NCBI GenBank assembly: GCA_963971285.1
Contig: OZ020249.1
Coordinates: 3,720,001 to 3,784,000, forward strand
Direction: 5' to 3'
DNA length: 64,000 nt
DNA from: Astropecten irregularis
Taxonomy: Eukaryota; Echinodermata; Asteroidea; Paxillosida; Astropectinidae
In this document: one piece after another, positions 1-64,000 of the stretch
Layout: each line of letters starts with the position of its first letter
Position numbering within the stretch: position 1 is the first letter of the stretch
Position numbers and translations under genes: made by a program
Notes under the pieces: model-generated
Seen by the model: only the letters and a program-made list of their open reading frames with translations
What the model was told of the DNA's origin: nothing
The model's database searches: none

Positions 1-26
1 TAATTGTTGTTATTATCTTACATCAG

Positions 27-365
27 ATTGCCGACAGCGGTATCAACCTGGATGCCATTCCTATCACCGAAGCCATCAACACCACCTCTACCACCAAGAC
101 CTACCGGGGAGACGGAGGTACCACCGTCAAGGAGACCCAGGTCACCAAGACCATCTCGCAGACAGTCCACGTGGCGCCTTACGGCCCGTCGTCCACCGGC
201 GGGCCCCAGAAGCGCCCCCACGAGGACAGCCAGCTCAAGAGACAGTTTGACGGGGAGCTGGGTAGCCTGGTGACTTGGATGGAGGACACGGAGCACAAAC
301 TCATGTCCTCGACGGAGCCGTCCCCAGAGGATCAGAATCTGGACGAACAGAGGAAATTCTACAGT
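27..365 (+). CDS. DMD: Dystrophin exon 1 of window: hinge-like segment plus start of a spectrin repeat
   Basis: Acceptor CAG at 24-26, donor GTAAGT at 366; 113 codons, phase 0 at the 3' end. Residues 1-60 are Thr/Ser-rich, with TVKETQVTKTISQT in the middle, and look like a proline/threonine hinge (compare vertebrate hinge 2). A spectrin helix A follows, with LGSLVTWMEDTEHKL. About 1135 residues separate this point from the repeat-15 equivalent. That is slightly less than in vertebrates and is consistent with this being the hinge-2 / repeat-4 boundary. The upstream exon lies outside the window. Confidence 0.85.
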
Positions 366-744
366 GTAAGTTCATCGATATTGACAGTTAGCAACTTCAT
401 ATTGTATCCTTTCGCAGATCGCAGGCCTATGGGATGTTGTGTACGAAATTTTGTTGCATACTCTCCGACAATGCATTTCTAATATAACTTCTCAGCCAAC
501 ATACTTCCGGCCAATCTGTGACAGGCTCCATATTAGATATAAAACAAGAACTCTTAATACGTCTGCTTTCCTTTGCTCTACCTGACGCCAGCTTCGTGCT
601 TCCTGCAAATTGTGATGCAAAGCGAATTTGGGTGACACAGTAATACACCCTATTTTTCTTTGTCACAATCTGAAAAGCAGGACATATTGGTTGTTGCATC
701 ACCAAATTTCATTTTGCTTCACAATTTGGCATGACGTATGAACT

Positions 745-1027
745 GGGGTGCGTTCTACTCCAGCTAACTACGCGCACGGCGCACAATGTGCGCCACCGTT
801 TTCAAACCGGAACACGCTGTTCGCCAAACACGCACACAATGTTCGCCTAACAAAGCTAACGGTGTAGAGGTGTTTGCTGAAGTTGGCTAACTACTTTGAA
901 TGAAAGATGGACGCAGTACGCAACACATGTTCGCGGTTTGTTGCGTGTGCGTTCCACTACAAAATCCAAGTGTAGCGCAAATGGCGCGAACATGTTCGCG
1001 TATGTTCCCGCAAGCGGAACGCACCCC
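745..1027. mobile_element. MITE, ends GGGGTGCGTTC
   Basis: The 11-bp end at 745-755 is inverted at 1017-1027 (GAACGCACCCC). The interior is rich in GTTCGC/GCGCAC words. No coding capacity. It lies in the 366-1265 intron, which otherwise holds nothing I recognise. Confidence 0.65.
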
Positions 1028-1265
1028 TGGACTTAAAATCACCCGTCATACTTCAGTTTAAATGATTTTTGATTGGTCGGATATTGGATACCTAATTATG
1101 AAAACAACCAATGCCCTGCATTCTTGATAATCTGCTTGACGACTTGCCTTCGTTTATTTAGAGTGAATTCTGAATCTTGTCATAACTCCTCCAATCTGTG
1201 ACAGTAAGATGTCCCCGTTAGATACTAATATTTGTCTGTGTGTGTTTTTTTTCTCCCGTATACAG

Positions 1266-1353
1266 ACTTTGGAGAGGGACATCCATGAAAGGAAAGCCAG
1301 GGTGAAGAATGTATCGGAGCTTGGTGACAAGCTGATCACTCAGACCCGTCTAG
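1266..1353 (+). CDS. DMD: Dystrophin exon 2: spectrin repeat helix B
   Basis: Acceptor TACAG ends at 1265 and donor GTAAAT starts at 1354. The exon has 29 codons plus one base, so it ends in phase 1; it is one side of the only non-phase-0 junction in the window. The translation (TLERDIHERKARV onward) is amphipathic and continues the repeat begun in exon 1. Its 88 bases are not a multiple of three, but with exon 3 the pair totals 330 bases. Confidence 0.85.
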
Positions 1354-1455
1354 GTAAATGCTGATCAGTCAGATCTGGCCGTGGAGACAATTTCCTAGAG
1401 ATGTTTGACAACTTATATTTGCACTGACTATAGCAGAAACAATTGCTTAATAAGC

Positions 1456-1829
1456 ATGTGGGGTGCTGTGGCCTCGTGGTCTGGCGTGTTAAACTCAAAG
1501 TCTTGTGGTCAATCTTCAGATTGTGGGTTCGAATCCAGCCATGGGTTAATTGTGCTTGCATTCTTTTGCAAGACGCTTTGTCACATATTGATCCTCTTCA
1601 CCCAGATATAAATGGGTACCTGTGAGGGTAGAGATGGCTTTGTGGTTTGATTATAGCCTCTGTGCACTGAATACGGCAGCCAGGGCTGTATACTCCCCAG
1701 GGAGTTGAGATGGTTTCAGGAATGTAAATTATGGCCTAATGACCAGGGATAATAATTAATTTGCACCATGAGCGTCATGCTTGGCGGATACCGCCGCATT
1801 ATAAGTGTCCATTATTATTATTATTATAA
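1456..1829 (+). mobile_element. tRNA-derived SINE
   Basis: The tRNA-like head has an A-box region (GTGGCCTCGTGGTCTGGCG) and a B box (GGTTCGAATCC at about 1528). A conserved body follows (CACCCAGATATAAATGGGTA), with an (ATT)n tail at 1810-1829. The layout is classic for SINEs of marine invertebrates. It fills much of the 1354-2181 intron. Confidence 0.85.
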
Positions 1830-2056
1830 AGGAAAAGAAACTATAATATTGGGCTGGTATCTCCATTGAGCCTGGGCAGGGCCGAGAAGGCACCCTGGCT
1901 CTTTGGGCTTCTATAATCCCCGGCCCCAAACGATAGAGAGTCTACGTTAAATCATATTTCAAAAAGTATCAGTAAATTTAGGAGCTTGCTCATTCAACCA
2001 TGGATTTGAATCGCCACGCCAGCAGTTTGGAACACTGCAATCTTAGGGCTGGTTAA

Positions 2057-2130
2057 CTCTTCTAGTAGAGCACTTGTATAAAGAACCGGGAGGTCACAGG
2101 TGTAAGTCCCATTTAATTTAGCTTTCTGTG
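2057..2130 (+). mobile_element. Degenerate tRNA-like SINE head
   Basis: TAGGGCTGGTTAACTC, then AGTAGAGCACTTG and a decayed B box resemble the tRNA-like sequence at 8145-8219. Several mutations in the B box make it a relic. Confidence 0.5.
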
Positions 2131-2181
2131 TTCTTACCCAAAAGTAAATTTTAGTTGATGATTTTGTTTCTGTCTTACCAG

Positions 2182-2423
2182 AGGGAACCTCAACTGAACC
2201 CATCCGACACTCCCTGGAGAACCTGCAGGAACGCTGGCAGGACATGCGCGTCATGGTAGACGGCAGGAAGGCTAATCTGGACCAATCCTCCCTCAGGAAG
2301 CAGTTCACCGACGAGCTGAAGCGCGTCCAGGAGGTGGTGGCGTCCGTTCAGTCGTGGCTTGACGAGCAAGCGGTGGTGGCTGACACCGTGCAGGGGATAC
2401 AGGCTCAGATTGACCAGTGCAGG
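2182..2423 (+). CDS. DMD: Dystrophin exon 3: end of one spectrin repeat and start of the next
   Basis: Acceptor CCAG ends at 2181. Two bases complete a Glu codon with the last base of exon 2. The translation has the conserved helix-C tryptophan (LQERWQDM) and the helix-A tryptophan of the next repeat (VVASVQSWLDEQ). Donor GTAAGT at 2424, phase 0. The W-to-W spacing is typical of roughly 106-110-residue spectrin repeats. Confidence 0.88.
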
Positions 2424-2695
2424 GTAAGTAGAAACATAGGCCAGGCACAGATGACAGCAACCTTTTAGCAAAGAATCACTGGCATTCCCAACCAATCCTA
2501 ATTCTTCCCCCAAGCAAGTGAACTTGTGGTTTTTTCTCCACATTTCAGAATCCAACACTACCTTTTCAAAGAAATCTCCAAGCGTTATTTTCTGCTAGAT
2601 GTTATCAACACACTTAGGCTATAAAATTGATACATGCTTGGTGAGAAGCTAATCTAGAAGCTTGTTTTCTCGCTCGGCATCTATAGCCCTTTTCA

Positions 2696-3151
2696 CACAA
2701 CGCCAAAAAAACTCTCAACCATTTTAAAACAACCATCTCAAACGGTTTTACGCTGGCCGTTTTTGCGTCCTTTCACACAACACAGTGTAATATTTCGCAA
2801 GCCTCCCTTGAGACGGAACGCGGGTAATCAATAAACTATGCATTTTGGTAATGTAAAACGCTGCTAGTACCATCAAGACGCTGAGGTTGCGCGTGAAGCG
2901 CGCGGGAGTGCACGAGGTCTGCAAAGGCCATGTAACACATAGAAAACACACGCATGCGCATTGCAAAGCACTTCGTAAGGGACCCTTGAGAAATTTTGTC
3001 GTAGGTCTGGACCTCGGTCAAAATCTTTCAAGGACGTCAGTCACTCTCAAGCATTGGTGTCCTTTCACACAATGGCACTTTTGTAAGATTTTGCAACCAT
3101 GAGAGAATTTCTCAATGGTTGAGAGTTGTTTTGGCGTCGTGTGAAAAGGCC
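2696..3151. mobile_element. MITE with about 36-bp terminal inverted repeats (CCTTTTCACAC ends)
   Basis: The left end at 2696-2733 (CCCTTTTCACACAACGCC, then ACTCTCAACCATT) is repeated inverted at 3113-3151. A second internal copy of the 'TTTCACACAA' word occurs near 2770 and 3065. No open frame of note. It occupies the 2424-3420 intron; the rest of that intron shows nothing. Confidence 0.75.
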
Positions 3152-3420
3152 TTTATTGACACTCTTTACTTGGTGAATGGCTCCCTCTGCTACTATAACT
3201 GTCCAGAAGAGATTGTGCTCATGGAACATACTTTATAGTCTATGCAATGGGCCCTAGATATGGCAGCCCTCATCAAGGTCTACCCAGATTCATATAAAGT
3301 GGTGTGGCTTTTCATTTCCTCTATATTGGTTGCTGTGAAAGATAGCTGTAGCCGTAGCCATAGCCAAAATGAGACGGCCTTATGTAATCCCTGGAACTTT
3401 GTGCATGTGTGTTTGTTTAG

Positions 3421-3747
3421 GCCAAGCAGAAGGAGATGACAATCAACAGTCATCGCATCGAGCGTGTCACCACCACTGCCAAGGACCTGACTGGCGATGC
3501 CACCATCTCCCGCTCGGCCCAGCGAGACATCAAAGCCTTCAAGCACTCCTGGGATGCGGTGGCCACGGCGATCAAAGACAAGGAGAAGCTGCTGGTCCGA
3601 GCCCTGGACAACGTCCCTCCACAGCGGTACATCGAGGCCATGAGGGCACTGACCCAGTGGTTGCAGAGTGTTGAGGCGGTGCTCAGGTCTGAGGAGTTCT
3701 TTGTGACAGAAGTGGATGAACTGGAAGACCAACTTCAGAAGTACAAG
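3421..3747 (+). CDS. DMD: Dystrophin exon 4: spectrin repeat
   Basis: The acceptor follows TTTGTTTAG at 3420 and donor GTATTT is at 3748; 109 codons, about one repeat length. Helix C carries FKHSWDAV and the next helix A carries LTQWLQSVEAVLRSEEF. An antisense open frame over the same bases is a composition shadow. Confidence 0.9.
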
Positions 3748-3841
3748 GTATTTCATCTCTTGTCAGGATTCTACTGTTCATCAGCCTGATCTACCCCCAA
3801 CTATCCCCTAGTTACTTAGGCCTTGTACTCCTGATGGGGCA

Positions 3842-4058
3842 TAGGCCATCAACAACTCCACGCCATCGTCCCTCTGTCCTGTGTAATCCTCTCTAGCTCC
3901 CTCCAGATGTGACCGGTCTGTTTGGCATCAGCCTCCAGGACCCTTCTCCATGTGTTCTTTGGTCTTCCGCGCTTCCTCTTTCCCTGGGGGTTCCAGTGCA
4001 GTGTGTGGCCGATCCAACCCCATCTCTTCCTGATCTCTTCCTCCACTGGCATCATGAT
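3842..4058 (-). pseudogene. 3' fragment of a non-LTR retrotransposon (reverse transcriptase C-terminal tail)
   Basis: On the minus strand a 68-residue frame reads [11 protein letters not shown], then [19 protein letters not shown] and [11 protein letters not shown]. This is the characteristic tail after the RT domain of many LINE ORF2 proteins (W-GHVLR, GRP-TWRR, A-DR-W). It is truncated 5' and sits antisense in the intron between exons 4 and 5. Confidence 0.75.
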
Positions 4059-4192
4059 TTGTTCTTTTCCAGACGTCTATATTGCTAGTTGGAGAGTACT
4101 GATTCTTATCACTTTGCACCAAGCTTCTGATTTCAACTTGCTTAAATGTCAGCTGTTTTTTTACCTGCCATTTCCATCCTTGTTTATGTCAG

Positions 4193-4408
4193 GAACTTCA
4201 AACTACCATCCAGCAGCAGCAGCAGAACTACGACTTTGTCAACAAGACCGGCAAGGACCTCGTGTCTGGTGCCCCGTCTCCCGCACAGGCCGAGACACTG
4301 CAGCGGGACCTGAACCAGATGAACAAGAGCTGGGACGAAGTGACCTTTCTGGTGGAGGAGCGGCAAGGTCAACTGGAGAGGGCGCTCAGCGAGCTCAAAC
4401 TGTGGCAG
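4193..4408 (+). CDS. DMD: Dystrophin exon 5: spectrin repeat helices B-C
   Basis: Acceptor GTCAG ends at 4192 and donor GTAAAA is at 4409; 72 codons. A run of five glutamines (IQQQQQNY) opens the exon, and NKSWDEVTFLVEER is the conserved helix-C core. Spliced in phase with exons 4 and 6. Confidence 0.88.
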
Positions 4409-4985
4409 GTAAAAGAAAACTGGAGTTGAACCCTGGACCTCTCAGCTGGAGGTTGTTGGCAGACTCCAACCTCTACAAGATTTGATCTTGTACTGGGCCA
4501 GCCCAAAAATTGCGGAATATCACATTGATGTACTATGTTTTTGTAGTTTGAAACACCCGAATAGATTTTTTTGTTGACTGACTTTGTATAAACTTCACTT
4601 CATGAAAAGTGTACCGATTAAAATTTTTCTGTCTTGAATGCCCAAACTGTTAATATTAAGCCTGGTTCATTCTTGTGAATTGTGCCACAGATCAAACGTT
4701 GGTGATGCAAAGGTCAATGTGCAAGGGTTTTCACTTTCGTATAAAAATTATTTCCCTTCCCAAGTTCGTATGCAGTATTAACAAGGATGTGAAACTTCAG
4801 ATTTAAATCTGAATTCCTATTTTTTGTTCAGATTTCAACTCAGAATTTCAGCTTTTTTGTACACCTGGGGCCTATTTCACTAACGCTTTATGATCATCGC
4901 TAAAGCCCAAATCCATCGCGAAACTGAAAATTCCTATTAGCAACGTAGCGACCGATTTTCTGTTTAGCGATGAATTTGAGCTTAA

Positions 4986-5860
4986 CCCTTTCAGCCCCAA
5001 TGGCGACTAAAGTCGCCCATGCGTTGCACTGCGCTTGAGCCCCAATGGCGACTTTTGTCGCCCATACGTTGCACACCGCTTGAGCCCCAATGGCGACTTT
5101 AGTCGACGAGCGACTTGCGCAAGTTTAGTTAGCTCTAGAAGCTTCGCTTGACGCCCTCTGGTGTTGAGTTTTATACAGGTAGAAAGCTCAATGACGCGTC
5201 TTTCCAATGGTACACAATACAGATAGGGACACCATTACGAATTTTCGAGAAAATTGACCTACAAAGTTACAATGCCAACGAAGTTTTCAAGCTGGAATTT
5301 GCTCGCCTCTTGAGCATCATGACTTATCGCGAGGTCGTAATTCTTGCTGAGCTTTTTCCTGATAGTGATTCAGACATGGAATCAACTAGTTCAGAAGATC
5401 CCAGTGATATCAGCAGTGATTCTTATGATGATTTTTACGCTACGAACTCAGCTGGTTCAAGTGCCACAACACCGTACCGGGAGCGGGCCAATCCAACACC
5501 GCGGCACCTGGCCGAGTGCGACTGGAGCCCGCGGTGTCGTGGCGGTGGCCGTGGTGGTGGCCGCGGTGGACTTCGCGGTGCTCAGACACGCAATTTGTGG
5601 TATTGTGCAAATAATAAAATAAGTACATAGTAATTTTTACATGGTTGGAAAGATCATTTCAGTGGCTTCAAGGTTTGTGCATACAGTTTTTTCCCATGAT
5701 AATTCCTTCATACTGAAAATCGAGTTTGAAAATAACATTTATTCTGAGCTGCATTTTTTGTGTGTGTGCAAAAAAAAACGTGGGACAGGGCAGTGTACTG
5801 TGCACAAACAATGTGGGCACCACAGGACGCATGGTAATAAACAATGTGGGGCTGAAAGGG
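4986..5860. mobile_element. Non-autonomous piggyBac-like transposon with TTAA duplications
   Basis: Perfect 14-bp terminal inverted repeats CCCTTTCAGCCCCA (4986-4999) and TGGGGCTGAAAGGG (5847-5860) are flanked by TTAA at 4982-4985 and 5861-5864, the piggyBac signature. About 47-bp subterminal direct repeats (CCCCAATGGCGACT, each with a GGCGAC/GTCGCC palindrome) occur three times at 4995-5105. Total 875 bp, too short for a full transposase. Confidence 0.85.
5148..5630 (+). pseudogene. Transposase N-terminus remnant inside the piggyBac-like element
   Basis: A 160-codon open stretch has no upstream ATG in frame before 5319. It carries an acidic Ser/Asp run (DSDSDMESTSSEDPSD) like piggyBac transposase amino ends, then a Gly/Arg-rich end. 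No DDE catalytic core is present. Probably an internally deleted transposase; not a functional protein. Confidence 0.45.
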
Positions 5861-6093
5861 TTAAGCGATGATCGTAATGCTTTAGTGAATATCAGCCCCA
5901 GCTCTGTATAAAAGGATAGGAACTTTTAAATTTCAGCTTTTTTCCTTGGTGTTTTTCAGAATTTTTGTTGTTTGGCCACTCACATCCCTGTATTAACTGG
6001 GCTTTAGACTGATTTGTAATGGATTTTATGAAAGATTTCCTTTGTAATGAAAATGAAAACTTTGACGGCTGTACGATGTTGTTGTTCCTTCAG

Positions 6094-6207
6094 GACGAAG
6101 TAAATGGCTTGAAGAGTTGGATGTCTGAGGTTGACACGTTCCTGTCAGCGGAGGAGATCGCCATGGGAGACCTAGACGTCCTTCAAGCCCAGCTAGAACA
6201 GGGACAG
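6094..6207 (+). CDS. DMD: Dystrophin exon 6: short exon, spectrin helix A
   Basis: Acceptor TTCAG ends at 6093 and donor GTGAGT is at 6208; 38 codons. VNGLKSWMSEVDTFLS is a typical helix-A tryptophan motif. The exon follows directly from the end of exon 5 (LKLWQ). Confidence 0.88.
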
Positions 6208-6257
6208 GTGAGTTACCATGAAAACACACACACATTCACTACCTCATTTCAAGAAAG

Positions 6258-6410
6258 ATTTGAGGCTTTGCATGGTGACAATTGGTATGTGGATCGGTTT
6301 GCGGAAACACCATGAAAGAATCGTTCGTACTTTCGCACTTCTTATTTCGTCGTACTTCTCGTAAGGTCTCAACGTTTCGACGAGCCTGCTCAAGTCATCA
6401 TCAGGAAACC
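6258..6410. mobile_element. Copy of a fold-back repeat family (GTGGATCGGTTTGCGGAAAC)
   Basis: The sequence from TTTGAGGCTTTGCATGG to CATCATCAGGAAAC recurs at 31289-31408, 57091-57340 and 58850-58980. This copy lies between exons 6 and 7 and ends about 60 bp before the exon 7 acceptor. Confidence 0.7.
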
Positions 6411-6472
6411 ACCTCACTTTATTTCATTCATGATTTTTTTAACTCTTTGCATTCCTTTGGCTCCCTGTGAAG

Positions 6473-6646
6473 GCACTGACCGATGACATCCAGACCCTAC
6501 AGCAGAACATGGACAACATCAACGTGACTGGACGCAAGCTGGCCAAAGAGGGCGACCCACCATTTGTGGCCCGCATCTCCTCCGAGCTGGGGGAGCTCCA
6601 GACCAAATGGACCAAGGTCACCAAGCTGGCCAGAGAACAACGACAG
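6473..6646 (+). CDS. DMD: Dystrophin exon 7: spectrin helices B-C
   Basis: Acceptor TGAAG ends at 6472; 58 codons. LGELQTKWTKVTKL is the helix-C tryptophan core. The donor is GTCAAG at 6647, with C at +3, the weakest donor in the set, but the reading frame and the next exon support it. Confidence 0.82.
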
Positions 6647-6705
6647 GTCAAGAGAATTTTGTTGTTATTCAAACATTTGTCCTGTTTAGAAAGGCAGAAA
6701 GTGGT

Positions 6706-7192
6706 ACAGTTGAACGCCGCTATAACGAACATGGTGGGATGCACAGATATTGTCCATTATAGTGGTCGTTTGTTATAGTGATTTAAAGAACCATATTCTT
6801 TATATATTGTACACAAACATTAGTAGCCAGGAATGATGTTCGGTATAGCCAAATGTTCGGTATAGCTGTGTTCCTTATAGACCTTTCTTTTGTTTATAAA
6901 CACTGGTTGGCAAGATATGGGCGGCCAAATGTTGCAAATCATTTCGTCTTCTTGACAGATGGCGTAAACAACTTCAACGTTTTTGTAAACTTTCCATATC
7001 TGTACAAAATACATACGAGCATTGCTTGTGCTGTTTCCATTACATTCAGCAATATCTGCAATTTGCAAACAAATTGAGTAAAATATGTGGTTATTTTTTA
7101 TGCCTGGCTCGCCTTAGTTTCCGCCATGCTGGTTGGCAAAAACTCGGTCTGTGACGTTGCAAAAGAAAGGTCTATAGCGACGTTTCACTGTA
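6706..7192. mobile_element. MITE (AACGCCGCTATAACGAAC end) carrying a second 299-bp MITE
   Basis: The outer element begins ACAGTTGAACGCCGCTATAA and ends near CGACGTTTCACTGT. A relative at 49189-49380 has the same start and a similar end. The inner element at 6877-7175 has 16-bp perfect inverted ends ATAGACCTTTCTTTTG and CAAAAGAAAGGTCTAT. No coding. Confidence 0.65.
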
Positions 7193-7529
7193 TGAAAATG
7201 AGCCAAAGGGAGATCATTTGGGAGACATTTTAGTGTCCCCTCATCGCGGATCCCAAAAGGAGATCATTTTGTTCCTTGTGATGCAGAACGTTCGTCTAGA
7301 TCACTTGGAGAAGGGATGTGGGGGAAAAGGAGGGATTCAATTAAGGACATTTTGTGCTCTAGTCCTACGATCACCTGAATACTCAGTCTTATGTTATAAA
7401 TATGAAAGTTACCTCTGGGAACAAAGGTCACTGCTGATACTTACCTAGTTCTTGAAGCTCATTTCCTGAATCTGTTCGGTGATGTCACCTTCTCTATCAA
7501 ACCCATTCCCTTGCATTTCACTGGCATTG

Positions 7530-7830
7530 TTTGATGTCAATGACAGTGTCATGGTCACTGCCATTTTCATTGCCAGTGTCATGGTTGCTGTCATTGTCAG
7601 TTTTGTCAATGCCATTGTCAGCATTGTCACTGCCATTGTCAGCGTCACTGCCATTGTCAGCGTCACTGCCATTGTCAGGGTCATCGCTGCTATCATTCTC
7701 ACTGTTGTAGTACCATTGTCAGTGTCATTGTCACTGCCACATTAAGTGCAATTGTCATTACCATTGTCAATTTCAATAGCTCTTTTCAAAGCCATTATCA
7801 CTGCATGTGACAATTGTCATTGTTATTTTC
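7530..7830. repeat. Imperfect minisatellite of CATTGTCA/CACTGCCA words
   Basis: About 300 bp of near-tandem TGTCACTGCCATTGTCAG-type units lie immediately upstream of the exon 8 acceptor. Open frames on both strands across it are compositional artefacts. Confidence 0.75.
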
Positions 7831-7844
7831 TCTTCTCATTGTAG

Positions 7845-7997
7845 AGTCTGGAGGCAGCTCATGGTCTGTGCAAGAAACTGAAAGATGAGGTGCAATCCCT
7901 CAACGACTGGCTGGACACGACGGAGACCGATTACATCAGCAAGGATGCATCTATTCAAGACCCTGCTGATATACAGAGTAAACTCAAGAAAGTCAAG
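7845..7997 (+). CDS. DMD: Dystrophin exon 8: spectrin helix A and start of helix B
   Basis: Acceptor TTGTAG ends at 7844 and donor GTGAGA is at 7998; 51 codons. VQSLNDWLDTTETDY is the helix-A motif, and ADIQSKLKKVK leads into helix B. Confidence 0.88.
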
Positions 7998-8144
7998 GTG
8001 AGATGGACGCAAAAGAACAGGTTGCAGCATTGCTGCGTGTATCGATGAAATGATCCTTGGGGTATGGCGGTGTGTGCGTGGTTTCATGGCTTCTGATTGC
8101 CAAACGAACAAAGATAATTGACTATTTGGGACCCCACCAACGTA

Positions 8145-8219
8145 GGGCTGGATAGCTCAGTTGGTAGAGCGCCTGTACGGTATTCAGGAGGTCACCGGTT
8201 CGAATCTCGCTCCAGTAAA
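8145..8219 (+). mobile_element. tRNA-like sequence, SINE head
   Basis: TAGCTCAGTTGGTAGAGCG (A box, D-arm) and GGTTCGAATCTCGC (B box) give a tRNA-like fold, but the anticodon loop lacks a normal T33/purine-37 layout. Related copies lie at 2057-2130 and, inverted, 37308-37375. I read it as a SINE-family head and not a working tRNA gene. Confidence 0.65.
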
Positions 8220-8444
8220 TTTTTCTTTGTTCACTTTTCAATCAACAAAAAACAGTGTCAGACTTATTCCTGTTATTAATCAAATACATGAAGTAACTTT
8301 TCAAACAAAGCAAGGTTTTGAAAAAACTTGGTTTGAATCGCAAAATTTGGTTTGCCCAAAAGCTCATTGTAGTTGGTTTGATGTTACGTCAACTCTTTGT
8401 AACTGAAAATGGTGGAAAATTTAAACCTTTTTTTCATCAGTTCT

Positions 8445-8593
8445 GGGCTGGATTTCACCAAACATTAAGATTAATCTTAAGATGAGGTGTTTAGTATCAC
8501 CATAGTGATTTGTATTGGGACATCACACGTTGCTCATCAATTAAAACAAATTCACACTTAATATCAATCTTAGTGCTTTGTGAAATCAGCCCC
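8445..8593. mobile_element. Short MITE, ends GGGCTGATTTCAC
   Basis: The left end GGGCTGGATTTCACCAAACA at 8445 pairs with the right end TGTGAAATCAGCCCC at 8593. The second terminal block TTAAGATTAATC/AATATCAATCTTAG is also inverted. In the intron before exon 9. Confidence 0.6.
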
Positions 8594-8828
8594 TTGGTGT
8601 CTGAGAGTATACTTTACATGATTTAGTCACCCCTTGTACAAAACAAAGATTAAGTTTGACAAACTTGTCTCCAAAGCTTTAGCTTTGATTGAAGTTGCAA
8701 ACTCAAACTCAAGTGGTCGCCACAATTGCAGCGCCCTTTATTTTAAAGTTGCCGTTGTGATCCAAAAATATGCTTGAATTATCTCAGTTACGTTTTAAAT
8801 GTTGCGGTTTTTGTCTCTTTCTTGACAG

Positions 8829-9143
8829 AAATCCCAGGAGGATGCCAAAGAGAAGGAAGCCACAATGGCCTTGGCCACCAAGTCCCACGCAGCGCTGGTG
8901 GCCAAGGCCAGCCCCGACACCACAGCGAACCTCTCGTCAGAGTACCAAGCCCTGCACGCCCGCTGGGCAGCCCGCCAGGAGAAGCTGGCCGGCGCCGTCA
9001 AGGCGCTGACCGAGGCTGCCGACAACTGGCGTCAGCTGAAGTTACTGCTGGAGGAGGAGAACATGTGGATGGAAGGCTTCGAGAAGAAGCTGAAGAACCC
9101 ATCGCTGAGCCTGGACGCCGAGGAGATATCGGAGGAAATTGAC
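8829..9143 (+). CDS. DMD: Dystrophin exon 9: spectrin helices B-C and next helix A
   Basis: Acceptor TTGACAG ends at 8828 and donor GTGAGT is at 9144; 105 codons, about one full repeat. YQALHARWAARQEKL is helix C and ENMWMEGFEKKL is the next helix A. GC content is much higher than in the flanking introns. Confidence 0.9.
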
Positions 9144-9679
9144 GTGAGTTTCACACAGGACACCATAATTTCATCCTTTAATCCGGTTTTGGGGCAAGCT
9201 TACTTTTTTGTCGAGCATCCAGCTAGGCAGCTGCATTACTCACAAGCCCCTTCTCAAATGCCATTTTTACAACACTTTACAAATAATAATAACTGTCATA
9301 AAATTTCATAGATTAAGTTGCAAACTTTGAGTAGCCCGGCCACGCTTCCAGAAATCAATGTGGCAAGTCGAGAGTGAATGCCCTTGACTTGTGTTTGTAC
9401 CCTGGACTTGTATCAAAATGTCTTTGGCGACTATTTCAGACATGTAGGCAGCATTGCCAGGGCAACAGTTGCTATGGATACTGTGGAGTACTTTGAAATT
9501 TCCCGGAGTCTAAATCCCGGAGAAGTCAAAAGACTTTCACCGGGAAATGTGTGGCAGCAGCTATCTAAACCAGCTAGAGGTTTGAATAACCCCTGGAATA
9601 AGAGTTTGGCAGGCATCTTCACTGGGTGGGTATGAGCTTAATTTTGACCCTGTCTTCTCTGATATCTTTCTCCGTGCAG
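9144..9679. other. Intron between exons 9 and 10, nothing recognised
   Basis: AT-rich intronic sequence without a recognisable repeat end, gene or RNA. An open frame at 9378-9635 shows no domain. Confidence 0.6.
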
Positions 9680-9832
9680 GCCTTGGAGTTGGCCGTTCAG
9701 AAACACGCTGTGGACAACTCCAAGAAAATCAACGATCTGAGCCAGAGCCTGATCGCTAATGATGTCATGGTGTCCGCTGTCGAGCGTGAGAGCAAAATGT
9801 ACAACCAGAGAGCCAGCAAAGTCATCACTCAG
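9680..9832 (+). CDS. DMD: Dystrophin exon 10: spectrin helix B and part of C
   Basis: Acceptor GTGCAG ends at 9679 and donor GTAAGA is at 9833; 51 codons (ALELAVQKHAVDN onward). The expected helix-C tryptophan is replaced by Met-Tyr (ESKMYNQRASKV), so this repeat is divergent. Confidence 0.85.
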
Positions 9833-9844
9833 GTAAGAGCAGGG

Positions 9845-10455
9845 GCCGATTTCACTAATTTTTTTTGGATCATTGCTAAAGCCCAAATTTATCGTTAAAC
9901 AGAAAATTGCTACGCATAAGTAGCAATCGATTTTCCATTTAGCAATGGATTTGGGCTTTTGCGATGTTTAGGTGGACATGGCCTTATGGTGTGATGAGCA
10001 GGGTGGGTGTAAAGTGGGGAAGGGGGTGTTATCTTGTGGTATGATGGTCAGGCTTGGTGTATTGTTGAGCTAGTCTGTGGAAAGAATGATAAAATTGGGT
10101 ATGAATTGGGCTTAGGTGGTTTGGTCTGGGCATATTCTTGGTTGAGCTGGGATAAACTGGGTCACGCCTCTTTTTTAAAAGTCATGATAGTTTGACTAAA
10201 CTTTATCAAGCAAAACATGTTTTGCAGAGTACAGCCCAATCCATACTTCATGTGAACATTTCTTGTGAAACTGATGTAACAAATAGAAATTTGTACAGCA
10301 CATTTCAACATGTCCACATTTTCTACTGAGTATGTTTGTTTTGGCTTCAAATTCGCTTCGCTTCACAATTTATATATAAAATTTGAGCCAGTCTTGAGTC
10401 CTGAACACCATTGAAGTCAAGAATCTTTGGAACTGTTTTTGTTTCTACCAACTAG
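9845..10455. other. Intron between exons 10 and 11 with a decayed MITE
   Basis: Bases 9845-9982 resemble the outer MITE at 4867 (GCCGATTTCACTAA, then GCTAAAGCCCAAAT and its inverted copy ATTTGGGCTTTTGC). The remainder is TGGGTATG-rich or AT-rich with no recognised feature. Confidence 0.5.
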
Positions 10456-10617
10456 GCCAAAGAATGCCAGGGGAGATTGGAGAACAACGTACAGCTCCTG
10501 CAGCAGTTAGAGAAGGACATGCTGATCTTACAGAGCTGGATTACCGTGGTAGACAGGACGCTGAATGGACGACTGGCATCTCGCGTCTCTGCTCTGGATG
10601 CACCTAATGAATTTGAG
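10456..10617 (+). CDS. DMD: Dystrophin exon 11: spectrin repeat part
   Basis: Acceptor AACTAG ends at 10455 and donor GTATTA is at 10618; 54 codons. DMLILQSWITVVDRTL is the helix-A tryptophan motif. In phase with its neighbours. Confidence 0.85.
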
Positions 10618-10619
10618 GT

Positions 10620-10720
10620 ATTAATGGGAGAGACTGGTCGGGCCTGGCCACTGAAAAGCCTGAGCAGCTTTCAAGCCTGTAATCTTCCTCTTGTCAGCCC
10701 TAAACTTCTTTACTGTCAAG
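10620..10720. repeat. Dispersed repeat copy (CACTGAAAAGCCTGA)
   Basis: The sequence from GACTGGTCGGGCCTGGCC to CCTCTTGTCAGCCCT recurs at 48640-48725 in similar form. It starts at the exon 11 donor. Probably the end of an interspersed element. Confidence 0.5.
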
Positions 10721-10934
10721 ATTTTTAGATAAATAAAGCCCAGCTTCGCTTGTAAGTTGTCCTTAACAGCATTTGTGATTGGGTTTTTTGTCTGCTCAAC
10801 AGCAACTGTCACTCTCCTGAGGACGAAAAGAGCACACTGTTCGGAACGTGGAGATAATACCACCGGTTCTTCTCAGAACCACACACTCTCACAGAAGAGA
10901 TTACATGGTGTCTACCTTCTTCTTTTTTTAACAG

Positions 10935-11063
10935 CAACTGAAGTCCGAGTTCCAGACTAATGAGACGGTCTTATCCAACATTGATGTTCGAGCCAAAGCG
11001 CTGATGGAGCAAACCAGTAGCACGGCCAATCAGAGACTCCATCAGCAAGTAGAGATTCTACGG
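10935..11063 (+). CDS. DMD: Dystrophin exon 12: spectrin repeat part
   Basis: Acceptor TTAACAG ends at 10934 and donor GTGAGT is at 11064; 43 codons (QLKSEFQTNETVL onward). The exon is amphipathic and lacks a tryptophan. It is identified by frame, splice sites and position. Confidence 0.83.
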
Positions 11064-11319
11064 GTGAGTGAATAAGTCCAAACGTTTTGGAAAACTTTGG
11101 CCGTAATTAATCTTTGGCACAGATATGTTGAGAGGGAGGTAGTACTGGGACTGGGGTCAATTATACCAAACGCATTGTATTTCACAATCAATCGTATGAC
11201 TCAAGATGCATTTCAACCCTACATGGGATAGGCCCTTTATGATGGGTTATCCTTTTTAAATTGAGTTAAGGTCGATCATATTCATGAAATCAACCCCCAG
11301 GTACAGTATAGATCGAATT

Positions 11320-11560
11320 AGACCAAAGGCTAATTTCATTCATCTGCTTAATCACCAAAAAAAATGTTAAGCATGGAATTTCCTCCTTGCTAGAAACAGG
11401 ATTACCAACCAAAATTTGTTTACCGCTTTGGAATTTATTTTGATTATTGTTTTCTCGGAATATCATGGGGTTTTGGCTGGCAAATTGATTTTGTTTAGCA
11501 AGGCTTTAGCAAGCAAATTTTGGTGCTTAAGCAGCTCTTTGAAATTGGTTTCATGTCCCT
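11320..11560. mobile_element. Decayed MITE of the CCAATTTCAT family
   Basis: The left half (GGCTAATTTCATTCATCTGCTTAATC) and inverted right half (CTTAAGCAGCTCTTTGAAATTGG) correspond to the intact elements at 17024-17264 and 47375-47624. Confidence 0.55.
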
Positions 11561-11890
11561 GGAGGCATCCATAGCTGGGGGCCATCCTGTGCCTATTTCT
11601 TGTCAACCCACAACCTAATGACATGATACAACTGAAAGACAAACTATTGGTATGTATTTGTGTCATGGTTCCAAACTATCCAACTTCAACCTAAGGCTTG
11701 TTTGAATTTGTTTCTGTATGTACTGAAAGAATTCGACAGATTGGGCAAGAATTTTGTAAGCTTCATTAGGTTTAATGGGGTTTGATGGGTTATGAATGGA
11801 ATGTGATGGATACACCCTTAAGAGTTGGGGCAAGTGCTCACCAGATGATGTGAAATTGTCACTGTGACGTTTCTCTCTTGGTCCTGGCAG

Positions 11891-12064
11891 AAAAACATGG
11901 ACGAGCTTCAGCACAAGTTTCGCAAGTTCCAGAAGCCGTCGGACTTTGAGCCCAAGATGGCCCACGTCAAGGGCATCATGGACAATGTACAGGAAGGCAT
12001 TGGCGTCCTGGTGGTCAAGAACAGGGAACCAGAGGTCATCAAGACACAGCAGGATGCCTGCATG
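11891..12064 (+). CDS. DMD: Dystrophin exon 13: spectrin repeat part
   Basis: Acceptor TGGCAG ends at 11890 and donor GTAGGT is at 12065; 58 codons. The phenylalanines in LQHKFRKFQKPSDFEPKM recall the vertebrate segment just ahead of the VIKTGR motif. Leads directly into exon 14. Confidence 0.87.
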
Positions 12065-12384
12065 GTAGGTTCAGTCTGACTGGAAGCTTCGGATGATCTG
12101 AGAAGGAATTGTTCCAAACATCCTTTGAACTCACATCTTCTTGTTTGTGTGGTTGTGAGGAAGAACCTGTGGTATCTTTACCCTTGGTCTGTTAAGGATA
12201 CTCAGATACTTGTCGGAGGAATTCCTCGACTCTAAGATCGGGGTACTCTTAGAAGAGTCAGGGCTTCATTGAAGCGTAGCTGAAGTACAATGTATACATC
12301 TTGCTGATGTTCGTGACTTGAAGCTTCAGTTCTGCCAGACGTGTCTTTGACTGTTTAGAAATAATTCATGCTGCAAATTGTGCT

Positions 12385-12495
12385 CAGAGTTAGGAGGGCC
12401 TGACTTTTCAATCCATAAACATCCTTCTTTATATCTGAATCAGTCTCATTTGAGCCTTGTAGAGAGATCCAGCTAGGATTGAAACGTCAGGTTGT
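12385..12495. repeat. Dispersed repeat with GTTAGGAGGGCCTGAC end
   Basis: Starts GAGTTAGGAGGGCCTGACTT and ends AGGATTGAAACGTCAGG, resembling the ends of the element at 14733-15057. In the intron before exon 14; the rest of that intron is unremarkable. Confidence 0.55.
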
Positions 12496-12691
12496 CCAAA
12501 AGCAGTATTTGTTTCTGGTCATGAAACAAATATTCTGGTCTTGTGAACAGTTTGCAGCAGCTTATTACTTGTATCAATGGTAGACCTCAGTGGTCAAATG
12601 AATGCATTTCAGACACAAAAAAGTGCAATTGCTCTGAAGAATCATTCGACAAAAGTTAATAAGATGCGATCATCATATCTTCCTCATTCAG

Positions 12692-13024
12692 GGTTTTTAC
12701 AAGACGCTGAGCGAGATCAAACACGAGGTGGAGTATGTGATCAAGACCGGCCGCAGCATCGTTGAACGGCGCCAGCTGGACAACCCGGCCGAGCTGACCG
12801 AACGCCTGAACACCCTGAAGATGCAGTACAACCAGCTGGGCAAGCGGGTGACGGAAGGCCGGGACGAGCTGGAGAAGGCCCTGTCGCTGAGTCGCAAGTT
12901 CAAGAAGGAGCTGATGGCCCAGCGAGAGTGGGTGCAGCTGAAGGAAGCGGAGCTTTGCAAGAGGTGCGAGGATGACAAGCTGAGTGCTCCACACAGCTTG
13001 AACCAGGAGATTGAATGGTGCAAA
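12692..13024 (+). CDS. DMD: Dystrophin exon 14: strongly conserved repeat (vertebrate repeat 13-14 region)
   Basis: Acceptor TTCAG ends at 12691 and donor GTGAGT is at 13025; 111 codons. This is one of the clearest dystrophin matches: EVEYVIKTGRSIVERRQ, then NPAELTERLNTLK, YNQLG and LSRKFKKEL, in the same order and spacing as the vertebrate protein. Composition is GC-rich. Confidence 0.93.
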
Positions 13025-13319
13025 GTGAGTAACTTGCAAACACACAATCCTATATTGTAAGGCAAATTAAGAATTGGCCAAGGTGAATGAAAGTATGCGA
13101 CCCATTCCAACAAGACTGGACTAAGTCTTGAGAGTGAGGTTTCCAGTTTATGGCCTTTAAAGATGTATTGAATCACTTGTTTAACGAATTGAGGACTTAA
13201 TCCCTTGAAATGTAAATACATGGAAGAGCAGTAGATATGAAATACCTATAGTTTGAAAGCGGAAGACTTGACAAAAATTGATTTTGCGTACTTCACTGGC
13301 TAGCTTTTTGTGGAACCAG

Positions 13320-13621
13320 CCATCGATTTCACAAAGCCTTTCGATCGATTGTAACTTCAGTTACGAATGATAACCCACAATCTTACAATTTAATTGTAAG
13401 TAAGGCTGCAATGCATTATACAGGCCTGCAACTTTTCCTCGGATCAGCTGATTTCCTCTTTTTTTTTCACTTCACTCTCATACCAAGTGAAAAACACTGT
13501 ACAAAGTATGGTAAAGTTTGGAATTTCCCTCTTTTTTTGTGTGTTAAGTCCGACTTGCATGCCTGATTCATAAGTCCTACGATTGATAGTAAGTTACGTT
13601 GAGTGTAGTGAAACCGACCCC
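13320..13621. mobile_element. MITE, CGATTTCACAAAG family
   Basis: Left ATCGATTTCACAAAGCC, then GATCGATTGTAACTTCAGTT; right TACGATTGATAGTAAGTTAC, then GTGAAACCGACCCC. Same family as the shorter copy at 21257-21404. Confidence 0.65.
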
Positions 13622-13824
13622 TGGTTTTATTTCAAACTTTATCAATGAGACAATAGAGCCTGCTTAAATGCAGAAATGTAGTCACTCAATGATATGAGAG
13701 GAATATCGGGATATCCCAGGAAAAAAGTAATTGATTCTGCCATAACTGACACCCAAGTACTTGGAAAATATCTCCAGCAACATATCTATCACGCACTTGA
13801 CTGTGTTGGTTCCTGCACTTTCAG

Positions 13825-14007
13825 AAACTGGAACAAGACGTCAAGAAGCACCAGAGCAGCATGGTTGAGTGCAAGAGGCTTGCTGACAAGCTGATTGCTC
13901 TGGCGGAAGAAGGCAGCTTAGGAGCCATCAAGGAGGACTGTGAAGAAGTAGAGACAAGACTGGACAAGCTGTGCGGTCAGATCAAGGAGAGGAGTGTGCT
14001 TCTCAAG
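13825..14007 (+). CDS. DMD: Dystrophin exon 15: spectrin helices B-C (repeat-14 equivalent)
   Basis: Acceptor TTTCAG ends at 13824 and donor GTTAGA is at 14008; 61 codons. It starts KLEQDVKKHQSS, which matches the position of the vertebrate segment after AWGKA. The helix-C tryptophan position is occupied by Leu-Cys (LDKLCGQIKER). Confidence 0.87.
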
Positions 14008-14039
14008 GTTAGAGAATCACTTTCTACTCATGACCGATT

Positions 14040-14135
14040 ATTGAAGTCCAAACATCGGAAACATTTCCGGAATCTCCTTTTCGATCCCTGTTGAAACCAG
14101 CCCGGCAAGTTTTTGAACCGGATCGAAGGGACATA
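14040..14135. repeat. Dispersed repeat (CCTTTTCGATCC, then AACCGGATCGAAG)
   Basis: CTCCTTTTCGATCCCTGTTG to TTTTTGAACCGGATCGAAGG is partly self-complementary and recurs at 50547-50650, where the copy has TTTTCACACTAT before it. Confidence 0.5.
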
Positions 14136-14732
14136 ACATTAGGAGAAAAGCAAAAACAAGTTTGAAGTGAAAATAAAAATGTAAATACAGAGAGACCATT
14201 GGAGTACATGATAGCATCTGAAAAAAGGCTCAATGAACCAATCACGAGACAAAGGTTCCAAAGGTGAACCTAAAAACAATGCGTCTATAATAACGGTCAG
14301 CTTGAGTACGGGCAACTACTTGAGTAGTTGCCCGACTGACTCTGGGTACAGTTAAAACTCTTGCGTCCATACAGCATTTACTGTTTGCAATTAAAACAGA
14401 TCGGTTTTATTTTCGGTTTTAAGATGCCACGCAATGTGCCTTAACCACGTACCGCCTTCCAGCTATAAAATAAAGTGGATTGATCCGTGTGCTGAATATA
14501 AACAAGCGCGCCACAACAGGTGTTACGTAACCAGCTGCCAGGCTTTGCTACGCGTAAACAGGATGTCGGAAAGTTATTCTGTCCCAACAGCGTTTTAGGA
14601 GTAAACTTGATCGGTTTTAAGCGCTAAACCCTCCTCCTTAGCAGTTTTAACTTCAAGGTTTTTGCGGCGGATAAAGTCATAGACTGCTGCAAACTGCTCA
14701 TCAGCCAAAATGACCTGAAATATATAAAATGC

Positions 14733-15057
14733 TTAAAGTTAGGAGGGCCTGACGCATTTTGATCTTGCCCATCTTGATCTCCAATCCTCTAATTAACTCC
14801 TTTGTTAATCCCCCACCCCCAGCACCACTCCTTCTAACCCTTTTGTAGTATGTTACCTTTGATCTTGCCTACCTGACCCCACCCTTTGTTTGACCTATCT
14901 AACCCACCCTGACTCTCATACCACCCCTTCCCTTTGTCCATATCCTCTGATCCATTTTATGTATGCTTCCTTCACTTGCATGTTCGTGTAGTTTGTCATT
15001 CAGCCTTTGAGAAAGATCCTGCTAGGATCGAAACGCGTCAGGCCCTCCTAACTTTAA
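14733..15057. mobile_element. MITE with 22-bp perfect inverted ends (TTAAAGTTAGGAGGGCC)
   Basis: Bases 14733-14754 and 15036-15057 are perfect reverse complements. The interior is CA-rich and non-coding. An upstream word ACTGCTGCAAACTGCTCATC at about 14680 recurs at 17388 and 42590, marking another interspersed family. Confidence 0.8.
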
Positions 15058-15190
15058 GCAGTTTTAAATAAATATAAAACCGTTTTAGAGCATCCAGACA
15101 CAATGTGTTTAAAACCAATCTGGATAAAACGGTGATTTTAGCGAATTTAAAACGTCTCTACGTACCCTCTGTGGCTGGTTTTCTCCCTAG

Positions 15191-15334
15191 GACTACCTGG
15201 ATCAGATAGCCAAGTTCCGTCAGAGTCTCACTGAGGTCAAGCCCTGGCTAACTGAGGCCGAGAGAAGCTTAGACATCTCGGACAGACTCCCAAGAGAAGA
15301 TAAGATCGGCGAGGAGGAGGTGGCTAAATGTATG
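15191..15334 (+). CDS. DMD: Dystrophin exon 16: helix A of repeat-15 equivalent
   Basis: Acceptor CCTAG ends at 15190 and donor GTAAGT is at 15335; 48 codons. LTEVKPWLTEAERSLD aligns with the vertebrate ITKWIIQADTLLDE motif that opens repeat 15. Confidence 0.9.
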
Positions 15335-15371
15335 GTAAGTCGAAATAAATTGATATCACACATGTTTTGAA

Positions 15372-15760
15372 AATTGGGTCGGCTGAATAAGCCATTTGCG
15401 AGATAAATCTGAATAGTATCTGGTACACAGGCTTCTTTCATTGCATAGAAACACCCCAATTTGAATTTCCCAGACTAAAGACTCTGTTGCTATATCACAT
15501 GATTCGGGGCAAGCTTTTGCTTAGTTACATAACAGACGTCTTGCACCAATGCACTGTTCATAATGGATAAGAATGGCACAAAGAAACCAGTCCATTCCAG
15601 AGATGGGTATCACTATGCAAAAGCTTGCCCCGAATCACGTGATATATCAACAGTCTTTATTCTGGGAAATTCAAATTGGGGTGTTTATATGCAATGAAAG
15701 AAGTCTGCGTACCAGATACTATTCAGATTTAACTCGCAAATGGCTTATTGCAATATTGGT
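15372..15760. mobile_element. Fold-back element, about 150-bp arms
   Basis: The left arm 15372-15525 is repeated inverted at about 15608-15760 with a short spacer (for example GATTCGGGGCAAGCTTTTGC against GCAAAAGCTTGCCCCGAATC). It begins about 40 bases after the exon 16 donor. Confidence 0.85.
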
Positions 15761-16208
15761 TTTATCTTGTAGAAGTGTTTTGGTTAAATTTGTTCATTTT
15801 AGTGACATTGTTTTCATCACTGACATCTTTTTCAGACACACTTCACTTCATACTTCCAGTTTGGACACATGAATTTCACATTAAATTCATTTTGCACAAG
15901 CTGTCTGATTTTATACATCATGCCACTTTCTTTTGATTGTTTCTTTCAGACCAATTGATTTTATTTCTTTGACATCTGTTTCTTTTTGGACACTAATTTC
16001 ATTTTGATGTTCTCCATCACTGATGTCTTTTAAAAACCTATTATCACTTTTTATCTGTGTATTTATTTTTGTGCTTGTATTTTATCCTAATTTCTTTGTA
16101 TTTTTATTGTATTTTACTGTATTTTGTATCAATGTGAAATCATGTGCAATTCAGCCTGTTTGGCTGCAATGATGATTAAATAAAACACCATAATAATAAT
16201 AATTATTG

Positions 16209-16590
16209 CATTTTTGACACATTGGTTTCATTTTGGACACATTGGTTTCATTTTGGACACATTGGTTTCATTTCGGACACATTGGTTTCATTTTGAACAC
16301 ATTGGTTTCATTTCGGATACATTGGTTTCATTTCGGACACATTGGTTTCATTTCGGACACATTGGTTTCATTTTGAACACATTGGTTTCATTTCGGACAC
16401 ATTGGTTTCATTTTGAACACATTGGTTTCATTTCGGACACATTGGTTTCATTTCGGACACATTGGTTTCATTTCGGACACATTGGTTTCATTTCGGACAC
16501 ATTGGTTTTCCTTTTGGACACATTGGTTTCATTTCGGACACATTGGTTTCATTTCGGACACATTGGTTTTCCTTTTGGACACATTTAATT
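16209..16590. repeat. Minisatellite, 20-bp unit (ACATTGGTTTCATTTCGGAC)
   Basis: About 19 near-perfect tandem copies alternate CGGAC/TGGAC/TGAAC endings; degenerate copies continue to about 16770. Unit length 20 leaves open frames in three phases, which are not genes. In the intron before exon 17. Confidence 0.95.
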
Positions 16591-16813
16591 CTTTTCAGAC
16601 AAGCTGTTGTATATTTCGGACACACCAATGTTTTTTGGGCACTTTGATTTCTATTCGTTCACACCAGTTTCATTTCGGACATGCTGATTTTATTTTTATA
16701 CATGCCATTGTATTTGGGATACACCAATCGGACAGACTGAATTTTTTCGGACACATTAGTTTTATTTTGTACACGCTGATCGGATTTATTTCTTTCCCTT
16801 TTTCCTCGTTCAG

Positions 16814-16972
16814 AAACTGTTGGAGGAGGCGGAGGATCTGGCCGTCCGTGTCGAGGAGATCCGAGATCAGGCTCTGGAACTCTTCCGTCTGGGCGGAGAT
16901 TGTCGACGCTCGACGGAGCCTGACCTGATCAGCCTCAATCAGAGATGGGAGGATGTTTGCCAAAGAGCTAAG
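16814..16972 (+). CDS. DMD: Dystrophin exon 17: helices B-C of repeat-15 equivalent
   Basis: Acceptor GTTCAG ends at 16813 and donor GTATGA is at 16973; 53 codons. DLISLNQRWEDVCQRAK corresponds to the vertebrate repeat-15 end, which reads ISELNHRF before the linker. The next exon therefore starts exactly at the vertebrate repeat 15-16 linker. Confidence 0.9.
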
Positions 16973-17023
16973 GTATGAACTCGTACCTAGATGTCACAAT
17001 TCCTTCACTGATTCATATCTTCA

Positions 17024-17264
17024 GGGGCCAATTTCATAAAACTGTTAAGCACCAAAATTTGCTTAGCACAAAAATGTCTCGCCCAATAAAACAAACCACC
17101 ATTGAAAATTCCATTTGATATTCATGGTGAGCAAACAACAGCCAAAGAACAATCACAAGTGATACACAACACGTGGAAATTTGGTTGTTAACCCTAATTT
17201 TATTAAGACAGAAATGTCATGCTTAGCAAATTTTGATGCTGAACAGTTTTATGAAATTGGCCCC
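17024..17264. mobile_element. MITE with 23-bp perfect inverted ends (GGGGCCAATTTCATAAAACT)
   Basis: Bases 17024-17046 and 17242-17264 are exact reverse complements; the second layer AAGCACCAAAATTTGCTTAG is also inverted. 241 bp, non-coding. Related copies at 47375-47624 and 11320-11560. Confidence 0.85.
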
Positions 17265-17449
17265 AGAATACTAGAAGCCGTTTCCATTTTTCAAGTAATT
17301 TATACTTGGAAATGTCTTAAATGCTGATAAACAGATAATCCCCAATTTTTTTCAATAAGTCACTTTATTATTTTTGTACACAAGTAATAAACTGCTGCAA
17401 ACTGCTCATCGGCCAAAATAATGACCTGATATTTATAAAATCCAGGTTA

Positions 17450-17521
17450 AACCACTCATATCCCAAGGATCATTTATTAAGATACGTGCAGCATTAGCAA
17501 TGCTGCAACCTGAGAAACTGT
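17450..17521. repeat. Dispersed 80-bp repeat with GCAGCATTAGCAATGCTGC palindrome
   Basis: ACCACTCATATCCCAAGGATCATTT, split by short differences, leads to the perfect palindrome GCAGCATTAGCAATGCTGC. Copies at 21880-21955, 48100-48175 (inverted) and, decayed and inverted, 8024-8100. Confidence 0.65.
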
Positions 17522-17601
17522 ACAAGGGGGATCAGCCTTTTCCGACATGTTCAAATGGGTTTAAGAACGCCCTGAGATAAGTAATCCTGGTAATGGTCAT
17601 A

Positions 17602-18154
17602 AGGGCGCCCCCATTTAATTCTATGGTTCTCATTTCTTTTTCACCTTGAGGGAGGGTCGGTCGGTCGGAAAAAAAAAAAGTTCGGTAGAAACAAAAATCT
17701 GGCTGAATACACAAAAACCTAAAGAATATGATGAGAAATGTTCACTGTATTCACTGTAAACTCGTTTGAATATTTCTTTTTTATTATTTCTGTGATAGAA
17801 AGTAAAAGAAAATAAAACTTATCTTTGGTCAAATGACCTCTGGTAGGCGCATAAATTCTAAGTCCTCCAACACATCCTGCACCCAAGTTGGCCGAACGAT
17901 GGTTTTTTGCTTCAACTTAATTTGCACCATACAACTCACGAATGTTTTGACAGTGGACAGTGTGTGTTTAGTAAGTACAAAATGTAGGCATTATTGGCAA
18001 AATTTGTCTCCTGAAATTGTCGATTTTTTTTTTTATTTATATTTGTCATTCTGGACAGGGTCGGCAGCCCCAAAAAAGTGTTTTTTTCTTCGGTCGGAGC
18101 CAAAAATATGGGTCGGTCGGAAATGAGAACCATAGAGTTAAAAAGGGGCGCCCT
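17602..18154. mobile_element. MITE, 553 bp, about 35-bp inverted ends (AGGGCGCCCCCATT)
   Basis: The left end 17602-17636 is complementary to 18120-18154 with few changes (AGGGCGCC, then CTATGGTTCTCATTTC). The subterminal GGTCGGTCGGAAA word is in direct orientation at both sides. No transposase. Confidence 0.8.
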
Positions 18155-18159
18155 AATCT

Positions 18160-19122
18160 TGTCTCCTTTTGGGACATTTAAGGCAAAATTATTTCGAAAG
18201 GAGTTTTTCCACAGAAATATTCAATACACAAGTTTTAGATAAACCTGTGAAAGTTTCCGTCAAACGTTTCTTTGATGAAAATGTTGTTTTGTCCCTTTAA
18301 ATTGACATGGACAGTAGATCCTATCATGTAAGATGCATGTAATATGGTATATAAACCTGAATTCCGTCCAAGATAATAACAAATCCAGTTCAGTATAAAT
18401 GTATTGTGTCAGATTGGATGTAGCTGATGGAAGTGTATCCATAGAATGTGTTATCATTACAGGAATGTGTAAAATCATAAATCACTTGAGTTTCACCATG
18501 GAATGCTATCAAGTAAAAATACCGGATGGCTTTTCCCACTTTTGATACGGTTTCTGGCTTGTCCAGATGTGTCGCGGGCAAGGAGGGGAGTGTAAACACA
18601 GCGGACATGTAACGTCAGAGTGGAGTCTGATCTTGAACTGATGAATGGTCCCGGTAGAGCAGATGGAAATTAATGGCTTGTGTTTAATGCCTGAGGATTA
18701 GTTGCCCAAGACGAGCAGGGGAAAAAGAAATTGTTTCTCCTGAGGATTTATTCTAGATTCAATCCTTACTTCCTGACATTTTTTGTTTCACACCGACAAA
18801 TGTCATCTTTTTTTTTTCTTTGCTTAAAATTTTTTTTTTTTATTGTTTTGTTTAAATGGCTGTATGCGTTCTATGATGTTGCCTCTTGTTGATGTTTGTA
18901 AATTGATATGTGATTGTTTTTGTGTATTAAGATGTTTTTGACATATTATTCACTTGAGAAACATTTTGTTGTAAATTGGCCACACTGAGTGTGCTGTAAA
19001 TTTCTGTTGAAAAAAAAGTCAAGGAACTTCAGAGCTTTGAAAGACAGGTTTGGAAATTGACCAATCCCCCGGGCCTTGGAATTCCAGTCAGAGGTCATTG
19101 ATTGATGTCTGTTTGTTCACAG
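18160..19122. other. Intron sequence upstream of exon 18, nothing recognised
   Basis: AT-rich with several poly-T runs near 18805-18840. No gene or repeat ends seen. Confidence 0.5.
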
Positions 19123-20343
19123 GAGAAGCAGCTGGAGCAGAAGAGGATTGTCGCCGAGATGGAGGGTGAAGCAAGACGGCTGGCCGAGCAGGAGTTGGAG
19201 AGAGCACGAGCAGAAGAGGAGAAGATTCAGAGAGAAAGAGAGCGTTTGAGGGAAGAACAGTTGCAGGAAGAGCTCTTGAAGGAAGAACATTTGAAGGAGG
19301 AACGTTTGAGAGAAGAGCGTTTGAAGCAAGAGCGTTTGGAACAAGAACGTTTGCAGCAAGAACGTTTGGAGCAAGAACGCTTGGCGCAAGAACACTTGGA
19401 GCAAGAGCGCTTAAAGGAAGAACGTTTGAAGGAGGAACGTTTGGAGCAAGAACGTTTGGAGCAAGAACGTTTGGAGCAAGAGCGTTTGGAGCAAGAGCGC
19501 TTGAAGGAAGAGCGCTTGAAGGAAGAACGTCTACAGGAAGAGCGTCAGAAGGAGGAGCGATTGAGAGAAGAGCGATTGAAGGAAGAGCGCTTGAAAGAAG
19601 AACGTTTACAGGAAGAACGTCAGAAGGAGGAGCGATTGAGAGAAGAGCGCTTGAAGGAAGAACGTTTGCTGGAAGAACGTTTACAGGAAGAGCGTTTGAA
19701 GGAAGAGCGTTTGAATGAGGAGCGTTTGAGAGAAGAACGTTTGCAGGAAGAACGTTTGCAGGAAGAAATGCTGAGAGAACAAGAAAGACTGGAAGCAGAA
19801 AGAGAGAAGGAAAGATTGAAACAACAAGAGGAGGAACCAGAAGACATCGAACAGCCCATCGCGATGGAATCAGTAGATATTGTGGAGACATCTCCTGAAT
19901 TTGATGACACCGAGGACGCCGAGACATCTGCCCAGATCTCTGAGGACCTCGTCGACGAAGTCATGCAGTGTGAATCCATCGGTGACCTGGAGGAGCAGAC
20001 TGACCTGTCTTCCCTGCAGTGGGTCGTACCGTCAAGGTTAGCACCCCCGGAAGATATCGAGTCCTCGGACAAGACGGATTCCTTGATCAACGAGCAGTGC
20101 GAGCAGCAGCTTGTGGAGACGGAGGAATCAGGATTAAGTCTGGAGGAGGTGCTGGGCAGTATTGATAAGGAGATCGAAGACTCGGGCAAGATGGAACTTG
20201 AGGAGACAGAGAGGCATGTAGCGGACTTTCACATCATCTTAGAGCAGACCAATCAAGCTATCAGTATGTGTGACCATCGGCTGGTAGATGGCATGGACCT
20301 ACGGCCAGAGGACTTTGACCAGGAGGTTGAACTGACCATCCAG
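19123..20343 (+). CDS. DMD: Dystrophin exon 18: charged ER/K helix insertion, acidic linker and helix A of repeat-16 equivalent
   Basis: Acceptor CACAG ends at 19122 and donor GTAAGA is at 20344; 407 codons, phase 0 both ends, by far the largest exon. Exon residues 1-40 are a Glu/Arg-rich helix (EKQLEQKRIVAEMEG onward). Residues 42-220 are about 35 pentapeptides of the form L-x-E-E-R. Residues 221-236 are EREKERLKQQ-like. Residues 237-360 are acidic and probably disordered. The last 45 (HVADFHIILEQTNQ, then LRPEDFD) match helix A of vertebrate repeat 16 (SDIQKLLEPL, LKEEDFN). The insertion sits where vertebrates have a short linker. The frame joins perfectly to exons 17 and 19, so I see no reason to treat it as a separate gene. 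Confidence 0.9.
19246..19785 (+). repeat. Coding minisatellite, 15-bp unit, about 36 copies, inside exon 18
   Basis: Tandem 15-mers of the type TTGAAGGAAGAACGT encode LKEER, with variants LEQER, LQEER, LREER and QKEER. The unit is five codons, so copy number changes keep frame. A 75-bp higher-order block (five pentads, LKEER-LQEER-QKEER-LREER-LKEER) occurs twice in a row near 19512-19650. An open frame on the other strand is a by-product of the repeat. Confidence 0.95.
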
Positions 20344-20656
20344 GTAAGATGAATAAAAAATATCATTTTTGTATGGAAACGGGAAACTAGGGTATTGAAA
20401 CGTCTTAAAAATCTAACTTTATCTGCTGTGTATTCTAAATGATGATATTACCAAAATAAAAACTCTAGATTCTCCATTGGGATACGCATTGCTGCTGGGG
20501 CAGCAAATTCTACCTGGCATCAAATGTTGCTAAATGAAAATCAACTGAGTACCAGTCACAGGCAGTGTCCATTGCATTGAATTTTGGTTGGTTACAAACG
20601 ATTCCTTTTAAAGCTAAACTTTTCTGTAATTCGGGAACTCATTTTTGTGCTGTCTG

Positions 20657-20829
20657 CAATAGGGCTCCGCGCTCGTGATGGCACATTAAAAAGTTCGGAC
20701 AAACAAGTCGCACGTGGCCCCATTAACTTACACATAAACGTTGTGACGTTTGTTCGAGCATCCGGGTAACTATAGCTGTCGATAACAAAGGGGGTATTCT
20801 ATAAATAGCTTGAGCGCGCAGCCCTATTG
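20657..20829. mobile_element. Small MITE, ends CAATAGGGCTCCGCGCTC
   Basis: 18-bp ends at 20657-20674 and 20812-20829 are reverse complements with one mismatch. A poly-A run follows at 20856-20879, shortly before the exon 19 acceptor. Confidence 0.7.
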
Positions 20830-20916
20830 TGTGGTAAGACTGTACTGCCTATGTTTAAAAAAAAAAAAAAAAAAAAAAACGTTCCCAGTTTCATCTCGGT
20901 GTCTTTGTCGATGCAG

Positions 20917-21222
20917 GATACCGACGAAGCCATTGGCTCCCTACAGCCTGACGTGGAGAACCTCATACTTCAGGGAGAGGCCCTGATCACAGAGACCAAG
21001 AAGCACAATGCTAAGCAGGCCCGACAGCTTGAGGTCAGACTGGGCTCGCTGCGCAACCACTGGAACACGCTGCAGGCGGACGCTGGCAAGCGACGGGATG
21101 CTCTGAGGGAGGCCGTGCCCAGATGGCATAGGTACCAGGTAGAGGTCAAGGAGACAGAAGAATGGATGGAGACCATGAGAGCACGTATGAAGGAGGCCAA
21201 AGAGGATCAAGATACCATGAAG
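20917..21222 (+). CDS. DMD: Dystrophin exon 19: repeat-16 helices B-C and start of repeat 17
   Basis: Acceptor ATGCAG ends at 20916 and donor GTAAGT is at 21223; 102 codons. LRNHWNTLQADAGKRRDAL and RWHRYQVEVKETEEWMET match the vertebrate LKDLRSQRRKKAL and HQWYQYKRQADDLL segments. In vertebrates this is the repeat 16-17 module that binds nNOS; whether binding exists here is unknown. Followed by a 21.6-kb intron. Confidence 0.92.
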
Positions 21223-21256
21223 GTAAGTCATCAGTGACCTTGGTTGGTGAACCCAG

Positions 21257-21404
21257 GGGTCGATTTCACAAAGCCCTGTGATCGATCGTAACTCAAGTTA
21301 CGAAAGGTAATCCATCATAGAGGGCCTATTCCACGTAGGACTTCAATGCATCAAAAGTCTTACGATTGATAGTAAGTTACGAAGAGTTTAGTGAAATCGA
21401 CCCC
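21257..21404. mobile_element. Short MITE, ends GGGGTCGATTTCAC
   Basis: 14-bp perfect ends (GGGGTCGATTTCAC/GTGAAATCGACCCC) with inverted inner words TCGTAACTCAAG and AGTAAGTTACGA. Same family as 13320-13621. At the start of the 21.6-kb intron. Confidence 0.8.
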
Positions 21405-22236
21405 AACTCAGGAAATTTTCATGGCTCCTTAATAAGGCTGTGACTGTTGGAATTATCCGTTCTGCATGTGCACGTAGTATATAACACCATTCAAGTGCAC
21501 ATTGTTTAGTTCAGCTGATAATACCACTGCACACAGTTTTTTTTTTCGGAAAAACTTTTCCTATTGGTCGGCCAAGAAGAAAATGTGTTTTTCGCAGTTT
21601 GTTGGCAAGGTTTGATCAACAGAGTCATTGAGTGAACAAGAAATGTACATTGTTTGGTCACACAGTGATATTTATTGAGTACTAACATCTGCCATTCCAG
21701 CTTCTTGCTAGTAGCCATTTTGACCAAAGTTCAGTGGATGATTATCTTGTACTTAGTAAAAAAAAATTACAACCATGCAAAAACAAAGCAACGAATAAGA
21801 TACATCTCAAATATTATCACAAACCCCGTGCATAGATTCTGTTTTGTGATTGGTTTAGAGCGCGTCACATGATATGTCATGAAACCACTCACATTCCGCT
21901 ATATATACGAAGTATCATTTAAGATATGGGCAGCATTTATAGCAATGCTGCAACTTGAAAAAAACTTGTTATCACCATAATCCAGAACGAATAAGGCATA
22001 TCAACAACAGCAGGCACACATATCAACTATCTCATGGAATATTAACGATTTATACAGTTCCAGTAATAATGCAAAAAAGCCATATTTATTGTACAGTACT
22101 AGTTTTTCCAATTGAACTGAAGGACGTGGATATTATTACAAGGCTGCTTTCACAAAAACTTCGTCTTTTTGCCAAACTTCTTGGCACTGCAAATTTGTGT
22201 GAGAAATACATATATTTACACACCTTAGGAATTTCA

Positions 22237-22907
22237 GATACTATCATACTTTGGTAGCATACCAAAACAGAAATCTTCACAGATTTACCTATAACTTACA
22301 GGGTATAAAGATTGATGATGATAGTAACATACCGTTAAAATGTTTTCTGCCCGAAATGCTGAATTTATCCAGAAAAGAGTAAAACCAATGACCAAAAACA
22401 ATTTTGATCTTCAGAAGATCAAAAATCTTGTGAAAAGGTTTTTAAAATACCTTGGGCATTTTTCACTGTCTTCTCAAAAAGTGGAACTGGAAATTTCACA
22501 GATGGACTTTGATATTTTTGCCTATGAATCTGTATTTCTTTATTAAGAAAAACCAAAGTATGATATTACCGTTTATTAGAGATATGACTTTAAAAAAAAT
22601 CAGTCAAACATCTTTCTTTTTTTTTTTCAAGTTGGATCGATCCGAAAGCCATGAAAAAATTATGTTAGTTCAATAATAAAAAGCCAAATGTGACCAAATT
22701 TTGGCTTTCAAGTAAAATATTTTTGATCTTTTAAAAGATCAAAAATAAAAGAGAAAACACTTAAGAAATACCATGTCCGTTTTTCGCTGTTTTCTCAAAA
22801 AGTGGGCAACGTATGGGACTGAAATTACTTTTACTGTATCTTCCTTGATATTTTTGCCCACGAATCTGTATTTCTTTGACAAAAACCAAAGTATGATATT
22901 ACCTTTA
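22237..22907. mobile_element. Two adjacent copies of a TTAA-targeting MITE (second one partial)
   Basis: Copy one, 22237-22571, runs from GATACTATCATACTTTGGTA to ACCAAAGTATGATATTACC. Copy two, about 22715-22907, keeps the central palindrome GATCTTTTAAAAGATC and the right end, then ACCTTTAAA. See the better copies at 49986-50314 and 57514-57852. Confidence 0.7.
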
Positions 22908-23880
22908 AACATCAATGGAGGGTCAAAGTACAGTCTCTGAACATTTTGATCTGGCTGGTCAGTGATCCGTCAGAGTGTAACCCCGTCTTGAAATGCCCCG
23001 GCTATAAGCTGACATCAAGACTTGATAAATAGCCCCGGGGCAATTCCATAATTGAATTACGCTGCATTCCTTGCTAGAGATGTGCTTTATTTCCCTAGCA
23101 GCCCGAGGCGGAATCTTTATACATCACAAATCAAGCTTCTACCAAAAAGGGTAAAAATTATGGCAGATTGTGTCCATAGAGATTGTACATGGATGTATTT
23201 TATAAATTGGAGTTGTACACTTTTACTTCAGTCAGCCAATTTTGCCACTTTCTACAAAATCGGAATCATCACTGGTACCCATTCATAGCTGGTACCCCGT
23301 GTAGTCTTAACATTCTGCATATGTTAAAATTCTGTGTAGTCTCTTAATTTTTTTTTTCCCAATATAAAGCAATATTCTTAATATAATATTTTCCGATTGT
23401 ATGAGGGCATGAACAAAGGATTTTGTTTTGGATTATTATGTCAGATCAGGTTTTTTCTCTTCATCGTTTCTTCATTTTGGTCGGCTGGACCAGTGAGCCT
23501 TATACTTACACCACAAGAAATTATCTGAGAAATTATCCCCTTCTAAATAAGTTTGCTTCTTTTGAGGATGGCATTTCCATCTCAGCAAATTGTCTACCTC
23601 AATCAAACTCAGATATTTACAGTTGATTAGTCAAATTATTTGATGGCATACATTAGTTCTAGCCATAAATAACGTTATTCATTCAATCCATAAACAAACG
23701 TTTCTTTTATATCAAAACTTAAGAGAGCTAATACTAGAATTTGTACTGAATTCTAATAGCAGTTCACTAATGTAATACACATTATTACAATTAGCATTTC
23801 AAATGCTGAGAGTTAGTAGGGCTTGATGTTTTGTTACATTTTTAATTGGTTCATTCTTTTTCAGCTGTGGTTCTATTTAA

Positions 23881-24280
23881 TTATTGAGCTCCTGATTAAT
23901 TATTGATCTCCTGGTTAATTATTGACCTCTTGATTAATTTTTGACCTCTTGATTAATTATTGACCTCCTGATTAATGATTGACCTCTTTATTAATGATTG
24001 ACCTCTTAATTAATTATTGACCTCTTGATTAATTATTGACCTCTTGATTAATTATTGACCTCTTGATTGATTATTAACCTCTTGATTAATTTTTGACCTG
24101 ATTAATTATTGACCTCTTGATTAATTATTGAGCTCTTGATTAATTATTGACCTCTTGATTAATTATTGACCTCTTGATTAATTATTGACCTCTTGATTAA
24201 TTATTGACCTCTTGATACATGTTTGACCTGATTAATTATTGACCTCTTGATTAATTATTGACCTGATCAATTATTGATCT
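23881..24280. repeat. Minisatellite, about 19-bp unit (GACCTCTTGATTAATTATT)
   Basis: About 20 tandem units with single-base and length variants. Unit C has only isolated TTGACCTCTTA and TTGAGCTC words in the homologous place (32400-32575), so the array grew in unit A after duplication. Confidence 0.9.
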
Positions 24281-24616
24281 CCAATTATTACATGCATACT
24301 TTCTTTTATTATATATGATTTAAAAATCCAACGATATTTGGCAATTATACATGTATAATGCTTGATAAAATGAAAGCGGTTACACAGTAACTTAATGTTT
24401 TCTGAGTTTGTAATCAAACATTTTTCCAGGCAGATTCCAGCAGGACTATTTTCTCTTTCAAACTTCCTTGAAAATGAAACTTATTCTACCAAAATGGCAT
24501 AGACTCTTATTGATAGATTATTTCTTTCCCAGCTTGTACAGTTATTTGAAAAAAGGGCTGCATTTCACTCACCCAATGTATTTATTTCTTTATCTGTCCC
24601 TTTCCTTCTTTATGTT

Positions 24617-24830
24617 GCGTCTCAGCTTGCATTTGCTGATGGCAATGTGAAGCCTCTGAAGTATCCCAGTTTGGATTTTGGACGAATTGCAAAGAAGTCT
24701 TCCAGAGACATGGTAGACATGTATTTTACTGTTCTTCTTGTTTGTCATTCACATTGCCTCTCAGCTTGCATTGTTGATGCCATTGTGAAGTGTCTTGATG
24801 TCTCCATCTTTGGGCCTGTCGGGGGAAGGG
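24617..24830 (-). pseudogene. Relic cytoplasmic-tail repeats downstream of the first Ig receptor
   Basis: Two stretches (24617-24660 and 24755-24806, GTCTCAGCTTGCATT, then GATGGCAATGTGAAG) match the tail-coding repeats of the third receptor (34998-35045 and similar). They lie after the stop codon and are not in an open frame. They suggest that the ancestral gene had the long tail. Confidence 0.65.
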
Positions 24831-24954
24831 TGCTTACAGGAACCTTAAGAGACTCCCAGGATTAATCTCTGCATCTCATTTGTTGTTCACATTGGCTCTG
24901 TGAGGTTCTTGTTTATGCTATTGGCTCTGCAACGTTATTGGTAGAGCTGCAATT

Positions 24955-26346
24955 TTAAAACAGACTCTCATACATGTCATCGGCTTTCTCAGGCAGTCGA
25001 CGTTTGGTGTCCAGGAGGTTCCGGTTCCTGCTATTTTCATCCTCAGTTGCCTGTTTGGCTGAGGTGTTGAGATTTTGGTACCTCATGCCAGCTTCGTCTG
25101 CAGCCTGGTTGGCATAGGTGCTAAGATTCAGGTACATGCCACCATCAGCTTCTGCAGGCAGCCTGTTGGCTGTGCGAGGCACCCTATGGGACATGGACTT
25201 CTTTTGTTTGATTTTCCACAAGTAGACAACAAGGAGTGCTTCGAGTAGGAGAAGAAAAAGACCTCCCAGCATTCCTCCAACAACATGTAAGGTGGTGGCC
25301 ATATTGACTGGTGTGCTGGCTTTTACATGTACAATCAGTAGTGCTTCTTGCCGACTGTGATAGGTGATCTCGTCCAGAACTGCTGCACATCTTATGGTCA
25401 CATAGTTAAAATCTTGGACTGAGACATTCAGAATCTGTAGCGTTTGGCCATCATGGCTAAGGTGATATGGACGTTGGACATCATCGTTAGTGGTCAGGTT
25501 CACGCTCACTGCTGAGCCATCACCCTTGTATATGTCCCACCTGTAATCAGGTTTCACTGGCCGCGTGGCCTTGACATCACATTTGAATTCTGCTGTCTCT
25601 CCTTCAAACAGAATAAAGAAAGATGGAGAGATGGAAGTCATCAAGGGAAGAGGCGTGAAAGAGCATCTTGGACCCCAGTTGAAGTCTGCTCCTGCCACGC
25701 AGATAAACTCTTGCATGTAGTCAGTTTCTTGCAGCTCTATCTGTGCTTGAAGCACATTTCCCGATTTGGTTTGTTGTGATAGAACTCTTAGTGGTCGGCC
25801 ACTTGGATCAGACCGGAGCCAGGTTAAGAGGCTTAGTGAATCATTTGATGAGAGAGAGCATCTCAGAGAAACATTTGCACCAATAGCGACAATCTTCGGA
25901 GGTTCTATGATGCATGATGGAGGAGTTGAGATAACATTCACTGTGGCATTTTCAGAGCCGACTTTAAGTAGGTGTTTGGTCTCTCTATAGAACATTCGGC
26001 AGAAGTATTGCCCACTGTCGTTAGGCTGTATGTTATTGATATTAAGTTGATACTGGTAGTTGATCAAGTCCAGTGCAGCTGTCATTCGATCCTGAAAATC
26101 TGTCTTGACTGAGCGACAACTAACCACCATTATGTCTCTTGAAGTCCCATTGGCTTTCATCCATTTGAGCCTTGGCGAAGTACAATTTTTGCTCATTTGA
26201 TCATTCCAACAGGTTAATGTAACATTACTCCCTTTAACAACTGTCACATTCCGAGGCTGGAGTGTGTACCCTTGACAGTCCTCTGGGTACAATCCTGTAG
26301 CTATGATGATCAGGCCCACAAGAGAAGACGCACAAAGAGACAACAT
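24955..26346 (-). CDS. Ig-domain transmembrane receptor, paralogue A (single exon)
   Basis: 463 residues. The start is the ATG at 26346, giving MLSLCASSLVGLIIIATG, a good signal peptide; the open frame upstream begins only with GTG. Three Ig-like domains follow: domain 1 (NVTLTCW to DSGQYFCR), domain 2 (VSLRCSL to EFICVAG), domain 3 (AEFKCDV to TIRCAAV). Many N-x-S/T sites. The membrane helix at about 350-377 is followed by KIKQKK and an 86-residue tail with MYLNL, RYQNL and MYESL (YxxL). Likely a cell-surface, probably immune-type receptor signalling through SH2 proteins; ligand unknown. It lies antisense inside the dystrophin intron. No introns are needed, unlike typical Ig receptors. Confidence 0.85.
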   Translation of the reverse strand: MLSLCASSLVGLIIIATGLYPEDCQGYTLQPRNVTVVKGSNVTLTCWNDQMSKNCTSPRLKWMKANGTSRDIMVVSCRSVKTDFQDRMTAALDLINYQYQLNINNIQPNDSGQYFCRMFYRETKHLLKVGSENATVNVISTPPSCIIEPPKIVAIGANVSLRCSLSSNDSLSLLTWLRSDPSGRPLRVLSQQTKSGNVLQAQIELQETDYMQEFICVAGADFNWGPRCSFTPLPLMTSISPSFFILFEGETAEFKCDVKATRPVKPDYRWDIYKGDGSAVSVNLTTNDDVQRPYHLSHDGQTLQILNVSVQDFNYVTIRCAAVLDEITYHSRQEALLIVHVKASTPVNMATTLHVVGGMLGGLFLLLLEALLVVYLWKIKQKKSMSHRVPRTANRLPAEADGGMYLNLSTYANQAADEAGMRYQNLNTSAKQATEDENSRNRNLLDTKRRLPEKADDMYESLF

Positions 26347-26640
26347 CGTGAGGAATTGGAAATTGCCAGAAATCACTGCCCCTTTGAAAGCTTAGAAATG
26401 TAGTCCTGCCAAAATCTTGTATTTTAGTAAATACATGCAGTGGGTAACCGATTGAGTTCTTGTTAAGTATTAGTCCATTCACATTGAAGGATTCAAGTCA
26501 GTGAAACCATTGAGTATTTGACATTGTTGCCTCAGCTGAGTTCAGTTGCATCAAGACGAAGCACAGTAAACTGCAAAGCATTTTAAAGAAATTTCAGCAC
26601 TTGATGTATTTTATGTGAGCATTTCCTTGTTTTTGTTCAT
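26347..26640 (-). promoter_or_regulatory. Conserved 5' flank of receptor A
   Basis: About 270 bp upstream of the ATG are shared with paralogues B and C (for example GTAACCGATTGAGTTCTTGT and TTTGACATTGTTGCCTCA). Probably 5' UTR and promoter carried with each duplication. No clear TATA box was identified. Confidence 0.5.
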
Positions 26641-26907
26641 TGTCCTATTTATGGTTCACCACGCGATATTTTTTTTTTTATTTAACGTATAAAGCGAAGT
26701 GATGGATCGTTAAAAATAAAAAACATGAAGGGTGCGATAGCGTGACATTGCTTACAAAAACAAATTGAAATTACGTCTGCCAAGAAAAGCAAGGAAATAA
26801 ACTTTCACCAGAGCTACATCCAGAGTTTTTATATTAGTTAATCTGTTTCCTCTTCTCTCAATCAATTTTGATTGTAAGTTGATAGGTTTAGTTTTCAGAA
26901 ATACGTT

Positions 26908-26911
26908 GACG

Positions 26912-26956
<45 letters not shown>
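26908..26956. repeat. (GTT)n microsatellite
   Basis: About 16 GTT units, in unit A upstream of receptor A. Confidence 0.95.
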
Positions 26957-27019
26957 TTGTTGTTGGGGCTTGGAGTGTTCTTTCTTTTGTTTTATTCTTT
27001 CTGGTTGATTATCATTGGC

Positions 27020-27200
27020 AGAGGTTGAAACTTCAGATTTAAATCTGATTTCCGTTTTTTTTTGGTTTAGATTTTAACTCAGAATTTCAGCTTTTTTGTT
27101 CACCTGCTCTGTACATGTAGTATAGGAATTTTTACAATTTCAGCTTTTTCCATGTTGTTTTCAGTTTTTGTATGTGGCCACTTGATCCCTGCATTTGGAG
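27020..27200. repeat. Uninterrupted dispersed repeat, empty-site paralogue of 4785-5990
   Basis: Runs from GTTGAAACTTCAGATTTAAA through TTCACCTGCTCTGTACATG to GTATGTGGCCACTTGATCCC. It is continuous where the copy in the intron before exon 6 holds a 1-kb nested insertion. Confidence 0.7.
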
Positions 27201-28207
27201 ATGAAAAACTAAAATGTTCAATTTGCACATTTCTTTTTGTTGACTTCATGTAACTTCAGGCTGTTGCCGAGCAATTTGAACATGGCCTAACGGACACCAA
27301 CAGGAACATGACTGAAGAAGCACATGGACATTTACTCTAATAGTTCATAATTAGAATCATGATTCAGGATTCATCTTCTCCAAACCATGGAAAAAACTCT
27401 TTTGAAGGACTTTTTTTTGTTGCATGACATGTATGTCCACCAAAGTTTTCCCAACTGATCACCTATTCAATGCGTGGTATTTTTTAACGCTTGAGGGTGC
27501 TTCGAATTACTTCCGGGGGTCATTTGACAATGCCTTGTTCTTGTGTACCGCTGTGTCAGAATACAACTCGTACATGTCGTAGTAAAAATATACACTTCTA
27601 GCGTATCCCCAAAGACAAAATTGTCCGTAAATGACCTCTGCTCATTTGACAATTAACCGGACCGTATACCCCCGGAAGTAAATAAAGTTGTACACCTCAC
27701 AGCGCCCTCATGCGTTCAAAAATACCGCGCATTAAGCATTTCAGTTGCTTTGAGGTAGGATTAGGAAGGCCTCACGTTTCGTTACGTTTTATTTTATTTT
27801 TAATTGGTTCGTTCTTTTCAGCTGTACTTCTGATTACCGGCAATTATGGAGCTCAAGTTACATGCATACAATTTTTAAATAACATACAATTTAAAAAGTG
27901 AAAGGTATGTAGCACTAATGCATGACATAATGAAAGAGGAATACACAGTACCTTTATGTTTTCTGAGTTTATGATAAAACAACTTTTGATTCACGTAAAT
28001 ATTGGCCTTGTATTTCCTTCTTCTAAAAGTCTTGGAAATCTGCCAGAGTTTTAGCTCTCCCATGTTCCTCTTTCTGTTTTACGAGACAGTTGATAAAAGT
28101 ATTTTCTCTTCAAACTTCCTTGAAAATTTGTCTAATTCTACCAAAATGGCGTAGTCTGGTTTCTATAGCTTTTTTCTTTCTCTGCTTATACAAATAATCA
28201 TTTTGTA

Positions 28208-28573
28208 AAGGTAATACATGTATCATACTTTGGTTTTTGTCAAAGAAATGCAGATTCATGGGCAACAATATCAAGACAGATACAGTAACAGTCATCTGAG
28301 AAAATTTCAGTCCCATACGGTGCCCACTTTTTGAGAAAACAGTGAAAAACAGCCACATTATTTCTTAAGTCTTTTCAATGTTATTTTTTATCTTTAAAAG
28401 ATCAAAATTGTTTTTGGTCATTGGTTTTACTCTTTTCTGGATAAATACAGCATTTCAGGCAGAAAAATGTTAACGGTATGTTTCTACCATCACCATCTTT
28501 ATACACTGTAAGTTATAGGTACATTTTTAAAGATTTCTGTTTCGGTATGCTACCAAAGTATGATACTACCTTT
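28208..28573. mobile_element. TTAA-type MITE in the 3' flank of receptor B
   Basis: Inverted relative to the 22237 copy: AGGTAATACATGTATCATAC at left and ATGATACTACCTTTAA at right. The homologous place in unit A (about 24545, CAGTTATTTGAAAAAAGGGC) lacks it, giving an empty site. Confidence 0.75.
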
Positions 28574-28639
28574 AAAAGGGGTTGCATTTCACTCATGCAA
28601 CATATTACTTCTTTGTCTGTCCCTCCTTTCCCTTGTTCA

Positions 28640-28720
28640 AGTCACCTCTCAGCCTGAATTGTTGATGGCATTGTGAAGTGTCATGATATCTACCTGTTTG
28701 AACTCAAGAGACTCCTACTC
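28640..28720 (-). pseudogene. Relic tail repeat downstream of receptor B
   Basis: CACCTCTCAGCCTGAATTGT, then GATGGCATTGTGAAGTG resemble the tail repeats of receptor C and the relics after receptor A. Not in an open frame. Confidence 0.55.
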
Positions 28721-28743
28721 ATAGAATTTATCTCTGGGCATTT

Positions 28744-28955
28744 ATGAAACGGAAGCTGAGGCTCCGGCTCCATTTTCATGAAACCATTCTGCAAATAACG
28801 GGTATCAAAATAGAGACTTTTGGCAGCTTCTCTGGTTTGAAAAGGAAAACAGACCTTCAGCTTCAATGAAAAACCACAGCCTATATTTTCAGCATATGGA
28901 TGACAGAGCTGGAGGGGGAGTCTAAGCCTAAGCCTCCGTTTCGTAAACCCCCATT
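28744..28955. mobile_element. GGCTCC-ended MITE, unexpanded copy
   Basis: The left end GAAACGGAAGCTGAGGCTCC pairs with the inverted right end AGCCTAAGCCTCCGTTTCGT. The interior ATAACGGGTATCAAAATAGA and CCTATATTTTCAGCATATGG are shared with copies at 43754, 46136 and 63423. The terminal hexamers here number only two or three. Confidence 0.7.
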
Positions 28956-29052
28956 GTCCCTGCGTCCATTTGTTGTTCACATTGTCGTTTGTCTCTGTGA
29001 GGTTCTTGTAGGTATGCTGTTGGCTAGAAGACCTTGTTGGCAGAGCTGCTAT

Positions 29053-29115
29053 TTACTGACTCCCGTACATGCCATCAGCTTCTGGTTCCTCAGCTATTTG
29101 ATGCTTGGTCTCCGC
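29053..29115 (-). pseudogene. In-frame tail extension after the stop of receptor B
   Basis: After the TAA, 20 sense codons read AETKHQIAEEPEADGMYGSQ and end in TAA at 29053-29055. They repeat the preceding TKH-EEADDMY pattern, and the flank beyond aligns with the flank after receptor A's stop (GCAGCTCTGCCAA). Hence the ancestral stop was probably here. Confidence 0.65.
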
Positions 29116-30543
29116 TTATTGTCCGCTAAAATTCTCATACATGTCATCGGCTTCCTCACTCGGATGATGCTTGGTATCTGGGAGGTTCTGGTAAATGCTG
29201 TTGTCATTCTCAGTAGCCTGGTTGTCGTCGGGGGTGATGAGACTCTGGTATCTCCTGCCAGCTTCCTCAGTGGCCTGGTTGGCATAGGTGCTAAGATTCA
29301 GGTACATGCCATCATCAACTTCATCAGTCGGCTCATTGGCAGAGCAAGGTACTCTTTGCTCTCTGTTTGGTTGAAAGTACACTACTCCATGAGACATGGA
29401 CTTCTTTTGTTTTCTTTTCCACACGTAGACAGCAAGGAGTGCTCCGAGAAGGAAAAGAAAAAGACCTCCCAGCATTCCTCCAACAATATGTAAGGTGGTG
29501 GCCATATTTACTGGTGTGCCGGCTTTTACATGTACAATCAGTAGTGCTTCTTGCCGACTTTGATAGGTGATCTTGTCCAGAACTGCTGCGCATCTTATGA
29601 TAACATTGTTAAAGTCTTGGACTGAGACATTCAGAATCTGTAGCGTTTGGCCATCATGGCTAAGGTGATATGGACGTTGGACGTCATCGTTAGTGGTCAG
29701 GTTCACGTCCACCCCTGAGCCATCACCCTTGTATATGTCCCACCTGTACTCTAGTTTCACTGGCCGCGTGGCCTTGACGTCACATTTGAATTTTGCTGTC
29801 TCTCCTTCAAACAGAATCAAGAAAGATGGAGAGATGGAAGTCATCAAGGGAAGAGGCGTTAAAGAGCATCTTGGACCCCCGTTGAAGTCTGCTCCTGCCA
29901 CGCAGATAAACTCTTGCATGAAGTCAGTTTCTTGCAGCTCTATCTGTGCTTGAAGCACATCTCCCGATTTGGTTTGTTGTGATAGAACTCTTAGTGGATG
30001 GTCACTTGGATCAGACCGGAGCCAGGTTAAGAAGCTTAGTGAATCATTTGATGAGAGAGAACATCTCAGAGAAATGGTCGCACCAATAGCGACAATCATT
30101 AGAGGTTCCATGGCACATGATGGAGGAGTCAAGATAACGTTTACTGTGGCCTTCATAGAGTTGATTTCTGAATGACTAATCGGGAAGTACATTCGACAGA
30201 AGTATTGCCCACTATCATGTGGCTGTGTGTTCCTGATGTTAAGCTGATACAGTTTGTTAGTTTCATCCAATGTTGTTGTCATTCGATCCGTGAAATATCT
30301 CTGGACTTGGTGACAAGTAACCACCCTGGTGTCTCTTTGAATCCCATCACCTTTTATCCATCGTAGCCTTGGCTCAGAACAGCCACTTGTCATTGAATCA
30401 GACCAACAGGTTAATGTTACATTATTCCCTTCAACAACTGTCACACTTTGTGGATGCAGCGTGTACCATTGACAGTCCACTGGGTACAATCCTGTAGCTA
30501 TGATGATCAGACCCACAAGAGAAGACACACAAAGAGACAACAT
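29116..30543 (-). CDS. Ig-domain transmembrane receptor, paralogue B (single exon, shortened C-terminus)
   Basis: 475 residues from the ATG at 30543 (MLSLCVSSLVGLIIIATG signal peptide). Same plan as paralogue A: three Ig-like domains with cysteine pairs (VTLTCW/YFCRMY, ISLRCSL/FICVAG, AKFKCDV/IIRCAAV), a membrane helix near residues 350-375, then KRKQKK. The 100-residue tail has VYFQP (YxxP), MYLNL, RYQSL, SIYQNL (fits the S-x-Y-x-x-L ITIM form) and MYENF. The stop at 29116-29118 appears premature: 20 further sense codons lie in frame to 29053. Function inferred: activating or inhibitory surface receptor. Confidence 0.85.
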   Translation of the reverse strand: MLSLCVSSLVGLIIIATGLYPVDCQWYTLHPQSVTVVEGNNVTLTCWSDSMTSGCSEPRLRWIKGDGIQRDTRVVTCHQVQRYFTDRMTTTLDETNKLYQLNIRNTQPHDSGQYFCRMYFPISHSEINSMKATVNVILTPPSCAMEPLMIVAIGATISLRCSLSSNDSLSFLTWLRSDPSDHPLRVLSQQTKSGDVLQAQIELQETDFMQEFICVAGADFNGGPRCSLTPLPLMTSISPSFLILFEGETAKFKCDVKATRPVKLEYRWDIYKGDGSGVDVNLTTNDDVQRPYHLSHDGQTLQILNVSVQDFNNVIIRCAAVLDKITYQSRQEALLIVHVKAGTPVNMATTLHIVGGMLGGLFLFLLGALLAVYVWKRKQKKSMSHGVVYFQPNREQRVPCSANEPTDEVDDGMYLNLSTYANQATEEAGRRYQSLITPDDNQATENDNSIYQNLPDTKHHPSEEADDMYENFSGQ

Positions 30544-30800
30544 CGTGAGGAATTGGAAATTGCCAGAAATCACTAGTCTGTCAACAGTTAGAGAATGTAG
30601 TCAGATTCTTCTTTTCAACTAGTACACTCGGGTGCAGTAGTTAACCGATTGAATTCTTGTGAAGTATTAGTCCATTCACATTGAAGCATTCATAGTCAGT
30701 GGAACCATTGAGTATTTGACATTGTTGCCTCAGCTGAGAACAGTTGCATCAAGACGAAGCACAGTAAACTGCAAAGCATTTTGAGGAAATTTCTACACGT
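30544..30800 (-). promoter_or_regulatory. Conserved 5' flank of receptor B
   Basis: Closely similar to the flank of receptor C at 36569-36820 (TAGTCTGTCAACAGTT, then TTCTTCTTTTCAACTA) and less so to A. This supports B and C being the closer pair upstream. Confidence 0.5.
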
Positions 30801-31072
30801 GTGAACTTCTTTATCAGTAATGTATTTTTATGTGACCATTTCCCTGTCTGTGGTCAGTGCCTTATTTATGTTAATTTTGTACTTTTTATAAAAAAGGGAA
30901 GTTAAGGTTGTTTAAAAAACAAACTTGCAGTGCCTGTTATCAGAAACTCATTGCTTAATAGAAAAATAACTGACACAATATTTACACGCAGAGTTTTAAA
31001 CAATAAATAAGGTAATCTATTTCCTCTTGCAATTATGATGTTAAGTTGTATTCTTTGGGGGTGAGGCTAGGT

Positions 31073-31113
31073 TTTTTTTTTTTTTTTTTTTTTCCGGGGG
31101 GGGGGGGGGGGGG
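31073..31113. repeat. Poly-T/poly-G tract
   Basis: About 23 T followed by two C and about 20 G on the + strand. The G run could form a quadruplex; length may be unreliable in assembly. Confidence 0.9.
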
Positions 31114-31288
31114 CTGTTTTGGTCGCTTAGCAATGGAAGATGACCAACCAAAAAATAATTGAACGTATACATGTGTCAATGGTAGTGACTGCAGCTTTTT
31201 CTGTTGACTTTATGTAATTTCAGACACCAAAAGGGAAATGACTCATGAAACATATGCAAATTCATCCTCCATGATTATAAGAATCATG

Positions 31289-31408
31289 TATGTGGATCGG
31301 TTTGCGGAAACACCATGTAATAACCGTTCGTACTTCTATTTCGTTCGATTATTCTGTTTCGCAAACCGATCCACATACCAATTGTCACCATGCAAAGCCT
31401 CAAATCTT
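31289..31408. mobile_element. Compact palindromic fold-back copy (GTGGATCGGTTTGCG)
   Basis: TATGTGGATCGGTTTGCGGA and its inverse CGCAAACCGATCCACATA are 60 bp apart. The right flank (CAATTGTCACCATGCAAAGC) is the inverse of that at 6258. Same family as 57091-57340. Confidence 0.75.
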
Positions 31409-31769
31409 TCTATAAGAATCATGGTTTACGAATCATCTTCGTGGGAATAAAAATCATCTTTTGAAGGACTTTTTTTGAAGGACCAAACTCATTTATGGTT
31501 GACGTCTAATTTTGCTGATGAAAGCGGGATTTAAAGATCAAGTTGACTTAATCTTCATCAGTGGATTTTTCAGTGTTCTGAAATGATTTGGTTTTGCCTG
31601 TTCAAGGATGGGTAGACACTGCATTTCAATCCCAAATCTATTTCATTACATAATCACCAGTTTGTGATTTTTGAAAATGTTGTCAGCAGCTGACAAAATG
31701 GGACTTCTTGCTTGTTCTGAGCATATAACTGCAGTCTGAGCTTATATGGCCTGTAAGCTGCATTCCTTG

Positions 31770-33010
31770 CGAGATGTGTATCTTGCATTAGGGGATCTTT
31801 ACATCAGAATGCAAGAATAATATGACAGATTGTATCAGTAGAGAATATGTACAAAGCTGCATTTTTTTATAAGACTTGTACGTTTTACTCCATTCATTCA
31901 GTCACTGGTATTCATTTAGAGATGGTACCCTATAGTCTTATAATTCTGCAAATATTCAAATGATGGCATTCTCAATGTATTTATTTTCTTTTTCCAATAA
32001 GCAATATTCTTAATGCATTCATTCTTTTTTTTATTATACAAGATTGTGAACAAAGGATTTTCTCTACACCATTTCTTCATTTTGCTGGCTGCATTCAGCC
32101 AGATATTTGTACCTCAAGAAATTCTCCAAGAAATCCTCCCCTTCTATAAAATAAGTTTGCTTCATTTGAGGATGGCATTTCCACGTCAGCAAATTTTCTA
32201 CCTCGATCAAACACAGATATTTACAGTTTATTAATCAAAACACTAATACTAGATTTGCTACTGAATTCTAAAAACAGATCACACATGTATTAAGATATAA
32301 TACACATGCAATTACTTTTCTTAATTGCTTCGAGCTCAAAGGGCCTGAAATTTATTTTTACATTTTTTTTTTTTACATTAGTTCATTTTTTCAGTTGTGC
32401 TTTTGATTATTGAGCTCAAGTTACATGCATAAAAACTGTTAATAAAATACAATAAAAAACTCTGAAAGGTATATAGCACTGATGAAATGATAGCATACAC
32501 ACTATTAAATTTAATGTTTTCTGAGTTTGTAATAAAACAACTTTTCTTTTGATTCTTTAATAATTGACCTCTTATTTCCTTCTTCTAAAAGCATATGATT
32601 TAAACAATGAACAAGATACAAACCACATGTTAATTGCATGATAAAATTAAAGCTACACACTTTAGGCCTACTCAATGTTGTCTGAGTTTTTGATCAAACA
32701 ACTTTCGAATCACATAAATATTGGCCACTTATTTCCTTCTTCTAAAAGCATATGATTTAAAGAATGAAAAAGATACGAACCACGTGTTAATTGCATGATA
32801 AAATTAAAGCTATGTTTTCTGAGTTTTGTATCTAACAAACTTTCGATTCACATAAATATTGGCCACTTATTTCCTTCTTCTTAGAGACCAGGAAATCTGC
32901 CAGAGTTTTCAGCATTCCCATTTCCCCTTTCTGTTTTACCAGGCAGATTCCAGCAGGACTATTTCCTCTTTCATATTCCTGATTCGTTATTTTCAACATT
33001 GAAACTTATA
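31770..33010. repeat. 3' flank of duplication unit C with an internal triplication
   Basis: Matches 23065-24480 of unit A. Between about 32520 and 32900, a block of about 115-190 bp (TTTCCTTCTTCTAAAAGCAT, ATGATAAAATTAAAGCTA) occurs three times. No coding. Confidence 0.55.
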
Positions 33011-33151
33011 ATATCTCCATATGTAATTTGATTAAAATTGTACAATAACTTGCAATTAATACTAAAACTATATGCAGTAACAGAACATGTAACACTTCAT
33101 TTTTCAAACCAACATTGATATTTCATCATACTGGCTCGTTGTCTATCTATT

Positions 33152-33504
33152 GGCATGTTCTCACACACCAAATAGTCACGCTTTTTGTCATGTCCACACA
33201 GGCAAAAAGTGCGACCCAAATCGCACCGGTACGATTTCTATCAAACTGGGTGTACGCAGTGAAGTGTGAAGTTGGCATGCATCCTGTGCTAAACTCGCGG
33301 GCCCACCTTGCATGATGGGATATAAAAAAACATTATTTTTTGGTACACCATTCACACAGCAAATAACCACGACTATTTGCAAAAAGACGCACTACTAGTG
33401 CGATCTGGAGCGTGTGTCCCCACACAAATAAGCGCGACTATGTGGGTCGTACTGCAAATCGCGACCCAAATAGTCACGTTTTTTTTGGTGTGTAAGAACA
33501 TGCC
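33152..33504. mobile_element. MITE, 353 bp, ends GGCATGTTCTCACACACC
   Basis: The left end 33152-33180 and the inverted right end (GGTGTGTAAGAACATGCC) pair over about 30 bp including CAAATAGTCACG. Non-coding, GC-rich interior. Confidence 0.8.
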
Positions 33505-33516
33505 TTATATCCACAA

Positions 33517-33950
33517 TACACCGATCCAGTAGGCCACGCCCCCTGACAAATTGGCCAATCACAACGCGTTATTTAAGGTCCGACAAATTGCCGCCATTTT
33601 GTCCTACAAAATGTTTTAAATTGTGTATTCTTTACTACACAGTTTTTGTTGAGTTTACTTTTGTTTCGTATGTACAAGGCAATTCTATGACAAGTCCGAG
33701 TTTTATTCTGAACCATGGTCAAGCGATGTTTATATTTTTATTATATTTCTGACTCTCGATGTCCTGGCTGAGAGGAAATGTACATTTTTGGCCTTTTGCA
33801 AAACCAAAGTCCAACAGAGAGATAGGTGCTTTCGGTGGTTGAGAGTATGCGATGCTTCGTGTGTGGCCGATCGTGACACTGGATGTGTGTGCGCGTGTGC
33901 GTTGTTGCTTGGACGTTGCTATGGTGGGCGTGGCCTAATGGATCGGTGTA
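33517..33950. mobile_element. MITE, 434 bp, 25-bp inverted ends (TACACCGATCC)
   Basis: TACACCGATCCAGTAGGCCA and TGGCCTAATGGATCGGTGTA pair with one mismatch. The element at 61325-61502 shares the TACACCGATCC tip. Confidence 0.8.
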
Positions 33951-33970
33951 TTCCTACCGTAACCAAGTTT

Positions 33971-34194
33971 GATTTAGCTCCCTAGGAACCTTTGGGTTTG
34001 AAATCAGTGAACTTTTTTTTATGGGACTTCTTAATGCATGATAGTATTTGTCAACCATTATCCATTGAGTAGGATACAGTCTCTTGTATAGTGATTTAGC
34101 TTGCTGTAGTCATTGTCAGTTTTGACTGTCCCAGCAAGAAGTCTCATCAACTTTGAACCCAAAAGTTCCTTTGGGAACTAAACTTGTACTTTGC
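33971..34194. mobile_element. MITE, ends TTTAGTTCCCA-like
   Basis: The left end TTTAGCTCCCTAGGAACC with TTTGGGTTTGAA is complementary, with mismatches, to the right end TTGAACCCAAAAGTTCC with GGGAACTAAAC. Non-coding. Confidence 0.65.
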
Positions 34195-34231
34195 AGTAGT
34201 AGAAGTTCCACTCAAGTGCAGACTTATTTAA

Positions 34232-34561
34232 AAGTGTTATACAAGATTGGTAAAGAACAACTCACACTTTGTCTGATCCAGCATGTACATGGAATGATAA
34301 ACCTTTGAAAATTTGAGTTCAATCGGACATCTGAGTCACAAGAAAATAGCGAAGAACCGACTCAATTTTTCTTATAAAACATAAAGAATGATTTTGATCT
34401 TACCCCGAGATCAAAACCGTTTCCGGTCTTTGTTTTACAAATTTCTGGATAAATACACCATTTCAGGCTTAAATATTTTAATGGTATGTTTCTATCACCG
34501 CCATCTGCATATCCGGAAAGTTATACGTAAATGTGTAAACATTTATGTTTGGGTATAGTCT
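34232..34561. mobile_element. TTAA-type MITE abutting the stop codon of receptor C
   Basis: TTAA at 34228-34231 and 34562-34565. The interior shows the family words GGATAAATACACCATTTCAG and the central GATCTTACCCCGAGATC palindrome. The right TTAA contains the stop codon of receptor C on the minus strand. Confidence 0.7.
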
Positions 34562-36568
34562 TTAAGGATTCTTCTTTTTACCTCTGTATGGTCTGGCATA
34601 GACTGCATCTCCACCAGCAGCCCTTGTTTCTGTTTGGTGGCCAAAGTCCAGATCAGCATATTCTAGTGTGTCTTCATTTGTGGACGTATCTGGTTGGAGG
34701 AGGTTTGGTAAAGAAGCATGCTTCTTCCTTGGATCTGCTTCCGCTTCAGTATGTGAAGATGACTCGGCAGTCACTCCTGGGTGATGGACATTGTCCTGAG
34801 TAGTCCCTGACATTTTGAAGTGTTTGATCTCTCCATATTTGGTCTTGCTCGGAAGGGCATATAGATCTTCCACAGACTTGGTGGCTTGGTCCCTGCCTCT
34901 GCGTCCAGTTGATGGTTCTTGTTGCCGCTGGGTGTCCTGGACTTCCAGAGACTCTGTAGATGCGTCTTTGTCTCTGCCTCTTGCTGGTTGTTCATCATGC
35001 CTCTCAGCTTGCATTGCTGATGGCAGTGTGAAGTGTTTGATCTTTCCGTGTTTTGTCTTGCTCGGAAGTGCATACAGGTCTTCCACAGACTTGGTAGCTT
35101 TGTCTCTGCCTCTGTGTCCAGTTGGTTGCTGCTGCTGGTTGTCCTTGACTTCCAGAGACTCTGTAGATGCGTCTTCGTCTGTGCCTCCTTGCATTGCTGA
35201 TGGCGATGTGAAGTGTTTGATCTCTCCTTGTTCGGACCTCCCCGGAAGCGCATACAAGTCTTCCTGAGACTTGGTAGATACGTCTCTGCCTCTGTGTCCA
35301 GTTTGTTGTTCACGTTGCTGCTCGGTCTCCTCTTGTTGGTCGCCAAGATTCTGGTACATGTCATCAGCTTCAGCCACCCTTGGCTGTCTGTTCGGTTCCT
35401 GGTACACTACCCTACTCGACATGTACGCCTTCTTTTGATTGCTTTTCCACACGTAGATAACGAGGAAGGCCACGAGAAGAACAAGGAAGAGGCTTCCCAG
35501 AATTCCTCCGATGAGATAGGAGGTGGTGGCCGTATTTACTGGTGTGCCGGCTTTTATATCTACCATCAGGAATGCTTCTTGGTGACTTTGATAGGTGATC
35601 TTGTTAAGAACTGCTGCGCATCTTATGCTTACATTGTTAAAGTCTTGGACTGAGACATTCAAAATTCTGAGAGTTTGGCCGTCTAGACTAAAGTGAAATG
35701 GATGTTGGACGTCATCCTTAGTGGTCAGGTTCATGCTCCACCTTGTGCCATCACCCTTGTGTATGTCCCACCTGTACTTAGGTTCCACTGGCCGTGTGGC
35801 CTCGATATCACATTTGAATTCTGCTGTCTCTCCTTCAGACAGAATCAACAAAGATGGAGAGACGGAAGTCATCAAGGGAAGAGGCGTGAAAGAGCATCTT
35901 GGACCCCCGTTGAAGTCTGCTCCTGCCACGCAGATAAACTCTTGCATGTAGTCAGTTTCTTGCAGCTCTATCTGTGCTTGAAGCACATTTCCCGATTTGG
36001 TTTGTTGTGATAGAACTCTTAGTGGTCGGCCACTTGGATCAGACCGGAGCCAGGTTAAGAGGAGTGGTGGATTGTTTGGTGAGAGAGAGCATTTCAGAGA
36101 AACGTTCGCACCAATAGCGACAATCAGTGGAGGTTCCATGGCACATGTTATTGAAGGAGAGATAACATTTACCGTGGCCTCATTAGAGTCGATTGTATTA
36201 TAAATTAGGTTGTAGTACATTCGACAGAAGTATTGCCCACTATCATTTACCTGTATGTTGTTGATATTAAGTTCATACAGTTTGTTAGTTACATCCAGTG
36301 TAGTTGTTATTCGATCCTGGTTTCTTTCAACTGTAAAACAAGCTACCACCCGAGTTTCTTTTTCAGTCCCATCAGCTTTTATCCATCGTAGCTTTGGAGA
36401 AGAACATTCTATGTTCATTGCACTAGACCAACAGGTTAATGTTACATTACTCCCTTTAACAACTGTCACACTTTGCGGATGCAGCGTGTACCATTGACAG
36501 TCCACTGGGTACAATCCTGTAGCTATGATGATCAGGCCCACAAGAGAAGACGCACAAAGAGACAACAT
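34562..36568 (-). CDS. Ig-domain transmembrane receptor, paralogue C, with long repeat-bearing tail (single exon)
   Basis: 668 residues from the ATG at 36568 (MLSLCASSLVGLIIIATG signal peptide). Three Ig-like domains (VTLTCW/YFCRMY, VSLKCSL/FICVAG, AEFKCDI/SIRCAAV), a membrane helix (GGILGSLFLVLLVAFLVIYV), then a tail of about 290 residues. The tail has three copies of a block with RGRD, then EDLYALP, then IKHF, and also VYQEP, VYARP (five YxxP in all, the Crk/Nck SH2-binding form), MYQNL and, near the end, LEYADL, which fits the ITIM consensus. Expected role: surface receptor recruiting SH2 adaptors and phosphatases. It keeps the full tail that relics after A imply was ancestral. Confidence 0.87.
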   Translation of the reverse strand: MLSLCASSLVGLIIIATGLYPVDCQWYTLHPQSVTVVKGSNVTLTCWSSAMNIECSSPKLRWIKADGTEKETRVVACFTVERNQDRITTTLDVTNKLYELNINNIQVNDSGQYFCRMYYNLIYNTIDSNEATVNVISPSITCAMEPPLIVAIGANVSLKCSLSPNNPPLLLTWLRSDPSGRPLRVLSQQTKSGNVLQAQIELQETDYMQEFICVAGADFNGGPRCSFTPLPLMTSVSPSLLILSEGETAEFKCDIEATRPVEPKYRWDIHKGDGTRWSMNLTTKDDVQHPFHFSLDGQTLRILNVSVQDFNNVSIRCAAVLNKITYQSHQEAFLMVDIKAGTPVNTATTSYLIGGILGSLFLVLLVAFLVIYVWKSNQKKAYMSSRVVYQEPNRQPRVAEADDMYQNLGDQQEETEQQREQQTGHRGRDVSTKSQEDLYALPGRSEQGEIKHFTSPSAMQGGTDEDASTESLEVKDNQQQQPTGHRGRDKATKSVEDLYALPSKTKHGKIKHFTLPSAMQAERHDEQPARGRDKDASTESLEVQDTQRQQEPSTGRRGRDQATKSVEDLYALPSKTKYGEIKHFKMSGTTQDNVHHPGVTAESSSHTEAEADPRKKHASLPNLLQPDTSTNEDTLEYADLDFGHQTETRAAGGDAVYARPYRGKKKNP

Positions 36569-36820
36569 CGTGACGAATTTGAAATTGCCAGAAATCACTA
36601 GTCTGTCAACAGTTTGGGAATGTAGTCAGATTCTTCTTTTCAACTAATACACACAGGCGCAATAGGTAACCGATTGAGTTCTTGTGAAGTTTTAGTCCAT
36701 TCACATTGAAGCATTCAAGTCAGTGATACCATTGAGTATTTGACATTGTTGCCTCACCTGACATCAGTTGCATATGAAGCATAGTGAACTGCTAAGCATT
36801 ATAAGGCAATTTCTGTACAT
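36569..36820 (-). promoter_or_regulatory. Conserved 5' flank of receptor C
   Basis: Shares about 250 bp with the flanks of A and B, including GTAACCGATTGAGTTCTTGT and ATTTGACATTGTTGCCTCA. Probably promoter/5' UTR. Confidence 0.5.
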
Positions 36821-37307
36821 ATGTGAACTTCCTTCAGTGATGCATTTGTGTGTGACCATTTCCGTGTATTTGCTCTATTTAGTATGATTCGCCACGTCAT
36901 TGTTCGTGCTAGTTTGTGAGAAAAAGGGGAAGTGACAGATCTTAGAAAAAACATTGAATGGTGTCCGTGATAGCCAGACTTTGCTTGCAAAAACAAATTG
37001 GAATTGTGTTGGCCAAAAATAGCAATGACATAAACTGACACCAGAGCTACATGTACTGTACATCCTGATCTTGTACATCTGTTTCCTCGTTTGATGTCTG
37101 AAATTGAGCTGATAGGTTTCATTTTCATCAAATAACAACAAGGGGAAATGACTGGATAAATTTTAAGTCATTGAAAAGTGAACAAAACAAAATTGACTGG
37201 ACTTGTTTCCACGAAATCCCTCAGAAAATTGTTTTAATTGTTTAATCATCAAATAAACACTGACTGAATTTTTAAATTATTGAAAGGTGAACAAAGAAAA
37301 ATTGACT

Positions 37308-37375
37308 GGAGCGGGATTTGAACCAGCGACCTCCAGAATACTGAACCGTTGGTGGCGTCCCTAATAGTCAATTAT
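37308..37375 (-). mobile_element. tRNA-like SINE head, minus strand
   Basis: The reverse strand shows GGAGGTCGCTGGTTCAAATC and CCGCTCCAGTCAAT, as at 8145-8225, including the following TTTTTCTTTGTTCAC-like body. Not a working tRNA. Confidence 0.6.
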
Positions 37376-37809
37376 CTTTGTTCCATTTTCATGAAAAACC
37401 AAATGGAAAGTTTGTCTATAAATGTGAAAGTTTACCTTTCACATTGACAATCATTATAATCATCAATGACAAAATAATCCTATTTCATGGTGCATGTATA
37501 TCCAGCAAAATTGATCTATCGTTGACGTCTAAATTTGCTGATAAAAGTGGGATTTAGAGATCAAGTCAATTTTAATTTTCATCGGTTGATTTTTTAGTGT
37601 TCTCAGAGCATCAATTACCTTGCAGTGATTTGGTTTTAACCAAATTCAAGGTTGGGAAGACGCTCAATTTCAATCCCAAATTTATTTCATTGCCTAATCC
37701 CCAGTTTAAGGTTTTTGAAAATGTTGTCAGCAGCTCAGACAAAATGGGACTTCTTGCTTGTTCCGCGCATGTGATTTGTAGTTCAAAAATCACATGGTAC
37801 ATGTACATT

Positions 37810-38145
37810 ACGGGATTGGTACCATACCCGAACAGAAATGTTCACAGATTTACCTATAACTTACAGGGTATGAAGATGGTGCTGATAGAAACATACCATT
37901 AAAATATTTCTGCCTGAAATGGTGTATTTATCCAGAAATTAGTCAAACAAAGACCGAAAACAGTTTTGATCTCGGTGTGAGACCAAAACCATTCTTTATG
38001 TTTTATAAGAAAAATTGAGTCTGGTTTTTTGCTATTTTCTCGTGACTCAGATGTCCGATTGATCTAAAAATTTCACAGGTTGATTATTTCATGAAAAATT
38101 AGTCTGTCTGTGACCTTTATACCAATCATGTATTATACTTTTATT
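37810..38145. mobile_element. TTAA-type MITE copy, decayed ends
   Basis: Contains CAGATTTACCTATAACTTAC, CCTGAAATGGTGTATTTATC and TTTTGATCTCGGTGTGAGAC, the same order as the complete copies. Ends at TCATGTATTATAC. Confidence 0.65.
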
Positions 38146-38149
38146 ATGG

Positions 38150-41100
38150 GTACTGGATGCAGACAGGGAAATGGTCGCATAGAATACATCACTGCTTGGA
38201 CTGCAATCTGAATATACATGGCTTTTCCTACATTTCAGAGGAGTGGAAAAGGATACTTCAAAATCTGAAATTCCATTGCTTATAGTCATTATGTTTTAAT
38301 AGCATGAAGCTATCAGAGCCTTCAATAGGCCGCCACCATTGTTCATCATTGTTGTCAACATACTGTAATGATGACATAGTCCAAAAGCCTTACAGCCAGG
38401 CGTTTTTTAACTCATGCTGTTGGTAAATTACGTTTTCTAGAAAAGGAAGCAACACATTTCCACAGTTTGTGTAGAGTGTTCCTTTGTGACAATTTAGTAT
38501 TCTCATGAAAACAATTTTAAATGAAGAAAATAATAACATTGGGATGGCAGGGAAAGTTCCGGGGAAACCCCTGAAAAACAAAATTGTGTGATGTTTAATA
38601 ATACTAAATGTATTTAAGTATTAATTATTTCCTGAAATTCATTCAATGCCAGTTTTTAATCAAGTTGCCAAAAGTATAGAGTTAGTTTAAAATGACATGA
38701 AGTTTAATACTGCTGAAATAAATTGCAGTTACTTCATGTAATACAACATGCTTGATTCAATAACGGATAGATTGATTTGCCAGGAATAAAAGAAAACAAA
38801 TTGCGTCCACTTGGAAATACGCAGCGTCAAATTTAGATTCGATATACGTTGGCATTGAATCTGCCGGGGGGAGACTTCCGCTTCAATTAGAGCCGATGAT
38901 GTTGACATGTCGCGAGCAAGTGGGCTTGGATTCAGTGGTGTAGCCCTCCATCCCGGCAGCGTGGAGGTAAACGATGACGGATGACCCACTGGGATGCGGA
39001 GTATCTTTATACAGATATTGAAAGAAGATTCCTCAGTTTCACAGTGAAAAAAAAATATGCACCGTTTCGTTTCAGCATGTGGCACTTAAGTGTCTTGTTT
39101 TTTAAAGTATTGAGGGCAGGATCTAAAAATATTTCTCCATCAAACACGGTGGTAGGTATTTTTTATCAAGATTTTTACCTAGAAACAAATTTTGAGGATG
39201 AGTAAGACTGCAGGAAGAAGCTGATATGTACATTTATAGCCCAGCCCTGCAAAGTTTGCAGGCTTTTGGAAGACAGAAAAATATTCAAAGTTGACCGGAC
39301 GGCAAGCTTTCGCTGAACGTGTCAAAGATGATTTTGAAAGAGGACAAGTGACAAGATCTTGTTGTGAAGTTTTGTTTTGAAGCCACATCTTCCCTCGGCT
39401 GACCCTGTGGGTAGTTTTTAACGGTTTAACAACCTCCCGTCGTGCTCTCATGTTGACCATCAGCAGTGTAGCCTGATGAGAGAGAAACCAGATAGCATCG
39501 GGGATGAAATCATCCCACATTCCAAGCAAATCTCGCTGAGGGTTAGGATTTTACTTAGAGAGAGAGAGGGAGGGAGGGGGTGTGGGGCGAAGGAAGGAGG
39601 GATTGAGAGATGTATGCGTGGCATGGAAGGAAGGGAGGATGCCTTCTAGAGGGATAAGGAGACAGCCATGAAGTGAGAAGGATGAGGACAGATGATGGAG
39701 GCCAACAGCAGCTCCTCGACCATCAAGAAGAGTAACAACGCTCTGACGGTGACAGCCACTCTTTGTTTTGATGGTCTAGGAACTTGATCCACCTTCAAAC
39801 TGATCAGTCGTCCCCGATCACGGAAAGGAAAGATTGAAGCAAAATCACCTAAATGCTATGGAGAGGTTGATGATGATGATGATGTGGACCAAAATAAGCC
39901 GTGTCTGCTTGAGAAGGATGTAGTCCAGTCTGGATATCGGAAGAAGGGGGAAGGTTAATGACTCCTTAGACAGCCGATGGCCTTTCTCTGCAATTCTTAG
40001 AGTGATTCTGGACGTGTTCTGACAAGACTGTGAAGAGCAACTCATGCCCAACTTCCTCACTCACTACTCACATACACGGCTTAGTATCTCTGCTGACACT
40101 ACACCGATCCGTGGCAAATTCCTGTGAGTCAAAGCAATTATGCAACAGCGGCAAAGTCACACATTGTCTCGCAAGATTAGTTCGGAATGAGTTTCCGCCT
40201 GAACTGCAACGTGTATGATATCATGAAGAAGATCCGAAAGAGTCACTACCCAGCAGTTTCATCTTGTGGATTTGTTATGAGCATATGATAGGTCACCTGT
40301 GTCTGGTTAATACTTCACATCGTCACATTTCATCTAATTTTTCTCTATTGGATTCAGATTTTTTAGGATTTGCTGAGTTTTACTTATCCTAAATTGGCTT
40401 TTATGACATTTGGATTGAGTCAGAATGTTACACAACCTTGATCATCCTAGTGATTAGGTTAAAATAGTCGGCAGGAAGTCGTGGAGGGGAGAATTAATGT
40501 TGCAGACGGTGTGGAGTAGAGTAGAAGGAAGTAATTCATCTCGGTGTATGTCATGTGGTTGTGCATCATGTGCAAGTAGGCAAAAAGCCCCTATCTTTAG
40601 TCCGTTGGCTTTTGCAACAACAGTCTTCAAGTTTAACATGCTTTTCATCTGACCCTCATCCACAGCTGAGCCACTCACTGAGCGGGCCAGCTGGCCAGTT
40701 GGCGTCATCTTTGTAAACAGAGATGTGACTGTCCAAATGTACGTGAGCCTGTAACCTTTGCTTGTCCGCAGACTGTAAAACCAAAACAGCAAGATACTTT
40801 GCATCCTTGCAAAACAAGACACATCTCGGATTGGAGATAGCGGGAACGCTCGTCATTTGTGCTTCACTGATACTGTGTTGCAACGGATGGTGAATTCAGT
40901 GTACGAGTAGGAAATCTGGAAATCCATCAGGATTGCACCAGTTTTGTTTGTATGGGTCTGTGTTCGACCCTATTGGCTTGTGTCGGTGCTTGTTTAGATG
41001 CAGAACTTTGCTGTGCAGTGGGGATCATGTTGCTGCTGTTAGGGTATGTGCTGGCTTGGTTCTCACTAGTTGTCGCTGTCTGGATCAACCGCAGTTTCTC

Positions 41101-41330
41101 CACATTTCATCCTGTAAGAATCTCTCAAATTTCTCATAAATCTTTTCTTCTTCTTTTTTTACTGATTTATGTGTATGTTATCACCGAGTCTTCAAACTTG
41201 TCCATAATTGGTCATTCACCTCTGACCTTTGACCTGCTGTGAATTGTGAACTTTGTCAATACCAGCCTTATTAGGTGCTCAAATTGCAGTTAGCTAAAAG
41301 ACTATCTTAATTCAAAATATTTAACGTAGA
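38150..41330. other. Intron interior, no supported gene
   Basis: Holds a GA-rich low-complexity run at 39555-39600 and several short open frames. None shows a domain. One stretch, 40950-41120, could encode a hydrophobic peptide ending at a GTAAGA, but nothing else supports an exon. Regulatory content cannot be judged from sequence alone. Confidence 0.5.
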
Positions 41331-41334
41331 TTCA

Positions 41335-41583
41335 GGTACAATGAAATAGTGTATTTACTAGAAATTTGTCAAACAAAGACCAAAAACAGTTTTGATCTTG
41401 GGGTAAGGTCAAAACCATTCTTTGTGTTTTATAAAAAAAAATTGAGTGTGGTTTTCGCTATTTTCTCATGACTCGGATATCCGATTGAGCTCACAGGTTT
41501 GTTAATTCCATGTACATGTTTGATCAGACAAAGTGTGAATGCTGTTCTGTGACCTTTACAAATCATGTATTATACCTTTAAAG
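41335..41583. mobile_element. TTAA-type MITE, 5'-truncated copy
   Basis: Starts within the family at AGTGTATTTACTAGAAA, carries TTTTGATCTTGGGGTAAGG and ends TGTATTATACCTTTAAAGG. Confidence 0.65.
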
Positions 41584-42582
41584 GAAGAATGTTTGTTTTA
41601 TTTGTTTTTTAATCACACAACTTACAAGTCATTTTCTGTGGCAACAAATTAGTCTGGCAAAGCAATGCACATGTAGAGTTGGATTACCTGCCATAGGAAA
41701 CGCTAAACGCATCTATTCCTTATAATTGATTTTTTATCTGCCAGTATCTAGTTCCGTCTTTACTGATTACCGTAACCTAAAACTCATTGAGCGGATATCG
41801 CCCTCGTAATCATCTCAGGTATTTCTTTCGGCAGACCGGCCACTCTGTCGGCAAGCTCTGTAGCCAAATAGGCATTGGCTTGAAACACCTGACCCAAAAA
41901 TTGTTTTCAATTTGCTATGAAAACAACACCTGGCTTTATTACTTGCCCTGTGACGAAATTGCGATGTAACCGGATTTGCAATCTCGCCATCGTGTCGGGA
42001 CAGTTTTGAAAATTGGCAACTGTCAAAATCTGAATAAGAATAAATCTTTCTGTTTTTTGCCCGAAGGCTTGGAATAAATTCCTACAATGGCTCTTCTTAC
42101 TCCCCCTCCCACGCCTCCCCCTTCACCTCGGAAAAAGGACTTTGACATTTCTAATCCGCACCCAAATTAATTATTTAACAGATTCTTTTAAAAATGTGCA
42201 ATTCACATAAGGTTTGGTTTAATACTGTGGCAATTTATTAATAGTGTGGAACACTTTGTGCTAGCTATGAAATGTTGGTGTTTACTCCAGTTTTCTGGAG
42301 TTGGGAATATCTGGCCATGTACTTGTATTCAAAGACTAATCTCAGAATAATTAGTGTCAAGTGAATTTACCTAATTTCTGTCTTTTAGGAAATAAGTTGG
42401 GAATTATGGAGTCTTTTATTGCCAGAATGGCCACACAAATTATTTTTGCTTTATTACATTTTTGGTGCTATAACATGGAATTTGTCATTTGAATGAGAAT
42501 GTTGTTAGTAACAACATTACCCTGTCTGGCTAATGTACATACATGGATATGATATAAATGGGAAATACAAATGTAGACAAGT

Positions 42583-42690
42583 AATAAACTGCTGCAAACT
42601 GCTCATCAACCAAAATTATGACCTGAAATATGCTTGGAGTTTGGAGGGCCTGAGTTTTGATCCTGGAAGGATCAAAGGCTACATTGTATA
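42583..42690. repeat. Dispersed repeat (AACTGCTGCAAACTGCTCATC)
   Basis: The word at 42587 recurs at 14681 and 17388. Here it is followed by GAGGGCCTGAGTTTTGATCC, recalling the end of the 14733 element. About 140 bp before the exon 20 acceptor. Confidence 0.5.
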
Positions 42691-42831
42691 TGAAAATGTA
42701 TTTATATATTCCATAGAAACTATTTATTTTGTTTTCACTCAAGTATGATCATTTGCCCCAATCACTTTTCTTGCCATGAACATTGATCTGCAGAATTTTC
42801 ATGATTTGAATTTCTTCTCATTTCATTCAAG

Positions 42832-43260
42832 GTCGTGCAAGAGGAGTTAGACCGGAAACAGAAGGACATCCAGCGACTCAACCGAGAATCCGAGGAGCTT
42901 GAGCAGAAGGGAGCCAAATCTGTCGTGGTGCCCTTACAGGTCAGGCTCAATGCCAAATGGCGGGAAATCGAGTCCCAGTTCCAGCAGTACCGTCGCCCTG
43001 TCGAGGAAGAGGTTCTCATTGAGAGGACTGTGACCACCATCCAGTCCACCTACCAGCTGGATGCCTCGCTGGAGGCCAACCTCACCTCGGCAGACTCGGC
43101 TGCAGTTGATGAGCCTCCTGTGGCCATGGCAGTCTTGGAGTTTCTGGAGGACGTGGAGAAGGTCTGGGTACGGATTCAGGAGGCCATGAAGGAGCTGGAA
43201 TCCCGGGAGCTGAACGGAGGAGCGTTTGATAGCTTCTCACTGCAAGAGGATCGCCTCAAG
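42832..43260 (+). CDS. DMD: Dystrophin exon 20: repeat-17 end and repeat-18 start
   Basis: Acceptor TTCAAG ends at 42831 and donor GTTAGT is at 43261; 143 codons, phase 0. EELDRKQKDIQRLNRESE, then LNAKWREIESQFQQYRR, then LQEDRLK at the end align collinearly with the vertebrate IDRELQKKKEELNAV, KRWREIESKFAQFRR and KQEESLK. The next exon was not found before the window end. Confidence 0.93.
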
Positions 43261-43964
43261 GTTAGTTTCTTTACGATTCCTTCTCTGGACAGTTATTCTC
43301 TGAACTTTGGTTTCGGAAGACCCTAGCACTAACGATATCATGGAGACTTTGTGTTCAGACTTTGGTGTTGTCATTTGTAAATTTGTGGGTGAGACTTGTT
43401 CTCCACAATGTGAACGCACCTTTATATCTTTCATATACAACAGCTCTACTCCGTAAACCGGAAGACATCAAATTCAATTTCCTGTAGTAATTGGATTTTT
43501 TACACAGGAACCTAGCATGTGCAGGTGAAAAGGTTAATGTGGCCTTTTGTCCTGTAGTGTTATTTGGGCCGGGGTCTCCACAGTTACCATACGTACATAG
43601 GCCATCCTGCATAACCCTTGTAATAATGTAAAAGACACTACAGAATGTACTGTGATATGCATTGGAAACATGCATGAATCTTAATGCACAATGACAAGGG
43701 AAGCTTTGTCACTTATTAGTGTAATGTCACAGAGAATCCACCTACATGTATCTGGGGCCTTTCTCAAAGCTCTGCTCCGGCTCCGGCTTTGTCTCTGTTT
43801 TCATATGCTGAAAATATAGGTTTTCCATTGAAGCTGAAGCTCTGTTGTCCTTTTCAAACCGGAGAATCTACTTCATGACTGCAGCCAAAAGCCTCTATTT
43901 GGATTCCTGTAATTTTGAAATAGATTCACTAAATGGAAGTGGAGCCAGAGCCTGAGCCGGAGCC

Positions 43965-45624
43965 GGGCCCAATTTCATGGAACCAGTTACAGCCTATTTT
44001 TGTGCTTACGGGCACTGCTACGCGTGTAATCTATTTCATGGAATCCGTAAGCAAGACTCTCGGTTAGCAAAGAATGTCTAGGGTAACCAGGCGCGGATCC
44101 AGGATTTTTCAAGACGGGGGGCACACTCAAAGTGAAACCTCTGAATGTCAATTTTCCCTACCTCCATGGTACATGGACGAAGATCCAATGTAGCGCCTAT
44201 ACATACATGTACATGTATTATCACAAATTTGCAGTGGTATCCTATCGGTTGAGGTTTGACGATCCTTTGAAGCACTAATAACTATCATGACACAATATTG
44301 TGTTAAAAAAAACCATTGCAAAGCCACGGCGTGGGGTGCGGGGCCCGGTTAAGGGCCCCGAAAATTTTTTGGATATTAGATGTTCTCTGATGAATTCTAG
44401 AGTATTTCTGGGCCCTTTTTGATAGCTTTTTGCCATGAAAATAGGATGGAATTTTTTCTTTTTATTTCTAATTTAGGATCTTAGAGACAATTAACCAAAG
44501 GATGTTTATATTTTGGGATGGTAAATTTGTTTTCATACAGTTTTCATTTAGACGAAGGATAAAAAGGAAATAATCATTCCGCCATAAAATTTCTTTGAAC
44601 AATATTAAGAAATATTAAACAAATATATTATAAAGCCATGAGTTGCACCCGTTTTGAAGAAACACGGCCATTTTTTTGTACCAGTTATCTGGCGGCCGCA
44701 GCTACAAAAACCATTCACACCAGAGGCAAAGAAATGTTTTTACGCAACCGCGAAATGTGATAATATTCACACCCGATGTCAAATAAATATATTCATCTGG
44801 CACTAATGGGCTTCCGTACAAAGCTGTGTAGTCGACACTTTGAAAATGTTTCATTTCTAAAAATTCAAATGAATTGCTTTTCAATAAACAAAGAATTTCC
44901 ACGAAAATCTAAATGAAATCCAGATAGAACGACGAGACATGTTCCTTTTTGTGCATGACACTGAAATCGCAGTGGTCACGGTTGTCCAGAACGAAGTCTC
45001 TGCCTTAATTTCCTTTCAAAAGTAAGAACAGTGTCCATTTATTTAGTGAAGTTAATAAGTGAGTGTTAGTTATTATGGACTAGAGGAAGGAAAATACAAG
45101 TTATGTTGGGATCACTGCTTATAAAGTGATTAGCAAGATTAGGAGGATCGGACTGTGCCGCCATCCGTACCGTACTTAAATCCACCACGTCTGTGTACAG
45201 TGAAAATGAGTTTTTGTTACCGTGCGCACTACTGGCAAAAAGGCGAGCCGAGACATTTGCCTATTGTCAGTTTTTCTTTGTGTGGCCGACAGAATGAACT
45301 GAAGAATGATGATTTTCTCCTCCTTCTCCCTTCTTTCTCCTTTTATTTTTTATTTCGTCAAATTTTACAGGGGGCACATTTTTTTTCCCTCGTCAAATTT
45401 GACCGGGGGGCACGTGCCCCCGCGGCCCACCCCTGGATCCGCGCGTGGTAACCGTGATCATTTTCTGCTAACACGCTGTCGTATGCATTCTGCTCAAATT
45501 CCTTGCTTACCGTTACCAAAAAGGAATCTCTTCCGTGAAATACGCTAACCGTAACCAAAAAAATCCTGCTACCGTAAGCGACAAATTTTTTGCTAACGGT
45601 AACGGATTCCATGAAATTGGGCCC
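43965..45624. mobile_element. Second-level transposon, ends GGGCCCAATTTCATGGAA
   Basis: 18-bp perfect inverted ends at 43965-43982 and 45607-45624. Terminal regions are rich in GTAACCG/CGGTAAC words. It carries a third element in its interior. Confidence 0.85.
44091..45444. mobile_element. Third-level transposon, ends GCGCGGATCCAGG
   Basis: 13-bp perfect ends GCGCGGATCCAGG (44091-44103) and CCTGGATCCGCGC (45432-45444), flanked by GGTAACC-like words. About 1.35 kb, no transposase frame recognised, so non-autonomous. Confidence 0.75.
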
Positions 45625-46135
45625 CGAGCTTTGAGAAAGGCCCCTTGCATCAATAGCACGGAACTCGACCCTATTCTGGGAAGTCTTCCCTTTGTTATGC
45701 TGCCCTCTGTTGGTAACTGACAGCCAGTATCATGAGGAAAATTGTAGAACATGGTTGGATTTCTTGATCTTAACAGACCAATATCACAGAATTGGGCAAA
45801 GTTGGAAGAATAAAATCTTCTTGTAACAATAGCAACGATTATTAATATCATAAATCAATTACAAACAGACAAAAGAGAACAAGGAATTTAAAAGAAGGAA
45901 GAAAAAAAAGTGATGAACTTTTTGCATTTTTAAGGAAGTGGTTATTTAATATTCTGTCTGGTATTAATGGCCAATTGTTGTGGCCGGAAAACGTTAATTA
46001 ACTTGTTGATCTGTTCCCATTGGAATCGTGCAGTACTGCATGGGTAATACCGGATGTTGAATCCCCTAACAAGGTTTGAAGTTAACAAGGTGTCTAGTCA
46101 TCATTGGATACTCTGGTTATTGTATCGGAAACATG

Positions 46136-46688
<553 letters not shown>

Positions 46689-47374
46689 GGTTGTTTTCTG
46701 TAGTAAACTCATAAAGCTGTTGCAATTAAATGAAAGATTTTGCTCCTTTTTTTCAAAGTGGAAGCCAAACCTTGTTTCAAAGTGCTGCTTCAAGCACTGA
46801 TGATACTGATCCCCCATACATGAAAATACTTACAAATCTTGATAAATGTAAATTCTGACAGATTTAGCATAAGTTCAAGCTTATATCTTAGTATTATTGA
46901 ACATTGATACTATCACAGAGCTTTTTTGTTATATAGGAAAGGCCATTTAATAGTAAAATATTTTGGAACGTCAAATCGTGAGCATGATATTTTTGTCAAA
47001 ACAGTTCAATGCGCCTTTTGGGGAAATGGAAAAGAAATTCAACTGAGGAGTAGGCATTTAATGTAATTGTGCATGCTATGCCAAATTACGTTTTGCAAGC
47101 GGCAATTATGCAGTGCACGCGGATTCCTAAGGTCATCGCCAGGTCACTTGACCTGATAAACTCTCAACCATATCCTCATCTCCATCTTCAATATGCCCGT
47201 AATTGACCACATTGAGCAGTGGTCATCCCCAGATTTCACTTGAGGTGTTATCTACACGCTTTAGTAGTCCGACATTCCTGCACATGCTAATTCTGGATAA
47301 TGAAATAGACCATCCATATCTCCCCCGGGGATCCCTGTAATCTACCACTTGTACGCACATTCCCCTTTAAATCA

Positions 47375-47624
47375 GGGGCCAATTTCATAGATCTGCTTAA
47401 GCACCCAAATTTGCTTACCGGTAAGCACCAAAAACCTTGGTGAATAAATCCAGTATGCCAGCCAGAACGCCTTGTGAATGTTATGCTCAGCAAACAATGG
47501 ATGAATACAAATCAAAAGCAGTAAAATGTTACGTGCAAATTTGGTTGGTAATCCTGTTTGATCAAGGGAGACTTCTCATGTTTAAGCAAAATTTTGTGCT
47601 TAGCAGCTCTGTGAAATTGGCCCC
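47375..47624. mobile_element. MITE, CCAATTTCAT family
   Basis: GGGGCCAATTTCATAGATCT against the inverted AGCTCTGTGAAATTGGCCCC, with inner AAGCACCCAAATTTGCTTA. 250 bp. Relative of 17024-17264. Confidence 0.8.
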
Positions 47625-48099
47625 GGATGGAAAGTTCATGTGATTCAGTGTATTACATTTTGCGTTATCGATGTAACAACGGCCGGGAAGACGTAGGCGG
47701 TTTCGATTACACACGCGCACAGTATGCAGGACCAGATGTAGGCCATCAAGCAAATAATATGGAATGATATGTAAACCGATAAACTACTTAGAATTTCATG
47801 AAATAAACATTGACTAGATGTTTGCCTGAAAACATGTTGTTTCTATATACTGCACCAATATTGCATATCTCAGCTTTTTTAGGTTAATCAATATTATCGG
47901 CTGATGTTGGCGTACAGATGTAGTCATTTTTTCCCTGATGTAAAAATTTCATGGCCCAAATTTTAAAAAAGAAAATAGAATAAATATGTTTTCGGTTCCT
48001 AGTTTTCTGCTCAAATAGACAACTGTAGTGTAAATGGATTATTATATATTGATTAAAAAGCCGCATCCTCTTTGAGCGATTCCCCATACTGTTTCTCAG

Positions 48100-48175
48100 G
48101 TTGCAGCATTGCTAATGCTGCACATGTCTTAAATGATCCTTGGGATATAGCGGTGTGTGAGTGGTTTCATGACTT
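48100..48175. repeat. Dispersed repeat with GCAGCATTGCTAATGCTGC palindrome
   Basis: Inverse copy of 17450-17521, followed by AAATGATCCTTGGGATATAG and GGTTTCATGACTTC. Confidence 0.65.
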
Positions 48176-49188
48176 CTATTTGCCTATTTTGGGGGCAAAG
48201 GCAGTTGGTATATGTTTTCTGTGGTTGATAGGTGCATGAAGGACCCATGATATATGCATGTAAGTAATACACCGCCGGCCGGTAGGTACACACAAAGAGA
48301 TCCGGTTTGATTAAAGGAATCTCAATACTCTGTCAGCTAGCCAGGATGATTAATAACCTCATGTTATTACCTGTGTGTCTATGTATCTTCACCTTGGTTC
48401 CACGAGGCTGGGTTATTAGGTAAACTGCAATGAGTTTGACCCTATTAAGAATGCATGTAGTACGTGAGACACACAAGCCGACATGTGTCCATTGATTCTG
48501 CCTTGATTGACTTGGTTCCAAGTTCCATCACATTATTGTTTCACACTCATGTCTCCTCTTAGGGCTCAACAGCCTAAATTTCCCCCCAAATAGTCTTACT
48601 CAGGGTAGTATGTACATTCAAAATTCTACTTGACTTTGATACTGGTCGGCCAAGCCACTGAAAAGCCTGAACCAAGGCCCAGGCCTTCTGGCCTAAAATC
48701 CTCCTCTTGTCAGCCCTGAATTTAACTAGATAAACTTGCTTAAAATCGATAGTGCCCCGGCTTCTGGATACTGTCCATGATCAATGTAGTCTCAATATGT
48801 CAATCAGGTTTAAGCGCCAAATATGATCCAGGGACATAGTAGGGGCTTGATTGTTCAAGGATAGAGATTATAGAAGCCCAAGAGTCTGAGCAAATTCCAT
48901 GTCCAGCCTGGCTTTCCAGTGGCAAGGCCCAACCACTAGTATGAATGTTGTTTTTTTCCTTTGTGTAATCATAATTGATGATGTGACGTGAAAAATGTCT
49001 TTCTCCAAATCAGCCTGAGATACTCAACCTAAAATTGTCACAACTCTCTCTATGGAAGGGTCTGTATAAAAAATTATGAGTAAAGGCTTCAGATCCTTGT
49101 GGTTGAAGCCTCGACTTCCCACAAGCTTTGAGTCATGATTGATTGAAAGTAAACTCGAATCAAGTCTACACCGCAGTGCCGCAACAAT

Positions 49189-49380
49189 GGAACGCCACTA
49201 TAACGAACACTGGTATACTGAACATTTTGCGACATTGAACATCATCCTTGGCTCCGATTTTTTATGTACAATGTATAGGCCTGATAGACACAGTGTTCAA
49301 TACATGTATTATGAACGATTACTATAATGAACAATTTTCCGGTGCATCCCGGTGTGCTCGTTAAAGTGCCGTTCCACTAT
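49189..49380. mobile_element. MITE, GAACGCCACTATAACGAAC family
   Basis: The left end GGAACGCCACTATAACGAAC and right end AAGTGCCGTTCCACTATA are partly inverted; ATTATGAACGATTACTATAATG lies inside, broken into shorter matches. Related to 6706-7192. Confidence 0.55.
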
Positions 49381-49566
49381 ACATGCAGCTAGTCTTGAAT
49401 CAAGACTCTTAATAATCCCACCCACTGCAGAGATCTTCTTCTTATCGATTCCACACACATCAGATGTTGTGTTTCAGCCTAAGCTGGACCATGGAGGAAG
49501 GAAAGCTTCCTCCATGGCTGGACACAGCTCCTAGCAATATCATTGTACTCTGCAAGGTCCTCAGCT

Positions 49567-49637
49567 TTGCATTTGTGCTCCAATAGAGGATACTATGGAG
49601 CACCTCTTGAAGTGTCCTCTATTGGAGCACAAATGCT
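49567..49637. repeat. Short inverted repeat (hairpin), 22-bp arms
   Basis: GCATTTGTGCTCCAATAGAG and its inverse CTCTATTGGAGCACAAATGC are about 25 bp apart. A further palindrome, GGAAGGAAAGCTTCC, lies at 49495-49510. Confidence 0.8.
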
Positions 49638-49985
49638 GCAGAGATAAAGTTCTGGAACAACCCTTGAGAAGTTAGCCTGATGCGATTCTAATCCTGTCGC
49701 GGCTTGGGCCCTCCCATGGTCCTTGTCAAGGATGTCTCCTCCCTCCCTGCAGCTGATTAACCAGTCTAATTACACAGTGGTTCAGGTGGTCTGATGATGA
49801 GTGCTCACTGAGATCATCCCAGACTGATGGCAAACAAGTGTGTCTTTACATGAGACCCACGTATCACAAAACATTCATGTGATTACAAGTCATTAATCTT
49901 TAGTTTGTCGTATTCATGTTCATGTCAGATGTTCTCTTCAAAGTCCAATTAGAGATCCTCCAATATGTTGGGTAAATGAGCTTAA

Positions 49986-50314
49986 AGGTAGTATCATACT
50001 TTGGTAAGAAACCAAATCAGAAATGTTCACAGATTTACGTATAACTTACAGGGTATGAAGATGGTGGTAATAGAAACATACCGTTAAAATGTTTCTGCCT
50101 AAAATGCTGTATTTATCCAGAAACTAGTCAAACAACGACCGGAAATCTTTTTGATCTTTTAAAAGATCAAAAATAAAAGAGAAAAGACTAGGAAATACTT
50201 TGGCCGTTTTTCACCGTTTTCTCAAAAAGTGGGCATCGTATGGGACTGAAATATTTTGATATTTTGCCCATGAATCTGTATTTCGTTGATAAAAACCAAA
50301 GTATGATATTACCT
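49986..50314. mobile_element. TTAA-type MITE, near-complete copy
   Basis: TTAA at 49982-49985, then AGGTAGTATCATACTTTGGT; right end ACCAAAGTATGATATTACCT followed by TGAA, a decayed TTAA. Central palindrome GATCTTTTAAAAGATC. Confidence 0.8.
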
Positions 50315-50319
50315 TGAAA

Positions 50320-51595
50320 TTAAAACATGTGAGACCACTCTGAAGTTTGTAGGCGTGGTCTCTCTACTCACACCCTTAGCTGGATATTTTCAGTATAGGT
50401 GGGCATCATCATATTGTTCGAGTAGCACATAGAGTAGACCAGTTGTATGACAGTTTATGAGTAACATGATTCTGACTGGCTCGGCTCCCTAAAGCAAAGT
50501 CAGTTGACCACATCGTGGACCAACATCAGACAGTCATGCATGTTAAGGCCTTTTCACACTATCTCCTTTTCGATCCGTGTTGAAACCGACCCGGATCCAC
50601 CTCGGTTCAGCCCGTCAAGTTTTTGAACCGGATCAAAGAGATGCAACATTCACACTTTTATGGTGAACCGGCTCATACAACACAGATCACGCGTCACACG
50701 GCCCAGAATGCAGTTTGGAACCGAGTTGGGATTTTCTATCACATTGACTAACATTTAGGCAGGTCTCCCCTGAAGTATATGTATGCAGTGCAGTTCAGGA
50801 AAACATATCTTCTTAAAGCATGCCTAAAGACATGGCTGAATTTTAGGCAGTATAACACTGGATATACCAAAACCTTTTTAAAAATTTCCAAATATTGAAA
50901 AAAAATTCTTTCTTTTTAATTTATTGTATTAAAAAAGAGTCCATCAGAGACATGGCATTTTCCTTCATGTAAAGAAATTTGATCTCCTATATCTCACTTC
51001 AGGTGGCATCATGTTACCAAAAAAATATCCCCCTTCAGCAAAAAAATATCCCTCTTCAGCAAAAAAATATCCAAACAAAAAAAAGAGGGAATTTTTTTGT
51101 TTTTGTGCCCGCAAAGAGTTGAATGCAATTAATAGGCTTAGCGCTTGAAAGTGTTGTATTACCAGTAGTGAATCCATTACAAAAACAAACCGCTTTGAAA
51201 CATGGAGGTAAAATGTATGCTTTATTTTACTGCAGGATGCTCAGTTTCCTCTGCTTAAAGTTCATCGTTCCATCCTGAGATGTGATCGGATCCGATTTCC
51301 CTTTTTTTAAGTGGAATGTACTGTGAAACAAGCACTTGCCCACACACACTCAATGGATCATCTTTCCCAATGTTTTTTGTTTCCAACTTTTCTATAGCAA
51401 AACCTCTTTTACCAGTATTCTCCATCCAGTGTATATTTACTCGGAGGAAAACTTGTGGAATTTAAAAAAGATCGTTAAATTCTGTGCATGGCAAGAAGAA
51501 TTGCTAAATATATAGAAAGGTTGTCCAGTAGTTTTGAGTGATATGACGTGTTGGAGTTGAGTCCTCAAATCCTAGTACTTCAAGGTCAGAGTACT
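50320..51595. other. Intron sequence, no gene seen
   Basis: Contains the repeat copy at 50547-50650 and three AAAAAAATATCC words at 51020-51075. No coding signal. Confidence 0.5.
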
Positions 51596-54500
51596 GGGCC
51601 GAGACTGCGCACATTACTGGCGAGTGCGAGTCCAGGGTATCGAGTACGAGTATATATATTTAAGGTCGAGTAAAGGGCCGAGACTGCGCACATTACTGGC
51701 GAGTGCGAGTCCAGGGTATCAAGTACGAGTATATATATTTAAGGTCGAGTAAAGGGCCGAGACTGCGCACATTACTGGCGAGTGCGAGTCCAGGGTATCG
51801 AGTACGAGTATATATATTTAAGGTCGAGTAAAGGGCCGAGACTGCGCACATTACTGGCGAGTCCGAGTCCAGGGTATCGAGTACGAGTATATATATTTAA
51901 GGTCGAGTAAAGGGCCGAGACTGCGCACATTACTGGCGAGTGCGAGTCCAGGGTATCAAGTACGAGTATATATATTTAAGGTCGAGTAAAGGGCCGAGAC
52001 TGCGCACATTACTGGCGAGTGCGAGTCCAGGGTATCGAGTACGAGTATATATATTTAAGGTCGAGTAAAGGGCCGAGACTGCGCACATTACTGGCGAGTG
52101 CGAGTCCAGGGTATCGAGTACGAGTATATATATTTAAGGTCGAGTAAAAGGCCGAGACTGCGCACATTACTGGCGAGTGCGAGTCCAGGGTATCGAGTAC
52201 GAGTATATATATTTAAGGTCGAGTAAAGGGCCGAGACTGCGCACATTACTGGCGAGTGCGAGTCCAGGGTATCGAGTACGAGTATATATATTTAAGGTAG
52301 AGTAAAGGGCCGAGACTGCGCACATTACTGGCGAGTGCGAGTCCAGGGTATCGAGTACGAGTATATATATTTAAGGTCGAGTAAAGGGCCGAGACTGCGC
52401 ACATTACTGGCGAGTGCGAGTCCAGGGTATCAAGTACGAGTATATATATTTAAGGTCGAGTAAAGGGCCGAGACTGCGCACATTACTGGCGAGTGCGAGT
52501 CCAGGGTATCGAGTACGAGTATATATATTTAAGGTCGAGTAAAGGGCCGAGACTGCGCACATTACTGGCGAGTCCGAGTCCAGGGTATCGAGTACGAGTA
52601 TATATATTTAAGGTCGAGTAAAGGGCCGAGACTGCGCACATTACTGGCGAGTGCGAGTCCAGGGTATCAAGTACGAGTATATATATTTAAGGTCGAGTAA
52701 AGGGCCGAGACTGCGCACATTACTGGCGAGTGCGAGTCCAGGGTATCGAGTACGAGTATATATATTTAAGGTCGAGTAAAGGGCCGAGACTGCGCACATT
52801 ACTGGCGAGTGCGAGTCCAGGGTATCGAGTACGAGTATATATATTTAAGGTCGAGTAAAAGGCCGAGACTGCGCACATTACTGGCGAGTGCGAGTCCAGG
52901 GTATCGAGTACGAGTATATATATTTAAGGTCGAGTAAAGGGCCGAGACTGCGCACATTACTGGCGAGTGCGAGTCCAGGGTATCGAGTACGAGTATATAT
53001 ATTTAAGGTAGAGTAAAGGGCCGAGACTGCGCACATTACTGGCGAGTGCGAGTCCAGGGTATCGAGTACGAGTATATATATTTAAGGTCGAGTAAAGGGC
53101 CGAGACTGCGCACATTACTGGCGAGTGCGAGTCCGAGTCCAGGGTATCGAGTACGAGTATATATATTTAAGGTCGAGTAAAAGGCCGAGACTGCGCACAT
53201 TACTGGCGAGTGCGAGTCCAGGGTATCGAGTACGAGTATATATATTTAAGGTCGAGTAAAGGGCCGAGACTGCGCACATTACTGGCGAGTGCGAGTCCAG
53301 GGTATCGAGTACGAGTATATATATTTAAGGTCGAGTAAAAGGCCGAGACTGCGCACATTACTGGCGAGTGCGAGTCCAGGGTATCGAGTACGAGTATATA
53401 TATTTAAGGTAGAGTAAAGGGCCGAGACTGCGCACATTACTGGCGAGTGCGAGTCCAGGGTATCGAGTACGAGTATATATATTTAAGGTAGAGTAAAGGG
53501 CCGAGACTGCGCACATTACTGGCGAGTGCGAGTCCGAGTCCAGGGTATCGAGTACGAGTATATATATTTAAGGTCGAGTAAAGGGCCGAGACTGCGCACA
53601 TTACTGGCGAGTGCGAGTCCAGGGTATCGAGTACGAGTATATATATTTAAGGTCGAGTAAAAGGGCCGAGACTGCGCACATTACTGGCGAGTGCGAGTCC
53701 AGGGTATCGAGTACGAGTATATATATTTAAGGTCGAGTAAAGGGCCGAGACTGCGCACATTACTGGCGAGTGCGAGTCCAGGGTATCAAGTACGAGTATA
53801 TATATTTAAGGTCGAGTAAACGGCCGAGAATGCGCACATTAGTGGCGAGTGCGAGTCCAGGGTATCGAGTACGAGTATATATATTTAAGGTCGAGTAAAC
53901 GGCCGAGAATGCGCACATTAGTGGCGAGTGCGAGTCCAGGGTATCGAGTACGAGTATATATATTTAAGGTCGAGTAAAGGGCCGAGACTGCGCACATTAC
54001 TGGCGAGTGCGAGTCCAGGGTATCGAGTACGAGTATATATATTTAAGGTCGAGTAAAGGGCCGAGACTGCGCACATTACTGGCGAGTGCGAGTCCAGGGT
54101 ATCGAGTACGAGTATATATATTTAAGGTCGAGTAGAGGGCCGAGACTGCGCACATTACTGGCGAGTGCGAGTCCAGGGTATCGAGTACGAGTATATATAT
54201 TTAAGGTCGAGTAGAGGGCCGAGACTGCGCACATTACTGGCGAGTGCGAGTCCAGGGTATCGAGTACCAGTATATATATTTAAGGTCGAGTAAAGGGCCG
54301 AGACTGCGCACATTACTGGCGAGTGCGAGTCCAGGGTATCAAGTACGAGTATATATATTTAAGGTCGAGTAAAGGGCCGAGACTGCGCACATTACTGGCG
54401 AGTGCGAGTCCAGGGTATCGAGTACGAGTATATATATTTAAGGTCGAGTAAAGGGCCGAGACTGCGCACATTACTGGCGAGTGCGAGTCCGAGTCCAGGG

Positions 54501-56448
54501 TATCGAGTACGAGTATATATATTTAAGGTCGAGTAAAAGGCCGAGACTGCGCACATTACTGGCGAGTGCGAGTCCAGGGTATCGAGTACGAGTATATATA
54601 TTTAAGGTCGAGTAAAGGGCCGAGACTGCGCACATTACTGGCGAGTGCGAGTCCAGGGTATCAAGTACGAGTATATATATTTAAGGTCGAGTAAAGGGCC
54701 GAGACTGCGCACATTACTGGCGAGTGCGAGTCCAGGGTATCAAGTACGAGTATATATATTTAAGGTCGAGTAAACGGCCGAGAATGCGCACATTACTGGC
54801 GAGTGCGAGTCCAGGGTATCGAGTACGAGTATATATATTTAAGGTCGAGTAAAGGGCCGAGACTGCGCACATTACTGGCGAGTGCGAGTCCAGGGTATCA
54901 AGTACGAGTATATATATTTAAGGTCGAGTAAAGGGCCGAGACTGCGCACATTACTGGCGAGTGCGAGTCCAGGGTATCAAGTACGAGTATATATATTTAA
55001 GGTCGAGTAAACGGCCGAGAATGCGCACATTACTGGCGAGTGCGAGTCCAGGGTATCGAGTACGAGTATATATATTTAAGGTCGAGTAAAAGGCCGAGAC
55101 TGCGCACATTACTGGCGAGTGCGAGTCCAGGGTATCGAGTACGAGTATATATATTTAAGGTCGAGTAAAGGGCCGAGACTGCGCACATTACTGGCGAGTG
55201 CGAGTCCAGGGTATCAAGTACGAGTATATATATTTAAGGTCGAGTAAACGGCCGAGAATGCGCACATTACTGGCGAGTGCGAGTCCAGGGTATCGAGTAC
55301 GAGTATATATATTTAAGGTCGAGTAAAGGGCCGAGACTGCGCACATTACTGGCGAGTGCGAGTCCAGGGTATCGAGTACGAGTATATATATTTAAGGTCG
55401 AGTAAAGGGCCGAGACTGCGCACATTACTGGCGAGTGAGTGTCCAGGGTATCGAGTACCAGTATATATATTTAAGGTCGAGTAAAGGGCCGAGACTGCGC
55501 ACATTACTGGCGAGTGCGAGTCCAGGGTATCGAGTACGAGTATATATATTTAAGGTCGAGTAGAGGGCCGAGACTGCGCACATTACTGGCGAGTGCGAGT
55601 CCAGGGTATCGAGTACCAGTATATATATTTAAGGTCGAGTAAAGGGCCGAGACTGCGCACATTACTGGCGAGTGCGAGTCCAGGGTATCGAGTACGAGTA
55701 TATATATTTAAGGTAGAGTAAAGGGCCGAGACTGCGCACATTAGTGGCGAGTGCGAGTCCAGGGTATCGAGTACGAGTATATATATTTAAGGTCAAGTAA
55801 AGGGCCGAGACTGCGCACATTACTGGCGAGTGCGAGTCCAGGGTAACGAGTACGAGTATATATATTTAAGGTTGAGTAAAGGGCCGAGACTGCGCACATT
55901 AGTGGCGAGTGCGAGTCCAGGGTATCGAGTACGAGTATATATATTTAAGGTCGAGTAAAAGGCCGAGACTGCGCACATAAGTGGCGAGTGCGAGTCCAGG
56001 GTATCGAGTACGAGTATATATATTTAAGGTCGAGTAAAAGGCCGAGACTGCGCACATTACTGGCGAGTGCGAGTCCGAGTCCAGGGTATCGAGTACGAGT
56101 ATATATATTTAAGGTCGAGTAAACGGCCGAGAATGCGCACATTAGTGGCGAGTGCGAGTCCAGGGTATCGAGTACGAGTATATATATTTAAGGTCGAGTA
56201 AAAGGCCGAGACTGCGCACATTAGTGGCGAGTGCGAGTCCAGGCTATCGAGTACGAGTATATATATTTAAGGTCGAGTAAAAGGCCGAGACTGCGCACAT
56301 TACTGGCGAGTGCGAGTCCAGGGTATCAAGTACGAGTATATATATTTCAGGTCGAGTAAAGGGCCGAGACTGCGCACATTACTGGCGAGTGCGAGTCCAG
56401 GGTATCAAGTACGAGTATATATATTTAAGGTCGAGTAGAGGGCCGAGT
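51596..56448. repeat. 79-bp minisatellite, about 61 copies
   Basis: Unit: GGGCCGAGACTGCGCACATT, ACTGGCGAGTGCGAGTCCAG, GGTATCGAGTACGAGTATAT, ATATTTAAGGTCGAGTAAA. Copies are 95-100% alike; variants are TCAAG for TCGAG, an extra GTCCGA, AAAGGCC, GGTAG and GAGAATGCG. Each unit has a TATATATATTTAA segment. The length 79 is not a multiple of three and no long frame survives. Confidence 0.97.
51675..53096. repeat. Higher-order repeat: nine-unit, 711-bp block present twice in tandem
   Basis: Variant markers repeat at exactly 711 bp: the TCCGAGTCC variant at 51861 and 52572, and GGTAGAG at 52297-52300 and 53008-53011. The order of TCAAG/TCGAG variants across nine units is identical in the two blocks. 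Confidence 0.85.
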
Positions 56449-57077
56449 CCGAGTACCAAAGTCCGAGTCCATGTCCGAATACATGCGCAGTGCCAACGCA
56501 CAGTGCCAAAAATGCACTAAGTTTCACAAAGATGTTTCAAGTTAGACGTTGTGCCAGTCTTCTCAGAAATTCTTGTTTTTCAAACCTTGCAAATGACACT
56601 GTGCTGCTTTTACTCCATTTAATACTAAATACTGAATATGCATTTTTGCTATGTCATGTGATTTGGAGCAGCCTAAAATATTTCTCAAAAAGCTTCTTAT
56701 ATTAGAAGAAGATCTTAGCCACAGAAGTGGTTTAGAACTTTTACTGACCACCTTCACCAAAAAAGGGTGTTTTTTTCTCTTTAAAGTCAGAGTTTGTCCG
56801 CCCTTTTAATAGTTGAGCGAAGAACTGTAAAGGAGTCCTTATGATATGTCATTTGAGCTAGCACCTTACATTCTTCCAATTATTACAGCTGAATATTCCG
56901 TAATACTATCTAGGTGTTGCCACTTTTATCCCGTGGCATCTTTACTCAGCGGGAGAAAACATGACCCATCTTGAGTGAATTCTTGTTATCAATGATTATG
57001 TACATATTTGGACTGCAGTGTCTACTGTCAAGCCATCTGAATCCATTCAGATCTGTCTATTTGATTTTGTTTTCGAG
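56449..57077. other. Intron sequence, no gene seen
   Basis: Begins with GAGTCC/GAGTAC words, the edge of the minisatellite, then ordinary AT-rich intron. Open frames at 56490-56760 show no domain. Confidence 0.5.
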
Positions 57078-57090
57078 TGATATTTTCTTG

Positions 57091-57340
57091 AAAGATTTTA
57101 GGCTTTGCATGGTGACAATTGGTATGTGGATCGGTTTGCGGAAACACCATGTAATAATCGTTCGTACTTTCGCAATTAGGTCTCAACGTTTTGACTAGCC
57201 TGCTCTAGTCCTCCTGATGGGGAGGTCTCCTGATGAGGACTAGAGCAGACTAGTTGAAACGTTGAGACCTAATTGCGAACGATATAGAAGTGCGAAAGTA
57301 CGATCGTTTATTACATGGTGTTTCCGCAAACCGATCCACA
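57091..57340. mobile_element. Large fold-back element with 12-bp flanking direct repeats
   Basis: The arms 57123-57210 and 57230-57342 are inverted copies (GTGGATCGGTTTGCGGAAAC against GTTTCCGCAAACCGATCCAC). TGATATTTTCTT occurs at 57078-57089 and 57341-57352 and could be a target duplication. Confidence 0.8.
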
Positions 57341-57513
57341 TGATATTTTCTTCCTTAAAAACAAGTAAATCAGTTATAACCTGAACAAAATTTGTGGTTC
57401 AGAAATTTCAAGGATATAGGTAGTCTATCGTAGGTAGCCCTGTCTAGTCAAAACATTGGTGAAAATCTATGTAGCACTAACTATAAAAAGTTAATTGACT
57501 TAAAGGCAATATC

Positions 57514-57852
57514 ATACTTTGGTTTTTATCAAAGAAATACAGATTCGTGGGCAAAAATATCAAGGAAGATACAGTGTCAGTCATCTGTGAAAATTTCAGT
57601 CCCATACGGCGTCCACTTTTTGAGAAAACAGTGAAAAACAGCCACAGTATCTTTTCTTTTTTATATTTGACCTTTTAAAAGATCAAAAAGATTTTTGGTC
57701 GTTGTTTAACTAATTTATGGATGAATACACCATTTCAGGTGGAAAAATGTTAACGATATGTTTCTACCACCATCATGTTCATACCCTGTAAGTTATACGT
57801 AAATCTGTGAACATTTTCTGTTTTGGTTTCTTACCAAAATATGATACTACCT
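57514..57852. mobile_element. TTAA-type MITE, complete copy with both TTAA sites
   Basis: TTAA at 57510-57513 and 57853-57856; ends AGGCAATATCATACTTTGG and AAAATATGATACTACCT. Central GACCTTTTAAAAGATC. Inverted relative to 49986. Confidence 0.85.
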
Positions 57853-58094
57853 TTAAGCTTTTGTAGTAAGAACTACTTCATCTGGCAAATGAGACTTAAA
57901 GCTATGCATGGTGAAATACTAAATAAATTAGGTTTGAGGTGAAGCCATGTAATGTCTTCTTCTCGACGTTCCAAACAGTGTGCTTTGTTCGTCTTCAGGC
58001 ATATATTTATGAAGAAAGAATTATCATTTTAGCATTTAGCAGGAATTGGCTGTTTTTGTCTAGCAAGAAATTTGTATTCTAGGATTGAGTCTAT

Positions 58095-58404
58095 GCAAAT
58101 TAGGCTTGCCCTTCACCGACGTGGATGAGCACTTCATACCCAGTGCTTGTGAGTGCATGTGAAAAAATCACATGCTTGCTCAGGTGGGATTCGAACCCAC
58201 GACCTCCTGCTTACTAGTGCAGATGCCATACCTGCTAGGCCACCGAGCTAGCTGGGGTCTGCAGGGTGAATGGAATCCAATATTGTGGCGGGTACCGCAG
58301 TAAATCATGAATATTCAATGATTTTGGTCGGGAAATAGATAATATGTAAATTAGGCTTGCCCTTCGTCGACGTGGATGATGAGCACTGCATACTCAGTGC
58401 ATAC
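58095..58404 (-). mobile_element. tRNA-like SINE (minus) between copies of a 50-bp direct repeat
   Basis: The minus strand of 58175-58255 shows CTAGCTCGGTGGCCTAGCAG and GGTCGTGGGTTCGAATCCC (A and B boxes). The flanking words AAATTAGGCTTGCCCTTC and CGACGTGGATGA occur at 58095-58130 and again at 58349-58380. The duplication is longer than usual target duplications. Confidence 0.65.
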
Positions 58405-58849
58405 TCACAATTGAGTCTGTTCTCAATTTCTGAAATTAATAACTTCACCTTGCATGCTTCCGTCCCCCAGTCAGTTAGTCTTGTTTCAAGATCGTCTGGT
58501 TCAAAGCCTTCTGGCACAGAGTAATGAAAGAATTATCATTAATTCAGCATTCGGTACCAGAAAAACTCAAAGATTGTTTTTGTCAAGCAGAGATTCATTA
58601 TTTTGGGGCTTCTATTTGTTCCTAAATCCTAGAAATTAATCGCTTCACCTTGCAAGTGTCAGATTTCAGTCGGATGTCTTGTTTCTGTGACGTCCATTTA
58701 AATGCAAATGATTCAGCTGAGATGAATCTGAATATTTTAATACTGTATGTGGACATTGGACATCTCTCCTGACAATTCAACCATGACCGTGTCAAAGTCA
58801 GACCGATCTGCAAATGGCCGCAGATCCTTTAACACTCACGGACTCAAAC

Positions 58850-58980
58850 TGGTTTCCTGATGAGGACTAGAGCAGACTAGTCAAAACGTTGAGACCTTAA
58901 TTGCGAGAAGTGCGAATGATATAGAAGTGCAAAAGTACGAACGATTCTTACATGGTGTTTCCGCAAATAGATCCACATAG
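58850..58980. mobile_element. Half copy of the fold-back family
   Basis: From TTTCCTGATGAGGACTAGAG to TGGTGTTTCCGCAAATAGAT, matching the right arm of 57091-57340 but without the left arm. Confidence 0.7.
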
Positions 58981-59422
58981 TCACAAACTCAGTTTAAAAC
59001 TAAATCTTAGTCTTACGTTCTTTTGGTCAATATGTAATGCGTAATGTTGATTTTAAAGAGATATGAGTGGTAATGAGAAAGATAAAAAGGAAGAGGTAAC
59101 AAAAATCAAAACATGTTCAGCTTTCGTTTGAAAGATGACTGTTTATACACTGATATTAAAACCTATTTTCCCACAATGCTGATTGACATCCAGAAAAAAC
59201 ACCTCCAAATACACATTGACTGAATTTCGAATGCACCCAACAAAATAGAGCATAGGCCTAGTAGGAATGTGCACGATTCACATGAAAACCAAAAGCTGTA
59301 ATTCCTAATAGCAACAATATTTACTCTTTTTTTTTAAATATATATTTTTGAAAATTTATGCTTGAAATACTCTCTTTTTTAATAAAAGCTAAAATGATCG
59401 ATGACGTTTAGTAGTGCCTTAA

Positions 59423-59745
59423 AGATCGTATACAACATTGGTAACAAACCAACACAGAAATGTTCATAGATTTACGTATGAGGCAGTTATGGTAGAAACA
59501 CACTGTAAAAATGTTTCAGACTGAAATAATGTATTTTTCCGGAAAAGAGTAAAACCAAACACCAACACATCAAAAATGAGACTGCTATTCCCACACAATT
59601 TGGCGCAACTGTGTTTCGCTGTTGTTGACTGTTTCCAATGATCAATTGAGCAAAAAATTTCACAGGTTTGTTTTTATTCCACGACAGTCGAATTATGAAC
59701 AGACTGCAGCTGCTCTGTCACCTTTACCAATGTTGTACATGCCCT
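59423..59745. mobile_element. TTAA-type MITE, diverged subfamily, both TTAA sites kept
   Basis: TTAA at 59419-59422 and 59746-59749. The ends AGATCGTATACAACATTGGT and ACCAATGTTGTACATGCCCT are inverted. It keeps GAAATGTTCATAGATTTACG. Confidence 0.8.
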
Positions 59746-59759
59746 TTAAATAATTCTAA

Positions 59760-61320
59760 ATGTCTAAGTTGTCAACAAGTCAACAAGTGGCTGGTTGTCA
59801 TGTAGTTCTAGAACCAGGGCATGTCAGCAGACATTATGCAACTCTCCTGTCGCTGTTTTCTCTCTCCAAATTGATTTGATCATTCCTGGTGAACCTACTT
59901 CCCTCCTCACACCTCCCTTGTTTTTTGGAGAGTGTAGAGACTGCATCGGATCCGAATTGTCTAAATGAAAACAAGAATTGCTAGAAGTCGGTCCAGGTCA
60001 AGAGCTTGGGTAATCTAATGTATAGCGTGCGTCATTCCACCTCACCGATCTTGGAGCGATGAAAACAAAGCATCAAGTTGTACAGGTTTTTAGACAAAAA
60101 GCTGCCATAATTGTTTAATTTTTAGTATACGGTACTTCAAAGAAGGATTATTGTCTGAGGACAAACTAGGACTAGACAATGGAAGTCGTACAGACTTCTT
60201 GACAAAAATATTTGGAAAACAATTCTCGGCGACAGACGGCTTGTGCGTGATTTGCTTGCACCATGTTGGTTTTCATTGGTTGTCATGTTCATGAGAATGA
60301 AAGTACCCAGATATCCACACTGATCGATTGGTCAGTGTGTGTAGTGCACCACATAGTGCTTGATTGAGAGATATACGACATTATAGTGGTTTTCCAAAAA
60401 AAAAAGTTTCATATTTTGTTTTGTCAATGTTAATTCTGCCTGTCAGTTAAGCTTATGACCTGAAATGTGATAATGTTCGGAAGATCCGAGGTTTTCCTGG
60501 CTTCACAAAAGATTCTGTTTAAAAAAAAAGGTTCCTCGCTGTACACCATACTGAACAAACTTTCAATGACCTTTAGTTTAAATTTAAAACCCCAACTTTG
60601 TAATGAAAAAAAAAACCTTTCTGATAGTACTTAAAATTATGGTATGAATCTTAATGCTCCAAAATATTTTCAGTTTTTGGGTTGGTTTACTAATTTCCCC
60701 AAGAAAGTCCCAGCTAAAGAAATATGTGCCTTTTCCCAAACCGATTAAGTAGTAATTCCAGTTTTCATGGAACATTTCTCCATTTTCAAGGCTAGGCCAG
60801 ATATGGCTGACTTTAGAGCCCAAATTTATCAGGTCTGCTGAAAAGTTCTGAAGCACAGAACCCCCATGCTGTGAAAGCTTGAAATGTTTGCACAATTTAT
60901 TATTTGCATGGTGGCTGGCATCATAAAGAAATGGAAAGTAGTTGACGTTATACAAATTATGATGCTAACTTGCTAAGTCTTACATGCACGTTTATTTCCA
61001 CCTATTTAGTGTGATGCACTCATCAGCGGACAAAGCTTTGTATGTTTGCCGCCACCAAGAGTCCAAAAGATGCCAATCCTCAAACCTCTTACCATCATTA
61101 TGGAGGTAGAATTCCTCCATGCCATCATTTTGTTTCCCCAATTAAAATGTAAAATGAATAAACAATTTGGTCACATTCATTCTTCCCTGAAATAGTGCAG
61201 CATCACTCATATGTAAATTACCTCTGCACTTGATATGTGAAAAGCACTCAAGCATGAAACCTTCCGTCATTCTTTCATGGAATATCAATTCAATTATTGA
61301 AGGATAAAATGACTAATGAG
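59760..61320. other. Intron sequence, no gene seen
   Basis: AT-rich. A 123-codon minus-strand frame at 60584-60955 has no recognisable domain and intron-like composition; not called. Confidence 0.5.
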
Positions 61321-61324
61321 GTCT

Positions 61325-61502
61325 GTACACCGATCCGACGGTGCGACCATGGATGTACATCCCCTAATCATGGGACATACACCCTGTGATTATAGAGTGC
61401 GGCGGACGTTAATTCTTTTGTTGCCGGTCAAAATACGGGCGGGGACACACCAGTAATGGTGGATGTTTTTTACCGCCATGATCGCGCCGTTGGATCGGTG
61501 TA
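61325..61502. mobile_element. Short MITE, ends TACACCGATCCGACGG
   Basis: TACACCGATCCGACGGTGCG pairs with the inverted GCGCCGTTGGATCGGTGTA with small differences. Shares the terminal 11 bp with 33517-33950. Confidence 0.7.
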
Positions 61503-61729
61503 TATAAAGTAGCCGGCTCGTGAGCTCCTATCAAATTAAATCCTGGATTTAAGCACAGGGGAAAAACATCCCCGGCCGTTAACCAACATCACCATGTAAT
61601 GAGGGTCATTTAAATGGCCGTCAACTTGAGAATGATAGATTTGAATTATTAGCGCTATAGTCAGTAAACATCGTCTCAAATTACTCGCCCTCGTTAAAAG
61701 TGGAATAAACCTGTTTTATATATGCTCTC

Positions 61730-61895
61730 TCCCCCCCCCCCCTTTCCCCCGCACGTCAAGTCACCCGCATTACGCGTCCTTTAAGTGCAATATTAGGAAG
61801 ACACGCATGTTTGATTATTAAGATTTATTAGACATTTTTGAGCTGTTTAATGATGGGTGAATTTATTCCATATAGCCCCCCCCCCCCCCTTCCAT
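61730..61895. repeat. Two poly-C tracts
   Basis: C-runs of about 12-15 at 61730 and 61877. Simple sequence only. Confidence 0.9.
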
Positions 61896-62453
61896 CCCCA
61901 CACAGGTCTAGCGGGGAGGATTAACTAGTAATAATTTGAGCTCTTAAAAAAAAAAATACTATTGATTTCGTGGGTACACAACCTGAAATGAACTCTCCCT
62001 TTCTTCCTTATAGTGAATGACATCCTCATGGGATTGGTCCATTGGTCATGCAGGGGTGGGGAGGGGATGAGGGGAAGAGAGAGCATGAGAAATTGATGGG
62101 CACTGAAACAGAATATAAAAATAGATCGCTTAATATCAGACAACGGAGTGGGAGTACTCTGTGTAGCACACGCTCTCTGTGGTGTGTGTAGTCACATGAA
62201 GTGTATAGGAGGTCTATCCGTCTGAGCTTGTGCGACACTCTGCACACATGTGGCAATATATCCTTGGATAAATCTATCTGACTGACTTTGGAGTATGGTA
62301 TATGTGATATCCGCTGCTTAAATCGCTGGAGGAGTATGCCACGTAATAGGTGAGTGTGGTAGGGGGTAAGATCCTTCAAACCACTGCATAGCTACCAGTT
62401 AGTAAAGATTTGATCAGATTCAGTTAGATTTGTGAACTTAAACAATTAATTAG

Positions 62454-62965
62454 CAAAATGAGATTTCCTGAAATTATTTGTACCATACATCTTCCCAAAG
62501 GTTTGAGTCAAAGTAAGATTTCTGCTTTCATTTTGAATGTAAAAGTAAGATTTTTGCAATCCATGAGTAAAGATGTGCCAATTTGAAATGTTGGCAGGTG
62601 TGTTAGAAACAAAAATAGTAAAATGAGATTCTCTGAAATTATTTGGACAAAATGTACGTTTAATATGTATTTCCCAACGTTTTGAGTGATAGTAAGATTT
62701 CACCTTTCATTTTGCATGTAAAAATAAGATTTTTGCAATCCATGAGTAAAGATGTGCCAATTTGAAATGTTGGCAGGTGTGTTAGAAACAAAAATAGTAA
62801 AATGAGATTCTCTGAAATTATTTGGACAAAATGTACGTTTTATATGTATTTCCCAACGTTTTGAGTGATAGTAAGATTTCTGCTTTCATTTTGCTTGTAA
62901 AACAAGATTTTTGCAATCCCTGAGTAAAGATGTGCCATTTTTAAATGTTGGCAGGTGTGTCGTGG
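62454..62965. repeat. Tandem triplication of a 165-179-bp unit
   Basis: Three copies of a unit with AAAATGAGATT, TGAAATTATTTG, AGTAAGATTTCTGCTTTCAT and GTAAAGATGTGCCA. Copies two and three are about 95% alike, copy one less so. No coding. Confidence 0.9.
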
Positions 62966-63422
62966 GTTAACTCTTCAATTATTACCAATTTGCAGTGTTG
63001 ATACTGCTTTTTCCACGTGCGAGGCACAAGTATAACGCCATATGGTCTGGTAAAGATCGGCAATGAAACAATTGACAACACTTGGTTTGGAGCAATATCC
63101 ACCTCAACAACCCCACTGATGCCATGGTCGGATTTTTCCCCCCACCGCCTCGTGATCTGTCATCTTTATTTCCCGTGGAATTCTAGCTGTTTCCCCGTAG
63201 AAACTCGAGTCCCCACGTCCCCCGGGTACACATCTATATCTAAGTGTGTCGCGGAATTTTAAGCAGGTTTTTATTGTGGAGTGCTAGAAATTGATCAATG
63301 GACAATCTAAAGAAACCAGTGTGAACTCTCAGCCAGGTTTGATAATACTTAATGTCTTTGGACAGACTCTCATCTCATGTAGTATTAAGTTACAGGAAGT
63401 TCTGAAGCATCGCTCTATATTT

Positions 63423-63872
<450 letters not shown>

Positions 63873-64000
63873 CCATTGTGCTGCACCTGATGAGATCATC
63901 AACTTGTCATGTTTAATACAACTCCCCTTGTAACTCAAAGGTAGAACTTAAAAATGTAAAACTAACTGCTTGTGTCAAAATCAAAGCAGTTTGTATTTGG

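Follow-up and report, generated by a model that had tools for sequence, protein, structure and literature searches.

A ~365-residue insert with a predicted single alpha-helix at the repeat 13/14 junction of a dystrophin rod in Astropecten irregularis

We analysed a 64,000-nucleotide stretch of Astropecten irregularis DNA (the window; contig C12, positions 3720001-3784000) and searched the genome assembly of 475.7 Mb in 168 contigs. The forward strand of the window holds a chain of 18 exons, from 27-365 to 42832-43260, which make up 1,696 codons with no stop and with the frame kept throughout. Each of the chained exons is preceded by AG and followed by GT. When splice sites were scored with a simple matrix made for this analysis, those at 3421, 3747, 6473, 9143, 13825 and 14007 were weak (2-3), and the donors at 6646 and 10617, which score below 1, were set by eye. 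On the same matrix, the sites of the exon that concerns us here (the insert exon, Table 1) are among the better ones of the chain (acceptor 7.0, donor 7.2). This exon had been described as a single in-frame, phase-0 exon of 407 codons, and that description holds: its splice sites are canonical, it contains no stop and it fits the 18-exon chain.

Without the 365 codons of the insert, the chain encodes 1,331 residues (the other 17 window exons plus the last 42 codons of the insert exon). This query matched PDB chain 9c3c_D, a dystrophin of 3,696 residues, with E = 2.1e-180. The match forms three collinear blocks on 9c3c_D (residues 666-1418, 1445-1636 and 1711-1983), and the spectrin-repeat rod is in this way collinear with a known dystrophin; query residues 1-13, 952-983 and 1259-1331 lie outside the blocks. 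Downstream on the same strand, EF-hand_2 matches were found at C12:3886869-3886973 and C12:3887761-3887979. This EF-hand family is common to dystrophin, dystrobrevin and dystrotelin, and it occurs at three places in the genome (C12, C17 and C22). Directly before the first EF-hand exon match, and in frame with it, is the peptide HWDHPKMTEL, which we take to resemble the end of a WW region.

We also searched with a human actin-binding domain, and two of its 25 matches fell on C12, both on the forward strand and upstream of the window exons. Both are short: the match at C12:3684160 spans 33 residues at 73% identity (E 1.8e-7), and that at C12:3703236 spans 32 residues at 56% (E 0.001) with an internal stop. 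None of the 28 matches of a general CH-family search of the genome lay on C12. The exon had been assigned to dystrophin, and we agree, as the flanking chain matches 9c3c_D and EF-hand exons follow on the same strand.

A DNA search of the genome, which skips simple repeats, returned the insert exon itself as its one match. An origin as a second gene or a copied exon was rejected on this result, to which the same restriction on simple repeats applies. At the protein level, the translation of the exon gave 119 other low-scoring matches, one of them (C12:21354401) with better identity, 53%. Five of the seven protein-match loci that were fetched were inspected (L028, L029, L030, L033 and L034); they contain different repeats, without the GAACGTTTG motif of the insert array.

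Table 1. Features of the dystrophin chain around the insert, in positions of the window
Feature	Positions	Strand	Description
Exon upstream of the insert	16814-16972	+	53 codons, phase 0; later part of repeat 13 (KLLEEAEDL...RWEDVCQRAK); AG/GT scores 7.7, 4.4
Insert exon	19123-20343	+	1,221 bp, 407 codons, phase 0-0, AG/GT, open throughout
Predicted single charged alpha-helix	19126-19812	+	Exon residues 2-230; from AlphaFold2, salt-pair and seam tests
Pentad array	19261-19770	+	34 unbroken 5-residue units, consensus LKEER (15-bp tandem repeat)
Five-pentad tandem duplicate	19501-19650	+	19501-19575 repeated at 19576-19650; identical peptide, the two copies differ at 4 bases, each time silently
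Acidic segment	19837-20217	+	127 residues (exon residues 239-365), net charge -36, pI 4.1
Start of repeat 14	20218-20343	+	42 codons (VADFHII...GMDLRPEDF...); GMDLRPEDF paired with GVNLKEEDF of 9c3c_D
Exon downstream of the insert	20917-21222	+	102 codons, phase 0; completes repeat 14 and opens repeat 15; AG/GT scores 5.0, 8.6
Last exon of the chain	42832-43260	+	143 codons; runs from the end of repeat 15 through the 15/16 linker into the start of repeat 16

The exons on either side of the insert exon score as Pfam Spectrin with E values of 2e-4 (upstream) and 1.7e-5 (downstream), both below Pfam's own cut-off. The upstream exon aligns to 9c3c_D from residue 1721 and the downstream exon lies within the block 1711-1983, while a Pfam search of the last exon of the chain found no family. 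In the intron directly before the upstream exon is a 20-bp array (16216-16585, ~18 copies). The 21.6-kb intron between the downstream exon and the last exon contains three open frames on the opposite strand with Ig V-set/Ig_3 matches (24955-26391, 478 residues; 29116-30600, 494 residues; 34562-36625, 687 residues), which are mutually similar by eye. Beyond the chain, the window holds a 79-bp satellite (51582-56447, ~61 copies, 96% matches) and two 6-bp arrays, of GCTCAG at 46156-46386 (~39 copies) and of GGCTCC at 63454-63692 (~40 copies). Elsewhere in the assembly, a COX1 match without an internal stop (C131:32162-33484) perhaps marks a bacterial contig, and a COX1 stretch with seven TGA codons (C25:9951047-9952018) is perhaps a nuclear copy of mitochondrial DNA. 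On a mitochondrial contig of 16,335 bp, COX1 contains 4 AAA, 6 AGA, 10 ATA and 10 TGA codons. Translated with the echinoderm table, these become Asn, Ser, Ile and Trp at sites conserved in animals (DRNVNTTFFD is one example), whereas the invertebrate table would put Lys at the AAA sites; the code thus suits an echinoderm best, a hemichordate being less likely.

The preliminary description treated the whole exon as an insertion between two dystrophin repeats. The flanks are indeed dystrophin repeats, but the upstream flank does not end at DVC; the exon there ends ...WEDVCQRAK at position 16972. The insertion is long, but it is not 407 residues: because the last ~42 residues of the exon belong to repeat 14, the insert itself comes to ~365 residues. 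For the same reason, skipping of the exon would break repeat 14. The division into ~235 and ~125 acidic residues is upheld (~238 charged and ~127 acidic), and so are the pentads said to dominate the first part: L-x-E-E-R occurs in its strict form in 19 of the 34 and, relaxed to L-x-[EQ]-E-R, in 28.

In the printed alignment with 9c3c_D, IRDQA of the upstream exon pairs with IRDQA of the dystrophin, and the alignment continues through to the GMDLRPEDF of the insert exon. Searches with the junction stretch against 9c3c_D gave E values of 1.2e-4 for a 158-residue query and 3.1e-16 for a 336-residue query. Our own alignment of the junction stretches scored 117, compared with 15.7 +/- 6.0 for shuffled sequences, and the last 53 residues of the insert exon alone scored 44 (shuffled, 13.5 +/- 5.3); in both cases, none of 2,000 shuffles reached the score. 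By our own count on the alignment, the insert junction falls near residue 1775 of 9c3c_D, which on the UniProt residue ranges is where repeat 13 meets repeat 14. The last exon of the chain aligned by BLASTP (E 2e-13; 86 columns, 34% identical) to a human fragment that covers the end of repeat 15 and the 15/16 linker.

Judged by these alignments, the insert is at the repeat 13/14 junction, about two repeats upstream of the 15/16 linker. An earlier placement between repeats 15 and 16 was rejected because of the 9c3c_D alignments, the shuffle tests and the match of the last exon, not the insert exon, to the 15/16 linker fragment. The nNOS-binding repeats of dystrophin are 16 and 17. Therefore, an insert at 13/14 would not adjoin them, and the suggested neighbourhood with nNOS falls together with the 15/16 placement.

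The named hinges of dystrophin, H1-H4, are shorter than the insert. Like a hinge, the insert is a non-spectrin segment that interrupts the rod; unlike a hinge, it has its junction outside the named ones and its first two thirds are predicted to be helical. The closest parallel in position is the vertebrate rod at repeats 13-14, where collinear repeats likewise lie on both sides of a natural non-helical break (PMC3162007). There the linker is short and proline-bearing (KTGKASIPL), whereas the gene described here has ~365 extra residues. In the modelling of human dystrophin reported by the same source, the R13-14 linker is drawn as a break, likely due to its proline, and counts as one of four non-helical linkers, and a 20-residue insertion is assigned to R15-16 (PMC3162007). 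Repeats 12-17 are described as acidic in all non-vertebrate dystrophins, in which the second actin-binding site is likely absent (PMC10293626). The window exons agree with this: the two that precede the insert have a pI of 5.1 and the two that follow it 4.9, and the earlier ones are likewise acidic (5.4). The insert is thus in a portion of the rod to which few functions are ascribed in invertebrates.

The first 238 residues of the insert exon are 37% Glu, 19.7% Arg, 17% Leu, 11% Gln and 7.6% Lys, with a net charge of -24, so that 65% of them are charged. In this richness in Glu, Lys and Arg the segment resembles single alpha-helix (SAH) domains. AlphaFold2, run on the exon alone, predicted one helix from residue 2 to residue 230. 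Block means of pLDDT were 80-95 over residues 1-220 and fell to 62 over 221-230; this run was made without an alignment (pTM 0.24), and the program may be too ready to turn charged repeats into helices. The predicted helix holds 118 favourable opposite-charge pairs at i+3/i+4, compared with 92.7 +/- 6.8 in shuffled sequences, and none of 400 shuffles reached that number. Like-charge pairs show the reverse (59, compared with 95.9 in shuffles).

Hydrophobic seam triplets are absent from the long helix (0, compared with 6.4 +/- 3.0; 1 of 400 shuffles was as low). The occupancy of positions a and d was 0.34, compared with 0.41 in shuffles; two sets of spectrin exons from the same gene reached 0.68 and 0.73. 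A heptad coiled coil thus found no support, with no seam triplet and an a/d occupancy below both the shuffles and the spectrin controls, and the earlier argument that Leu at pentad spacing would not build one is upheld. For the pentad core alone the tests were weaker: 2 of 400 shuffles reached its pair count and 13 of 400 had no more seams. The long helix has 0.52 salt pairs per residue; an AEEEKKK design has 1.38 and an idealised heptad 0.83. Because the idealised heptad coiled coil outscores our segment, pair density alone does not discriminate; the seam does. Stabilisation had been attributed to E-K/R pairs at i,i+4. Such pairs are present, but they occur at both i+3 and i+4 and at about two fifths of the density of the designed helix, and a pure LEQER repeat has no E-to-R pair at i+4.

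These results favour the single-alpha-helix character that was first suggested: one helix in the AlphaFold2 prediction, an excess of salt pairs and no seam. We consider a single alpha-helix to be the best reading of the ~230-residue charged segment, on the strength of the structure prediction and the pair and seam counts. It would share with the SAH (ER/K) domains of caldesmon, myosins and INCENP a content of ~65% charged residues, an excess of i+3/i+4 pairs, a lack of a hydrophobic seam and a long predicted helix. It differs from them in its 5-residue pattern, its 17% Leu and its ~229 residues, and from a designed single helix in its lower salt-pair density. A fold search of the AlphaFold2 model in the PDB gave no match at E up to 10. 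A PDB sequence search with the helix alone gave four matches at E up to 0.1 (beta1 chains and variants, best 5.1e-4), which we regard as uninformative because the query is of low complexity.

SAH domains are reported to range from 40 to ~200 residues and to have a persistence length of ~15 nm (PMC5347031). The predicted helix, at 229 residues, would be ~34 nm long. This is close to the 35 nm of the stiff spacer that had been envisaged, but the stiffness was overstated: with a length of ~34 nm set against a persistence length of ~15 nm (PMC5347031), such a helix would be semi-flexible. Beyond the long helix, AlphaFold2 placed helices at exon residues 267-280, 318-336, 340-380 and 395-398. Stretches with pLDDT below 50 lie mostly at 229-315, and two others are found close to the end. 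Fifty-nine of the 127 acidic residues fall in predicted helices (267-280, 318-336 and 340-365), and the rest is low-confidence coil. Thus, of the proposed disordered acidic hinge, the acidity is plain but disorder is predicted for only about half of the segment.

The pentad array belongs to a tandem repeat at 19239-19767 with a period of 15 bp and 0% indels. As 15 is a multiple of 3, frames tend to stay open in such an array; the other frames are also long and open, and we do not count openness as evidence. The pattern of change among the 34 units is more informative. The coding frame had a pN/pS ratio of 0.22, whereas the two remaining forward frames gave 1.99 and 2.02 and the reverse-strand frames 1.00, 0.38 and 2.31. 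Relative to the pentad consensus, 35 codons were changed silently and 37 non-silently, when 53.0 +/- 3.5 non-silent codons were expected; none of 5,000 trials was as low, where each trial relocated the observed substitutions to different sites that carry the base concerned. The trials take every copy as an independent sample, which is not fully true because duplication has spread some of the changes. On this scheme, 13.4 +/- 2.9 occurrences of Pro, Gly or stop were expected, and the 34 units have none. Position 4 of the pentad is Glu in all 34 units, with its third base split 16/18.

The five-pentad duplicate adds little to this, because it was found by its identical peptide. The chance that all four of its differences would be silent is 0.0015 if all changes are considered and 0.022 for transitions only, and unit pairs at the same offset beside the block do contain non-silent changes. 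For comparison, the retrieved loci were scanned for other arrays whose period is divisible by 3, with no fewer than 8 copies, up to 2% indels and 60-97% matches. The eight that passed are a non-random sample: six were reached through similarity to the translated exon and two lie downstream of the window. Their best stop-free frames had pN/pS values of 0.71 (L028), 1.59 (L031), 0.10 (L033), 0.54 (L034), 0.83 (L009) and 0.93 (L018); L029 and L030 had no stop-free frame, and the lowest value in a frame that contains stops was 0.30 (L028). Of the eight, L033 alone falls below the insert array; its copies are 96% alike and it may or may not code. We regard the excess of silent changes as a sign, not proof, of selection on the encoded helix.

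We propose a model in which the ~365-residue insert at 13/14 is a single alpha-helix plus an acidic tether that acts as a mechanical element, and we give this reading a probability of about 0.55. This dystrophin would have gained the extension at the 5' end of the exon that starts repeat 14. The first ~230 residues would run straight on from repeat 13 as one charged helix without a heptad seam, and the next ~127 residues would form an acidic, partly disordered tether back to repeat 14. The helix may have grown by expansion of the 15-bp repeat and its residues may then have been held by selection, as the changes among the copies suggest.

Several other explanations of the insert were weighed. 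The array could be a minisatellite, a 15-bp repeat that expanded in a permissive linker and is tolerated there with no function of its own. Other long 15-bp arrays exist in this genome, the present array is a plain tandem repeat, its site corresponds to a natural break of the vertebrate rod (PMC3162007), and L033 has a similar or stronger silent excess. This explanation must nevertheless face the silent excess in the coding frame and the Glu that is kept at position 4 despite its varying third base; array growth also leaves the first 46, non-pentad residues and the acidic segment unexplained. We think it unlikely. A use of the exon that leaves most dystrophin without the helix, either as a first exon behind an internal promoter or through a variant 3' splice site, appears improbable. 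There are indeed two in-frame ATGs, one directly ahead of the acceptor (19105) and one within the exon (19159), internal promoters are known in dystrophin genes (PMC1790709), and the best internal acceptor, 20020, is in frame. Yet that acceptor scores 3.7 against 7.0 for the one at 19123 and would keep the end of the acidic segment, and skipping of the whole exon would remove the start of repeat 14.

The helix could instead pair with another charged helix or bind a cytoskeletal or membrane partner. As it is rich in Arg, it may self-associate, because of two Arg-rich designs the all-Arg one aggregated and the one with a pair of Arg in each repeat oligomerised (PMC5347031). Direct binding to microtubules is on record for the single helix of INCENP (PMC4571873), and 17% of the segment is Leu. 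Against self-association are the missing heptad seam, the low a/d occupancy and a natural single helix that stayed monomeric when enriched in Arg (M6R; PMC5347031), while the net charge of the segment would make the acidic surfaces of actin or tubulin less likely partners. This explanation seems rather unlikely to us.

Among possible roles of the insert, we consider a mechanical one the most likely, by analogy with single helices that have been measured. One such helix unfolded below 30 pN with no peak and was called a constant-force spring (PMC4183817), and dystrophin repeats are reported to unfold at 10-30 pN (PMC10293626). If the analogy holds, the insert would yield in the same or a lower range of force than its neighbours, unfolding and refolding gradually. 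It would add up to ~34 nm of semi-flexible helix and a loose tether to the rod, and gradual unfolding at low force would therefore lengthen the link between cortical actin and the membrane and buffer its tension. The neighbouring repeats need not be disturbed, because the vertebrate rod already has a non-helical break there. In sum, the rod with the insert may be longer and springier than the human one.

Long single helices and dystrophin are each known. Among the matches listed for open-licence PubMed Central, the titles and abstract openings gave neither a single helix nor a long insert for the rod of dystrophin, and the word dystrophin is absent from the main text of a eukaryote-wide survey of single helices (PMC5812594). 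A more specific and more doubtful idea is that the 34-pentad helix and its acidic tether form a built-in spring between repeats 13 and 14 that can be tuned by repeat number. If this were true, each 15-bp copy gained or lost would change the length by 0.75 nm; evolution could then adjust the tension and reach of the link from actin to membrane, which might even vary among individuals. A natural rod with a long single helix would show that the dystrophin rod accepts, and may use, another type of mechanical element. This bears on the open question of whether the length and compliance of the rod matter, and on the design of shortened dystrophins. Because one and the same rod can be compared with and without the insert, it also lends itself to a clean test.
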